Positions 1 to 47,550 of a stretch of DNA of 47,550 nt are shown here, one piece after another. A program made the position numbers and the translations under genes. This DNA comes from Streptomyces exfoliatus (lineage in GTDB: Bacteria; Actinomycetota; Actinomycetes; Streptomycetales; Streptomycetaceae): NCBI RefSeq assembly GCF_000725545.1, contig NZ_JNZP01000050.1, forward strand, positions 1-47,550. Reading direction: 5' to 3'. Within the stretch, counting starts at the first letter, position 1. Each line of letters starts with the position of its first letter. The notes under the pieces are model-generated. The model searched no databases, was not told the origin of the DNA, and saw nothing but the letters and a program-made list of their open reading frames with translations.

Positions 1-487
1 AGGCACCAAGGCGTACGCCGTCTCGCACGAGCCAGTCACTCGCAATCGAACACCGAGGTAACGCTCCGCGACGGCTCCCCAAGATCTGTGCCAGAACCCC
101 GTTCTCGTGAACAAAGCCAGACGTTCGATGGACCCCACGGCAGCGGCGCGGACGCGGTCCCGGGATCGGCGGGACCGCCGCCCGGCGGGCGCGGGGGTGG
201 GGTCGGCCGTCCAGTCGCCGGCGGCGGCGCGTTCGGCAGCTGTCATCGCCCGCGGATCGCGGACAAGCGGCTCGGACAGGTCGGTGCGGCCGGGCCCGAA
301 GGGCCGACGTCGTGCGGTGCTCACCGTCCCAGTCTCGCCGGTGCCCACGTCTCGGCCTTACTCAGGTCCACCTCTTCGTACGGCTACCGCGTACGGAAGG
401 CTTGCTCACCTTGGGTCGAGCTGTCACACGAGGAAGCCCTCCGAGCGGTTGGACGTTCAGTCTGCTGAACACCCTGGGGTCGGACGA
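1..487. other. Gene-free left edge
   Basis: I see no gene I can support here. A minus-strand frame is open from 246 to the window edge, but it has no ribosome binding site and contains rare codons. The stretch holds a block at 371-400 (core TACGGCTACCGCGTA) that resembles 3130-3160. It also holds a small palindrome, GTTCAG-TCTG-CTGAAC (455-470), just downstream of the next gene's stop; this could be a weak terminator or an operator. Confidence 0.4.
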
Positions 488-2221
488 TCAGCGTTTGATG
501 CGTCCGCGGATGGCGAGGACGGCGAGGGCGAGGAGGGCGGGTTCGAGGAGGCGGGAGGTCATCTCGATATAGGTGCCAGTGGTGGTGAGGTCCTGGCCGC
601 TGGAGCGGAAGACCACGGAGTTGAGCGTGACGTTCAGGGCTTTGTCGAAGCGTTTGCTGGTGAATCTGTCCCCGGTGGGGTTCTTCACGTCCTGCTTGTC
701 GATGATGAAGGTGACGGTGCCGCCGCCCGCCGGGACGGTGCCGGTGGCTTCCTGTTTCGGGGACGACATCGGCAGGCCGGAGGCCATCAGCAGCACGATG
801 GTGGCAAGCATGGCGGCGGCGAGCCAGCCCAGGGCGCGGCCGGCGCGGAGGCCGTAGCCGGAGAGCAGCCAGTAGGCCCACAGCAGACGGCGTTCGGCTT
901 TCGGGGTGCCGGTGCGGTCGTGACGGCGCATCTCGCACTCGCCGTAGTAGAAGTCGGCGGCGCCGGGTTCGTTCTTGCCGTCCTCGAACGCCTTGCGGAG
1001 CTGCCGGTACAGGGGCGCGATGTCGTCGGGGTCGGGTGTCCGGGCGGGGTCGGGGTGGTGCGGGCCGGTACGCCACCGGCGGGGCTCGGGCGGGGTGCCG
1101 GTGAAAACGGAGGGCTGGCCGACGGTTTGTGCCCGCCAGTGCTGCTCCTCGGCCAGCGTGCGCCGGCGAGTCCAGCGGACCGGGAATATGCCCTTGCGAT
1201 GCCAGCCAGTGGGCGTAGAAGAAAGGGTGGTACGGCCCTCCAGCCGGAGCTGATCGAGGTGGAAGGCCCCAGAGAACAGGCAGTCGGACAGGTCGGTGTC
1301 CGTCAGTACCAGATGCGCGGCGTCCACGCCCTGCACCGACATCACCCGCACTTCCCCGCTCCCTGCCAGTGGGCTCTCGTCCAGGGGCGTCCTGCGTGGG
1401 CTGATGAACAGGGTCGGGTGAGCGATGACGGCGACAGGAGCCTCCAGCACCGCATGCCCCAGGTCCACAGATGCACGGCGGACCCGGACGGTCGCGGTCG
1501 ACTGCCAACGGGTCCTCGTACACCGCACCTGCCTCGCCGCGACCTCCAGCGTCACCGGCGCCCCGAACACCGCCCCCGACAATCCCACCGTCCCTCCGCA
1601 CACCACTGGCCCCCACCACGAAGCCGCCAAGAACTGCGCCTCGTCGAACCAGACGTCGCCGGAAAACCGCGCTCCGCCGAACCGCACGTCGCTGGAGAAC
1701 CGCGCACGGTCGAACCAGGTGATGCCCGAGAACCGCGCCTCGCGGAAGGTGGCGAAGCCAGAAAACTGCGCCTCGCCGAACCCGGTGATACCAGAGAACT
1801 GCGCCTCGCCGAAGTTCGCGGCGCCGGAGAACTGCGCCCCGGCAAACCCAGCGTCGTCGAAGAACCGTGCCTTGCCGAAGTTGGCGTTGCCGGAGAACTG
1901 CGCTCCGCCGAACCAGGCATCGCCGGAGAACTGCGCCTCGACGAACCAGGCGGCCCCCAGGTGTGGACGTCGGCTGACGGGGTCGCGGACGGCGTCGAGG
2001 AAGTGATTGAGGAGGTCTTCGGTGAAGGGGGTGCCACGGTGGTCGATGTCGGCTCCGGGGGTCAGACCAGACAGGTAGGTGTCGCGGTCGGTGTCGGTCA
2101 GGTGGGCGAGGCAGGCGGTGTGGCCCGGGACCTGGATGCCGTGGCAACCGACGGGATCGGCGGGGTGGGCGCCGTGGGCACAGTGCGGCCAGGACGGTGC
2201 CGACGGTGAGGGGGTACTCAT
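488..2221 (-). CDS. Pentapeptide-repeat membrane protein
   Basis: The 577-residue protein has a central block of about 15 tandem pentapeptide repeats (pattern A-Q/R-F-S-G/x with aromatic W/F one step before, e.g. AQFSGDAWFG), roughly residues 90-245. These should fold into a right-handed quadrilateral beta-helix. A hydrophobic segment near residues 455-480 (LGWLAAAMLATIVLLMASGL) and another at the extreme C-terminus indicate membrane anchoring. I chose the ATG at 2221 because GGAG lies ten bases upstream; the frame is open further upstream but that part looks like a shadow. This architecture is common in Streptomyces and its function is unknown. It is not of the gyrase-protecting Qnr type, which has no membrane segments. 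Confidence 0.8.
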   Translation of the reverse strand: MSTPSPSAPSWPHCAHGAHPADPVGCHGIQVPGHTACLAHLTDTDRDTYLSGLTPGADIDHRGTPFTEDLLNHFLDAVRDPVSRRPHLGAAWFVEAQFSGDAWFGGAQFSGNANFGKARFFDDAGFAGAQFSGAANFGEAQFSGITGFGEAQFSGFATFREARFSGITWFDRARFSSDVRFGGARFSGDVWFDEAQFLAASWWGPVVCGGTVGLSGAVFGAPVTLEVAARQVRCTRTRWQSTATVRVRRASVDLGHAVLEAPVAVIAHPTLFISPRRTPLDESPLAGSGEVRVMSVQGVDAAHLVLTDTDLSDCLFSGAFHLDQLRLEGRTTLSSTPTGWHRKGIFPVRWTRRRTLAEEQHWRAQTVGQPSVFTGTPPEPRRWRTGPHHPDPARTPDPDDIAPLYRQLRKAFEDGKNEPGAADFYYGECEMRRHDRTGTPKAERRLLWAYWLLSGYGLRAGRALGWLAAAMLATIVLLMASGLPMSSPKQEATGTVPAGGGTVTFIIDKQDVKNPTGDRFTSKRFDKALNVTLNSVVFRSSGQDLTTTGTYIEMTSRLLEPALLALAVLAIRGRIKR

Positions 2222-2300
2222 GGGATAACGGCTCCAGGAGGGAAGAGTGCCCGCGTTGCTGCCCGGGCGGGTAGCAACGGGGCGGGACGGAGGTATGGGG

Positions 2301-3009
2301 TCAGCCGCACCCAGGGCGGAAACGGTTACACGCGGTATACGGGTTCTCGTCTGTCTCGCCGCGGCGGTGGCGCTCGGCCTGGTAGGCGGTCCAGGCATCC
2401 GCGCCTTGACAGACGGACTGCGCGGGCGTGCCGGTCCAAACTGCGCAGGCGCGGGCCAGTGCTTCGACGCCGCGCGACACGCCGCAGCACGGCCGCCACC
2501 CTCGCCAGATCCACGACCACCGCAAGCCGGTCGGGAAAATCGGCTTCGGGCCGCAGATTCACCACCGGCGGGAAACTCTCCGGCTGAAGGTGCTGGCTCG
2601 GCAGGGGAATCGGCTCGCCGGTCTTGACCCGGACCGCCTTTCATCCCGACAGGTCAAGGCAGTCCTCGATCGTCGCCTTCGGCAGCTTGCGGGTCGTGTC
2701 GAGCACCGTCACCTTCGGCGCGTGCCCCAGCTCGCCCGTGCCGATCGTCCCGGCCTTCTTCATCCGGGCCAGGTCAATGCGGAACTGTCCGAGCGCGTCC
2801 AGGCTCGCGTAACTCTCCAGGTCCGTGCCCTTGGCATCGGCCTTCGCGAGGACGGCCTGTTCTCTTCCGGGTCGCCGGGGACGTCGTCGGCGCGGGCGGC
2901 TGGGTGGTCGTGACGGGCGCGGTGATGGCCAGCACCTTCGCGTCGTCGTGAGTGCCAGGAGCGCGAGCGCGGGCGCCGCTGTGCGTGTGTGTCGAGCCGT
3001 CACTATCAA
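2301..3009 (-). pseudogene. Decayed secreted-protein gene with in-frame TGA and frameshift
   Basis: Reading leftwards, the start of the frame resembles a signal peptide (TARHTRTAAPALALLAL). A protein-like region follows, containing ARMKKAGTIGTGELG and TTRKLPKATIEDCLDLSG. A TGA then interrupts the frame at 2641-2643, where related secreted proteins of Streptomyces usually have a tryptophan codon (TGG). The same frame resumes as KAVRVKTGEPIPLPSQ. Further on, protein-like sequence (GVEALARACAVWTGTP, QGADAWTAYQAERHRRG) continues in a different frame, so a frameshift lies near 2480. I cannot name the function. The last part could be a separate small broken gene. Confidence 0.5.
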
Positions 3010-3401
3010 GGGAGTCCCCCGCGCAGTCGAAGCCGATCACGAGCACCGTAGCGGGACGCATACGAATGGTCGCAGCCGACCTGGCGAGTCCGTCAGCACC
3101 CGCCGCCCGCCCGGCCCATGAACACCCAACCTCTCCATACGGCTATCGCGTACAAGGAGGTGTCGTCGCGCGGATCAGGCTTGACCACGTGGCCTGACTA
3201 GGTGAAACGCTCGTGCTCAAAAGGTGGGCGTCCCACCTCCGGTCACATCTCCGGTGCAACCCCTAGTGCGCCTCTGCAGACAACGGTGGGGCCAACCTTC
3301 GGTGCAACCCTCCCGAGGCGGGGCCGGTAGGGCTTGCCCACCCCGGGAATGACTGTCACATCCGTACGACTTCCGGACCCCGTTGCCGGGGGGCCGGCGC
3401 G
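3010..3401. other. Intergenic region with repeats and a small hairpin
   Basis: No gene is seen. The region holds TACGGCTATCGCGTA at 3139-3153, matching the block near 380. It has a 7-bp hairpin, AGGTGGG-CGT-CCCACCT (about 3219-3235), and two copies of CGGTGCAACCC about 45 bases apart. A block at 3327-3361 (GGGCTTGCCCACC...GACTGTCACA) resembles 398-430. Confidence 0.4.
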
Positions 3402-3575
3402 CTACAGGTCGGCGAGGCCGAAGACGGCGGCGACGTACAGGGCGCCGAACGCGCAGGCGACCGTCAGGGGGATGCCGAGGCGGGGGTGGCGCCAGACGAG
3501 GTAGCCGGGCACGGCCAGGACGAGCAGGCCGACGGTGGGCACGAGCAGCAGGACCAGGAACGTGGTCGTGGACAT
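3402..3575 (-). CDS. Small two-helix membrane protein
   Basis: A 57-residue protein with two hydrophobic helices: residues about 4-24 (TFLVLLLVPTVGLLVLAVPG) and about 34-55 (LTVACAFGALYVAAVFGLA), joined by a short basic loop (VWRHPR). The ATG at 3575 has an excellent ribosome binding site (GAGGGGG, six bases upstream), so I prefer it to longer starts. It stands alone between the decayed gene and the IS element. The function is not recognisable; many actinomycetes carry such orphan membrane peptides. Confidence 0.7.
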   Translation of the reverse strand: MSTTTFLVLLLVPTVGLLVLAVPGYLVWRHPRLGIPLTVACAFGALYVAAVFGLADL

Positions 3576-3745
3576 GGAATTCCCCCTCGAGATGTGTGTG
3601 GATGCCGGTCGGTCGACGCGGCGATCCGCACTTTCAAGGAGGAAGGGGTTAGCCGCGCAACTCCCCGGCACTCAAGGCCCCAAGGGAATCTCATTCAATA
3701 GTTCGCGGACTTCTGACCTGGTGCATCTCGCCGCCGGGCAAGCGC

Positions 3746-4934
3746 TAGTGACCTGGTCGTGAGTTGATTCGACACCACGTGAGTCGCTTTGCGTACCAAT
3801 TTGCGGGTTTGGCTGACGGGTGCCGGTTGGCTTCGGTCTGCTGTGCGCTGTGGGTGACAGCAGGCTGGAGCCGCTGGTCCTGAGCGAGACCGAGCGGCAG
3901 ATGTTGAGCAACTGGGTCAAGCGCCGGACGACCGCGCAGGGGCTGGCCCTGCGGGCGAGGATCGTGCTGGCGTGTGCGGAGGGCGGGCCGAACCTGGCGG
4001 TCGCGGCCCGGCTGGGTGTGAACCGGGGCACCGTCGCCAAGTGGCGCGCGGGGTTCCTGCGTGACCGGCTCGACGGGCTCGCGGACGAGCCACGGCCCGG
4101 GGTGCCACGGACCATCACCGACGCCCAGGTCGAAGAGGTGGTGGTCCGCACCCTGGAGGAGACACCTCCCGGCGGGACACACTGGTCCAAGCGGGAACTG
4201 GCCAAGGCCGTGGGGATCTCCCCAGCGAATGTGCTGCGGATCTGGCACGCCTTCGGCCTGCAGCCGTGGCGGACCGAGACCTTCAAGATCTCCCCGGACC
4301 CGTTCCTGATCGACAAGGTCCGTGACGTCGTCGGCCTGTATCTGGCTCCGCCGGCGAACGCCGTCGTCTTCGCGGTGGACGAGAAACCGCAGATCCAGGC
4401 ATTGGAGCGGACCGCTCCTGTGCTGCCGATGATCCCGGGAGTTCCCGAGCGGCGGAGCTTCGACTACGTCCGCCACGGAACCGTCGATCTGTTCGCCGCG
4501 CTGAACACCGCGACGGGCCAGGTGATCACGAAGCTGTCCGCCCAGCACCGGGCGGTGGACTTCCGGGACTTCCTCGACGAGATCGACCGCCAGACCGATG
4601 AAGGCCTGGCGGTCCACGTCATCTGTGACAACCTCTCCGCCCACAAGGCACCCGTGGTGCACAAGTGGTTGCTCGCGCATCCCCGCTTCCAGCTCCACTT
4701 CACCCCCACCTACTCGTCCTGGATCAACCAGGTCGAGCGGTGGTTCGCCGAGCTGGAACGACGCTGCCTCGAACGCGGAGTGTTCTGCTCTCTCGACGAC
4801 CTCAAGACCGCGCTGGAGAACTGGATCAAGGTCTGGAACGACGAGGCCCGGCCCTTCAAATGGACCAAGACCGCCGACCAGATCCTCGACCGCATCTGCC
4901 GCTACTGCTCACGCATCTCCGAACCAGATCACTA
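3746..4934 (+). mobile_element. Complete IS630-family insertion sequence
   Basis: The ends carry imperfect terminal inverted repeats: the left end reads TAGTGACCTGGTCG, and the right end, read outward-in, TAGTGATCTGGTTC. Both ends abut TA, the target that IS630/Tc1-mariner elements duplicate. Removing the element restores the sequence GGGCAAGCGC-TA-GGCGACCCTGGGCA. The single transposase gene fills the element and its TAG stop lies inside the right repeat. The intact reading frame and near-matching ends suggest a recent arrival. Confidence 0.85.
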
Positions 4935-4935
4935 G
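3820..4935 (+). CDS. IS630 family transposase
   Basis: A transposase of up to 371 residues with the IS630 order. An N-terminal winged-helix/Psq-like DNA-binding region (about 20-150: RARIVLACAEGGPNLAVAARLGVNRGTVAKW) precedes a DDE catalytic domain of the Tc1/mariner type. Visible catalytic positions are the aspartate in AVVFAVDEKPQIQA, the aspartate in AVHVICDNLSAHKA, and the glutamate in SSWINQVERWFAELER. Length and domain order are normal, with no frameshift, so it is probably active. Several in-frame starts exist; the leftmost ATG is given. It cuts and pastes its own element into TA sites. Confidence 0.92.
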   Translation: MPVGFGLLCAVGDSRLEPLVLSETERQMLSNWVKRRTTAQGLALRARIVLACAEGGPNLAVAARLGVNRGTVAKWRAGFLRDRLDGLADEPRPGVPRTITDAQVEEVVVRTLEETPPGGTHWSKRELAKAVGISPANVLRIWHAFGLQPWRTETFKISPDPFLIDKVRDVVGLYLAPPANAVVFAVDEKPQIQALERTAPVLPMIPGVPERRSFDYVRHGTVDLFAALNTATGQVITKLSAQHRAVDFRDFLDEIDRQTDEGLAVHVICDNLSAHKAPVVHKWLLAHPRFQLHFTPTYSSWINQVERWFAELERRCLERGVFCSLDDLKTALENWIKVWNDEARPFKWTKTADQILDRICRYCSRISEPDH

Positions 4936-5252
4936 GCGACCCTGGGCAAGCCTCGAATACGGCCGGTACCACGGGCATGGGCAAGCCCCGCAACCCGTAC
5001 GAGGACTCCGCGCATGCGGGGCGGTTGGGTCGGGTGCAGCTCCTGCACCTCGGCGGGGCGGGGCGTGCGGCTGTCCTGGAGTCTGCCGGAACGGGGGAAA
5101 TCCGGCAGACTCCTGGACTACCAGAGCGGTCCCATGCGCTCACTACCCGCCTGCCCCCGAACCCACCTCCCACACACCACCTTCCGCCCCAGGCAGACCG
5201 GAGAGTCCGGCCGGGGACGGCGCAGCCGGCCGCGGCCGGTGTGGCTTCTGGG
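4936..5252. other. Intergenic region with GGGCAAGC copies and an 11-bp hairpin
   Basis: No convincing gene. The stretch carries CTGGGCAAGCC (about 4943) and ATGGGCAAGCCCC (4977). A perfect 11-bp inverted repeat, GAGTCTGCCGG / CCGGCAGACTC, pairs 5079-5089 with 5102-5112 around a 12-base loop. It could act as a terminator for the minus-strand DUF6207 gene, although it lies 140 bases past the stop and has no T tract. Confidence 0.45.
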
Positions 5253-5450
5253 TCAGGGCCGCAGGTCGGCGTAGAGCCGTGCGGTGACACCCGGCTCTCC
5301 GGGGACGCGCCGTACCCGCGGTGTCCCCGAAGTCGCCCAGCGCCGGCCGAGTTCCTCGACGGCCGCCTGGAGGGTCGCTTCGTCGGTGGCGGTGATGTCC
5401 AGGACGATCAGGCCGGGCTCGCTGACGTGGATCGGGTCAATCGGTTCCAT
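5253..5450 (-). CDS. DUF6207 family protein
   Basis: A 65-residue protein starting MEPIDPIHVSEPGLIVLDI. The features are those of DUF6207, a Streptomyces family: an N-terminal EPGLIVLDITA strand, a helix with AAVEELGRRWATSG, and a C-terminal RLYADLRP end. Its role is unknown; the fold looks like a small alpha/beta domain. The ATG at 5450 aligns with the family start. The ribosome binding site is weak (AGGGG, 13 bases upstream). A truncated, start-less copy of the same gene lies near 11.3 kb, so the locus has been duplicated or shuffled. Confidence 0.75.
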   Translation of the reverse strand: MEPIDPIHVSEPGLIVLDITATDEATLQAAVEELGRRWATSGTPRVRRVPGEPGVTARLYADLRP

Positions 5451-5610
5451 GCCCGCCAGAACGCCCCTGCGGAGGTGGCGGCGTCGGGAGCATCGCCCGG
5501 ATCGCCTGGACGGGTCGAGTTCCGTGCGGATTTGACCCCGGAGACGGTCCGGATGCTGACGGCGGCACACGCAAGGACGCCGAGGGCGGCAAGCGGCCTG
5601 AACGGCAGGC

Positions 5611-6576
5611 TCAGCCGGTCGTGTCGGGGAGGCGGTACTCGTACTTGCGGGGTCGGAGGTCTTCCTCGGCCGGTTCCCAGTCGGTGTAGTGGGAGACGGT
5701 GCCTTCGCTGGGGGTGTAGGGGTCGGTGCGGGTGTCGACCTTGATGTCGCTGACGACGTAGAGGTCGACGGTGTTGATTTCGTCCCGGGCGTGCAGGACC
5801 TCGTTGATCGTCAGTTCGACGCTCGTGGCCGCGCCGGTCGTGCCCTTGACCTCGACGTGGCGTTCCTGGGTGCCGCGGGTGCAGCGCAGGTCGTAGGGCT
5901 TGCCCAGCTTTTCGACCGTCCAGCCCTCGGCTTCGTAGTGGGAGGTGGCGAACGCTTCGGCATACTCCTCGATGGCCTTGCGCTTCTTGGGGTCGGAGAT
6001 GTAGCCGGCGCCGCGGCGGCGGCGCTGGGGCTTCTTCCTGCCCTCGACCTGTTCGGCGGTGAAGCCCGGGGACTTGTCCAGGGGGATGTCCTCGGGCTCG
6101 TCGGGGTCGAAGGGGATGCCGGCGAGTTCCAGGAGGCGCTGGGCGGGCATCTGGACGAGCTTGCCCATGCCGCGGTCGGTGCCCGAGCGGCGGATGGCGT
6201 CGCTGCCGGCCTCGGTGAGCGGTCCGTCGAGGCCCAGGGGGACGTTGTCGAGTTTGGCCAGGGGTTCGATGCCGAAGCGCTGGGGGTACTTCAGGCGCCG
6301 TTCGACTTCCTCGTCGGGCCAGTGCCAGGATTTCCCTTCGTAGAAGCCGCCGCGGACCTGGAAGAGGTAGAGGGTGGCGGTGTCCCTGAGCCACTGCTCG
6401 AGCTGGACACGGGGCGAGGCGCCGGTGGCCAGGACCGCGAAGCGGGGGCGGGCGCCGTCGTACTCGGGCTTCTTCTCCGGGAAGCCCCAGGAGAGTGTCT
6501 CGATGCCGTGCTCGAGGTTGCGCTGGGACTCGGTGCTCTGGCCCACGTGGACCATGACGAACGTCGAACTCTTCAT
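5611..6576 (-). CDS. DUF3883 nuclease-like protein with PUA/EVE-like N-terminus
   Basis: A 321-residue protein. Residues about 1-115 resemble the PUA/EVE-like reader folds found in modification-dependent restriction enzymes (ATLYLFQVRGGFYEGKSWHW, then KYPQRFGIEPLAKLDNVPL). A basic linker (RKKPQRRRRG) leads to a C-terminal DUF3883 domain (about 200-290) of the PD-(D/E)XK type. Candidate catalytic residues are D229 (PYDLRC), E242 and K244 (HVEVKGT). The ATG at 6576 sits 7 bases after a perfect -10 TATGAT, so the mRNA is probably leaderless; an ATG at 6588 is possible but overlaps the -10. A modified-DNA restriction role is inference. It is divergent from the nuclease/helicase gene at 6814. Confidence 0.75.
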   Translation of the reverse strand: MKSSTFVMVHVGQSTESQRNLEHGIETLSWGFPEKKPEYDGARPRFAVLATGASPRVQLEQWLRDTATLYLFQVRGGFYEGKSWHWPDEEVERRLKYPQRFGIEPLAKLDNVPLGLDGPLTEAGSDAIRRSGTDRGMGKLVQMPAQRLLELAGIPFDPDEPEDIPLDKSPGFTAEQVEGRKKPQRRRRGAGYISDPKKRKAIEEYAEAFATSHYEAEGWTVEKLGKPYDLRCTRGTQERHVEVKGTTGAATSVELTINEVLHARDEINTVDLYVVSDIKVDTRTDPYTPSEGTVSHYTDWEPAEEDLRPRKYEYRLPDTTG

Positions 6577-6597
6577 ACAGGCCATCATAGTGATGCG
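6577..6597 (-). promoter_or_regulatory. -10 TATGAT with leaderless start
   Basis: Read on the minus strand, CATCACTATGATG contains a consensus TATGAT, followed by a 7-base gap and then the ATG of the DUF3883 gene. The same 13-base string and the same 7-base gap precede the ATG at 13133. No good -35 is seen at the usual distance here. A leaderless transcript is inferred from the spacing. Confidence 0.5.
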
Positions 6598-6813
6598 CTT
6601 ATCGAGTGCTGGCTAAGTCCTTATTTTTGATAGCCTGCAGGACAGATGCTGGTCGAGGACGACAACTCGCAGGCTGAGCCTGGACTCTGACAACCCGGCG
6701 GCTGTTTCCGCCGGTGCGTGTGAGCCGTGGTCCGGGCCGTCCAGGACGGTCGGAGCAGGGACTCGCCGCAGTCCGGGGGGGCTGGGAGGTGTCGTGGAAT
6801 CCGGGGGAAGAAC

Positions 6814-8820
6814 ATGTTCGAACAGACCACTGCAGCGTCCGCGCACAGCGGTGCCATTCTCCCCTCGCCGCGTCCCGCGCCGGGGACGACCGTGGGGAGG
6901 GTGGCGTGCGCGGCGTCGGGCAGGGTGGGTGAGCTCGCGGCCCGCGTCGGTGATCCGGCGTTCTTGAGGCAGTGCGCGGTCCGGTACACGGCTGCCGGGT
7001 TCGGGGTGCCGGGCGAGGCGGAGGTGCGCAGCTGGCGCAACAGCTGGCCGCCTCTGCTGCGGGCGCTGGTGCGGGCGGGGTTATCGGACCTGTGGGTGTA
7101 TCTGGAGTACGGCACGCCGGGTGGTGGCCGGCGCCTGGACGCGCTGCTGGTCGGTACCAAGGCGGACGGGGCGCTGGGGCTGGTGGTCGTGGAGCTGAAG
7201 CAGTGGCAGTCCTGCCGGGTTCTCGACGCCGGGCGGGTCCTGCGCACAGACGGGGTGGTGACGGCCCATCCGGTGTTTCAGGTCGCGGCCTACCGGAGCT
7301 TCTTCCGGCACTGGCGGCCCGCCGGGGCGCCGAGGCTGGATGTGCGGGCGGTGGTAGTGCTGCATAACGCCAGCGCCGAAGAGGCGGCTGTCCTGCGCCT
7401 CGGTGCTCCCGCCGTCGCCGATATCCCCGTCCTGAGCGGTGCGGACCTGTCCGCACCAGCGGAGGACCTGGCTGCATTGTTGCGGGCCGGGGGCCTGGCC
7501 GCGCCGGACGCCGCCCGAAGAGCGGCCTTCGAGGGCATCCGGTGGGAGCCCTCCAGCAGGCTGCTCGACCACGTCGGTTCCGTCCTGGAAGGCAACAGCG
7601 CCTTCGCCCTGGTGGGCGACCAGCAGGACGCGTTCCTGCAGATCCGCGCGACCGCGGCGCTCCACCTGCCCGGCCGCGGCGGGAGTACGGCACCCGGCGA
7701 CGGGACGGGTGCGGTCATCACCGTGCGCGGTGGGCCGGGCAGCGGCAAGACAGCGCTCGCCGTGCGGCTGCTGGGCCACCTCATGCGCCAGCACCCCACG
7801 ACCCGCCCCCGCTTCATCACCCCGTCCGGGACCCTGCGCGCCCACCTCCTGGACGCCGTGAGCGGTCACAGCGCCGCCCGTGAACTGTTCCCCGGCATCG
7901 GTTACCTGCGGGCCGCCGCACGGCAAGCCGGCGCGCTCGTCATCGACGAGGCACAGCGGATCAAGCGCGGCGCCCACGGGCTGCCGCCGGACCTGGCCGC
8001 CGTGATCGAACACGTCCCGCTCGCCGTCGTCTTCCTCGACGAACGCCAGATCATCCGCCCCGACGAAGGCACCACCGTCGAAGAGATCCACGCCGCCGCC
8101 GGGCACCTGGGCCGCGCCCACCACCACCTGGAGCTCACCGGCTCGTTCCGCTGCGCCGGATCAGCCGCCTACACCGCCTGGGTCGACGCCCTGCTCTACG
8201 GCACGCCCCGCCCCTGGAAGGGCCACACCGGCTACGACCTGGGGCTCGCTGATGACCCCTTCCACCTGCAGCAGTGGATCGAACAGGCCACGGCCGCCGG
8301 GCACACCGCCCGCACCACCGCCGGATTCTGCTGGCCCTGGACCCGCAGCCGCCCCCGCGGCGCCACCACCCTCCCCCTCGACATCACCATCGACGTCCCC
8401 AGCACCAGCCCCGCCGCCCCGGACCGGACCTGGCACGCGGCCTGGAACGCCGCATCCGCCCTCACCCACCCCGACGACGGCCGCCCCCTCGCCCCCCACA
8501 ACCAGCTCTGGGCCACCCACACCGGCGGACACCAACAGATCGGCTGCATCTACACCGCACAAGGCCTCGAATACCGCGACGCAGGCGTCATCATCGGCCC
8601 CGACCTCACCTGGAACAACGACCACTGGGAAGCCCACCCCCACCACAGCCACGACGAAACCCTCCGCTACCTGCCCCCCGACCAATACCTGCGCTACGCC
8701 CTCAACACCTACCGCGTCCTACTCACCCGCGGCACCCACACCACCCGCATCCACTCCACCCACCCCACCACCCAACACATGCTCCACACCCTCATCCACC
8801 CCACCACCCCAGCCGACTGA
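6814..8820 (+). CDS. PD-(D/E)XK nuclease / DUF2075 helicase fusion (Schlafen-like ATPase)
   Basis: A 668-residue protein. The N-terminal third looks like a PD-(D/E)XK nuclease: D109 in RRLDALLVG and the E-x-K of VVVELKQW (E127, K129). From residue 300 comes a superfamily-1-like ATPase of the DUF2075 kind, with Walker A GGPGSGKT (306-313), Walker B ALVIDEAQR (about 374-382), a SFRCAGS motif, and C-terminal IYTAQGLEYRDAGVI and YRVLLTRG motifs. The ATG at 6814 is preceded by GGGGGAAG. Such nuclease-helicase fusions are associated with defence and stress functions; its exact role is unknown. Codons in the last third become extremely C-rich (runs of CAC, ACC and CCC). It is divergent from the DUF3883 gene. 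Confidence 0.82.
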   Translation: MFEQTTAASAHSGAILPSPRPAPGTTVGRVACAASGRVGELAARVGDPAFLRQCAVRYTAAGFGVPGEAEVRSWRNSWPPLLRALVRAGLSDLWVYLEYGTPGGGRRLDALLVGTKADGALGLVVVELKQWQSCRVLDAGRVLRTDGVVTAHPVFQVAAYRSFFRHWRPAGAPRLDVRAVVVLHNASAEEAAVLRLGAPAVADIPVLSGADLSAPAEDLAALLRAGGLAAPDAARRAAFEGIRWEPSSRLLDHVGSVLEGNSAFALVGDQQDAFLQIRATAALHLPGRGGSTAPGDGTGAVITVRGGPGSGKTALAVRLLGHLMRQHPTTRPRFITPSGTLRAHLLDAVSGHSAARELFPGIGYLRAAARQAGALVIDEAQRIKRGAHGLPPDLAAVIEHVPLAVVFLDERQIIRPDEGTTVEEIHAAAGHLGRAHHHLELTGSFRCAGSAAYTAWVDALLYGTPRPWKGHTGYDLGLADDPFHLQQWIEQATAAGHTARTTAGFCWPWTRSRPRGATTLPLDITIDVPSTSPAAPDRTWHAAWNAASALTHPDDGRPLAPHNQLWATHTGGHQQIGCIYTAQGLEYRDAGVIIGPDLTWNNDHWEAHPHHSHDETLRYLPPDQYLRYALNTYRVLLTRGTHTTRIHSTHPTTQHMLHTLIHPTTPAD

Positions 8821-8932
8821 CCAGCACCGCCACCAAGGACGCGAACCACACAAACCCGCCCACACACGGAACGCCCCCGCCTCCCGCTGCGACGTCGGGA
8901 GCGTTGTCGGACCTGACGGCTACCGTGCGTCC

Positions 8933-9697
8933 ATGGACGCAGCAGAATGGATCGCCGCCGGCTCCGCCGGGGTGGCGGTGCTCGCGGCAGGCTTCAGCTG
9001 GCGGCAGGTCAGGCATGCCAACGGCCAGGTGCTGGCGGCCCAGGAGCAGGTCGTCGTGGCCCGGCGCAAACTGGAGCACGCGCAGAAGGTGCACCGGGAA
9101 CAGAACGAGCCGTACGTCATCGTCGACATCCAGCCCGCCGGCGGCCCCAGACGGGGTCTTCTTCTGCTCATCGTCGAGAACATCGGCTCCACGGTTGCCC
9201 GCAACGTGCGGATCACCGCCGATCCCCCGCTCGAATCGGCTCTGGGAGCCGAGTACACCACGCGTCTGCAGCGTGCCCTGGAGCGCACCTTCCCCATGAT
9301 TCCGCCAGGGCGCCGGCTCGAGTACACCTTCGACGGACCGATGCGGTGGGAAAACACCGAGCTGCCCACCGCGTACACCTTCACAGTCCGCTGCGAGGGG
9401 CCCTTCGGCCGGATGGAGGAGCAGCAGTACGCCGTCGACTTCGGCACCTGGGTGGAAACGCTGCTCCCTCCGCTGCCCCTAAAGCAGATGGAGGACAACC
9501 TGGAAAAGATCCGCAGGGAGCTGAAGAGCATGGTCGGCGTCTTCGAGAAGAGTCACGCGCCTGCCATCCGGGAGGAGAACGAGCACGCCATGCAGCAGCA
9601 CCGCGAGCGCGCGGCAGCCCGAACGGCACGACAGAACCAGGCCGCAGAGGCCGAAGCCGCAGGCGAAGGACCAAGCGAGAAGGCTGCGGGCAGCTAA
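8933..9697 (+). CDS. Membrane-anchored protein of unknown function
   Basis: A 254-residue protein with one N-terminal hydrophobic segment (about 5-20, WIAAGSAGVAVLAAGFSW). A short helical stretch follows (NGQVLAAQEQVVVARRKLEHAQKVHREQNEP). A beta-rich domain (about 60-180, YVIVDIQPAGG, LLLIVENIGSTVARNVRI, TFDGPMRWENTELPTAYTF) resembles proteins that read IENxGxTPAxNVRV. The tail is charged and probably coiled coil. No ribosome binding site is visible before the ATG, and a -10-like TACCGT lies just upstream, so the mRNA may be leaderless. It follows the helicase by about 110 bases on the same strand and may be functionally linked. Function unknown. Confidence 0.75.
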   Translation: MDAAEWIAAGSAGVAVLAAGFSWRQVRHANGQVLAAQEQVVVARRKLEHAQKVHREQNEPYVIVDIQPAGGPRRGLLLLIVENIGSTVARNVRITADPPLESALGAEYTTRLQRALERTFPMIPPGRRLEYTFDGPMRWENTELPTAYTFTVRCEGPFGRMEEQQYAVDFGTWVETLLPPLPLKQMEDNLEKIRRELKSMVGVFEKSHAPAIREENEHAMQQHRERAAARTARQNQAAEAEAAGEGPSEKAAGS

Positions 9698-10291
9698 CTC
9701 AGAGGCGCTCCGTCGTCCCCCAGCGGGTGCTGCCCCGGCGCGCGTTTGACGAGGTAGCGGACCTGGACGCGGCTGCCGGTGCCGGCCTATTGCAGGCGGC
9801 CCCGGTACCAGGCGAGGGTTCCGGTCCGACCGGATTGCCCAAGACCGGTATGGGCAAGCCCCACGACACGCGCTGGGATTACGGTGGCGCGGGGCGGGGG
9901 TGTCGGTGGGCCGTGACGGCGGGCCGGTCCAGCGTGAGGCGCGCGCGGGATCGGCCGCTCCCCGATCCGGTGCCGGCGCGAGGTCGGGGAGCCGCCCGGG
10001 CGCATGCAGGACGAGGTGGCTTCAGGACTCCGGTCCCGAAGCACTACCGCGGGCCCTGTTCGAGCCCCCGTCGTACGGCTTCCCGATCCATCGATGCAGC
10101 ACATACGGGGTGTTCACGAGTGCTCCTGACCAGCCATCTCCCGGCCCGTTGAAGATCGCTTCCCAGGTGCAGGATGATCGCTTCCCGTTCCGGACAGCGC
10201 CGAGGACGACCTGGACTTTCACTGAGCTTCTTCAGCGTTGCTGGTCCGGGGTGGTGTGGCCGGGTCAAGCTTCGACAGCGGAAGGAGAACT
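9698..10291. other. Mostly non-coding, with possible gene remnants
   Basis: No full gene. On the minus strand from about 9838 to 9696, a protein-like end reads RTGTLAWYRGRLQ, then a TAG, then VQVRYLVKRAPGQHPLG; it may be the tail of a decayed gene convergent with the membrane protein. A GTG at 10117 (minus) has a good AGGAG site and reads NTPYVLHRWIGKPYDGG, but stops after 31 residues. ATGGGCAAGCCCC (9850) repeats the string at 4977. Confidence 0.3.
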
Positions 10292-11233
10292 GTGGGTATC
10301 GCTGGCGGGTTTACACCCAACACGAGTGTCCATGCGGAGTTGAACTTTGCCGTTCCGGAAGGAAGGAAGGGCTATCGGCGTCTGGTGGAAGAGTGGTTCG
10401 TCGACGCTGCCAGGAGTCTGAGTGGGGCAGCGCTGGAGCCTTTCACACATGGCCTCGATCTAACGGGCCGTGGAGCTGTGCTGAGCAAGTCGGGACTCCC
10501 GTACGGCGAACCCGGTGAGCTGTGGGGAAGTCTGTTCACCACGAAAGTGGCCCGCGGTAGACGCACGCGCTCCAGCCGGGCGTGGTCGCCGACGGAGTGG
10601 GATGCTTTCCTCGACGGTCTCGAGAAGGTCCCCTTCGAGGTGGCACTCAAGCTGACGCGACTTGGTGCGGACGGGTACCCTGCCGGACCTTGGCTCAAGG
10701 TCACCGCCGAGCGGGACATCGAGGCTCCCGAGTGGGTGCGGCTCACGGCCGATCGGTCCTCGGAGGAGTTCTTCGCCCCGGATCGCTCTTCCGGCGTCCA
10801 GCTGCAGTGGATCACGTTCCTGCGCCGCCAACTGGTGGAGGCGGGGCAGACCTGCCTCTTCGGGTGCTTGACGGACGACGCCGAGACGACCACCCAGCGG
10901 ACGGCCCTGGAAGCGTCACTGGGGCTCTTTCAGGACGAGACCCTCCCGGAACTGGACTCCCGGCTGCGCGGTTACTCGTGGATCACCGTGTGCTCCCCCG
11001 GTGTCGCGAGCCGCCTCGGAGGTTCTGAGGCGCTCCGGTCTTCCGGGGCGTTCTCATCGGTCACTCCGCTGGTCGACGGCGGCCTGGCGCTCCAGGCGAC
11101 CGAGGACATGCGCGACTACACTCCTGACCGCATTGCCATGGTCTACCGGCAGCTACAGGCGGTGCTACCGCCCGGTGAGCCGGTGGGCGGGTACTCGGAC
11201 ATGACCCTTCGGCTGGTCTTCGGAGAGCGCTGA
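10292..11233 (+). CDS. Hypothetical protein
   Basis: A 313-residue soluble protein starting at GTG (VGIAGGFTPNTSVHAELNF), chosen because GGAAGGAGAACT lies directly upstream. No membrane segment, signal peptide or catalytic motif is evident. It contains conserved-looking aromatic and charged segments (GRKGYRRLVEEWFVDAAR, WSPTEWDAFLDGLEKVPFE, LQWITFLRRQLVEAG) and a C-terminal DYTPDRIAMVYRQLQAVLP. Codon use is normal for Streptomyces, so it is a real gene, but I do not recognise the family. It stands alone, with remnants on both sides; an immunity-type or accessory role cannot be excluded. Confidence 0.7.
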   Translation: MGIAGGFTPNTSVHAELNFAVPEGRKGYRRLVEEWFVDAARSLSGAALEPFTHGLDLTGRGAVLSKSGLPYGEPGELWGSLFTTKVARGRRTRSSRAWSPTEWDAFLDGLEKVPFEVALKLTRLGADGYPAGPWLKVTAERDIEAPEWVRLTADRSSEEFFAPDRSSGVQLQWITFLRRQLVEAGQTCLFGCLTDDAETTTQRTALEASLGLFQDETLPELDSRLRGYSWITVCSPGVASRLGGSEALRSSGAFSSVTPLVDGGLALQATEDMRDYTPDRIAMVYRQLQAVLPPGEPVGGYSDMTLRLVFGER

Positions 11234-11299
11234 GGCGGTCCGGTGGCGGTGCAGCGGACGGTGCGGCGCCGGGTGTTCAGCGCCTGCAGGTGTTCATGC

Positions 11300-11376
11300 A
11301 GGTGATGTCCAGGACGACAAGGACGGGCTCATCACATGGATCGGGTCAACCGGTTCCCCGCCCGCCAGAACCCCTT
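11300..11376 (-). pseudogene. Truncated DUF6207 remnant
   Basis: This stretch is closely similar to the first 20-25 codons and leader of the DUF6207 gene at 5253-5450, including the strings GATCGGGTCAA, CGGTTCC and GTGATGTCCAGGACGA. The start codon has changed from ATG to GGG, and one base is missing after codon 7, shifting the frame to a TGA. The rest of the gene is gone. It is adjacent to the secreted HNH gene. Confidence 0.7.
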
Positions 11377-11517
11377 GCGGGCACGACGAGCGCGGTGGAG
11401 GTTCCTGACATTCCGGCCGACGACGTCGCAGTCGTCGGCCGCCGCCCACCACGCCGACGGGCCGCTGAAGCCGAAGCGAGCGGCCGCCGACGGGCGGGCT
11501 GGCGCGTGGTCCGCGGG

Positions 11518-12210
11518 TTACGGGGCCGGGGTGTAGTGGACGACGGTCATCTCGCACGGGCCGCCGGCGTAGACGTTGATCGCGTCGATCTCGCTCTGGT
11601 CGGCGGCCAGGCCCCAGCGGAGCTTGGTCGCGGTCCACTCGGCGAGGTAGCGGCAGGTGGCGTTCGGGGCCGGCGGCATCCAGGTGGCTGGGTCCTGGTC
11701 GGCCTTCTGACGGTTCGTGCGCGCGGTCACGGCGACAAGGCTGGTGGCCGCGTCCTGGTCGTTCGCGTATGCCTCGCGCCGCTTCGCGTCCCAGGCGGAG
11801 GCGCCGGAATCCCAGGCCTCGGCGAGGGGGACCATGTGGTCGATGTCGAGCTTCGCCGGGTCGGTGACCTCCTGCTCGTCGTAGTACGACAGCCACTCCC
11901 CCTCGGACAGCTTGCAGCCAGCCGCGACCGACGGGGCCTCGGTCGCCTCCGCCAGGAGCACCTCGGCCCGGGTGTTGCAACCGTCCGCGGGATCGAGTCC
12001 GGTGTTCCAGTGCCGGAACTTGTCCCGGGTGTAGCCGGCCCGGCTCTCCTCAGCGACCGGGATCTGGCCGATCGCGTAGGAGAGCGGGAACGTCTGCGCC
12101 GCGACCGCGGCGGGCGGGGCGGCCGGGGCGGCCTGCGCGGCGGCAGGCAGCGTGAGCGGGGTCAGGGCGAGGGAAAGCGCGGCAAGGCCGCGAGCCATGT
12201 TCTTGATCAC
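11518..12210 (-). CDS. Secreted HNH endonuclease
   Basis: A 230-residue protein with a signal peptide: the GTG start gives MIKNMARGLAALSLALTPLT, with cleavage likely after AAAQA around residue 27. The mature domain has the HNH/GmrSD-like core LDIDHMVPLAEAWDSG, with DH as metal and catalytic residues, followed by REAYANDQ and ARTNRQKADQDPATWMP, whose asparagines and lysine belong to the finger. Two cysteine pairs (GCNTRAEV, AGCKLS, ATCRYLA, GPCEMTV) suggest disulfides, as expected outside the cell. It probably degrades external DNA for nutrition or competition. An ATG at 12198 is an alternative start. A paralogue with a ruined leader lies at 26.2 kb. Confidence 0.88.
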   Translation of the reverse strand: MIKNMARGLAALSLALTPLTLPAAAQAAPAAPPAAVAAQTFPLSYAIGQIPVAEESRAGYTRDKFRHWNTGLDPADGCNTRAEVLLAEATEAPSVAAGCKLSEGEWLSYYDEQEVTDPAKLDIDHMVPLAEAWDSGASAWDAKRREAYANDQDAATSLVAVTARTNRQKADQDPATWMPPAPNATCRYLAEWTATKLRWGLAADQSEIDAINVYAGGPCEMTVVHYTPAP

Positions 12211-12368
12211 GACAGCTGGCGTACCGGCCGGCGCAAATGCCGGCCACCACTTTCGCGGCCGCCGCGCCCGGCTGGACGAACAGGTTCACCGGAGAAACGT
12301 TCAGCTCCGCCGGGCTAAGACCTCACTCCAGTGAGCCGCGAACCTGTAACCGAAGCGCGGAACGCACT

Positions 12369-12401
12369 GCGCCCCACACCTGGGTCACAGGTGCGGGGCG
12401 C
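12369..12401 (-). terminator. Strong GC hairpin
   Basis: A 14-bp stem with one G·T-type mismatch: GCGCCCCACACCTG pairs with CAGGTGCGGGGCGC around the loop GGTCA. It lies 185 bases downstream of the minus-strand nuclease gene and upstream of the HNH gene. It probably stops transcription into the HNH gene, although there is no T tract. Confidence 0.6.
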
Positions 12402-12585
12402 GGATGGGAAACGCACCAGCTTGACCAGTCGGCACGGCCCCTGCAGCTGACCGTAGCGGGCGGGCGGCACCGTACGGTCGCATCCGGCTCGTCGATGACC
12501 GAGACGAGCTACATGTCCGGCCCAAGGGTGACAGTCGGGTCGACGGTGCGGGCGGGCGCCGGGTCATCGGGATCTGCTTCTGCCT

Positions 12586-13065
12586 TCACGCTGCCTGGGC
12601 GGCTGGCGTGCCGAAGACGTCGTCGAAAGTGTGGGCCTGGTGGGTGGCGACCATGAGCCAGGCTCCGCTCCGGTGCCGCCGGGCGTGTGCGGTGTAGTGC
12701 TGCACCTCGGACGGAGTGAGGACCTTCAGGTCGCCGAAGACGTAGTACAGCGGCGTGGGGGCATGCGCAGCGGTGAACAACAGGCCGGCCTTCAGGGTGG
12801 AGCTGCTGATGGCGTAGCGGTCGGTGTGGGTGCTGGGCATGCGGTCCTTGGCGTCGATGGTGACGAGTTCGCCGTCACGTGCGGCGATCAGGTCGGGGAA
12901 GTAGCGCAGGGCCGAGTCCGTGCGGGCCAGCGCTCGACGGATCGGGGGCGCGTAGGTGCCCTGGCCGCAGAGCTGAACAGTCCATCCGAGGTTTTCCAGA
13001 GCGCGGGCGACCCGCTGTTCGTGCACATCGCCCACGCGCTTGCGGTCCTGCCATTGGAGCGTCAT
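12586..13065 (-). CDS. PD-(D/E)XK-like nuclease (Holliday-junction-resolvase fold)
   Basis: A 159-residue protein. The core has the small-nuclease pattern: an N-terminal helix with a conserved glutamate ([19 protein letters not shown]), then [18 protein letters not shown], which supplies the PD, E/D and K of a PD-(D/E)XK site. A strand-rich tail follows ([19 protein letters not shown]). The ATG at 13065 is preceded by GGGGAGGGGC, an excellent site. It is divergent from the zinc-ribbon gene at 13133. A short piece of a paralogue (sharing [12 protein letters not shown]) lies near 32.2 kb. The biological substrate is unknown; mobile-element endonuclease or restriction-related roles are possible. 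Confidence 0.72.
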
Positions 13066-13096
13066 GCCCCTCCCCAGCGTGATACGAACCATCCCC

Positions 13097-13132
13097 TTTT
13101 CGTGCTACTGCCTCATCACTATGATGCCCCGC
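13097..13132 (+). promoter_or_regulatory. Promoter with consensus -10 and leaderless ATG
   Basis: TTTTCG (13097-13102) and TATGAT (13120-13125) are separated by exactly 17 bases. The ATG at 13133 begins 7 bases after the -10, where transcription would start. The string CATCACTATGATG recurs, in the same relation to an ATG, before the DUF3883 gene. Confidence 0.6.
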
Positions 13133-14005
13133 ATGACGGCATACGTAGACCCACGGTTTCGTCCCACGCTCTGGCCCGGAACCCCAGTGCCCGCACCGGA
13201 GTTGAAGCCGGTGCGCGGAGCGCGGGCCGAAGGCGAATGGATTGTGTGGACGCCCCAGGTCCGCAGCGAAGGGGAGCCTGTCGCGTTGCCGGAGGACTTC
13301 TACCTGCGCGAGCTCATGGACCTCGATCCCACCGACCTCGACTCAGTCGCGAACATGATGCGCGCCTACGGGCACTTCGGTGGCAGCGTCGCATCCGGAA
13401 GCTGGGAGGACGACGAGTACAACCGGCTCACCGAGCTCGAGAACAGCCTCCACCCCGTGCGCGGGCCGTTCGCCGTGCACGGCGACCTCATCGGCGTCTT
13501 CATCACCCAGGCCCAAGAAGCCATCACGACCTGGACGGCACTACGCCGGGAAGGGGGACTGGACGCACTCGTCGAGCCGGAAGTGACACCCGAGGCACTG
13601 GCCCAGATCCACAAGGACAACGACCACCAGGACGAACCCTGGCCCAAGGACCTGGACGAGCTGCGCCAAGTGCTGCTGGAACTACGCATCACTAACCTCA
13701 CCGGGATGCTGAACTCCGCGCTGCAGCCCTTCAGCATCGGCATCGGCAGCCTGACCGACCGCTACCCCACCATCCTGTCGGTGGCCTTCCTCCAGCTCTA
13801 CAACCACCTCGCCGAGGAAGCCACCATCCGCACCTGCGCCAATGAGACCTGCCGGCGCTCCTTCGTCCGCCAGCGCGGCCGCGCGGAGTACGGCCAGAAC
13901 CGCACCAGCGGTATCAAGTACTGCACCCGTGAATGCGCCCGCGCCCAGGCACAACGCGAACACCGACGACGCCGCAAGACCGCCGCCGAACACCACCAGC
14001 CGTAA
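13133..14005 (+). CDS. Zinc-ribbon protein of unknown function
   Basis: A 290-residue protein starting [16 protein letters not shown]. The C-terminal 60 residues hold a zinc-binding pattern in [13 protein letters not shown] and [13 protein letters not shown], flanked by a very basic tail ([14 protein letters not shown]), reminiscent of CGNR-type fingers of transcription-associated proteins. The N-terminal 200 residues are acidic and helical ([19 protein letters not shown]). The start at 13133 fits the -10 position; ATGs at 13121 and 13124 would overlap the promoter. It is probably a DNA or RNA binding protein. The gene ends at two hairpins. Confidence 0.75.
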
Positions 14006-14009
14006 GCCC

Positions 14010-14079
14010 CCGGAGAGGTCGCCTCTCCGGCACGGCCGGACACACTGCAGCGGCCGCGCCCAAGAAGGGGCGCGGCCGC
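14010..14079 (+). terminator. Two tandem hairpins after the zinc-ribbon gene
   Basis: The first is a perfect 9-bp stem, CCGGAGAGG-TCG-CCTCTCCGG, at 14010-14030, four bases after the stop. The second is a 12-bp GC stem, GCGGCCGCGCCC / GGGCGCGGCCGC, at 14050-14079 with a short AAGAAG-type loop. Both are well placed to end transcription from either strand. Confidence 0.75.
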
Positions 14080-14101
14080 GGATACGCGGGTGGGGTTACT
14101 T

Positions 14102-14990
14102 TCAGGCGCAGTGGATGTGGGTGTTGTGGTCATGACCTTCTTGTGGGGGGGCGCCGCTGCCCACGTGGATGCCGTTGATGAAGTTGGCGTCGAAGGAGAG
14201 GCCGCGGTAATGGCGGGAGTTCTTGCCGTGGACGCCGCCGACGAGCTCGGAGATCCGCAGCTTGTAGCCGTACCTGTCGTGCAGGGTGATCAGGGCGCGG
14301 AGCATGCGGGGGTCGAGCGGGACGCGCTTGTAGCCGACGTGGCTGTTGCCGCTGGTGGCGGCACCGATGCCCTTGGCCATGTCGTGGATGTTCCGGTAGG
14401 CGGTGGACCGGGAATCGACGTCTCAGAGTGCTAGGTGGCGTACGTGATTCCGCGCTTAGTAAGGAGCTGGCGGGCCAGGGCGGCGGAGCTGCCGGCCGGC
14501 TTGGCGGTGCCGGGCTTGGGGGTGGGCTCGGGCTTGACCGGGGTGGACCTGGTGATCAGGGCGTTCCACATCTTCGGGCCGACAACGCCGTCGACCTTCA
14601 GACCGGCCCTTGCCTGGAAGCTGCGGACCGCGCTCTTGGTGTTCTTGCCGAAGACGCCGTCGGTCTTCACGCCGAGCTGCACCTGGGCGGCCTTGACGGC
14701 CGGGCTGCGGTCGCCGAGGCCGTCTTTGCCCCGACGACGCCGTCAGCCTTCAGGCCGGCGCGCTTCTGGAACTTCCCGACCGCGGTCGCGGTCTTCCTGC
14801 CGTAGATGCCGTCGGCGGACACCGCGTAGCCCCGGGCGGTCAGGAGGTGCTGGACGCTCTTCACGTCGGTGCTCCTGGAGCCGGTCTTCAACTTCGGCCA
14901 CGCCCCAGTCCTGGCCATGGTGCTGGCGTGGGAGGCGCCGCGGACGACTGGCTTGCCCGAAGCGTTCGCCTGGTCACCGGTCGCGCTCAC
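14102..14990 (-). pseudogene. Broken peptidoglycan-binding peptidase (endolysin-like)
   Basis: Three consecutive pieces in different frames form one ancestral protein. The first carries a peptidoglycan-binding repeat (STDVKSVQHLLTARGYAVSADG, FQKRAGLKADGVVGAKT). After a frameshift near 14685 comes a second repeat (AAQVQLGVKTDGVFGKNT, FQARAGLKVDGVVG). A TAG at about 14431 and another frameshift then separate a C-terminal peptidase-like domain (STAYRNIHDMAKGIG, HDRYGYKLRISELVGG, NSRHYRGLSFDANFING, HDHNTHIHCA). The histidines and aspartate match metal ligands of peptidoglycan peptidases. No signal peptide remains at the 5' end. It is a dead cell-wall hydrolase gene. Confidence 0.7.
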
Positions 14991-15180
14991 CGCGCCCGCA
15001 CTCCACTGCCTTGATGGCCTCGCTGTACGCGCCTACCGGGTCCGGGTGCAGTCCGCATGTCGCCCTCCAGGCCGCTGCCAGGTGATCGGCAGCGCAGCCA
15101 GCGGAAGGGGCGGCAGCCGCGTCGGTGACGGTCTGGCGCAGGCGACGCACGCCGTCATCCAGCCCAACCACGCTGGGCGA
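14977..15180 (-). pseudogene. C-terminal fragment of an unknown helical protein
   Basis: The stretch reads VRRLRQTVTDAAAAPSAGCA, then AAWRATCGLHPDPVGAYSEA and IKAVEC, ending in GRGERDR. A helix followed by GLxPDPVxAYSEAIKAVE is a recognisable ending of Streptomyces proteins of unknown, possibly Abi-like, function. The upstream part is absent, and the fragment abuts the broken endolysin gene. Confidence 0.4.
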
Positions 15181-15284
15181 GCTTAAGGGCGCCCGGCACA
15201 AGTTCAGTACCGCGATCTCCGCCCCGGCCGGAGGAGCGTGGAGCCGATACGCCCCCGACGACCACCAGCGATGAAGCACGGTAC

Positions 15285-15686
15285 TTACGCTGGGTCCGCT
15301 GAGCCGCGTTTGTCCTCAACATGGACGACGTGAAGCTCGGTGCCGTCCCGGTGGCGCTTGGAACGTCCGAACAGCCCGACAGCGATCTGCGACTGATCCT
15401 GAGGCTCATCGGGGCCGACATAGGTAAGGACGTCGTTGTGATGCCCAGTGACGACCCATCCCTCGACGTCCTTGAGGTCGATCACCCCAAAGTCTCCTGC
15501 CGAAGATCCGGCATGCGCCGGGCCGAACTTCTTCAGGAGGTCGGTTGCCTGTTCAGCAAGCTCCCCTTCCGGAGCGGTCAGCACGACACAAGTGCCATGC
15601 TCGAACAGCACCCACGACTTGCCAGGGTCGGCGAGAAGCCGCTGCCAGACGTCTATGACTATCTCGGTGTTCACGCCGGTCATCAT
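15285..15686 (-). CDS. Hypothetical protein
   Basis: A 133-residue soluble protein starting MMTGVNTEIVIDVWQRLLAD; the second ATG (15683) is equally possible. It has an alternating strand/helix pattern (KSWVLFEHGTCVVLTAPE, FGVIDLKDVEGWVVTGHHND, DQSQIAVGLFGRSKRHRDG, ELHVVHVEDKR). No catalytic motif or membrane segment is seen. Codon usage and composition are normal, so the gene looks alive amid remnants. I do not recognise the family. Confidence 0.65.
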   Translation of the reverse strand: MMTGVNTEIVIDVWQRLLADPGKSWVLFEHGTCVVLTAPEGELAEQATDLLKKFGPAHAGSSAGDFGVIDLKDVEGWVVTGHHNDVLTYVGPDEPQDQSQIAVGLFGRSKRHRDGTELHVVHVEDKRGSADPA

Positions 15687-15725
15687 GCCGCAGGGCACCG
15701 ACACAGGGTGACGATCGGCCTACGG

Positions 15726-16449
15726 CTACGGCGAATACGCGACTCTTGAACATGCGGGCCTACCAGTCGCGAACGCCAGATCTCGCGGCCGCATGTGCTC
15801 GCGTGGCCCCGCCGCCCGCAGGACCACGTCCAGCACCCGTGCCGGGTCGGCCGCGTAGGCATGCGAGAACCACGCCATGTTGGCCTCCACCACCGCCCAG
15901 CGGTGGCCTGCGCGGTAGGGGTCCAGCAGTTGCCCGACGTCCACGACGACGGCACTCGGCAGCGTGTGCCCGGCTGCGGTGGCCAGCCGGTCGGCGAACT
16001 CCGTAATCTGCGCGGCGGTGGCCCCGTCCGCCCGGTCCGTACCGAGTGGGCGGGGGTCGAGCCGGCCGAACACTGCGTACCGGCTCGCCGTGGCAATCTG
16101 ACCGTCCAGCAGGAACAGCCGGTACTCGGCCGCGAAGGTCACCACGTCAGACAGCAGCACCGGTGCTGCCGGGTCCAGGGCGGAGAACAGCCGGGACCCG
16201 TCGGTGTAGACATCGGCCGGGAAGGACTTGTCACGGGGCGGCTTGACGAACGTCGGCTGGTCGATCACCCATGCGTCCGCAATGGTCCCAGCCCGTACCT
16301 GGCGGCCGGTGAACTCTTCCGGCAACTCGGCGAGCCAGCCGTCTGCCGGCTCCAGCAAAGCGAACCGCCCTGACCGACATCCCTCGGCCCGCCGCCTCGA
16401 CGGCCAACAGGTCCATCGTCGACGTCCGCCGTCCAGGCATGACCAGCAC
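15726..16449 (-). pseudogene. ATP-grasp domain gene broken by deletion/frameshift
   Basis: The N-terminal piece starts at GTG 16449 after AGGAGGG and reads LVMPGRRTSTMDLLAVEAAG, then RGMSVRAVRFA. Near 16360 the frame changes, and the remaining 200 residues continue the same family: EPADGWLAELPEEFTGRQV, QPTFVKPPRDKSFPADVYTD, and AEYRLFLLDGQIATASRYAV. These are typical of ATP-grasp (DUF4343-like) ligases; KPPRDKSF is an ATP-binding segment and WAVVEANMAWFSHAYAAD the metal-binding end. About 30 residues that homologues have between the two pieces are missing, so a deletion probably caused the frameshift. Confidence 0.65.
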
Positions 16450-16531
16450 CGCGAATCCCTCCTGCACTCCGCAAAACCGCCACGCTAGCTGTATTGATCA
16501 CGAGCGTTGTTAACGGGGCCAGGTCTTGATC

Positions 16532-16581
16532 ATGGCGAAGACCTCCGGTGTGGTGGAGGCTCACACCGCATACGAAGGTCT
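16532..16581. repeat. Nested inverted repeat (50-base hairpin)
   Basis: The outer arms CGAAGACCT and AGGTCTTCG enclose inner arms CGGTGTG and CACACCG. The two pairs can stack into one long imperfect hairpin. It lies exactly where the metallo-beta-lactamase-fold fragment loses similarity, so it may be the end of a lost element. Confidence 0.5.
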
Positions 16582-16733
16582 TCGTGTCCCACCGTAATGC
16601 CCGGCTGACCGCAGGCGGCCGCCAGGCGGACCATTTCGTCGCCTGTTATCCCGGCGTCTACGAGGAGCACGCCGTCCCTGCCCTGCACGACAGCGGTGTT
16701 GTTCTCGAGTAGCTCGCTCTGGTGGATCAGCAC
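16582..16733 (-). pseudogene. N-terminal fragment of a metallo-beta-lactamase-fold protein
   Basis: The first 50 residues read ELLENNTAVVQGRDGVLLVD, then AGITGDEMVRLAAACGQPG. This is the usual start of MBL-fold hydrolases, before the HxHxDH motif. The zinc-binding part is missing; the frame runs into a hairpin and stops. GGAGGG lies just upstream of the GTG start. Confidence 0.6.
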
Positions 16734-16994
16734 ACCCTCCGCAACCTGCTGAACTCAAGCACAACTCCCAGCACCTCAGCAGGCAAGACCACCTACGGCT
16801 CGTCCAGCTGCTCCAGACGCTCCACCGGCCGAACGCCCGCTCGGGGCGCGCCTCCCCCAGGGCACGCCCCGCAGCCTTCACCGCCGCACCGCCCTCGGCC
16901 TACGCCAGCTGAGCACTGCGAAGCTCGTGCTCCAGACACGCCTTGAGCGCCGACGTGTGGTTCCGGCGCCTTGGAGCTGCGGTGTCGCCGGGCC

Positions 16995-17115
16995 CTACGA
17001 GGTGTGTCGTTCGAGGTAGATGGACGTGAAGACGGCGACCTTGGCGCGTAGGGCCCAGGGGTCGAAGGGTTTGCTGATGTAGTCGACGGCGCCGGCCACC
17101 TCGCCGCCTACGCCG
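16995..17115 (-). pseudogene. C-terminal fragment of a response-regulator receiver domain
   Basis: The minus strand reads GEVAGAVDYISKPFDPWALR, then AKVAVFTSIYLERHTS and a TAG. The sequence GAVDYISKPFDP is the hallmark beta5-alpha5 segment of receiver domains, with the conserved lysine in SKPF. The phospho-acceptor part upstream is gone, so the gene is dead. Confidence 0.65.
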
Positions 17116-17164
17116 GTCTCGCCCCGGCGACCCGGAGCTCGGGCTCCTCGATCCGCGGCGAACA

Positions 17165-17387
17165 GCCGTCAAGGAGAGGAAACAAGCAGCTCAAGAGAGC
17201 CTTCTTCCTTTCCGCGTTCGCCGCGCTGGGAGACCCGACCTCACGGGCCGACTACGACAAGAAAATCGCCCAGGGTAAGCATCACACCCAGGCCCTGCTC
17301 TGCCTCGCACGGCGACGAGCAGACGTCCTCTTCGCGATGCTCCACGACGGAACCTTCTACGAACCCCAACTTGCAGGGGCCGGGTGA
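17165..17387 (+). pseudogene. C-terminal fragment of an IS110-family transposase
   Basis: The frame reads RRGNKQLKRAFFLSAFAAL, GDPTSRADYDKKIAQGKHH, TQALLCLARRRADVLFAML and HDGTFYEP. This is the conserved C-terminal end of IS110/IS116/IS902 transposases (the transposase_20 region), including the serine-containing SAFA segment. The RuvC-like N-terminal domain is absent. The left side joins the response-regulator fragment directly. Confidence 0.75.
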
Positions 17388-17871
17388 CGGTTCTGACTCA
17401 CCGGTCAGTCCTCCTCCGGCCGAAGCCGCCAGCGAGCGGCCTCAAGCCGCTGGTCATAGTCAGGCGCGAACAGCCCCGCAAGTGACTTGTCCAGCGTCCC
17501 GGCGATGCGATGGATCGGCACCCAGACCGCCGGATCGTCGACAACTCTTGATCGTGACCTGGCTATCACTCATGCACACCCCTACGGCTCGGCCCCACTG
17601 ACCTTCGACCTTGACCAAACACATAGGGGCACCCCCCGGCCCACCACGACGTGGAGACCGAGTCCGCGGCACGGGCCCGGTGCGTCGGCGGCCGTCAGGG
17701 CAAGCCGGTCACACCTGGGCGCCGTCGCGTCCCACCGGGTGACGGACGGCCAGCTCCGGCTACGCGTGCAAGGCCACCTCTCATGGCGGCAGCCTGGTCA
17801 CCCCAGTGACAGGCACTGCCGACCGTCACCTCTACTACGAGTTGAAGTGCCCAGGCGGGTACGGAGAAGCG
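17388..17871. other. Remnant-bearing stretch without an intact gene
   Basis: The only plausible coding piece is on the minus strand at 17405-17569 (GTG start). It reads VVDDPAVWVPIHRIAGTLDK and SLAGLFAPDYDQRLEAARWR, and ends LRPEED with TGA. It looks like a real but short (54-residue) protein or C-terminal fragment of unknown family. The remainder up to the ISL3 left end shows nothing recognisable. Confidence 0.35.
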
Positions 17872-17889
17872 GGCTCTGTCGCTGATCTT

Positions 17890-18303
17890 GTGACGTTGCA
17901 GCCATTCGATCGTTTCGGATGGGTGTGCGGTTCAGGGGACTTGCGGGAGGTTCTCCCGCATCTGGCGGACGTGGTGGTCGAGTCTGTGCGTCGGGATGCG
18001 GGCGTGGTCATGCTGCGTACCCGTTCCCAAACGGGTTCGGCGCGGTGTCCGCAGTGCGGAAGGCCCTCGGGCCGAATACACGGCCGGTACGAGCGGCGAC
18101 TCAAGGGCGCGCCGGTGGGCGGGCTGCCGGTGGTGATCGTGGTGCTGATACGGCGGTTCAAGTGCCTGGCGGCTGAGTGCCCGACAGCCTTCGCCGAGCA
18201 GATTCCGGGACTGGCCCGGCCGCACGCCCGGCACACGCCCGCCCTGCGGGACCTGCTCGGCCGGGTCGCCCAGGCACTAGGGGCTGTCCGATGGGTCGTG
18301 TGA
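17890..18303 (+). pseudogene. N-terminal fragment of an ISL3-family transposase
   Basis: The frame from GTG 17890 reads GDLREVLPHLADVVVESVRR, a CPQCGRPSGRIHGRYERRLK zinc finger, VVIVVLIRRFKCLAAECPTA and FAEQIPGLARPHARHTPALR. This is the typical N-terminal region of ISL3 transposases (zinc finger CxxC...CxxxxC). The likely left IS end, GGCTCTGTCGCTGATC, is at 17872. The gene is cut after about 130 residues at 18283, where the sequence changes to GGGGCTGTCCGATGG, which resembles the terminal sequence of a different (IS5-type) element. Confidence 0.7.
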
Positions 18304-18466
18304 GCTGATCAGGGCCGTGGCATAGGCGCAGATGAGCTTCTCCCGAGGCGCCGTCGTCGGGCTCGCCCGCACGGAGAGCTCGTCGCCAATCCGCCCGTCC
18401 TTGCCTGCGTCGGCCGGTTGAGGAATTTGGTTGCGGTGGATCAGGCGGATGCGGTCATACTCCGGC

Positions 18467-18907
18467 ATGAGTAGAGACGCCGAGGTCATCGTGCTAGCCC
18501 GCTGGTCGGACGAGGTGATGGAACCGCTGACCCAGGACGACCCGGAACGCACGTGGCGAGGTCGCTTCGTCCCGATAGCGGGGCAGTGGGGCTACGAGTT
18601 CGGGTGGGCCCTGGAGTTCGAGAAATTGCGTGGCCGCCAGGGCCTGCTCAGGCACCTGGAGTCGCTGCCGTGGCCGCATCCGCACACGGTGCAGGTTCTG
18701 CTTCGCGACCAGGACGACGACTGCTTCGGGCTGTGGATGTTCCAGGAGGGCCGGCTGGTGGAAGTCACCATTCCGCGCACCGAGCGTTTCCACCAGCCCA
18801 ATGAGGACTTCGAACCCTACCCAAGCATGCTGCTGCGCACCGACCAGAACACGGCTCTGCCCGAGCAGACCCCAGAAGCGCGCCGCGACACCCGCTCACC
18901 CTGGTAG
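18467..18907 (+). CDS. Hypothetical protein
   Basis: A 146-residue protein starting MSRDAEVIVLARWSDEVMEP. No membrane segment or signal. It has an alternating strand pattern (RGRFVPIAGQWGYEFGWALE, HTVQVLLRDQDDDCFGLWMF) and an acidic tail, similar in feel to small immunity or accessory proteins. The ATG follows a -10-like CATACT by five bases and lacks a ribosome binding site, so translation is probably leaderless. Codon usage is normal. It sits between two pieces of IS5-type sequence and may be cargo picked up with them. Function unknown. Confidence 0.65.
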   Translation: MSRDAEVIVLARWSDEVMEPLTQDDPERTWRGRFVPIAGQWGYEFGWALEFEKLRGRQGLLRHLESLPWPHPHTVQVLLRDQDDDCFGLWMFQEGRLVEVTIPRTERFHQPNEDFEPYPSMLLRTDQNTALPEQTPEARRDTRSPW

Positions 18908-19014
18908 ACCGAGTTCGGCAGCTCATCTTGGGGACGTCAGGGCTGTCGACGAGCGCGTACTCAGCGAACTGCGCCACCACTACCCAGGTGCCAAGGACCT
19001 CTCAACGGGGCGTT

Positions 19015-19112
19015 TCACTGCGGACGGAGCCATAGGCGGATCGCGGCCACGGTGACCGTCCCGTGGAAGACGTACGCCCGTTTGTCGAAGCGCGTGGCGA
19101 CGGCGCACGCAC
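19015..19112 (-). pseudogene. C-terminal fragment of an IS5-family transposase
   Basis: The minus strand reads AVATRFDKRAYVFHGTVTVA, then AIRLWLRPQ and a TGA. VATRxDKRAYVFxGTVT...WLR is the characteristic last 25 residues of the IS5-family (transposase_11) proteins common in Streptomyces. Everything upstream is missing. It may belong to the same element as the IS-like end at 18283. Confidence 0.7.
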
Positions 19113-19147
19113 GCCGTGCAAGGGTCGACTTCGCCGTTGCCCCTGGG

Positions 19148-19345
19148 TCAGTCGAGCGGGAGCGCCTGGTGCGCGGTCACCATCGTGCCGATGCGCTGCG
19201 CGAGGTCGAAGTCCGCGGCTGTCAGTTTGAAGCCGGCGTCATGTGTGGTGATGGATGCCCGTAGGCGGTCCATGCGGAGGTCGAGGTCGGCATGGTGCTG
19301 TATGCGGCGGGAACGGTCTGCGATCGACACGATCGCGGCCACGGC
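19148..19345 (-). pseudogene. C-terminal fragment of a pterin-4a-carbinolamine dehydratase-like protein
   Basis: It reads AAIVSIADRSRRIQHHADLD, LRMDRLRASITTHDAGFKLT and AADFDLAQRIG. The HHxDLDLRxxxLRxxxTTHDAG...DFxLAxRI pattern is the active-site and C-terminal half of pterin dehydratase (pterin-binding histidines). The N-terminal helix is missing and the frame stops upstream at about 19345. Confidence 0.65.
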
Positions 19346-19406
19346 GGCGTGCTAGCGGATGGGGGTATGTCCGGCTGTTCCTTAGCCAGCCCGGCAAACT
19401 GATCAC

Positions 19407-19730
19407 ATGAACCGAGGCGCCCTGTAATCCGCACTGTTCCAGGATGGCTGCATCTCTGCACGCGCCGCTCTGGCCGAGCTGGAGGCAGGCGCGGACTTCG
19501 AGGTCTTTCTGAACCAAACGGGTTCCGCACAGCTCTGGGACACCTGGTCCTGGCGGCACGAAGTCATGCTCGACACGGGCGTCACACCTCGGCCCGGACT
19601 CGCCGAAGCCATCACCGGACTTCAAGCCGCAGGAACAGCTCGGGTATACATGGCGACCGGCGCCGGATCGCAGAGACGTTTCACGCTCTTCCTGTCAGAA
19701 AACCTTACCCAGTGCATCGCCTCCTGGTGA
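19407..19730 (+). pseudogene. Small gene interrupted by a nonsense codon
   Basis: ATG 19407 reads MNRGAL and then TAA. The same frame then runs without a stop for 100 residues (SALFQDGCISARAALAELEA, FLNQTGSAQLWDTWSWRHEV, LDTGVTPRPGLAEAITGLQA, RRFTLFLSENLTQCIASW). A single CAA-to-TAA change would explain the break. The protein-like composition suggests a recently killed gene. Translation could restart at an internal start, but no good site is visible. Family not recognised. Confidence 0.5.
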
Positions 19731-19868
19731 TCTCACCTCATTGGATTAGGCGTTCTAAGCTGGCTACCTGCGGCGTAGGCTCCAGCGGCATGAGTACAAG
19801 GGGCACACCGCTTGGTCGGGTAGTTCAGAGCGGCTGGTTTGTCGTGCCCAACCCTTAGGCTCTTCGCC

Positions 19869-20441
19869 ATGGACGAAGCCATGGTGTGTGTTGCTCTCGC
19901 TGCCTTGACTGATGGCCCGCAGCACACGGCGCAGGAGGCCCTTGAGGTGGTGCCGAACGCGGCAGGCCTCTATGCGATCCATGGTGATCTGCTGGCAGTC
20001 AAAGAACTCGCAGCAGGTGCCGCTGACCACCCCCTCTATGTGGGGAAGGCAGAACGCAGCTTGGTAGGGCGCGACCTGCGTACACACTTCGCAACGGGCA
20101 AGACTGGCTTCTCCACCCTACGACGGACTCTCTCAGCGCTCCTGCGGGAACCGCTTGGACTCCGAGCAGTGCCCCGCAACCTTGCTCGGCCTGACGGCAG
20201 CGCCAACTACTCTCTGGAGAGCAGCGGCGATGAGCGGCTGACGGAATGGATGCACGCGAGGTTGCAGCTCTCGGTGTGGGTAGGACCTGACGGTGTGGTC
20301 CTCGATGAGGTTGAGACTGCTGTGCTCAATGTGCTTCGGCCGCCCCTCAACCTGGCCAAGATGGGAAGCCTGGGCGACCGCAGGGTCAAGGCGGCTCGTG
20401 CAGCTATGGCAGAGGAGGCAAGGGCCTGGCAAGAGGCGTGA
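19869..20441 (+). CDS. GIY-YIG-like nuclease domain protein
   Basis: A 190-residue protein starting MDEAMVCVALAALTDGPQHT. The core matches the GIY-YIG fold: AAGLYAIHGDLLAVKELA (degenerate GLYAI for GIY), ADHPLYVGKAERSLVGRDLR (LYVGKA for YIG plus the catalytic arginine), THFATGKTGFSTLRRTL, and a late VLNVLRPPLNLAKMG with the conserved asparagine. A metal-binding glutamate is plausible in VLDEVETAVLN. The stop codon overlaps a GTG (GTGA) that could start the next gene, suggesting coupling. It probably cuts nucleic acid; biological role unknown. Confidence 0.7.
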   Translation: MDEAMVCVALAALTDGPQHTAQEALEVVPNAAGLYAIHGDLLAVKELAAGAADHPLYVGKAERSLVGRDLRTHFATGKTGFSTLRRTLSALLREPLGLRAVPRNLARPDGSANYSLESSGDERLTEWMHARLQLSVWVGPDGVVLDEVETAVLNVLRPPLNLAKMGSLGDRRVKAARAAMAEEARAWQEA

Positions 20442-20468
20442 CGGAATCTACGGTCGCGCCTGAGCTGG

Positions 20469-21372
20469 GTGCGGCGCACCGCACCCTCGGCCGCACTCGC
20501 ACACGTCGCGCACCACGCCCGACGCTCACTCCTCCCCTCACACCTGCGGACTTGCCAGTGCCATGAACGCGGCTGCCGCTGGCACCCGCGACATCGCGGC
20601 TGCGCCGGCCCTCTCCTTCTCGTCCTGTCCCGCGAGCTGGGTGGCCGGCTGTGGCGGCTGGCTGACGTGTGCGCCGCATGCGCTGCGGCGATGAAAGACG
20701 CGTCGGCCGTGCCAGCGACCGCCCTGACCGGAAAGCAGGACGCATCTCCAGGGCCTGGCCGTCGCCGGCCGCGCCCCTCCCCCGTCGTGCAGGAGGAGAT
20801 GGAACTGGTACGCAACATGCTCAGCTTTGCCGCGGCCTCACTTCCCGCATCAACAAGCGCCTCGGCCCGCCTCCTGGATTTGCAGGGCGTCTTGCGTTCC
20901 GACCAGCTAGGGCACGCACTCGTTCCGGCAGGGCTGACTCGCGGCATGGCCTTGGGGAACTCGACGGTCGCCTGGTGGGAGCTGGAGGCGGCCAGATGGT
21001 TGCGGCTTGCCCCGCAGGGGACGGCTGCGGCCGTCTGGCTCAGTGACCCTCTGACGGGCATGCCGGGCCACAGAGCCCGGTCACGGGCTGCCGACTGGAC
21101 CCTGCGCGTCGCCCGCGAGCACAGGCTCACGAAGCCGGCCGCGAGGTCCCAGCTGGTCGCTGTCGCACTGCAAGCCCATTTGGAACCAGGCGCTGTCGAG
21201 GGTGCCGCCGACGCCCACCAAATCGCACACCGCCACACCCGTCTACCGACTGCTCGAAGAAGTCCTAAGGCTCGTGGAACACCAGGTGATCTTGACTGGC
21301 GCCCTCGATCACAACCGTGGCGAGCAGTCCTGGAGGCTGACTGCCCCCTTTCGCCCGAGCCGGCATGCCTGA
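20469..21372 (+). pseudogene. Frameshifted zinc-binding protein gene
   Basis: The frame from 20469 contains a cysteine/histidine cluster (RTCQCHERGCRWHPRHRGC), an LSRELGGRLWRLADVCAACA segment, and a long helical region (WWELEAARWLRLAPQGTAAA, LRVAREHRLTKPAARSQLVA). Near 21230 the protein continues in another frame (VYRLLEEVLRLVEHQVILTG, ALDHNRGEQSWRLTAPF) to a TGA at 21372, so an indel has broken it. The N-terminus may also be shifted: a GTG overlapping the previous stop (20438) opens a different frame that dies near the zinc cluster. The family is recurrent in Streptomyces but unnamed; it is probably linked to the GIY-YIG gene. Confidence 0.5.
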
Positions 21373-22319
21373 ACCTGCTCATCAAGCTGAAAGGCGCCAG
21401 CCCCTCACAGCCTGCCGGCAATGGCCGCCTCCACGGTTCCTTCCGCCACTCGGGCCTCCGATCCCAGGAGCCCGCGTCCAGAGACGCTCGGCCGCGTACC
21501 AGCGGTACGGGGGCAGGGCGGGGCCTCGAAGCATGCGCTACGAGGCCGACGGGCCGGCTCATGTCGGCGATCGCCCTGCGTCCGCTGCGGTCGCCTGCAA
21601 GTTTTTCTGTCCGAGCCGCTCAAGTTCACTGACGCTTGAGCGCTGATGCCAAAAACAGATCGGCCACTGGCACCAGGTCCGCTATCGCCGACAAGCGCTG
21701 TTGGGCAGTACTGGATCCGAGCCGACGCCCTGCGCCGATAGACGCCTACCAAGGGATCTTGGCTGACGCCTTTGCAGGCGGGTGCCGCCCGTCCAATAAG
21801 GTGACGCGGCATGGGCAAGGCTGCTTTGATAGTGCGGGCATCGGGCATGCTGGTGCATCGCTGCGCGGGCTGCCGGATGGGCACTGACGTATCGCGGGCT
21901 CTGCCGGGGAGGGAACAGACAGTCGTGACCCCTGAGGCAACCGCCCCCCGGACCGCATCCTCATCCTGTCGGTCGAGGCGGCAAGGTGCTGTCAGCCTCC
22001 CCGCAAGGGGCGTAGTCACGATGAGCTGCACCTATCGCCTGGCGCCCCTTCTGGAGACACGTAATCGCTGGTCAACCGGCTTGTGCGATGTCTCGGCCAA
22101 GGCCCCTACCCGGTCTGCTTCGCCTTCGCGGCTGTCAGTGTCCGCCTCTATCCTTGTGGGCATAGGGGGTGGTCGAAGAGTGAACTTTTCTGCTGCGGAG
22201 AGTCGGCTGTCAGGACTACAGGGCAGAGTCGGGGGGAGAGTCTTTGAGGACGGTTTCCCCGCTGCTGCGGGGGACGCAAGTGCGGGCACACAGACGAGGC
22301 GGCCAGGGAGGTGACGCGT
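21373..22319. other. Long stretch without a supported gene
   Basis: Frames on both strands are open but read as low-complexity shadows. A promoter-like pair, TTGCAG (21772) and TAAGGT (21797) with a 19-base gap, precedes an ATG at 21811 (GKAALIVRASGMLVHRCAGC) whose frame runs into the next gene. I cannot support it as coding. The region probably includes the leader of the ImmA/IrrE gene. Confidence 0.35.
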
Positions 22320-23486
22320 GTGGGCAATGAGGCAGCGACATTTGATGCCCGTGCGCTGAGCAGCCTGCTCTCCCGCTACGAGGTCACTCCGCCTGTACTG
22401 GAAGAGCTTTTCGGGTCATCTGAGATCGGGGAAGAGCTGCTGGACGGGAAGCGTCTTCCCTCACGGCGGGAAGCCTCGCTCCTGGGTGCGCTGCTGGGAG
22501 TGGATCCCACCATCCTGACCGGCGCGAGGAGGCCCTCACTTGGCGTGAGCCTGCGCCTGGGCACGGCGGAAATCGAGCACGATGTGGTCGAGCCGGTCGA
22601 ACACGCCATGAAGCTTCTAGCCGCAGATCGGCTGACCGAGCGTTGGGGCTTCAGCACGCCGGTTGAGGATCTCTCCCGGCTCCCTGTGTCAAGGAGGTTG
22701 TTCAAACCGAAGGAGGACGGCAGGACGACTGCTGTCCGGCTACGGGCCCAGCGCGCTCTGGATCCGCTCGCCCCGATTGAGGATCTCACCGGCTTCGTCG
22801 AGAGCCTGGGCTGCCTGGTGGAGTACCGGCCGTTGCCGAAGAACGTTCACGGCATTTCAGTCCCAGAAATCCACGAAAACCGCCAGACTTGGGCAATCCT
22901 CATCAATTCGGACGACTATTGGGCGCTTCAGAGATTCACGCTCGCACACGAATTGAGCCATGTCCTATACCAGGACAGCGGGCAAATAATCATCGACCGG
23001 GCGCAGAATTCCAACGCAATTCCAGAGATCATCGCGGACTCTTTCTCTCGACATTTCCTATTCCCGGACGAGGCGCTGGAGGAAATGCTGGAAGAGCATG
23101 GCCCCTCGAATGATCTACCGGATGTGAACCGTCTTGTCGCCGATGCCATGCTCACCTACGGAATAAGCAGGCGGGCCACGGTCAAGGCGCTACGGGATTC
23201 GGAATACCACCTGACGCCTTCCAGCGCGCTGCTGGATCAGTGCGAGAACACGACAGTCGCGTCGATGATGGTCAGCGTCGGAGCCGGTACGGCGTGGTCT
23301 CAGATGGCGGAGGCCGAGGGCCGGCGGTATGCCTCACCTCGTCTGACCGAGCATGTCCTGGCCGCATTCGCAAGCAATGTGGTGAGTCTGCAGACAGTGG
23401 CTGATGTGATCGCAGACGGGGACGAAGGGGAGGCCGTGCGACAGCTGAGCGCCGCCGGTTGGGACCTGACCGCGGCGGCGGAATAG
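22320..23486 (+). CDS. ImmA/IrrE family metallo-endopeptidase
   Basis: A 388-residue protein. Residues about 10-90 form a helical, XRE-like N-terminal region (RALSSLLSRYEVTPPVLEEL). The zinc peptidase domain (DUF955, COG2856) follows, with the motif TLAHELSHVLY at about 206-216 (HELSH, two zinc histidines and the catalytic glutamate) and a downstream EIIADSFSRHFLFPDEAL supplying the third ligand. GTG 22320 is chosen because GGGAGG lies eight bases upstream; GTG 22311 is too close to it. Such peptidases usually cleave a repressor or antitoxin partner. It faces the PIN-like gene tail-to-tail with a 19-base gap. Confidence 0.85.
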   Translation: MGNEAATFDARALSSLLSRYEVTPPVLEELFGSSEIGEELLDGKRLPSRREASLLGALLGVDPTILTGARRPSLGVSLRLGTAEIEHDVVEPVEHAMKLLAADRLTERWGFSTPVEDLSRLPVSRRLFKPKEDGRTTAVRLRAQRALDPLAPIEDLTGFVESLGCLVEYRPLPKNVHGISVPEIHENRQTWAILINSDDYWALQRFTLAHELSHVLYQDSGQIIIDRAQNSNAIPEIIADSFSRHFLFPDEALEEMLEEHGPSNDLPDVNRLVADAMLTYGISRRATVKALRDSEYHLTPSSALLDQCENTTVASMMVSVGAGTAWSQMAEAEGRRYASPRLTEHVLAAFASNVVSLQTVADVIADGDEGEAVRQLSAAGWDLTAAAE

Positions 23487-23505
23487 ACGGCACCGGGCTA
23501 ACACA

Positions 23506-24309
23506 TCAAGGGTCGCAGGAGCGGCACACACCTGCGAGACCACGGCACCGGAAGGCAGAGGAGTCCGCCGGACGGACATCGGTGGGCAGGGTGGCGAAGT
23601 GGGCCGTCATCTCGTTGAGCGCTGCCAGGAGGTCCTCTTCCTTCAGGTTCGGTTCTGCGCAGGCGAGTTCGGCAAGGATGTCACGCAGGTTCCGTGCGGA
23701 TACCCCCTGCCGCCAGGCCACTCGGCTGGCGCCTCCGTCGTTGGTCAGCACGATGGCCGTGCCGCCGGCTTTGATGACGTCGGCGGCGATGAGGATGCTC
23801 TCCTTCTCGCCGTGATGACGCTTCGCCCTGTCCGTATCGATCTGGTGCCACGTCGCACCCCGCCGCTCGGCCGCCGCACGATCGAGCTCCAGGAGTTGCT
23901 GCTGCACCGCAGCCTCCAGCGCGGCCGAGTCCTCGGAGGGCTCGAGCACGGTGATGGTCTTGTCGTCGAGCTTCTTGACGAGGCGGTCCGCGCAGGCCGC
24001 CATCAGCACCAGGTTCCGACGCGGACGGGCGACCTGCGGGATCCGCGCAACGTTGCGGATCTCTTCCTCGACCGCCGTGGCCACGGCCACACTCTCCCCG
24101 TAGAGCTTGAGGAACATCTCCAGGTACAGAGGCCGGTGAGCCAGGGCATAGAGGACGCCGGTGTCCACGAGGGCGGTGGTGACGGGCCGACGACGCCGTG
24201 GAAGCGACGAATCGACCGCGTACTGACGCACCGGCGGCAAGGGCGGCCGAGGGCGGAGGTTCGGGCCGCGTGGCAGCATCACCCGGGGCGTGGGTAGCGG
24301 CCTATCCAA
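23506..24309 (-). CDS. PIN-like domain protein (putative ribonuclease)
   Basis: Up to 267 residues. The PIN fold is indicated by an N-terminal ALVDTGVLYALAHRPLY (first acidic residue), AVATAVEEEIRNVAR (conserved glutamate), KRHHGEKESILIAADVIKAG (third acidic position, GExE-like) and AIVLTNDGGASRVAW (terminal TNDxG aspartate). A basic proline-rich N-terminal extension precedes the domain, so the true start is uncertain. The TTG at 24309 has GGGAGGG upstream; GTG 24231 and ATG 24279 are alternatives. It probably cleaves RNA, possibly as the toxin of a pair with ImmA/IrrE or in an operon with the upstream nuclease (96-base gap). Confidence 0.72.
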   Translation of the reverse strand: MDRPLPTPRVMLPRGPNLRPRPPLPPVRQYAVDSSLPRRRRPVTTALVDTGVLYALAHRPLYLEMFLKLYGESVAVATAVEEEIRNVARIPQVARPRRNLVLMAACADRLVKKLDDKTITVLEPSEDSAALEAAVQQQLLELDRAAAERRGATWHQIDTDRAKRHHGEKESILIAADVIKAGGTAIVLTNDGGASRVAWRQGVSARNLRDILAELACAEPNLKEEDLLAALNEMTAHFATLPTDVRPADSSAFRCRGLAGVCRSCDP

Positions 24310-24404
24310 CTACCCTCCCGTAACACACTCTTACAACCTGCCGACATGCTCCTCACCCAAGCCTAGCCCCCCGCCAGTCTGCCGTGCACGTGTTCTCCGT
24401 CGGG

Positions 24405-26042
24405 CTAGTCGGACAAGCCCGCCTGCAGGCCAGCACACGGCTCGTCATACACCTGCGGCTGTCCGTCGGCGTCACCGTGAGCGTCCGCGGCGTCGGGGCA
24501 CCACCGCCTGACGGGGCACCAGGTGCACTGAGACCCGGGCGACGAGGACCATGTGGCATCTCGAATCCAGGAGCTGGCCCGCTGGCGGACCTCGGCCCGC
24601 GCCATGCGGACCATGTCCTGATCGCGCTCCAGATCCCAGGTGAACACGCGTGCCCCCTCTGAAGTGATCACCTCCAGTTCGACGACGGGGAGCATTTCGG
24701 TTTCACCGAAGGCATCTTTCGCAGTAGAGGCGATATTCATCAGCCACGGGACCGGGAAGAAGCGGTCGAAGGCGTCGCTCTCGTCTGCGGGCATCTGAGT
24801 CGTGGTCTTCGTCTCGCGTACGAAAATCTGCCCGCTCGCTCCTCGATATACCAGATCGGGCTGAGAAGCAATCACAACGTCCGCGGTCCCGTCGTACCCG
24901 TAAACCGAGGGTTCGACGGCAACAACTTCGACGCCGTCGGCCAGAGGGCACAAACGAGCATGCGCAGCAAGGAATTCACGAGTCTTCGCATACTCTTCCG
25001 CCGTGAGGGTTCCCGTGAAGGCCCCAGCCTGTCCGAGAGGTGCGACGTCCTGCTCGGTACACCGCGTGCCGCGTGCGTGGGCTTGAGCGAGCCACCGGTG
25101 AATAATGCGGCCGCGGTCCGACGCCTCCGACGACATGCGGGCTGGCGGCAGCCTGCACACCGTTTCGAGGTACCAGCGGGCGGGGCATTTCAGGTAGAGC
25201 TCAAGGTCGGCGGCGCTCACCGAGCGGGTGTGCGTCCCCGGCCGTCGCTGGCCAAGGCAGCCTGAGAGATCCTCCAGACTCGGACAGCACCCTGCCAGCT
25301 TGCAGTCCTGACACGACTGGCCGGGCCGGTAGTCAGCGGCATCCAGCAACTTCTTGATGACAGGACGTCCATACGTCTCGTATCGCGTGCGAACCTCATC
25401 CGGCGTGGCTTCGAAGACGACCTCGGTGGAGCCGTCAAACAAGCCAGCCTCGACGATTCGGATCTTCACTGGCGGGATCCGCATCTTGGCCCCGGCAGCA
25501 GCGAAGGCGGCGACCGTCGCCCAGCGATCATGCTCTTCGGCGCTGCTGCGGGCCTTGTTCACGCGCAGTCGTCGGACCTCGCGGACTCCATCGACGCTGG
25601 AGTACAAAGGCGCCCAGACGGTGACCTCACGCCCCTGGCTTCCCACGGCAGGGTCGAAGGCAAAAAAACGCACTTCCTCGTACTGTGCCGCGAGTTCGTC
25701 GTGGGCGTCGAGGTACTGCTCCACCGCGTGTGCAATGTACCTCTCCACTCCCGGGTGAAGATCGGGGTACTGTGCCATCTGTTCCCGGAGGGCCTCCTGG
25801 AGGCCCTCCCAGGTGGCGATGCGCTCGTCGCGGTGAAGCGCGGCGATGACCTGCCGGGTCACTTTCAGCATGAACGGATCGTCGCCGTGGCGCCGCTCCC
25901 AGCCGGCCACAGTAAAGCGTCGGCGGACTTTGGCCGCCAAGAAGACACCGCACCGGGCAGCGTAGCTCTCCGCGTCAGAGGCCGACACCCGAAGGGCCCC
26001 TTGGTACTGGCTCAGCTGCTCTCGCGGGTCCTGGGTCGACAC
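24405..26042 (-). CDS. Tandem Cas4/AddB-like Fe-S PD-(D/E)XK nuclease
   Basis: A 545-residue protein. The C-terminal half is a Cas4/AddB-type nuclease: C286 in LYLKCPARWYLE, GRIIHRWL (311-318), D387 in YGYDGTADVV, E410 and K412 in FVRETKTTTQ, and a final cluster C506-C509-C515 (CTWCPVRRWC). This is the usual Fe-S arrangement of one early and three late cysteines. The N-terminal half repeats the plan in degenerate form (C31 in SYAARCGVFLAAKVR; C244, C247 and C252 in SCQDCKLAGCC) without a clear E-x-K. GTG 26042 is preceded by AGGGGGTG; ATG 26078 is an alternative. It is probably a DNA exonuclease or end-processing nuclease. Confidence 0.8.
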   Translation of the reverse strand: MSTQDPREQLSQYQGALRVSASDAESYAARCGVFLAAKVRRRFTVAGWERRHGDDPFMLKVTRQVIAALHRDERIATWEGLQEALREQMAQYPDLHPGVERYIAHAVEQYLDAHDELAAQYEEVRFFAFDPAVGSQGREVTVWAPLYSSVDGVREVRRLRVNKARSSAEEHDRWATVAAFAAAGAKMRIPPVKIRIVEAGLFDGSTEVVFEATPDEVRTRYETYGRPVIKKLLDAADYRPGQSCQDCKLAGCCPSLEDLSGCLGQRRPGTHTRSVSAADLELYLKCPARWYLETVCRLPPARMSSEASDRGRIIHRWLAQAHARGTRCTEQDVAPLGQAGAFTGTLTAEEYAKTREFLAAHARLCPLADGVEVVAVEPSVYGYDGTADVVIASQPDLVYRGASGQIFVRETKTTTQMPADESDAFDRFFPVPWLMNIASTAKDAFGETEMLPVVELEVITSEGARVFTWDLERDQDMVRMARAEVRQRASSWIRDATWSSSPGSQCTWCPVRRWCPDAADAHGDADGQPQVYDEPCAGLQAGLSD

Positions 26043-26080
26043 TGACCGCACCCCCTGTTGCGTCGGACCTGCAGGCATAC

Positions 26081-26100
26081 CTGCGAATGTCCGCAGTATA
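26081..26100 (-). promoter_or_regulatory. TATACT -10 with overlapping palindrome
   Basis: On the minus strand TATACT (26095-26100) is a near-perfect -10 for the Fe-S nuclease gene. The palindrome CTGCG-AATGTC-CGCAG (26081-26096) covers the expected transcription start, a typical repressor position. No clear -35 is seen. Confidence 0.5.
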
Positions 26101-26129
26101 GGACCGACACGAGCATAGGCCTTTCGTAT

Positions 26130-26158
26130 TTGACAGCAGCAACTTCATTGGCTAACGA
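26130..26158 (+). promoter_or_regulatory. Near-consensus promoter facing the second HNH gene
   Basis: TTGACA (26130-26135) is followed after 17 bases by TAACGA (26153-26158). This is the best sigma-70-type -35 in the window. It points into the HNH copy whose signal peptide is frameshifted. Confidence 0.6.
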
Positions 26159-26176
26159 GCTCGTGCACGGTAAGCG

Positions 26177-26836
26177 GTGAGACGTCGGGCTCCTCGCCCT
26201 GGCGCCGATCGCCCTGCCGTACACGGCCGCCGCGGCCCCGGTGGCGCCGGCCGGTGCGGAGGTGCTCAACTGGTCGACGCCGTCGAGCAGATCCCCCTCG
26301 CCGACGAGGCGCGCGCCGGATACAGCCGCGATGCGTTCAAGCACTGGAACACCGGCCTCGATCCCGCCGACGGCTGCAACACCCGCGCCGAGGTCCTCCA
26401 GGCAAAAGCGGTCCAAGCGCCGACCATGGCTGCCAGCTGCAAGCTGTCCGGCGGCCTGTGGAAGAGCTATTACAACGGCCAGGAGGTCAACGACCCCGCC
26501 AAACTCGACATCGACCACATGGTGCCCCTCGCCGAGGCCTGGGATTCGGGAGCGTCCGCCTGGACGCCGGCCCGGCGCGAGGCATACGCGAACGACCAGG
26601 ACGCCAGCTCGTCCCTCGTCGCGATGACCGCACGCTCCAACCGTCAGAAGGCCGACCAGGACCCCCGCGACTGGATGCCGCCGCTCCCCAGCGCGCACTG
26701 TCGCTACATCTCCGAATGGGTCGGCACCAAGCTCCGCTGGAATCTGGCCGCCGACAACGCCGAGATGGACGCCCTCGCCGTCTTCGCCCACGGCGACTGC
26801 GCGAAGACCGCCGTCATCTTCACCCCCGCCCCGTAA
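26177..26836 (+). pseudogene. Second HNH nuclease copy with ruined signal peptide
   Basis: From about 26270 the frame closely follows the secreted HNH nuclease at 11.5 kb (AVEQIPLADEARAGYSRDAF, HWNTGLDPADGCNTRAEVL, LDIDHMVPLAEAWDSGASAW, REAYANDQ), including the catalytic DH and the cysteines. The signal peptide (GLLALAPIALPYTAAAAPVA) is readable only in a different frame, has no start codon, and joins the mature part through a frameshift near 26268. The in-frame GTG at 26177 gives an arginine-rich, non-signal leader. If expressed, the product would stay inside the cell and could be harmful, so I call it a pseudogene, although the domain itself is intact. Confidence 0.7.
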
Positions 26837-27325
26837 CACCCGGTCGACCTGCAGGTCCTGACGCGTTGCCCTCCCCTCCGGGTGCTCCTGCCGGTCGTCG
26901 GCCTCGTGGGCGTCGGCGACGGCCGCGCGCTTGCATCTGTCGCAAAGGTGCGGATGGGGGTCCTTCGGGACTCCCCAGTCCGTCGCCTGTGCAGCCTCCC
27001 AGCGGGCGTCGGTGAACTTCGCCCCGCAGCCGGTGCAGACAGGACGGCGGGCCTCGCGTTCGGCTGCCTGCTTCGCGGCCTGCTCCCGGGCTGCCCGCCG
27101 TACCTGTGCCTGGTACTGCGCCTGGCGGGCCTTGGACTCCTCTTCCTCGCGGACGTCGGCGACTTCGCGGCGCGGGTTGCCGATCGCCTCAAGGAACGGC
27201 TGCGGATGGTCTCGGCCGAAACGGAGGAACACTGGCTGGCCGGACCGTGCTGGCGCAGCTGGTTCAAACCGGTCGCAATGATCGGGATCTTCCGGTCCTA
27301 GAGACGGTGGCCGCCGCGCCAACAC
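26837..27325 (-). CDS. Zinc-finger protein, probably missing its natural stop
   Basis: Starting at GTG 27325, about 150 residues look real. They include REEEESKARQAQYQAQVRRA, a basic coiled-coil stretch, followed by PVCTGCGAKFTDARWEAAQA and HPHLCDRCKRAAVADAH. The two CxxC pairs form a zinc ribbon about 30 residues apart. Beyond about 26850 the frame stays open to 26012, but that part is the antisense of the HNH gene and is not protein-like, so the original end has probably been lost at a recombination junction. The left coordinate given is therefore where credible sequence ends, not a stop codon. Function unknown; such proteins are common on actinobacterial phages and plasmids. Confidence 0.4.
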
Positions 27326-27349
27326 CTCACGAACCGCCCTCTGAAACGA

Positions 27350-27919
27350 TCAGTTAGAGCGCCCTGCCCCTGAGAGCTTCAGCGCGAAGGCGAACAGGAC
27401 AACTGCGACCAGCCACGCAGCCAGGCTTTCGGCAGGGTAGAGAGGAAGGGCCCACCAGACGTGGGAGGGGTGGCCCCCGGGTTGGTAGGCGCGACCAAGG
27501 ATGAGGTTGAAGATGAGCAGCAGCAACCCTGATGCTGCTGCCGTCGCCTCGTTGGCGAGGCGACGTGTGAGAAGGGCGATAGCGAGAAGGAGGGTGACGT
27601 TTCGGGCGACGTCCATTCCCACCACTAGCCCGGCCGCGTGCGTAAGCACCACGGTGAGGATGAGGGCGCCATTGTCGTACAGGCGGACGTGAGCTACCGC
27701 TGTGCTCTCGGCTTCGCGTAGTTGTCGTTCGAGGCAGTACATGACGGCGACGACGATCAGAACTGGGGTGAAGTAGGTCAGACGTGCCCCGACCATGCCG
27801 CCGACGAGACTGGGAACAGGAATCTCGCTCGTCCCCACAGACCCGCACATCAAGACGAGCACGGCGAGTGCGATGGGAATGACCCACCAGCGGCGTACGG
27901 CGATTATGTAGCGGCTCAT
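27350..27919 (-). CDS. Polytopic membrane protein of an ABC operon
   Basis: A 189-residue protein with about five to six hydrophobic helices (WVIPIALAVLVLMCGSVG, YFTPVLIVVAVMYCLE, NGALILTVVLTHAAGLVVG, VTLLLAIALLT, AAASGLLLLIFNLILG, LAAWLVAVVLFAFAL). The ATG overlaps the stop of the upstream permease gene (ATGA), indicating translational coupling. It is the last gene of the ABC transporter operon and probably forms part of the membrane channel or acts as an accessory subunit. Confidence 0.78.
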   Translation of the reverse strand: MSRYIIAVRRWWVIPIALAVLVLMCGSVGTSEIPVPSLVGGMVGARLTYFTPVLIVVAVMYCLERQLREAESTAVAHVRLYDNGALILTVVLTHAAGLVVGMDVARNVTLLLAIALLTRRLANEATAAASGLLLLIFNLILGRAYQPGGHPSHVWWALPLYPAESLAAWLVAVVLFAFALKLSGAGRSN

Positions 27920-29169
27920 GGCATGACCCGCACGCAGTGCTTCTGGCTCACGGCTGCTGTGTTGAACCATCTGGCCTGCTCTTGGACCGATAGACCGCGG
28001 ACCTTCTGGAGCGCTGCCCAGTCTGCAGGGAGCATTCCCTGCCGTATGACTTCCTCGTTCAGTCCCATCGCCAGGGCGGCCCAAGCGGCGGCGGGCGAGC
28101 CCGGCTGTCGGCAGTCGGTCACGCCAGCGAGCGAGGCCGCCCCGGCTACTGCCGACTCCGCCAAATCCGCCGTGTATTGGGCACGGTCGCCCCCGCCGTG
28201 AAGGGAGGGCAACGACCAGTACAGCGGCCACGTTCCTGGCTTGAGTGGAATCTCTGGGGAGGTGACGCGCAGTTCTTGAGGAACGGGTATCCCGGCAGCC
28301 TTCAGTCTGTCTATCGGAGTGAGTGCATCCCGCCGCAATTGCTCGGCATAGGGTTTGTACTCCGGGGGCACGCACACCCTCGGTACTTGTCCGGTACAGG
28401 CCATGGCGATGTTGCGGGGATTTGTCGGGGGCCGGTACCCCCAATCGCTCACCAAACTATGGCCTGCTGTGAACGTGGCCGCGGCTACCAGGACGCTGGC
28501 TGCTGCGGTCCAGGGGCGCTGGCGCACGCCGGCCAAGGTCCAGAAAGCGAGGGCGAGGCCGGCGACAATGAGCCATGGCACTACAAACACGGCGGGCTCG
28601 CGCACGTCGGTGACGGTGGATGTTCCGTCGATGAAACCGCCCAGGTGTCGCAGCCAGGGGTTGGCTATCGCGTGCGGCATGGATAGCCAGGCCCAACAGC
28701 TGATCCCAACGACGGGGGCCGCAATGCTCCTGGGCAGGATGAGCCCTAGACACCAGCCGATGATGAGCCAGCCGAAGGGAAGTACGACCAGATGCACCGC
28801 GGCGAGCCACCCGGCTCCGCCAGGCCACACACCTACCGCTCTGCGGGCCATCACGAGCGCCCCGGCGATGAGGACGAGGTGCAGGGTCAAGACCGGTGCA
28901 GCGGCCCGCAAGAGCTGTTCTGGGAGCCAACGCGCGCTGGTGGTTCGCATGGCTCCCAGCTGGCGGTGGCGGCCCGCTTCCCACGCAGCAGCCCCGGCCA
29001 CCGCCGGGGCGATGATCGCCATGGCGAAGGCGGCAAGCTCACCGGATTGCACGCCGTATCCCGATGGCGCAGTGTAGGTGACATCGTCGATGTACAAACC
29101 GACGTAGAACAAGGCGGGTAGGGCCAGCCACGGTGCAGCCGAGGCCCGGAGATTCGCCCAGGTGATCAT
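27916..29169 (-). CDS. ABC-type permease with extracytoplasmic domain (DUF7224-like)
   Basis: A 417-residue protein. Six to seven transmembrane helices occupy residues about 10-265 (WLALPALFYVGLYIDDVTYT, LAAFAMAIIAPAVAGAAAWE, LTLHLVLIAGALVM, LVVLPFGWLIIGWCLGLILP, FVVPWLIVAGLALAFWTLAG). A C-terminal domain of about 150 residues follows (CTGQVPRVCVPPEYKPYAEQ, and a segment with helices up to KHCVRVMP), containing paired cysteines, so it is probably outside the membrane. The start ATG overlaps the end of the ATPase gene and its stop overlaps the next start. Coupling to the ATPase supports an ABC exporter role; the substrate is unknown. Confidence 0.8.
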   Translation of the reverse strand: MITWANLRASAAPWLALPALFYVGLYIDDVTYTAPSGYGVQSGELAAFAMAIIAPAVAGAAAWEAGRHRQLGAMRTTSARWLPEQLLRAAAPVLTLHLVLIAGALVMARRAVGVWPGGAGWLAAVHLVVLPFGWLIIGWCLGLILPRSIAAPVVGISCWAWLSMPHAIANPWLRHLGGFIDGTSTVTDVREPAVFVVPWLIVAGLALAFWTLAGVRQRPWTAAASVLVAAATFTAGHSLVSDWGYRPPTNPRNIAMACTGQVPRVCVPPEYKPYAEQLRRDALTPIDRLKAAGIPVPQELRVTSPEIPLKPGTWPLYWSLPSLHGGGDRAQYTADLAESAVAGAASLAGVTDCRQPGSPAAAWAALAMGLNEEVIRQGMLPADWAALQKVRGLSVQEQARWFNTAAVSQKHCVRVMP

Positions 29170-29912
29170 TCGGTCGCCTCCAGCAGCGACGCGTAGGCGC
29201 TCTCCAGACGTCGGCCCGGCGCGCAGTCCGGTTGGGCGTGGGCGGCGAACTCCTCAACCGCCCCCTTGAACCTCGGTCGGCCCGCTTCGAGGACCACGAC
29301 CTCGTCGAAAGCCTGGTCGAGGTCGCCGATGTCGTGGGTGGAGACGATCACATGAACGGTGCCACGCAACGAGATCAGCAAGTCGAGAAACCTGCGCCGC
29401 TGGTGGGGGTCTAGCCCTACGGTGGGTTCGTCGAGGAGTAGCAACTCCGCGTTATGGACGAGTGCTTGTGCGATAGCGATCCGCTGTTGCTGGCCTCCGG
29501 ATAGCGTCTTAATCTTATCGTTGATCTTGTCGCTGAGCCCGACTCGTTCAATTGCTTCCGGCGCGGCGCGCCAAGCGTCACGTTCCCGCATGCCCTTTAG
29601 CCAGCCGATATACGCCACGTGCTCTCTGCATGTCAGTCCGGGCAGGAATCCAGGGCGCTGCGGCAGCCAGGACACCCTGTGCCGGTAGTTCCGCATGTGT
29701 TTCCGGTTGGCCGGGTCAAGCCTTCCGTAGCGGACGAGCCCTGCCTGCGGCTGCGAGGCACTAGCGCCGAGAGAGAGCAGAGTGCTCTTGCCAGCGCCGT
29801 TGGGTCCGAGGAGCACAGTATGGCCCGGTGAAAACTCCAGGTCGAGCTGGTTAAGGACTGGGCGTGATGTGCGGGGATAACGGAAGGTGCAGGACTGGTA
29901 GTGCAAGGGCAT
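29166..29912 (-). CDS. ABC transporter ATP-binding protein
   Basis: A 248-residue ATPase with all standard motifs: Walker A GPNGAGKST (36-44), Q-loop in SWLPQRPGF, signature LSGGQQQR (137-144), Walker B LLLLDEPTVG (157-166) and the switch histidine in VIVSTHDIGD. Length and order are normal for the bacterial exporter-type subfamily (similar to CcmA/NatA ATPases). It overlaps the permease start by four bases and powers transport through the two following membrane proteins. Regulation is probably shared with the secreted-protein gene upstream. Confidence 0.92.
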   Translation of the reverse strand: MPLHYQSCTFRYPRTSRPVLNQLDLEFSPGHTVLLGPNGAGKSTLLSLGASASQPQAGLVRYGRLDPANRKHMRNYRHRVSWLPQRPGFLPGLTCREHVAYIGWLKGMRERDAWRAAPEAIERVGLSDKINDKIKTLSGGQQQRIAIAQALVHNAELLLLDEPTVGLDPHQRRRFLDLLISLRGTVHVIVSTHDIGDLDQAFDEVVVLEAGRPRFKGAVEEFAAHAQPDCAPGRRLESAYASLLEATE

Positions 29913-29989
29913 CGGTGGTACCTCGGCGCCGGAGCGGGACTCCTCCGGCTACGCCGACATGGGGTGGGCGCAACCGGAGGAGCAGAGTT

Positions 29990-30421
29990 TTAGTAGGACA
30001 CGGTAAGGGACTTGACCCAGGTACGGACGCCCGTAGCACCGTCGTTGACGACGAAGTAGTAGTCGCCGGCGCCGTGATCAGACCATGTGCCGGTGGAGGT
30101 GGAGGTGCTGCTGGCGTGGCACTGCGTGAAACTCGCCCTCACGTAGTACGGGTCGGGCCCGAAGGTGTCCTTGCGCAGGGTGACATTGGTGACCGAGGTG
30201 CTGCCGTCGGTGCTGCAGCCGGTGAACTTGATCGTGGTGGAGCCACCGGTGTCATACCAGCGACGGGATTCGTAGCCCGGAATGACGCCCGTAAGCGAGC
30301 CGGACCAGCTGGCGGCGTGGGCGGGCGCGGTAAGGAGGCCGAGTACAGCGGCGGCACCAAGGCCAACAGTGCCTATTCGCCGACCAGACTCACGCAGGGT
30401 GATGAGACGTGTAGATCTCAC
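29990..30421 (-). CDS. Small secreted protein preceding the ABC operon
   Basis: A 143-residue protein. GTG 30421 has a strong site (AAGGGGGGAAACCC before it) and starts a signal peptide (GTVGLGAAAVLGLLTAPAHA), with cleavage near residue 37. The mature part is about 105 residues of beta-rich, Thr/Ser/Gly-rich sequence (SWSGSLTGVIPGYESRRWYD, TIKFTGCSTDGSTSVTNVTL) with two cysteines (FTGC, TQCHA). It resembles secreted carbohydrate-binding or cell-surface proteins, but I cannot name a family. It is 77 bases upstream of the ABC genes on the same strand and is likely co-transcribed with them; it may be the transporter's substrate-side partner. Confidence 0.78.
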   Translation of the reverse strand: MRSTRLITLRESGRRIGTVGLGAAAVLGLLTAPAHAASWSGSLTGVIPGYESRRWYDTGGSTTIKFTGCSTDGSTSVTNVTLRKDTFGPDPYYVRASFTQCHASSTSTSTGTWSDHGAGDYYFVVNDGATGVRTWVKSLTVSY

Positions 30422-30771
30422 GGGTTTCCCCCCTTGGGAAGTTGAAAAAGACAACCGTGACCGTAAGTAAGGGACGGCGTTTGATCAACGATCAGTGATG
30501 TTTAGGCCATGAGTTCGTCACATCAACATGTTGGATGGCTGAGAGTCCTCCAGACCTGCGTCGACGTGCGGTCATTGGGCGTGCCTTGTGGCGAAGTCGG
30601 TGACGCCGTCACGATGGGGCATTTGGACCCAGAGGTGGGTAGTGACCTCACTGCGGCGACAGGTCCGACAGCGCATTTATCGGCGTAGGCGAGACCCTGC
30701 GGGGTGCGCAAGAGGACTTGCTGCTCCAGCAGCCTGTCCGGCACCCGGACGGCAGTGGTTGGTTCTATGGA
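30422..30771. other. Upstream region of the secreted-protein operon
   Basis: No gene is supported. The AT-rich part at 30440-30530 (GACAACCGTGACCGTAAG; TTTGATCAACGATCAGTGAT) is a likely promoter region for the minus-strand operon. It includes a short palindrome, TGATCAACGATCA. The rest has no clear feature. Confidence 0.35.
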
Positions 30772-31051
30772 TCAGAAACTCATGGGGTCCTCGTCCAGGA
30801 CGTAGCGGACGGGTGGGCCGCCGAAGTAGCCGCGGACGATGTGCGGCTGACCCGCCGGCGGAAGAAGCGGCGTGTCTCGGCGGCGAGTTCGGCCTGATTC
30901 CGGGCGCGGTGCTGCCGGGGCTGAACGCCTTGTCCCGGACCTTTGCATCGGCTGAAGCCATACCGAGCAGCCATCCCGGCACATCGTCTGCAGGACCGTA
31001 GGCGTGCCCCATGGAGGCGCCCAGTCGATACGCTCCAAGTCATTGGTCATG
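30772..31051 (-). pseudogene. Frameshifted remnant of a repeat (HEAT-like) protein
   Basis: ATG 31051 starts MTNDLERIDWA. The frame then shifts, and the protein continues as MGHAYGPADDVPGWLLGMAS and ADAKVRDKAF. This is a typical beginning of a Streptomyces protein with HEAT/armadillo-like repeats. The following part changes frame again, and the last protein-like segment (HIVRGYFGGPPVRYVLDEDP) may come from the end of a different gene. At least two frameshifts make it non-functional. Confidence 0.45.
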
Positions 31052-31411
31052 ACCGGCACTATGCCGGGCAGCACCGACACCCCCTGACAGCACTGTGCCC
31101 CCCGCACCGCAGTACGGGGGCAAGGGGGCGCTCCAACGACCAGTCGGCTCACCTATCCACGATCCCAGTAGCGGGCCTCAGTCGCCGATCCGCTGCTCCC
31201 CTACGCGGATGACCCAGACGAACGACACCGCGCACCGCGGCCTTGACGGGACCAGGTGAGGAGTCAGTCGCCTTCGACCCACGCGAGACGAGCGTTCCAA
31301 TGACGGCGGGATGTATCTGTCTGCGCTTCGTCGCGCATCCCGGCCTCGCGCGGCTCCGTCGTCGACCGGACGCTGGGTCGCCCCCGCCCCCGTACGCCGA
31401 GAGGGGCGTGG
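31052..31411. other. No supported gene
   Basis: Short frames on both strands have no recognisable sequence. A likely remnant region between the HEAT-like remnant and the following hypothetical gene. Confidence 0.35.
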
Positions 31412-31993
31412 TCACAGGTCCATGTGCTCGTAGTGCCGCAAGAGGGAGCTGGCGGCCTGCTCGGTCATACCAAGCACCTCGGCGACCCGAGCGAGAGGGA
31501 GCTGTTCGCTGCTGGTGACGATCCTGGTAGCGAGGGGGCCGAAGACCGCGACGGTCGCCTTCAGCTCACCAGCCGCCTTCACCACGGTGAGCGGATCGTC
31601 GTCGACGAGCTCGTCCAGGCGCTCGTGCAACCGCCGCAGCAGACCGGCCAGGTCCTCGGGGAGCGGCACCGCACGTGCGGCGACCTCATCCAGGTGGCTC
31701 CCCCAGTCCCGCTCGGGCCCGGAGGTGTCGTAGGCGTCGACGTCGTCGCGGTCGACCTGCTGCCAGTCGATCGGGAACGTCCGCTCGCCGCGCCATCCGC
31801 ATGCGCACCTGCCCCGCATCGTCGTCGCCATCGGCCTGCGCACCGCTCCGTCGTACACCCACCAGTCGGTGAAGCTGGGGACATGGCCACTGCTGCCCAT
31901 GTCGATGTAGACCGGGCCCGGCTCGCTGCCATCGGCCAGCAACACCCCGACCCCACCCACATGCGAGTCGAACCCATCACGCTTCCAGGACAC
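31412..31993 (-). CDS. Hypothetical protein with C-terminal helix-turn-helix
   Basis: A 193-residue protein. GTG 31993 (SWKRDGFDSHVGGVGVLLAD) is supported by GAGGAGGTGG eight bases upstream; the frame is open further upstream but not protein-like. The N-terminal half has strands and a cysteine pair in MRGRCACGWRGERTFPIDWQ. A helical linker follows (LAGLLRRLHERLDELVDDDP). The C-terminal segment LPLARVAEVLGMTEQAASSL looks like a sigma-4/HTH recognition motif. The family recurs in Streptomyces. It could be a regulator reading a metal or small ligand through the cysteine motif; this is inference. Confidence 0.7.
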   Translation of the reverse strand: MSWKRDGFDSHVGGVGVLLADGSEPGPVYIDMGSSGHVPSFTDWWVYDGAVRRPMATTMRGRCACGWRGERTFPIDWQQVDRDDVDAYDTSGPERDWGSHLDEVAARAVPLPEDLAGLLRRLHERLDELVDDDPLTVVKAAGELKATVAVFGPLATRIVTSSEQLPLARVAEVLGMTEQAASSLLRHYEHMDL

Positions 31994-32189
31994 CCCGGTC
32001 CACCTCCTCGTCCACACAGGGCGCACCGAACCGCCACCCTGCACCCCACGGTGGAGCATCAAGGCGTTGCCGCGCAGCGAGTCGGCATATCCCAAAGGCA
32101 CATCGGTTGCGCGCGCCACGCTGCGCGCCCCCGGCCCGCCTGGAAGCAGGCACTCGGCAACGCCGTCGCAGGGACCCTTGGGGGCGTCA

Positions 32190-32260
32190 GGGCCGTGTGC
32201 ACGGTGTGCGGGCCTGTTTGGCGTCGATCGTGACGAGTTCGCCGTAACGGGCGGAGCTGG
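32190..32260 (-). pseudogene. Fragment of a PD-(D/E)XK gene like that at 12.6 kb
   Basis: The minus strand reads [20 protein letters not shown], matching the catalytic segment [11 protein letters not shown] of the 12.6 kb gene; the DNA around GCGTCGATCGTGACGAGTTC is almost the same. Nothing of the rest remains in frame. The flanking 31994-32402 stretch has no other gene that I can support. Confidence 0.55.
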
Positions 32261-32402
32261 CCGAGCAGCCGGCTGAAGAAATTGCGCTGGATGGCGGCGT
32301 GGCAGTCGGAGTGCTTGTCGCGGGAGGGGCGCCGGTTGTGGGCTCTGGCGCATGCTCTTGATCAGAAGTTGCACCGAGCGACACACGTCTCGTTTGCCCC
32401 TT

Positions 32403-33089
32403 TCACGCGTTGTTGGAGTTCTCCTGTTCCCAGGCCTGGATGATCTCGATAGGGATGCGCCCGCGTTCAGGTAGGTCGTAGCCGTGGGCGTGGGCCCAGT
32501 CGCGGATGGTGCGTGTGCTGACGGATGTCCGGGGGGCTGCAACCGGTGTGTTGCTATGGAGAGCTGAAGGGGTGAAGGTGGCCCCGTGTTCAAGGAGGTC
32601 CTTGGGGAACATGGGGATGTGTGTTGTTCCGCTGAGAGTGGCGACGAGGAATTCGGTCAAGGACCCGTCGTAGATGTACCAGGGGGCGCGCAAGGCTTCG
32701 TTGACGGCGACGGTCCACTCGTCCGGGGTGCCAGCGGGCTGGGTGACCCAGAAGAGGTAGTCCCCGTTGCCCGTGACTCCCATGGCGAAGAGATCCTCGG
32801 GAGGGTGCGGCAATGCCCAGGGGTGTCGGGCAGTTTGTCGGACCTCTTCGATCTGCGTTCGTAGACGGGCCGGCATGGGCCCGGTCAGGTCGGCCCACTC
32901 GCTGGGGGCGTGAGGCTGGTACAGGGAGATGAAGTCGCAGAACTGGCCCGGGCCGTAGGTGGTGACGAGTTGCTTGTAGTCCTGGGGCAGGTTCATGCCC
33001 AGTGCAGCCTCGATCCGGGACCAGTCAGGGGCTGGCGGGACGGTAGGGGGAGGTGGGCACAGGGCCGTCAGTGCTGTGAGGGCAGTCAT
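32403..33089 (-). CDS. SUKH (SMI1/KNR4) immunity protein with Lsr2-type C-terminus
   Basis: A 228-residue protein. Residues about 20-150 match the SUKH/SMI1 fold: DWSRIEAALGMNLPQDYKQL and VTTYGPGQFCDFISLYQP at the start, then GDYLFWVTQPAGTPDEWTVA and a late segment with TEFLVATLSG. The last 40 residues (TRTIRDWAHAHGYDLPERGR, then IPIEIIQAWEQ) match the C-terminal DNA-binding domain of Lsr2, including its R-G-R motif (209-211). AAGGAATCGG precedes the ATG. It starts 15 bases after the RHS toxin fragment's stop, the standard place for an immunity gene. It probably binds and neutralises the nuclease tip. Confidence 0.82.
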   Translation of the reverse strand: MTALTALTALCPPPPTVPPAPDWSRIEAALGMNLPQDYKQLVTTYGPGQFCDFISLYQPHAPSEWADLTGPMPARLRTQIEEVRQTARHPWALPHPPEDLFAMGVTGNGDYLFWVTQPAGTPDEWTVAVNEALRAPWYIYDGSLTEFLVATLSGTTHIPMFPKDLLEHGATFTPSALHSNTPVAAPRTSVSTRTIRDWAHAHGYDLPERGRIPIEIIQAWEQENSNNA

Positions 33090-33104
33090 CCGATTCCTTG
33101 GAGG

Positions 33105-33989
33105 CTAAGGACGGCGCCGGGGGCGGGGCTCGTCGTGAGCAGGGTTGTTAAGGATGGTCCCCTCATCGAACAGGAGGTTGCCGTCCCGGTCCTTTTTGGC
33201 TCCGAACGCCTCGAGCTGGATGGTCTTGGGGGGTGAGTCAGGATCATCGTTTACGTACTCCAGGTACACGCTGTACTGGACGACGTCGTTTCCGGCGACA
33301 GCGTCGTACACACGCTGCTCGAACATGCTCATTTCTGGCGTGTTCGTCGGGTTCTGGGAGATCGTGAACAGGTTGTCGTCATGATCACCGGATCCGCCGA
33401 GCTGCCGCGCCAGCATGTGCCCGCGGGCCTGTCCCTTGTCCGGCTGGTAGCCAGGAGGGATGATCGAGTTACGGGCGTGTGTGCCTTCATCAAGCATGTT
33501 GCGGGTGATGATGGCGTGCATCTCATAGGGACGTCCGTGCTCGTCGCGAACCCACCTGACTTGCCCCGCCCATGTGGGATCCGGCTCGCAGGCTGCCAGG
33601 CCCAGGGGGTCAGCCAGAATGAACGGGTTCGCGACATAGGCGTAGGGGTTGATCGACGGAGCGATGCCCAATGGGTCGGGCGAGAGGTACCTGCCCGCTT
33701 CGGGGTCGTAGTAGCGGTTGAAGTTGTAGTGCAGACCCGTCTCGGGGTCGAAGTACTGGCCCGGGTAGCGCAGCGGGGTATAGGCGGTGCTGTTCTTGTT
33801 CCACTGGGTGGCGCCCCAAGCGGTGCTGCGGGCTCGCCAGGCCAGGGACCCGTCGGCCGAGACCATTTCCGTGGGGCTGCCCACGAGGTCGGTGACGATC
33901 GCGAAGAACCGGCGATCGACCTCCTGCTGTGTGCCGCCGGCCTTCATTTCACGCTGGCTCAGGGGTTTTAGTCCGGCGTAGTCCCACAC
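33105..33989 (-). pseudogene. RHS toxin C-terminal part with Endonuclease_NS_2-like tip (out of frame)
   Basis: The last RHS repeats and the conserved core boundary are present (RYPGQYFDPETGLHYNFNRY and YDPEAGRYLSPDPLGI, then AYVANPFILADPLGL). A toxin tip follows, with KGQARGHMLARQLGGSGDHD, NLFTISQNPTNTPEMSMFEQ and RVYDAVAG. The GH and N residues fit the DNA/RNA non-specific endonuclease (NUC1/Endonuclease_NS_2) family. The same frame remains open upstream to about 34095 (NDEQVTQTTTFRWDGAQLVE), but the main protein is in another frame, so the tip is not joined to it. Confidence 0.8.
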
Positions 33990-33999
33990 CAGGGTCGCG

Positions 34000-36900
34000 T
34001 CATCGTCCTGCTGCTCGACCAGCTGTGCGCCATCCCAGCGGAAGGTCGTGGTCTGTGTGACTTGCTCGTCGTTCTGACCTACGCCAGCGATCCCCCTCAG
34101 GTGTCTGGACCTGGGTGAGTCGATCTTCCGCGTCCCACTGGAAGTGCCAGGTCAGAGTCGTGCCGCTGAGTGTCTTGGTCCGGCGGAGTGTGAGGCGGCC
34201 CTGCTCGTCGTAGCTGTAGCGCGTGCGCCCTGCCCGGACCAGGCGAGCGCCCTCGTATTGCCGGTCTCCGACGGCTGATTGGCCCGGTGCCTGGGCTGGA
34301 AGGGCTGTGCGGCTCTGGTCACCAGCAGCGTTGTAGGCGTACCGCTCCGTCCAGCCACGCGCCTGGACCTCTCGCACGCGACTGGCTGCATCCAGCAAGA
34401 ACGTGCGGCGCCCCGCCAGGCTGTCCTCGATACTCGTAGGCACGCCGTCGGCCTGGTAAGTAAAGCTACGGCGTAGCAGGGGCTCACTGGTGTTGCCCAG
34501 GGTCATGTGGGTGAGACGGCCAACGGGGTCCCAGTCCTGCCGCATCTCCAGGGCGTCATCAACGAAGCGTGCGGTCTCGCGGCCGAGCGCGTCTCGTTCG
34601 AACCGGAAAGCGCGCTCCCCCACTGTGTAAGACGCCAGGCCGCTCGCCGTGTACTCCAGCAGGCTTTCGGCGCCGGAGGGCGTGCGCCTGCCGACGCGGC
34701 GCCCGAGGGCATCGTAGGTGAAGGACATAGTGGCGCCGTTGACGGTCTCGGCAACGATGCGACCTGAGAGGTCTCTCTCCAGCTGGATGCGGGAATGTGC
34801 GTTCGTGATCTGCGCGACGTGCCCGCTCTCGTCGTGAGTGAACTGCGAGACCGAACCATCGTCGTGCGTGATGTGGGTGACGCGGCCGAGGATGTCACGG
34901 TCGAAACTGATGCTCTGGCCGGCAGCGTTCGTCCGCCGGACGATGAATCCGAGTGGATCGCGCTCGTACGTCAGTGTGCGGCCGTCGAAGTCTTGCTCCG
35001 CGACGAGCCTGCCTGCAGCGTCGTAGATGTATTCCCACACCAGGCCTTCGGCGTTGGTGACCGCTGTCAGCCGCAGCTCCGTGTCATGGGTGAAGTGATA
35101 GTCGCTGTGCTCACCTGTCTGGGTGCTCAGCAGCAGGTCAAAGTGGCCGGAGGAGTGAGTGGTGGTGCGGCCCATGCGGTCGGTGTGTGAAACGAGGTTG
35201 CCCTCGCCGTCCCATGTCCATTCCTCGCGGCTGCCGTCCGGCATTTCGCGCCAGATGAGTTTCCCTTCGACGCTCCAGCCCTGCTGCACGACGCCACCCA
35301 GAGCGTCGACGACCTTGGTGACACGTCCGAAGGCGTCACGTGTGCATGAGGCGGTCGTCCCGTCAGGCCGCGTGACCTGTACCTGGAGGCCGGCGGCATT
35401 GGTCGTATAGCGGGTGGAGGCCCCCAACGCATCCTGGACGAGACACAGGTGCCCGCGGGGATTGAACACGTACTCGGTGCGGGCTCCGGCCGGGTCCACG
35501 GACCCGGTGAGGTTGCCGCGTTCGTCGTAGTCGTAGCGGCGAGAGATTCCGGCGCGTTCGGTGATCACCTCAGGCAGGTGCAGCTTGCTGTAGGTGGCGG
35601 TGGTCCGCACGCCGTCCGGCGCGACAAGACCGGTGAGATTGCCGTGCTCATCCCGCTCAAAGCGGGTGGAACGGTCAAGCGCGTCTGTCTGGACGAGCAG
35701 CCGGTCGTGGGCATCGAACTCGAACCGCGTGGCGTGTCCCAGGGGGTCGATCTGGCTGGTGACCTGGAGACGGCTGTTGAGGACGTATGTCGTCGTCGCG
35801 TCCTGCGAGTTCGTGTAGTGGGTGATCCGGTCGCCGGTTTCCGGGTGGACGTTGTACGAGAACGTCGACGAGAGGTAGCCGTCGGGGCCGATCGTGCGGA
35901 CCACTCGCCCCTCGGTGTCGTAGACATACTGGAACGTCGAGTCGTTGCGGTCGGTCCAGGAAGTGATCCGGCCTTCCGGGCTGTAGGTGAAGCGCAGCGG
36001 CAGACCGGAGGAGTTGGTGACCTCGGCTAGGTTGCCCAAGTCGTCGTACGCGTACCGCATGACGGTGACAGGGCCATCGTCGGTGCGCAGGGAAAGTTCA
36101 CTGATGCGGGTGTCTTCGGCCGTGAGCTGGACGGTGTAGCCGCCGTTGTGAGTAACCGCGGTCGGGGTTCCGTCCGGGCGCCGGGAGAAGGTGAGCCGAT
36201 TGTGGTTTCTATCGGTCAGGCTGGTCAGCCAGTAAGCGGGAGAGGCACGGTAGGGGCTGCCGGTGAAGGAGCGGGTCACTCCGGTGTGAAGGTCGGTTGC
36301 CGTGTAGGTGGTCTCGTCCTCGCTCTGGCCGCCGTAGACCAAGGCAATTCGTGGGCCCTCCACGGGCAGGACCGCGGTGCCGTCCGGTAGGGGGAGACTG
36401 GGATAGACCAGGGTGGAACCGTCCTCGCGTGCCCAGATCGCCCCGGCTCCGGGCACGTCGGTTTCGAGGCGTTCATCGAAGGTGGAGGTCCAGCTGCGGC
36501 CGAAGAAGTGGCCGAAGCGGTACTCGGAGAGATGGGTGCGGCGAAGGACGAGGGGAAGGACTCCCGGAAGGGACAGGTCGGTCTGGGGGAGGGTCATCTC
36601 ACCCGTTGCTACATCGACAGGGTCGTTGGCGCACTTCTTCTTCGTGAGCTCGATCCCGTGCCGGCGCGGGTCGGATTTCACGCCACGGAGCGAATCAGGC
36701 TTCAGGTACGCGTCTCCGCGCCTGCCACTGCGATCGCCAGGATTCTTCCCCCTGTTCCGCTCGTCGTCTCCGCCCTTGCGTTGCCGGGCGATACGGGCAG
36801 CGGTGTCGTCGTCGTTGTTCTTGTGGTCGACGGAGATCTGCTTGACGACCCTCGGCAGCGTCTTGCCGACGTGGTCGCCCATCGTGTTGGCAGACTTCAC

Positions 36901-37803
36901 CAGGGCGCCCATGGCCTTCTCGATGGCCGGGTCCAGGGCGTCGGCGATGCTGTCCCGGCCCTTGTTGCGTCCCTGAGCCGTCTTCGCCTTCGCCAGTTTC
37001 CCGGCGGTCTTGCCATGGATGCCGACGCTCACACTGTTCAGTTTCGTACCGGCGTTGGCGTGCTCGTCGTGCTCGATGTGGAAGCCCTTGCCTCCGGGCG
37101 ACCGTCGCCCGCCATTTCCGGTGTCGGCCGAGGCGAGGTTCAGGCCCTCCTTGGCGCCCTGCACACCTTCGTCGAAGGCGTCCTTGCCTGCTTGCCTGGT
37201 CTGGCCGAGGTCTACACCGTTCTGGACGCCCAAGGCGTCCATGCTGACCTGGACCACCAGGTCCGCGGCCATGTTCTCCAGCGCCGCCACGGCCGGCTCG
37301 GTCATCACACCGACGATGTGACCGACCGCCTCTTCCATCGCGCCCGTGATGAACTTCAGCAGTTGCTTCTTCGTGTAGGCGATCGCACCGGCACCCAGCA
37401 GCGCGGACAGACCACCGGTCACCGGGATCAGTGCCATGGCCAGACCTGTCTGGCCGGCCAGGATGCCGAGCTCGGCGACCGCTTTCCACTTCATGCCCTC
37501 GATCGCACCCGCCGCCATGTCCAGCGCGTCCGCGATGGTCCGGGCCGCGGACACCATGTCCTTCAGGTGCTTGCCCTTGACCTTGCCCCAGTGCTCGTTC
37601 AGCGCGTCCATCGCCTCGCCGTGACCCGACGACAGCAAACGCTCCATGTGGTTGTTGGCGAGCTGCCCGTCGTCGGCGAGGTCGTCCGCGAACTCCCGCA
37701 GCGCGTCCGCCATCTCCCGGTAGGCGTCCTCGTCCACGTTGGGCCAGTTCACCCCCACGAGGTCCAGCAGCGTGTCCGCCCAGTCCGGCACCGTGACAGC
37801 CAT
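34000..37803 (-). CDS. WXG-type RHS polymorphic toxin, N-terminal part
   Basis: A 1267-residue protein. Residues about 1-220 have a helical WXG100/type-VII-like leader (VPDWADTLLDLVGVNWPNVD, LSSGHGEAMDALNEHWGKVK) and a hydrophobic segment (LAMALIPVTGGLSALLGAGA). A DUF6531-type segment (CANDPVDVATGEMTLPQTDL) follows, then dozens of RHS/YD repeats (FTYSPEGRITSWTDRNDS, YVYDTEGRVVRTIGPDGYLS, RYDYDERGNLTGSVDPAG). Near 34110 a probable 35-45-base deletion joins GDRWR to the wrong frame and it ends at TGA 34000. The ATG has GGGGGAT upstream. It is exported, and dead unless rescued by frameshifting. Confidence 0.85.
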   Translation of the reverse strand: MAVTVPDWADTLLDLVGVNWPNVDEDAYREMADALREFADDLADDGQLANNHMERLLSSGHGEAMDALNEHWGKVKGKHLKDMVSAARTIADALDMAAGAIEGMKWKAVAELGILAGQTGLAMALIPVTGGLSALLGAGAIAYTKKQLLKFITGAMEEAVGHIVGVMTEPAVAALENMAADLVVQVSMDALGVQNGVDLGQTRQAGKDAFDEGVQGAKEGLNLASADTGNGGRRSPGGKGFHIEHDEHANAGTKLNSVSVGIHGKTAGKLAKAKTAQGRNKGRDSIADALDPAIEKAMGALVKSANTMGDHVGKTLPRVVKQISVDHKNNDDDTAARIARQRKGGDDERNRGKNPGDRSGRRGDAYLKPDSLRGVKSDPRRHGIELTKKKCANDPVDVATGEMTLPQTDLSLPGVLPLVLRRTHLSEYRFGHFFGRSWTSTFDERLETDVPGAGAIWAREDGSTLVYPSLPLPDGTAVLPVEGPRIALVYGGQSEDETTYTATDLHTGVTRSFTGSPYRASPAYWLTSLTDRNHNRLTFSRRPDGTPTAVTHNGGYTVQLTAEDTRISELSLRTDDGPVTVMRYAYDDLGNLAEVTNSSGLPLRFTYSPEGRITSWTDRNDSTFQYVYDTEGRVVRTIGPDGYLSSTFSYNVHPETGDRITHYTNSQDATTTYVLNSRLQVTSQIDPLGHATRFEFDAHDRLLVQTDALDRSTRFERDEHGNLTGLVAPDGVRTTATYSKLHLPEVITERAGISRRYDYDERGNLTGSVDPAGARTEYVFNPRGHLCLVQDALGASTRYTTNAAGLQVQVTRPDGTTASCTRDAFGRVTKVVDALGGVVQQGWSVEGKLIWREMPDGSREEWTWDGEGNLVSHTDRMGRTTTHSSGHFDLLLSTQTGEHSDYHFTHDTELRLTAVTNAEGLVWEYIYDAAGRLVAEQDFDGRTLTYERDPLGFIVRRTNAAGQSISFDRDILGRVTHITHDDGSVSQFTHDESGHVAQITNAHSRIQLERDLSGRIVAETVNGATMSFTYDALGRRVGRRTPSGAESLLEYTASGLASYTVGERAFRFERDALGRETARFVDDALEMRQDWDPVGRLTHMTLGNTSEPLLRRSFTYQADGVPTSIEDSLAGRRTFLLDAASRVREVQARGWTERYAYNAAGDQSRTALPAQAPGQSAVGDRQYEGARLVRAGRTRYSYDEQGRLTLRRTKTLSGTTLTWHFQWDAEDRLTQVQTPEGDRWRRSERRASHTDHDLPLGWRTAGRAAGR

Positions 37804-38717
37804 GGTCGAAGATCCCCCGTCGGATGATGATCAGTCAGCCGAACAGTCCTACCACGGTGCCTGGACGACGGGTAATCCGCTACAGCAACCTGTCTGGATA
37901 CGTGGCGAAAAATGTCATCGGTCCAGCGAAAGTCGCAGGTCACATCGCTGTGCGTTCAAGAAGCTGGGACCAGCGAGTGGTTAACGTCGTCGCGAGTGCG
38001 ACTGAGTAACGGACGGGGCCTGCAGAGTGCGACCAACCCTCTGCTAGGCGCACTCGGCGAGCCCAGCCGTCCACGGACTTCACATGGAATAGATGCGGCA
38101 CTGGCGAGCGGATGTGGTGGGACCTGCTGTCACTGGACCAGATTTCCGAGCAGTTCACCGCCGTCGCCGTGAGGCAAGCGCCGCCCCTTTGGCTTGGTGC
38201 TCACGCCCGGTGAGAAGAAGGGTCTGGTTACGAGGACCTCCGTACGGTCGGTGACCGGCTCTCCCCACCCTCGCTCTTCTCCCCCACCCCCATGGCATGG
38301 CCGCTGGTCGTGTCCCAGCTGGTGCGACCGCGGCTTCGGCCCCCGGTCCAGCCTGTGGACCGAGTAACGAAGGATTGGGTGGGCTCCGCTCGGTGGGTTC
38401 CACCGAGCCGGCTCCACTCTCTCTTCAAGCTGGTAGAGCAGCAGCAGGGCGTCGAGGGCGTGCTGGGCGGGTGACCAGTCGCACTGCTTCAGCGTGCTGA
38501 GCAGGGCCAGGCGGTCGTCGCGTAGCGGCCCTATTGACACTCCCCGGCCGCCTCGCCCAACTGCCAGCGGCGGGTTCCTCTCGACGCGCGTACACAGGGC
38601 CAAGACCCTGCTGTACGTGCTCCGCACCTCTCGAGGCCCGTGTGAGGTCCTCCAGTGGAGCCATGGCGGCCAGGGCCGCGCAGATGGCCGCGGGCATACC
38701 GCGCACGGGGCCGAGGG
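37804..38717. other. Intergenic region with decayed helical-protein fragments
   Basis: Part of this stretch reads protein-like on the minus strand in different frames: LRDDRLALLSTLKQCDWSPA and QHALDALLLLYQLEE (about 38430-38530), and RGMPAAICAALAAMAPLEDL (about 38640-38700). These look like pieces of one decayed helical protein. The left 300 bases are the upstream region of the RHS gene. Confidence 0.35.
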
Positions 38718-39098
38718 CTATGCGGGCAGCGTGGCGGTGGCCGGGCCGCGCTGGGATCGAGGGGTCTTGGTGCCGGGGTGGCGGGGCTCGATGGTGCGGG
38801 GGTCGACGGCTTCTCCGGGGGCGCCTTCTCTGTAGACGCCGTCGGGGTCGCTGTCCCGGTCGTGCGGGAGCAGGAAGAAGACTCGCCGCTTGTACAGGCC
38901 GCTGTCAGGGTCGGACTCGGCGGTGCCGGCGAGGAGCGCGTAGCCGATCATGCGGCCGTCACGGAGGTAGGGCGGTCGTGTGTTGCGCCGCCTGGTCTTG
39001 TCGAGGGCTTGTCGGACGTAGTCAAGCTTGTCCGTGTCCTCCAGCCAGACCACGTCTGCTTCGTGGATGAGATCGCTTTCGGTCAACAGCGAACTCAT
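38718..39098 (-). CDS. Small coupled protein downstream of the replication helicase
   Basis: A 126-residue protein starting MSSLLTESDLIHEADVVWLE. It is soluble, with a mixed charged helix (DYVRQALDKTRRRNTRPPYL) and a strand-rich middle (IGYALLAGTAESDPDSGLYK, RRVFFLLPHDRDSDPDGVY). Its ATG overlaps the stop of the helicase gene by four bases (ATGA), so translation is coupled. The family is not recognised; position suggests an accessory replication or plasmid maintenance protein. Confidence 0.68.
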   Translation of the reverse strand: MSSLLTESDLIHEADVVWLEDTDKLDYVRQALDKTRRRNTRPPYLRDGRMIGYALLAGTAESDPDSGLYKRRVFFLLPHDRDSDPDGVYREGAPGEAVDPRTIEPRHPGTKTPRSQRGPATATLPA

Positions 39099-40777
39099 GG
39101 CTGCAGCCCTTCTTCAGTCGGGTTCGCGGGGCCGACGGCCTGGCGCGGGGAGTGGGTGGTCTGGACGGGTGTAACCGAACGGGGTCCCGGTTTTTCATCG
39201 TACGGGGACCCGGGTGTGGGGTGAAGTGCGCCGCCTGCTGAGGGGGTGGGGGCGGGGTCGGGGGTGTCGGTCAGCAGGGCGAGGCCGGGGTAGTACTTGC
39301 GGCCGTTGGACTTGATCATGTCGGCAGGTGAGGCGAGGCCGGCCTCCTGCCGGACGCGGGTGGCGAAGGCGCGTGGGGTGGCCGGGCGGATTCCTTCGCC
39401 GGCGAGACACCAGGAGCTGTACTCGGTGTACAGGAGGCCCTGCTCGACGCGGAGTTCCCCGGGGTCGTCGGCTCTGGTGCAGCATTCGGTGAGGAAGCGC
39501 CCGATGTGGTCTTCGGTGGTGGCGTAGGCGCTGGTGGCCAGGCGTACGCGGCCGGGGCCTTCGAGGGGGTCTCGGGTGGCGAGGTAGCGGCGGGCTCCTT
39601 CGATGAGCCAGTGGAGGATGCCGGGGCCTTCGTCGCGGACGAGTTCGGAGGCGAGGTTGTCGATGCGCCGTCGTTCGGAGACGGTGCGGGTGAAGGGGAT
39701 CAGCCGGATGCGGCGCCAGAAGGCGAAGCCTCCGGTGGTGACCTCAGGCCGGTGGTTACCGAGGAGCCAGAGGTGATGGGTGGGGGCGAAGGAGAAGTAG
39801 TCCTGCCTCATGCGCCGCGCCTTGATCTTGTCTCCGCCGGTGAGGAGACGGACCCGCGCTTCGTCGAACTTGTCGTTGGGTTTGAGTTCGGAGCAGACGA
39901 TCAGGCGGCGGCCATGGAGTTCGGTGAGCTCGGTGGAGTGCTCGCTGAAGGCTCCGCGGTCCATGAGGAAGCCGGGCGGAGCGGCATCTGCGTAGTCCCC
40001 GAGGATCTGGATCATGGTGTCGAGCAGGACGCTCTTGCCGTTCTTGCCCTCGCCGTGGAGAAAGGGCAGTACCTGGGCGCCGACGTCTCCGGTGATGGAG
40101 TAGCCGAGCAGCAGGTGCAGGAAGTCGATCATCTCCCGGCCCTCGGCGTCGTCTCCGAAGGTGTCGGTGAGGAACAGTTGCCATCGGGGGGCGTCCATGG
40201 GGAGCGGGGCGACGGCGGTGGCGCGGGAGTGGAAGTCGTTCTTCGGGTCGGCCTTGTGCATCTGGCCGGTGCGGAGATCGACGACTCCGGAAGGCGTGCA
40301 CAGGGCGTAGGGGTCGCCGTCGAGGGTGTCGGGGTCCACGGACATGTCGGGTGAGGCCTTCGCCTGGATGAGGAGGGCCTTCATGCCGGTGGTCGACAGG
40401 GTGCGCTTCTTGTGGTGGGCGAGTTCTCTGTTGCTGTGGATGCCGCGCGGGTCTGTGTCGGCCATGTCCTCGGCCATTTCGCCGGCTGCCCACAGGGCCG
40501 CCTTCTCGCCGCCGACACGCTTCCAGCGGTAGCCGTCCCAGGAGTGCCAGCCCAGGCCCTCGACGTGACGGAACTGGTCACGGTAGAGCTGCACGAACAG
40601 GCGGGCGTTGCCCCGGTCGGTGAGCGAGGGAGGCAGCAGCGCAGGCGTGCCCCAGGCCGCGGGGGCGGCGGCGCTTTGGGCCGGAAGCGTGACCGCAGGG
40701 TCGGCCGGGGTGAGGGCGAGCATCTGTTGGGCGGCGGCGTCCGCGTCGAAGCGAGGCATGTCTTCGGCCCTGCTCAT
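39095..40777 (-). CDS. Phage/plasmid primase-associated SF3 helicase (P4-type, DUF5906)
   Basis: A 560-residue protein. Residues about 60-200 carry a D5_N-like region (HVEGLGWHSWDGYRWKRVGG, CTPSGVVDLRTGQMHKADPK). From 205 comes a superfamily-3 AAA+ helicase with Walker A HGEGKNGKS (241-249), Walker B in RRLIVCSELKPNDKFDEARV, LLTGGDKIKARRMRQDYFSF (sensor/motif C region) and HHLWLLGNHRPEV. A C-terminal winged-helix-like part follows (CCTRADDPGELRVEQGLLYT, EYSSWCLAGEGIRPATPRAF). It starts with ATG overlapping the primase stop and probably unwinds the element's replication origin. Confidence 0.88.
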   Translation of the reverse strand: MSRAEDMPRFDADAAAQQMLALTPADPAVTLPAQSAAAPAAWGTPALLPPSLTDRGNARLFVQLYRDQFRHVEGLGWHSWDGYRWKRVGGEKAALWAAGEMAEDMADTDPRGIHSNRELAHHKKRTLSTTGMKALLIQAKASPDMSVDPDTLDGDPYALCTPSGVVDLRTGQMHKADPKNDFHSRATAVAPLPMDAPRWQLFLTDTFGDDAEGREMIDFLHLLLGYSITGDVGAQVLPFLHGEGKNGKSVLLDTMIQILGDYADAAPPGFLMDRGAFSEHSTELTELHGRRLIVCSELKPNDKFDEARVRLLTGGDKIKARRMRQDYFSFAPTHHLWLLGNHRPEVTTGGFAFWRRIRLIPFTRTVSERRRIDNLASELVRDEGPGILHWLIEGARRYLATRDPLEGPGRVRLATSAYATTEDHIGRFLTECCTRADDPGELRVEQGLLYTEYSSWCLAGEGIRPATPRAFATRVRQEAGLASPADMIKSNGRKYYPGLALLTDTPDPAPTPSAGGALHPTPGSPYDEKPGPRSVTPVQTTHSPRQAVGPANPTEEGLQP

Positions 40778-41850
40778 GATCGTCCTTCGGGGTGGAGCGG
40801 CCGCCTGGCACCAGCGGCCAGGCCGTCGTCGATGATCTGCATGTTGCGGCGGGAGTTCCCGGGGCGGGCTCGGTCCGCTATCTCCTGGAGCTGGTCTCGG
40901 ACGGTTTCGTTGTCGAGGTGGCCTGCTGCTGCCAGACCGCCCGCGGTGTAGGCGGCACGGTTGAGCTTCTCGGTGAAGGACATGCCCTCCTGCGCGACCG
41001 CGCAGTGGGCGACCTCACTCAGCAGGGGCTCCAGGAGTCGGCGGGCGCCTACTGCTCTGCGTCGGCGCGGCGCCTGGAGCGGGGCAGGTTGACTGCGGGG
41101 TTCGGCAGGGCGGATGAGGTGTCCGGTCCGGGTCAGTTCGCCCTTCAGCCAGTCCGGTAGCGGGGCAGGCAGCCGGCTCGGTCCCTGGGCCTCGTAACGC
41201 CCGTCTGGGGTCTGGGTGGTGGGGGCGACGATGTAGCCGCCTTCGGCGCGCACGTCGACCTGCCAGGCAAGGGCCACCTTAGGGCTGGAGCCTGTCGAGC
41301 AGCGGAACTTCGTTGTCGGGTCGGGGTTCCGGTACCAGATGTGGAGCCCGCCTGACGGGGTACGTACCCGCAGCGTGGTGGCGTCTTCGGCCGGGTTCTG
41401 CTGTCCCCGGTAAGCAGCAAGGAGCGCGAGAGTGTCGAAGCCCGAGGCCAGACCTGCCAGGTCGACCGATTCGTGGATGGCGATGCCCGGCAGGAGGCGG
41501 CTTCTGTCCGGAACTTTGGCGGAGTGCGCGTCGACGTCGATGACCACCAGGTCCGCCGGACCGCAGGCGACACCGACTCCCGCACCCGGGGCAGCCCCCC
41601 ACCAGGCATCCACCAGGAGGGGGTCCGTCGTCGCTGAGTGGAAACCGTGGCAGGGCCGGCCTTCCGCCGGACACCGGCAGGTCTTCGGGTCGTGACTCCG
41701 TGCCTGGCACGCTTTGCAGTTGGCGGTGGGCGTTTTGCGTCCGGGCGCCAAAGGATGGACCGGCCAGCCCTGCTCGGCGCACCAGCGCGCGACAGCGTGC
41801 GGAGTGCCGCGCCTGGGCCGGGCAGGCCGGGGAACTGCGAGGCTCCGCAC
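40774..41850 (-). CDS. Bifunctional DNA primase/polymerase (prim-pol)
   Basis: A 358-residue protein. The archaeo-eukaryotic-type prim-pol domain is clear: an N-terminal helix ARWCAEQGWPVHPLAPGRKT, a cysteine/histidine cluster (CKACQARSHDPKTCRC, PCHGFH), the catalytic D105-x-D107 in LVVIDVDAH, a later TLRVRTPSGGLHIWYRN and DVRAEGGYIVAPTT. A helical C-terminal part (LLEPLLSEVAHCAVAQEG, NRAAYTAGGLAAAGHLDNET) resembles the PriCT region. GTG 41850 is preceded by AAGGAAAAGGACC. It is the first gene after the candidate origin and is coupled to the helicase. It probably primes replication of the element. Confidence 0.85.
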   Translation of the reverse strand: MRSLAVPRPARPRRGTPHAVARWCAEQGWPVHPLAPGRKTPTANCKACQARSHDPKTCRCPAEGRPCHGFHSATTDPLLVDAWWGAAPGAGVGVACGPADLVVIDVDAHSAKVPDRSRLLPGIAIHESVDLAGLASGFDTLALLAAYRGQQNPAEDATTLRVRTPSGGLHIWYRNPDPTTKFRCSTGSSPKVALAWQVDVRAEGGYIVAPTTQTPDGRYEAQGPSRLPAPLPDWLKGELTRTGHLIRPAEPRSQPAPLQAPRRRRAVGARRLLEPLLSEVAHCAVAQEGMSFTEKLNRAAYTAGGLAAAGHLDNETVRDQLQEIADRARPGNSRRNMQIIDDGLAAGARRPLHPEGRS

Positions 41851-41909
41851 TCGGATGGTCCTTTTCCTTCAGGGTCGACGCCGGTCCCATTCAGGCCTCG
41901 TTCTCCACA

Positions 41910-42403
41910 GGGACTGAGGGACCGAAGGGACTCTGATCCGGAAGTGTAGAACGGATCTCTCCCCGATCTGGCAGGAGCCACGCACACCGTGATGTCGTTT
42001 CGGGTTCTCGGTCCCTTGGGTCCCTTCCAGCGCCAAGCCAGCCCACGTTGCGCTCCGGGCTCGCGGACGGAGCTGAAGGCGCAGGACTTCGACCTCCGCG
42101 GGCCGGAATGTCCGGAGGGACCGAGCGAGAGTGACCTCAAGGACGTTCAGAGACTTTGAACCCCTGAACGTTTTGCCTGGTCAGAAGGGCTGCATGCCCT
42201 TCGCAAGGGACTGAAGGGACTGAATTCTCTAGTTATGGGCTAGTTAGAGGTCCTTGTTGTATGCGCGCGTGCATGTATGAACAGTGTCGTGAGTACACGT
42301 CATAACTAGAGATTTGAGTCCCTTGAGTCCCTGAGATCAGGGGTGCACATGCCCTGACCAGGTAAAACTCTCAGGGACTGAGCGAAGGGACGATGCAGGG
42401 ACT
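41910..42403. repeat. GGGACYGA iterons (candidate origin region)
   Basis: Copies of GGGACTGA/GGGACCGA occur singly and in pairs about 10-11 bases apart. They are at 41910-41933 (three copies), 42009-42026 (two, inverted), 42117-42125, 42207-42222 (two), 42317-42332 (two, inverted) and 42374-42403 (three). The 10-11-base spacing puts them on the same face of the helix, as in Rep-binding iterons. The repeats start 60 bases upstream of the prim-pol gene. Confidence 0.65.
42162..42376. other. Candidate replication origin: 76-bp inverted repeat around a 63-base centre
   Basis: Left arm 42162-42237 and right arm 42301-42376 are reverse complements at about 55 of 76 positions. The inner 32 bases match at 29 (CTCTAGTTATG adjoining the centre) and the outer 23 at 20 (CCTGGTCAG); the middle is diverged. 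Equal arm length suggests strong selection or a recent duplication. The 63-base centre is relatively AT-rich (CTAGTTAGAGGTCCTTGTTG). A perfect ACGTTCAG/CTGAACGT repeat lies just left. It looks like an origin or an operator-rich control region for the replication operon. Confidence 0.6.
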
Positions 42404-42727
42404 CGGGCCACTCAGGCCCTGAGGCCCTACCCCGGTCGGCAAGTTGCTCGCCCAGGGGCCAGGGCCTTCGTCGGCGGATTCCAGGCAGAAGGCGTAGGCC
42501 CCTCGACTCGTTGCTATACCTCTGGTCCGACGGCCGGGAGCCGAGTGGGGAGCCAAGTGAGGTGCTTCGCGAGCAGCTTCTGCCACGGTGCTCAAGGCGC
42601 GCGCGGCGCCGGCGAACCAGCCGGTGAGACATCTGGAGCGCCGGGCCACCGGCCCTGGCGACAGGGCAGCGCGGCGGCTACCCGGGCAGCCGCCGTATGG
42701 CAGCTTAGGACCAACCTGCGAATGTCA
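42404..42727. other. No supported gene
   Basis: The stretch between the candidate origin and the next minus-strand gene has only short shadow frames. I see no regulatory motif beyond the iterons that end at 42403. Confidence 0.35.
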
Positions 42728-43102
42728 TCAACGCAGGCCGCGCCACGACCCCAGCCCAGCAGACGTACCTGCTCGACCGCGGCGGACCGGTGGCCAGGTC
42801 TCCGTCGAGGCTTCGAGGCGGGCGAGTGTGGTGGCGGCGGCGCTGAGGCTGGTGACGAGGGCTTTGCGGCCCTCGGCCGGGAGCCGGTTGACGTTGTAGC
42901 GGACGGGTGCACCCATGAACCCCTCGACGAGGTCGTAGGTGTCGTCCTTGAGGTAGGCGAGATCGTCTTCGACGACGTGGTAGAAGCCTTCGATGATGCC
43001 AGCGCGGCGGGCCTTCGCGTCGCCCTTGCGGGCCTCGGCGGCGACTGCGGTGTGGGTGCGGGGCTCATCTGCCTTGATGACGCGCGCGTGTTTGCCTCCC
43101 AC
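42728..43102 (-). CDS. Hypothetical plasmid/phage-type protein
   Basis: A 124-residue protein starting at GTG (GGKHARVIKADEPRTHTAVA), with a very good site (CGGAGGCGACCT) directly upstream. The middle reads IIEGFYHVVEDDLAYLKDDT and YDLVEGFMGAPVRYNVNRLP, and the tail is helical and basic (LARLEASTETWPPVRRGRAG). No membrane segment or catalytic motif. The family is unknown; its place beside the replication module and composition suggest mobile-element cargo. Confidence 0.65.
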   Translation of the reverse strand: MGGKHARVIKADEPRTHTAVAAEARKGDAKARRAGIIEGFYHVVEDDLAYLKDDTYDLVEGFMGAPVRYNVNRLPAEGRKALVTSLSAAATTLARLEASTETWPPVRRGRAGTSAGLGSWRGLR

Positions 43103-43124
43103 AGGTCGCCTCCGAGTACGAGAA

Positions 43125-43154
43125 AGGCCCCGACCGGGGTGGTGGTCGGGGCCT
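43125..43154 (-). terminator. Perfect 11-bp GC hairpin
   Basis: AGGCCCCGACC pairs perfectly with GGTCGGGGCCT around an 8-base loop. It lies between two minus-strand genes, 80 bases past the stop of the DUF4352-like gene, where a terminator is expected. Confidence 0.65.
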
Positions 43155-43233
43155 GGCGTATGTCTGCGGGCATGCCGGATCTGCCGCCCATGATGGGGCA
43201 TACCTAGAGGTTTTGCAACTAGGTGCAGAACAT

Positions 43234-43890
43234 CTACTTCACGTTGCCGCGCACGCCGTCGCCGAAGAGGCCGTTGACGTAAGTCACGTAGGCCGCAGTG
43301 AACTTGCCCTCGCCGGTGATGACGCCGGTGATGTTCTCGCCGGGCGCGAGGTCGACGGTGTCGATCTGGTCCTTGTCCATGCCGAGTTCGGCCGTGTGCT
43401 TGCTGCCGGCGTTGTCGGTGATGGAGAAGTACAGGGGGTTGATGCTGATCTTCTCGTCGCCGTTGTTGGTGACGGTGACCTTCACGCTGGTGTAAGCGGT
43501 GATGCCGTCGTGGAGGACGGACGGCTTGAAGGTGACGGTCGTCGCGGTGACCTTGACCGGGGCGTCGGCGGCGGGCTCTTCCTGCTTGGCTGGCGCCTTG
43601 GTCGAAGGTGCGGGGGGCGCGGCCGTGCCTGGGGCGCTGGTCTTCTGTCCGGCCTTCGGCTTGTCCGTGGTCGTGCTGTCGTTGCCGTTGGTGAGGAGGG
43701 CGACGAGGACAACCAGGAGAATCAGGCCGAGGACGATGACGCCGCCGATGATGGCGAGGACCGCACCGACGCCGAGGCCCTTCTTCGGCGGCGGGGGTCC
43801 GTATGGGCCGCCGGGGTACGGCTGGCCGGGCGGGGGTCCCCAGCCAGGCGGCGGGGTCTGCGGGGGGCCGTGCTGGGGCGGCTGAGTCAC
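43234..43890 (-). CDS. Membrane-anchored DUF4352-type protein
   Basis: A 218-residue protein. It has a Pro/Gly/Gln-rich cytoplasmic N-terminus (PPPGWGPPPGQPYPGGPYG), one transmembrane helix at about 40-67 (GAVLAIIGGVIVLGLILLVV), a Thr/Pro/Ala-rich spacer and a C-terminal beta-sandwich of DUF4352 type. The sandwich shows VKVTATTVTFKPSVLHDGI, SVKVTVTNNGDEKISINPLY, DTVDLAPGENITGVITGEGK and AAYVTYVNGLFGDGVRGNVK. GTG 43890 is preceded by GGAG and CTCACC. It is probably exposed on the outer face of the membrane; role unknown. The paralogous protein at 45.1 kb has the same layout. Confidence 0.8.
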   Translation of the reverse strand: MTQPPQHGPPQTPPPGWGPPPGQPYPGGPYGPPPPKKGLGVGAVLAIIGGVIVLGLILLVVLVALLTNGNDSTTTDKPKAGQKTSAPGTAAPPAPSTKAPAKQEEPAADAPVKVTATTVTFKPSVLHDGITAYTSVKVTVTNNGDEKISINPLYFSITDNAGSKHTAELGMDKDQIDTVDLAPGENITGVITGEGKFTAAYVTYVNGLFGDGVRGNVK

Positions 43891-44029
43891 GGTGAGCTCC
43901 GGTGGTCCTGGTGTGGCGATCAGGTGAACCTACCGTGCAGGCAAGCCGGTGGGGAGCGGTATGCGGAAGCCCCACCACTCGCAGCCCAGTCCAGGTGTGT
44001 TGAGGAGCACTGGGTGGGCGCCCGCCCGC

Positions 44030-44140
44030 TCAGTAGGCGCCGCTGTCGCGGAATTCTTGGTCCACCTGGTCTCGGTACTCGGGGCAGTAGGCGGTGACGG
44101 CCAGCACGACGAGTTCCTGCGCGTCTGGCCTGCTCCTGGT
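44030..44140 (-). pseudogene. C-terminal fragment of a DUF732-like protein
   Basis: The minus strand reads PDQTRSRPDAQELVVLAVTA, then YCPEYRDQVDQEFRDSGAY and a TGA. This resembles the end of actinobacterial DUF732 secreted or lipoproteins, with the conserved YCP. The rest upstream (to 44218) shows no start or signal in this frame. Confidence 0.45.
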
Positions 44141-44218
44141 CTGATCAGGAGTGGGCTGCCCCCAACCGGTGTGTAGAAGCCTGGTCGGGGCCGCTGCGCA
44201 TCAGCAGTACGGACTGCT

Positions 44219-44470
44219 TTGTTCGATGCCCTCCACGCAGCGGAAGCAATGCCGGCCCCCTCGGCTCGGGCTCGGGTCATCGGACGCCTTCTCAAGGATC
44301 AGGCGGAACGAAACAAGCGGTTCACGGAGTACCGGCGGGAGCTCGTGATTGAGCTTCGAGCGCAGGACCCGCCGATGCCGTATCGGAAGATCGCGACCGA
44401 ACTCGGCGTGTCGCTGGGCACGGTGCAGGACATTGAGCGGGGCGCCACGAAGTGGTCTCGGCGCCCGTAG
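44219..44470 (+). CDS. Small helix-turn-helix protein
   Basis: An 83-residue protein starting at TTG 44219 (FDALHAAEAMPAPSARARVI); an ATG at 44249 would give 73 residues. The C-terminal 40 residues form an HTH: LRAQDPPMPYRKIATELGVS and LGTVQDIERGATKWSRR, with the ATELGVSxGTVQDI recognition segment. The N-terminus is a helix rich in Arg/Lys (GRLLKDQAERNKRFTEYRRE). It is probably a DNA-binding regulator. It is close to the divergent and same-strand small membrane and secreted protein genes. Confidence 0.65.
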   Translation: MFDALHAAEAMPAPSARARVIGRLLKDQAERNKRFTEYRRELVIELRAQDPPMPYRKIATELGVSLGTVQDIERGATKWSRRP

Positions 44471-44490
44471 GTCGAGGAGGGGGAAGCGTA

Positions 44491-44925
44491 GTGAGGCGCT
44501 GGTGGATGGCGGCGTGTGTGCCGCTCTTGGTGGCCATTAACGGCTGCTCACGCGGCGGTGGGCCATCGTCGATGGCGACGCCTTCGGATCCTCCTTGCGA
44601 GACCGAACTGTGCCGTACGTACGAGGAGGGTTACCTGATCGGAGACACGGCCCTCAGCAGCGGGAATCGGGTGACCCTCTCTCCCGCGGAACGTGCCCAG
44701 ATTCCGGTCAGCGACGGGTCTCCGGCTGGCGCTGTCGATTCCGACATGGCGGTGATCCGGATCTTCTGTCGTCAGGAGGTTCGAACGTATGTGAAGGATG
44801 ATCCGCTGGCGGTCAACCTGCCGGAGTACCGGGAGGCCTTCTTTGACGGCTGCATCGACGGCGCCACGCCTTTCTTGTCGGAGAAGACGCTGCGGAACAA
44901 GTACGACGGAACAGGGGCAGGCTAG
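44491..44925 (+). CDS. Small lipoprotein
   Basis: A 144-residue protein starting at GTG 44491 (RRWWMAACVPLLVAINGC), with GGAGGGGG upstream. The hydrophobic stretch ends in a lipobox-like LVAINGC, so Cys near residue 19 is probably lipid-modified. The mature part has several cysteines (PCETELCRTYEEGYLIGDTA, RIFCRQEVRTYV, DGCIDGATPFL) and is acidic. It starts 20 bases after the HTH gene's stop, so the two may be co-expressed. Function unknown. Confidence 0.68.
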   Translation: MRRWWMAACVPLLVAINGCSRGGGPSSMATPSDPPCETELCRTYEEGYLIGDTALSSGNRVTLSPAERAQIPVSDGSPAGAVDSDMAVIRIFCRQEVRTYVKDDPLAVNLPEYREAFFDGCIDGATPFLSEKTLRNKYDGTGAG

Positions 44926-45100
44926 GACGTGTCGTTCCACGAGAAGGCCTCGTCCAGATCCGTCCGCCGAAGGCTGAGCGCTGTCCGGATCGCAGGTGAG
45001 CGCCCGCCCCTCGGGGGTATATGAGCGGGCGCTCACCGGTGGTTCGTCTGTCTGGACCAGTCCGGATGCACCCTGCCGATCCAAGGCAGACGCTGTGCTC

Positions 45101-45616
45101 ATGTCTCAACAAGCACCCCCGCCCGGGTGGGGCCAGCCGCCTGGTCAGGGAGGGCCGCCCCCGCCTCGCGAGAGGAGCACGGGCAAGGTCGTTGGATTCT
45201 CGTGCCTCGGCCTGATCCTGCTGGTCGTCGTTCTGGTGATCGCTCTCATGGCTACCAGCGGTGACGACGAGCCAGACAGGACTCCGACAGGCCCCGCCAC
45301 ACGGTCAGCAGAGCGCGAGCGGCCAGAGGGTGAAAGTGGCGCCCGTGGAGACGTCCGGATCACGGCATGTGCGGTTGATTCGGCAACCAAGTGGCCGAGT
45401 GCGGAACTGTTGATCACCAATCGATCGAGCAAGGCCAGCAACTACATCGTGAACGTCGAGTTCGTCGATGCGTCCAACAAACGCTTGGGTGAGGCTCTTG
45501 CGTCGTCGAACGGCGTGGCGCCGGGGCAGAAGTCCGAGGTGACGGCGCAAGGTCTGACTCAGGTATCGACCAAAATCACCTGCCGGGTCACGGACGTCAC
45601 TCGATACGCCTCATGA
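45101..45616 (+). CDS. Membrane-anchored FxLYD/DUF4352-type protein
   Basis: A 171-residue protein. Layout: Pro/Gly-rich N-terminus (PPPGWGQPPGQGGPPPP), one transmembrane helix at about 30-50 (VVGFSCLGLILLVVVLVIAL), an acidic/basic linker, then a small beta domain. The domain shows AELLITNRSSKASNYIVNVE, FVDASNKRLGEALASSNGVA, PGQKSEVTAQGLTQVSTKIT and CRVTDVTRYAS, which is the pattern of FxLYD-type domains. ATG 45101 has no clear ribosome binding site. Its stop overlaps the next ATG (ATGA). It is a paralogue of the 43.2 kb gene in layout. Confidence 0.75.
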   Translation: MSQQAPPPGWGQPPGQGGPPPPRERSTGKVVGFSCLGLILLVVVLVIALMATSGDDEPDRTPTGPATRSAERERPEGESGARGDVRITACAVDSATKWPSAELLITNRSSKASNYIVNVEFVDASNKRLGEALASSNGVAPGQKSEVTAQGLTQVSTKITCRVTDVTRYAS

Positions 45617-46228
45617 ACGAGGAGCAGCCGCGGGTCGTCGTGTACCCGCCGGACGACCAGGGGCGGACGGCGGGTCCGGATCCACGGACAGCTCTCCGGC
45701 ATGGCGTACTCGCCGACGGACGTGATCGAGTTCCTGCGGCGCGCCGGCTGGCTCTATGAGGAGTCGTGGCCGCCTGCGGAGGTGGTGGGTGACCGTGCTG
45801 GGCGAGAGGCCCATGTACCAGGTGATGTGCTTGGTGTCGTAGCCGCCGATGTAGCGCAGGACGGTCGCGTCGAACTGGCGCGGGGACAGCTTGCCGAGGG
45901 CCGGGTACAGGCCGATGCCGCTGTCCATCGAGGCGAGGTTCTCGCGCAGACCGTCGATCAGCTTGCCGATGACGACCCGGCGCATGATCTGCCAGGTCTG
46001 CGCTTGCAGGTCGGGTTCGGTGAGCAGTGTGTCCCAGTGCCGCAAGATCTCCACGAAGGCGCGGTGGACGGCCTTCTCGGCTCGGTCGTTCGTACGCAGA
46101 ATGCTGAGGGCGTACCGGTGGAACGCTTCCTGGTTGGTGAGATAGTGGGCCTCGAACTCCCGCGGGAGCGGGAGTGCGGCCTCGGCCACGGGGATGCGGC
46201 CGTCCTCCTCACAGGCGTCGTCGGTCAT
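45611..46228 (-). CDS. Truncated ECF-type sigma factor-like protein
   Basis: Up to 205 residues, starting MTDDACEEDGRIPVAEAALP at 46228 with AAGAGGGCCC upstream. The region-2-like part is seen in REFEAHYLTNQEAFHRYALS and EKAVHRAFVEILRHWDTLLT, and the region-4 part in KLSPRQFDATVLRYIGGYDT and KHITWYMGLSPSTVTHHLRR. This is an ECF-like sigma factor (sigma-70 family). After HHLRR near 45775 the frame becomes the antisense of the small truncated gene, so the natural C-terminus is lost. It may retain partial activity. Confidence 0.6.
   Translation of the reverse strand: MTDDACEEDGRIPVAEAALPLPREFEAHYLTNQEAFHRYALSILRTNDRAEKAVHRAFVEILRHWDTLLTEPDLQAQTWQIMRRVVIGKLIDGLRENLASMDSGIGLYPALGKLSPRQFDATVLRYIGGYDTKHITWYMGLSPSTVTHHLRRRPRLLIEPAGAPQELDHVRRRVRHAGELSVDPDPPSAPGRPAGTRRPAAAPRS
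45613..45775 (+). pseudogene. Frameshifted, truncated small gene
   Basis: ATG 45613 reads NEEQPRVVVYPPDDQG and then shifts frame into GRRVRIHGQLSGMAYSPTDV, IEFLRRAGWLYEESW. In relatives this is one continuous small protein of about 65-70 residues following the FxLYD gene. A one-base indel near 45660 broke it, and its 3' end is fused to the truncated sigma-like gene near 45775. Confidence 0.55.
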
Positions 46229-46697
46229 GGGCCCTCTTCGTTGAGGGCTGACGGGGAGTGACGGCTCCCGGGTGCCGCCAGAGATCACTCAACCGGCCCA
46301 ATCGCCCGAACATGCATGCGCGACCGAACGAATTTCACGCACCGAGGTCGCCTTCGAGCGGTCCGTGATCAGCGAGGCGTGAGGTGCGCTCTGAGCTGCG
46401 GGAACAAGTCACTCTGAGCCGTAGTGTGCGTGCAGTGCGTGACCGAGGTCACCATCCGCGGCCAGTGATGTATGAGCGACTTCCCGCCATCATCGGGTGA
46501 AATACGCCAACTCCGGCACCCCGGGCCGGATCGCGGGTACTCCCGGCAGATGCGCACCGCCGCAGGCTTTCCTCGTGGCGTGCTCAGCCATGCATCTCGG
46601 GGGCGTGAACGGCGCAGCTTGCGAGGTGCTGCTGAGCACCTGTTGAGGCCTGCGGACTCGACACGGGATAGTCACGGAACGCTATCGTCCGGTGACT
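46229..46697. other. Divergent intergenic region
   Basis: No gene. It serves as upstream region for the sigma-like gene (minus) and the metalloprotease (plus). A -10-like TATCGT (46683-46688) with TCGACA (46658-46663) upstream fits a promoter for the protease, whose ATG follows by nine bases. Confidence 0.4.
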
Positions 46698-47288
46698 ATG
46701 AGGATGAACCCCTTAGCCCTGGCGACTGCTTCGGCGGCCGTCGTCCTGCTGGCGGTTCCGGCGCCGGTCCGGGCGGCTCCGGCCGCCGCCCCGCACACGT
46801 GCGGGGGAGGCGAGTCCGACTCGCGCGGCCGCTCCTCCGTGGACGGCAGCGAGATCACGTGGGACGACGAGTCGAAGTTCGACGACGCACGCAAGCACGC
46901 GGTCAAGGTCTGGACGGCGGGCACGCTCAAGAAAGTGCAGATCAAGGCCGACGGGGCGACGTCGTACGCCGACGTGGAGTGGCGGGACGCCAACAGCGTC
47001 ACGGGCAAGTGGCGGGACGTCTACGGCAAGTGGGCCCCACAGCACGGCACGGACCACCTGCTGCTGAACCGCGCCTACCTGGACAACGGGAAGCGAATGG
47101 GCACGGACGAGCACCGCCGGAGGGTCGCAGCCCACGAACTGGGCCACGCCCTGGGGTTCTGCCACAAGTCCTACGGCACCGGAATGTACCCCTCGCTGCT
47201 GTGGGCGGACTACGGCCACATCTCGGGGAAGAAGATCAACGGTCCGACCGAGACCGACGTCCAGGCGTATCACGCACTGTGGGGATGA
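46698..47288 (+). CDS. Secreted zinc metalloprotease (snapalysin/matrixin-like)
   Basis: A 196-residue protein with an N-terminal signal peptide (NPLALATASAAVVLLAVPAP, cleavage near AAPAAAP). The catalytic motif is HELGHALGFCH at about 145-155 (HExGHxLGxxH; three zinc histidines and a glutamate) with a nearby Met-turn-like GTGMYPSLLWADYGH. Preceding strands (SEITWDDESKFDDARKHAVK, VQIKADGATSYADVEWRDAN) fit a metzincin. Two cysteines (HTCGG, FCHKS) may form a disulfide. The ATG at 46698 is chosen from the promoter position; a GTG at 46692 is possible. It acts outside the cell on unknown substrates. The ATG of the following gene overlaps its stop. Confidence 0.82.
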   Translation: MRMNPLALATASAAVVLLAVPAPVRAAPAAAPHTCGGGESDSRGRSSVDGSEITWDDESKFDDARKHAVKVWTAGTLKKVQIKADGATSYADVEWRDANSVTGKWRDVYGKWAPQHGTDHLLLNRAYLDNGKRMGTDEHRRRVAAHELGHALGFCHKSYGTGMYPSLLWADYGHISGKKINGPTETDVQAYHALWG

Positions 47289-47550
47289 TCATGACCAAGA
47301 AGACGATGGCCCTGGTAGCGGGCGCGGCGGCCGCCGGAGCGTTGGCGCTGGGCGGGTGGTTCGGCTATCAACAGTGGACGGAACCGATCGAAGGGCACGT
47401 GCTGCGCGGCTACGACGCCACCAGCCCGGCGAGCACGGCGCCCCACACCGAGAACGTGTTCACCGGGCGCGTGGTGGCGTTCGAGGAGCAACGGGACATC
47501 GAGGGTTGGACTCAAGACGTCTACCGGGTCGAGGTCGCCTCGGTCCTGCG
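47285..47550 (+). CDS. Membrane-anchored hypothetical protein (partial, runs off the window)
   Basis: The first 88 residues are visible. ATG 47285 overlaps the protease stop (ATGATC), with a second in-frame ATG at 47291. The sequence has a hydrophobic N-terminal anchor (LVAGAAAAGALALGGWFGYQ), then an extracytoplasmic part (PIEGHVLRGYDATSPASTAP, FTGRVVAFEEQRDIEGWTQD, VYRVEVASVLR). Overlap with the protease gene suggests they are made together; it might be a chaperone or inhibitor. The C-terminal end is outside the window. Confidence 0.65.
   Translation, partial: MIMTKKTMALVAGAAAAGALALGGWFGYQQWTEPIEGHVLRGYDATSPASTAPHTENVFTGRVVAFEEQRDIEGWTQDVYRVEVASVL

Follow-up and report, generated by a model that had tools for sequence, protein, structure and literature searches.

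The stretch of DNA considered in this study, referred to as the window, is the 47,550 nucleotides of Streptomyces exfoliatus at positions 1 to 47,550 of contig NZ_JNZP01000050.1 (GCF_000725545.1). Its minus strand carries an operon of three genes, in the order prim-pol, P4-type helicase and DUF6009, with an array of short repeats upstream (Table 1). The start codon of prim-pol may lie somewhat downstream of 41850, since annotated relatives start slightly later than the aligned start.

The helicase scores 258 bits against TIGR01613 (cut-off 108.7), which places it in the P4 family. At E values up to 0.1, the C-terminus matches Pox_D5 in all 34 members of helicase set A3 (best 1.7e-7), though the window's own helicase, at E 0.011 and 16.6 bits, falls below the curated cut-off of 21.4; 14 of the 34 match the RFX winged-helix family (best 2.8e-4). 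The AlphaFold2 model of the C-terminus (pLDDT 77.7) has its elements in winged-helix order, with the predicted recognition helix at helicase residues 468-479. A sequence search of PDB with the winged-helix profile gave nothing significant, the best match being RFX5 (E 0.21); prim-pol had no relative there, and the helicase had weak matches to viral primase. No operon protein matches a Toprim family, the primase being the separate PF09250 gene. DUF6009, a candidate third replication protein, follows the helicase in nine of nine annotated modules and is nowhere named in the open-licence literature searched. Its model (pLDDT 68.8) is made mostly of strands and is not a winged helix; a classical DNA-binding fold was considered for it and dropped, the model being of low confidence and unconvincing.

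Table 1. Features of the replication module and its upstream array in the window.
Feature	Position	Strand	Remarks
DUF6009 gene, third of the operon	38718..39098	-	PF19472, E 1.4e-62
P4-type SF3 helicase gene, C-terminal winged helix	39095..40777	-	D5_N, TIGR01613
Winged-helix domain, helicase residues 412-510	39248..39544	-	candidate iteron reader
Prim-pol gene	40774..41850	-	PF09250, Pfam E 1.5e-36
Proximal iteron pair, promoter-near side	41909..41925	+	two units with one-base overlap
TACACT, -10-like hexamer	41943..41948	-	between proximal iterons
Proximal iteron pair, far side	42008..42025	-	convergent
Single iteron	42116..42124	+	
Reported inverted repeat, the distal (origin-like) core	42162..42376	none	55/76 paired; A-type conservation
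Outer block CCTGGTCAG	42176..42184	+	CAGGTCAGAG in many relatives
Tandem iterons AGGGACTGA x2, left side of distal core	42206..42223	+	
AT-rich spacer between convergent iterons	42224..42314	none	candidate unwinding region
Inner box CTAGTTATG	42229..42237	+	exact inverted match to 42301-42309
Perfectly alternating purine-pyrimidine tract, 22 nt	42258..42279	none	Z-DNA-prone sequence type
Inner box, inverted copy	42301..42309	-	
Tandem iterons AGGGACTCA x2, right side of distal core	42315..42332	-	convergent
Outer block, inverted copy	42354..42362	-	
Single iteron, right edge of array	42373..42381	+	

Next to the replication module in the window is a polymorphic-toxin-like cluster (32403-37803). 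Its members are an RHS protein (34000-37803) whose N-terminus is WXG100-like, a separate open reading frame downstream of the RHS gene that combines RHS with DNA/RNA non-specific endonuclease domains (33105-33989), and an open reading frame of SMI1/KNR4 (SUKH) type (32403-33089). A further open reading frame (6727-8820) has a Schlafen group 3 helicase domain (PF09848, E 3.8e-56) and is possibly a defence gene. An Rfam scan of the window gave no match at gathering scores, and a tRNA search found none.

The first-pass annotation of this DNA reported an inverted repeat upstream of prim-pol, and its arms (42162-42237 and 42301-42376), 63-base centre and pairing at 55 of 76 positions are all as it described them. 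When every spacing was scanned, the highest score of any ungapped inverted repeat of 76 bases within 41851-42600 was 55, as against 33-39 paired of 76 in 20 dinucleotide-preserving shuffles of the 750-bp region, a comparison in which the shuffles were sampled at every third spacing and the real sequence at all of them. The conserved blocks that had been noticed are present and can now be named: each arm contains two tandem 9-bp iterons together with a CTAGTTATG box on the inner side and a CCTGGTCAG block on the outer side. As for the diverged middle, it too is there, as an unpaired spacer. Moreover, the feature extends beyond the repeat. The iteron unit is the 9-bp sequence AGGGACYSA, and 10 of its 11 exact occurrences in the 47.5-kb window fall within 41909-42381. 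These ten units, spanning 473 bp upstream of prim-pol, form the arrangement of tandem short repeats beside a replication gene by which iteron origins are recognized; they are disposed in two facing pairs, distal and proximal, with single units at 42116 and 42373.

To what extent is this arrangement shared? A protein search of the named genomes found 39 related loci. Prim-pol matches with E no higher than 0.001 appear in 149 of 199 Streptomyces genomes, a good part of these matches being weak, and relatives of prim-pol appear on 348 of 72,556 records in the plasmid collection (332 of them Streptomyces), with a best identity of 60-80% in 158 records and lower in 190. None of the 50,697 records in the phage collection has one. 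The exact tandem iteron AGGGACYSAAGGGACYSA occurs 85 times, in 33 of 198 Streptomyces genomes, compared to four matches in the same genomes for a reversed control pattern. Of the 85, 70 are upstream of a prim-pol place at a distance of no more than 1.2 kb (chance about 0.004); the 69 places used are the stronger among the matches listed, with weaker ones dropped. The first-pass annotation had staked its reading on a conserved association with prim-pol genes, and that association exists. The remaining 15 tandem iterons comprise three at 3.3-3.4 kb past a prim-pol start, two at 2.6-2.9 kb upstream and ten elsewhere.

The 107 prim-pol matches were reduced to 88 modules with distinct upstream DNA, some of them near-identical (L004 and L073, for example). 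I will refer to these modules by the type of their iterons: type A (AGGGACYSA), with 53 modules including that of the window; type B (AGCGACYSA), with 28; and type C (CGGGACYSA), with four. Three modules are untyped. Within 900 bp upstream, exact B units are found in two of the 53 A modules (one unit in each) and exact A units in none of the 28 B modules. A distal core, for which the facing pair was allowed at most 2 mismatches in 18, occurs in 53/53 A modules (that of the window among them), 23/28 B, 2/4 C and 0/3 untyped. Four of the five B modules without a distal core (L034, L038, L074 and L087) have their array downstream of DUF6009, the fifth being L009. As for the untyped modules, L020 is a chimera, to be considered below, L078 has B sites downstream, and the prim-pol match of L065 lacks the first 56 residues, tandem iterons lying 2.6-2.9 kb upstream in its genome.

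Across genomes, the B tandem pattern occurs in at least 59 of the 198 genomes, several matches lying far from any listed prim-pol, and the A pattern in 12 of 101 genomes (5 of 17 genera) of a family-wide sample. Five of the six clusters of at least three sites on three complete plasmids are at modules. Long tandem runs of 9-bp units are also found away from listed prim-pol genes, at G169:C21 (type A) and at G007:C1 and G185:C32 (type B), the last a run of seven overlapping B-unit matches.

Exact cores were located in 42 of the 53 A modules and 22 of the 28 B modules. The statistics of spacing, tract and arms draw on all 22 of the latter and 29 of the former, the other 13 A cores being left out because the proximal pair had been picked instead. 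In the window, the 92-mer 42224-42315 is 56.5% AT, compared to 32.8% for the window overall, and a fraction of 4.2e-5 of the window's 92-mers are equally AT-rich; the array thus has, adjoining its iterons, the AT-rich region typical of iteron-type (theta) origins. In all 51 loci, the spacer has a longest alternating run that is longer than the mean from 200 shuffles of that same spacer. Spacings between facing pairs cluster at 76-80, 86-90 and 100 in type B and at 109-115, 124 and 135-138 in type A. Helical phasing of the facing pairs was tried as an explanation and rejected, a period of 10.5 fitting A and B jointly poorly (vector length 0.39, as compared to 0.80 for a period of 11.5). The outer block, which in the window reads CCTGGTCAG / CTGACCAGG outside the iterons, is found (as AGGTCA or a variant, mostly at one distance) in the left arm of 29/29 A and 20/22 B loci and in the right arm of 28/29 A and 15/22 B loci. 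Its occurrence in both types suggests that a common factor, or one of the host, may read it.

The proximal pair has a conserved feature of its own. TACACT (17 loci) or TAGGCT (10) stands between the proximal iterons in 27 of the 30 A loci with an exact proximal pair, compared to 2.4% of shuffled spacers, although the 30 loci are kin and their counts are not independent. A sigma-70 consensus scan of the window gave no promoter, and the -10-like call rests instead on this conservation. To judge from the sequence, the proximal pair likely brackets the promoter of the rep operon, which would then be under iteron control.

The modules tend to come in twos. At least two prim-pol places are present in 48 of the best 60 of the 348 plasmid records (490 places in all 348), and in annotated examples a stretch of about 10-20 kb takes in parAB together with two prim-pol modules. 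Sixteen contigs among the loci compared have two modules: 12 combine A with B, three C with B and one A with an untyped module of the B clade, and none combines like with like. In the genome from which the window comes, the A module described here is accompanied by a B module, which is on a different short contig (C61). In a tree of prim-pol (83 of the 88 modules), the B clade of 27 rows is split off with support of 100/100 and the C clade with 100/97, while the split between A and C is weak. A tree of DUF6009 (52 rows) was set aside, contaminated as it was by genes of neighboring modules (identical rows). One A+B pair, L084 (G171:C1), lies at about 7.21-7.22 Mb of a chromosome-sized contig of 7.39 Mb, and its position some 170 kb from the contig end suggests a linear plasmid merged with a chromosome arm.

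Two modules mix the types, and they bear on the question of which protein reads the iterons. In L020, prim-pol is nested within the A rows of the tree and shares 82% identity with an A gene, the helicase and DUF6009 match B genes at 87% and 92% identity, and prim-pol and the helicase are separated by a B array. The second chimera, L114, is on the S. camelliae plasmid NZ_CP115301. It is arranged as in L020, with 81.6% identity over 88% of the junction, and has an A prim-pol, a complete B core, a B helicase and DUF6009, and remnants of an A helicase and an A DUF6009; the A distal core is gone, and A sites remain only near the prim-pol start. In both, prim-pol is 82-83% identical to A kin, helicase and DUF6009 are 85-92% identical to B kin, and the array is B. 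The two chimeras are related and therefore count as one event; a search of 392 genomes revealed no further chimera among the matches listed, beyond what appears to be the same plasmid. The record of L114 has a single prim-pol place. It also has, near parAB and the chimeric module, a gene (L114 1-90) annotated as RepL2, which belongs to a different type of linear-plasmid replicon; the plasmid may be a fusion of replicons, and its replication therefore need not depend on the chimera.

In these two related chimeras the iteron type follows helicase and DUF6009 rather than prim-pol, and a prim-pol could presumably serve an origin of the other type. Within the helicase, residue 477 (in the predicted recognition helix) is Q in 43/51 A and 3/4 C proteins and E in 19/19 B proteins and in both chimeras, while residue 464, just before the helix, is R in 51/51 A and 4/4 C proteins and different in at least 18 of 19 B proteins. 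This match of residue to type is a correlation along the tree, not a proof of contact. The sequences and the structural model together suggest that the iterons are probably read by the winged helix of the helicase. DUF6009 could be the binder instead, for it travels with the helicase in the chimeras, although its model is not a winged helix.

It is with considerable confidence that I take the segment for an iteron origin, that of a replicon of the prim-pol and P4-type helicase kind on a large Streptomyces plasmid. The first-pass annotation had spoken of an origin or its control site. Both terms would be preserved in the reading I favor, in which an SCP1-like plasmid replicon (set beside SCP1 by description) has here its origin together with its operator, in that a distal core and a proximal promoter pair both appear to be present. 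In such an origin, helicase monomers would bind the 9-bp iterons via the C-terminal winged helix, so that the two facing tandem pairs would hold complexes on either side of the AT-rich spacer of alternating purines and pyrimidines. The spacer between the facing pairs would melt, the helicase would load as hexamers, and the separately encoded prim-pol would prime the strands. Helicase on the proximal pair, bracketing the -10-like hexamer, would repress its own operon and in that way control initiation. Of all this, the sequences show directly the array, how well it is conserved, its association with the module and its division into types; activity as an origin, the identity of the binding protein, melting and autorepression are inferred.

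Some observations count against this reading. The window has no match to the ParA/ParB pair tested. GC skew in three complete plasmids has no clear turn at the modules; a local minimum close to them, near 25 kb, is confined to G107. Nor are the modules central: 16 of the best 60 plasmid records have the module in the central third, where chance would give 20, and 25 of those 60 have it within 20% of a plasmid end, at least one of these records being circular.

An alternative is that the array is solely an operator or incompatibility locus of the rep operon, through which Rep represses the operon or couples plasmids, with initiation taking place elsewhere. Plasmid iterons often serve also as control sites, and the bracketing of the -10-like hexamer by the proximal pair (27 of 30 by the strict count) points the same way. 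I nevertheless consider this unlikely. The distal core is 300-500 bp from the start of the gene and contains a stretch whose AT content is about the highest in the window; one B subclade has its array downstream of DUF6009; and L114 has lost its A distal core along with an intact A helicase while keeping the A sites near the prim-pol start.

A second alternative, that the array is a plasmid centromere (a parS array) bound by ParB, draws on the several relatives in which parAB adjoins the module and its array, yet is highly improbable. On the complete plasmid G107 the tested ParA/ParB pair has a single match, as against two arrays, which differ in type, and the type of an array follows its rep module. 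The window, a 47.5-kb contig, has no match to that ParA/ParB pair. Furthermore, L020 has another candidate for parS, a palindrome TTTACCGCGGTAAA that recurs with a regular spacing of 69 bp in or just after a parB-like match. The palindrome is found at 3461, 3530 and 3599 of L020 and at 8984, 9053, 10610 and 10665 of L092, and may constitute a candidate parS array partly inside a parB-like gene.

The first-pass annotation had supposed a structured origin, and one could imagine a hairpin or cruciform in which the folded stem itself is recognized, as in the archaeal plasmid pRN1, whose protein joins an archaeo-eukaryal primase, an SF3 helicase and a winged helix and whose origin includes a 100-nt stem-loop (PMC4234260, in the part available). 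I compared left arms to the right arms of their own locus (within) and to those of other loci (between), using 29 A and 22 B loci. In type A, the iterons pair at 0.95 within and 0.94 between, the spacer in the arm at 0.35 and 0.32 and the inner box at 0.50 and 0.43; in type B the values are 0.92 and 0.92, 0.35 and 0.32, and 0.50 and 0.50. Arms thus fit the arms of other loci nearly as well as their own, which argues that selection acts on sites and not on pairing. There is no covariation, the in-arm spacer of both groups lying near its between-locus value, and no stem of the pRN1 sort is maintained by pairing. The comparison speaks against the folded stem, which I find scarcely credible, and what had been called structure is better described as a symmetric array of sites. 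That the repeat is chance or decayed sequence without a role has a negligible probability, contradicted as it is by the genome-wide link to prim-pol, the shuffles and the conservation of the core.

I return, then, to the reading of the array as an iteron origin, and to the known systems it resembles. The first-pass annotation knew of no Streptomyces origin with such a structure, a claim that was too strong, since the origin of pWTY27 already has a long inverted repeat. The locus of pWTY27 consists of repA, repB and a non-coding iteron region with direct and inverted repeats, including IR2, a discontinuous inverted repeat of ca. 105 bp; RepA binds IR2, and the plasmid also works in linear form with telomeres (PMC3583192). 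Judging from the sections of that paper at hand, this is the nearest described origin found. What it shares with the present locus is a long inverted repeat, likewise discontinuous, next to a predicted DNA primase/polymerase gene (PMC3583192). The two differ in that the iterons of pWTY27 are of 7-8 bp and of another sequence (GTGGGAAC), its binder, RepA, is termed a hypothetical protein, the plasmid is 14 kb, and those sections describe no second orthogonal module.

In gene content there is a resemblance to the SCP1-like replicons that giant Streptomyces plasmids are described as having (PMC13152386). SCP1, pSCL4 and KVP1 have, according to the excerpts available, a replication protein and a plasmid primase/helicase, as recorded for KVP1 (PMC5331497), along with parAB, on large linear plasmids (PMC5331497, PMC13152386). 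Relatives of the present module likewise combine a replication protein and primase/helicase pair with parAB on large plasmids, the window being without parAB so far as the pair tested goes. The SCP1-like replicons differ in being described as central, which is not the pattern in the plasmid records examined here, and neither an iteron sequence nor twin modules are described for them in those excerpts; the comparison is one of description, not of sequence. The origin of this class may have been described in part in the 1999 SCP1 and 2006 pSCL2 origin papers.

More distant systems share components. The alpha protein of P4 binds origin repeats through the C-terminal winged helix of its helicase (as summarized in the part of PMC4234260 available), and the present protein is a P4-family helicase with a predicted C-terminal winged helix that may bind the origin; in P4, however, a Toprim-type primase is part of the same protein, whereas here prim-pol is a separate gene. 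The pRN1 system has the same three elements of archaeo-eukaryal primase, SF3 helicase and C-terminal winged helix (PMC4234260, same part), but fused in one protein and with a downstream stem-loop origin that has no iterons, as opposed to iterons, three genes and no conserved stem here. The Prim-Pol/RepPP modules of AICEs, such as SLP1, also place a Prim-Pol gene before a replication gene in mobile elements of actinomycetes, and one has a D5-type protein (PMC3218068, in its accessible portion). AICEs, though, are integrating elements with an integrase and an FtsK-type Tra, and neither integrase nor FtsK was found among the scanned open reading frames, which make up part of those in the window. 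The terms "iteron" and "inverted repeat" are absent from the text of the AICE paper (PMC3218068).

A long-inverted-repeat origin being already known, the new part is the twin arrays that differ by one base. The open-licence literature searched, in the portions available, has no description of twin modules with iterons of this sort. The wider proposition, on which the case seems to me evenly poised, is that large Streptomyces plasmids have two orthogonal origins working in parallel. These would be served by paralogous modules of prim-pol, helicase and DUF6009, with iterons that differ by one base (AGGGACYSA and AGCGACYSA, with CGGGACYSA as a third) and are laid out in similar geometry. The distinguishing base would be read by Q or E at helicase residue 477 together with neighbors such as 473 and 478, and the prim-pols would be interchangeable.

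Giant linear plasmids of Streptomyces carry antibiotic clusters, and their rep genes are annotated, but little was found concerning their origins at the level of sequence in the open-licence literature searched. The array provides an origin signature that can be searched for. The existence of twin types offers a possible reason why a plasmid can have two rep modules without cross-talk between them, and a natural pair of specificities one base apart makes the recognition of iterons by SF3 helicases directly testable.
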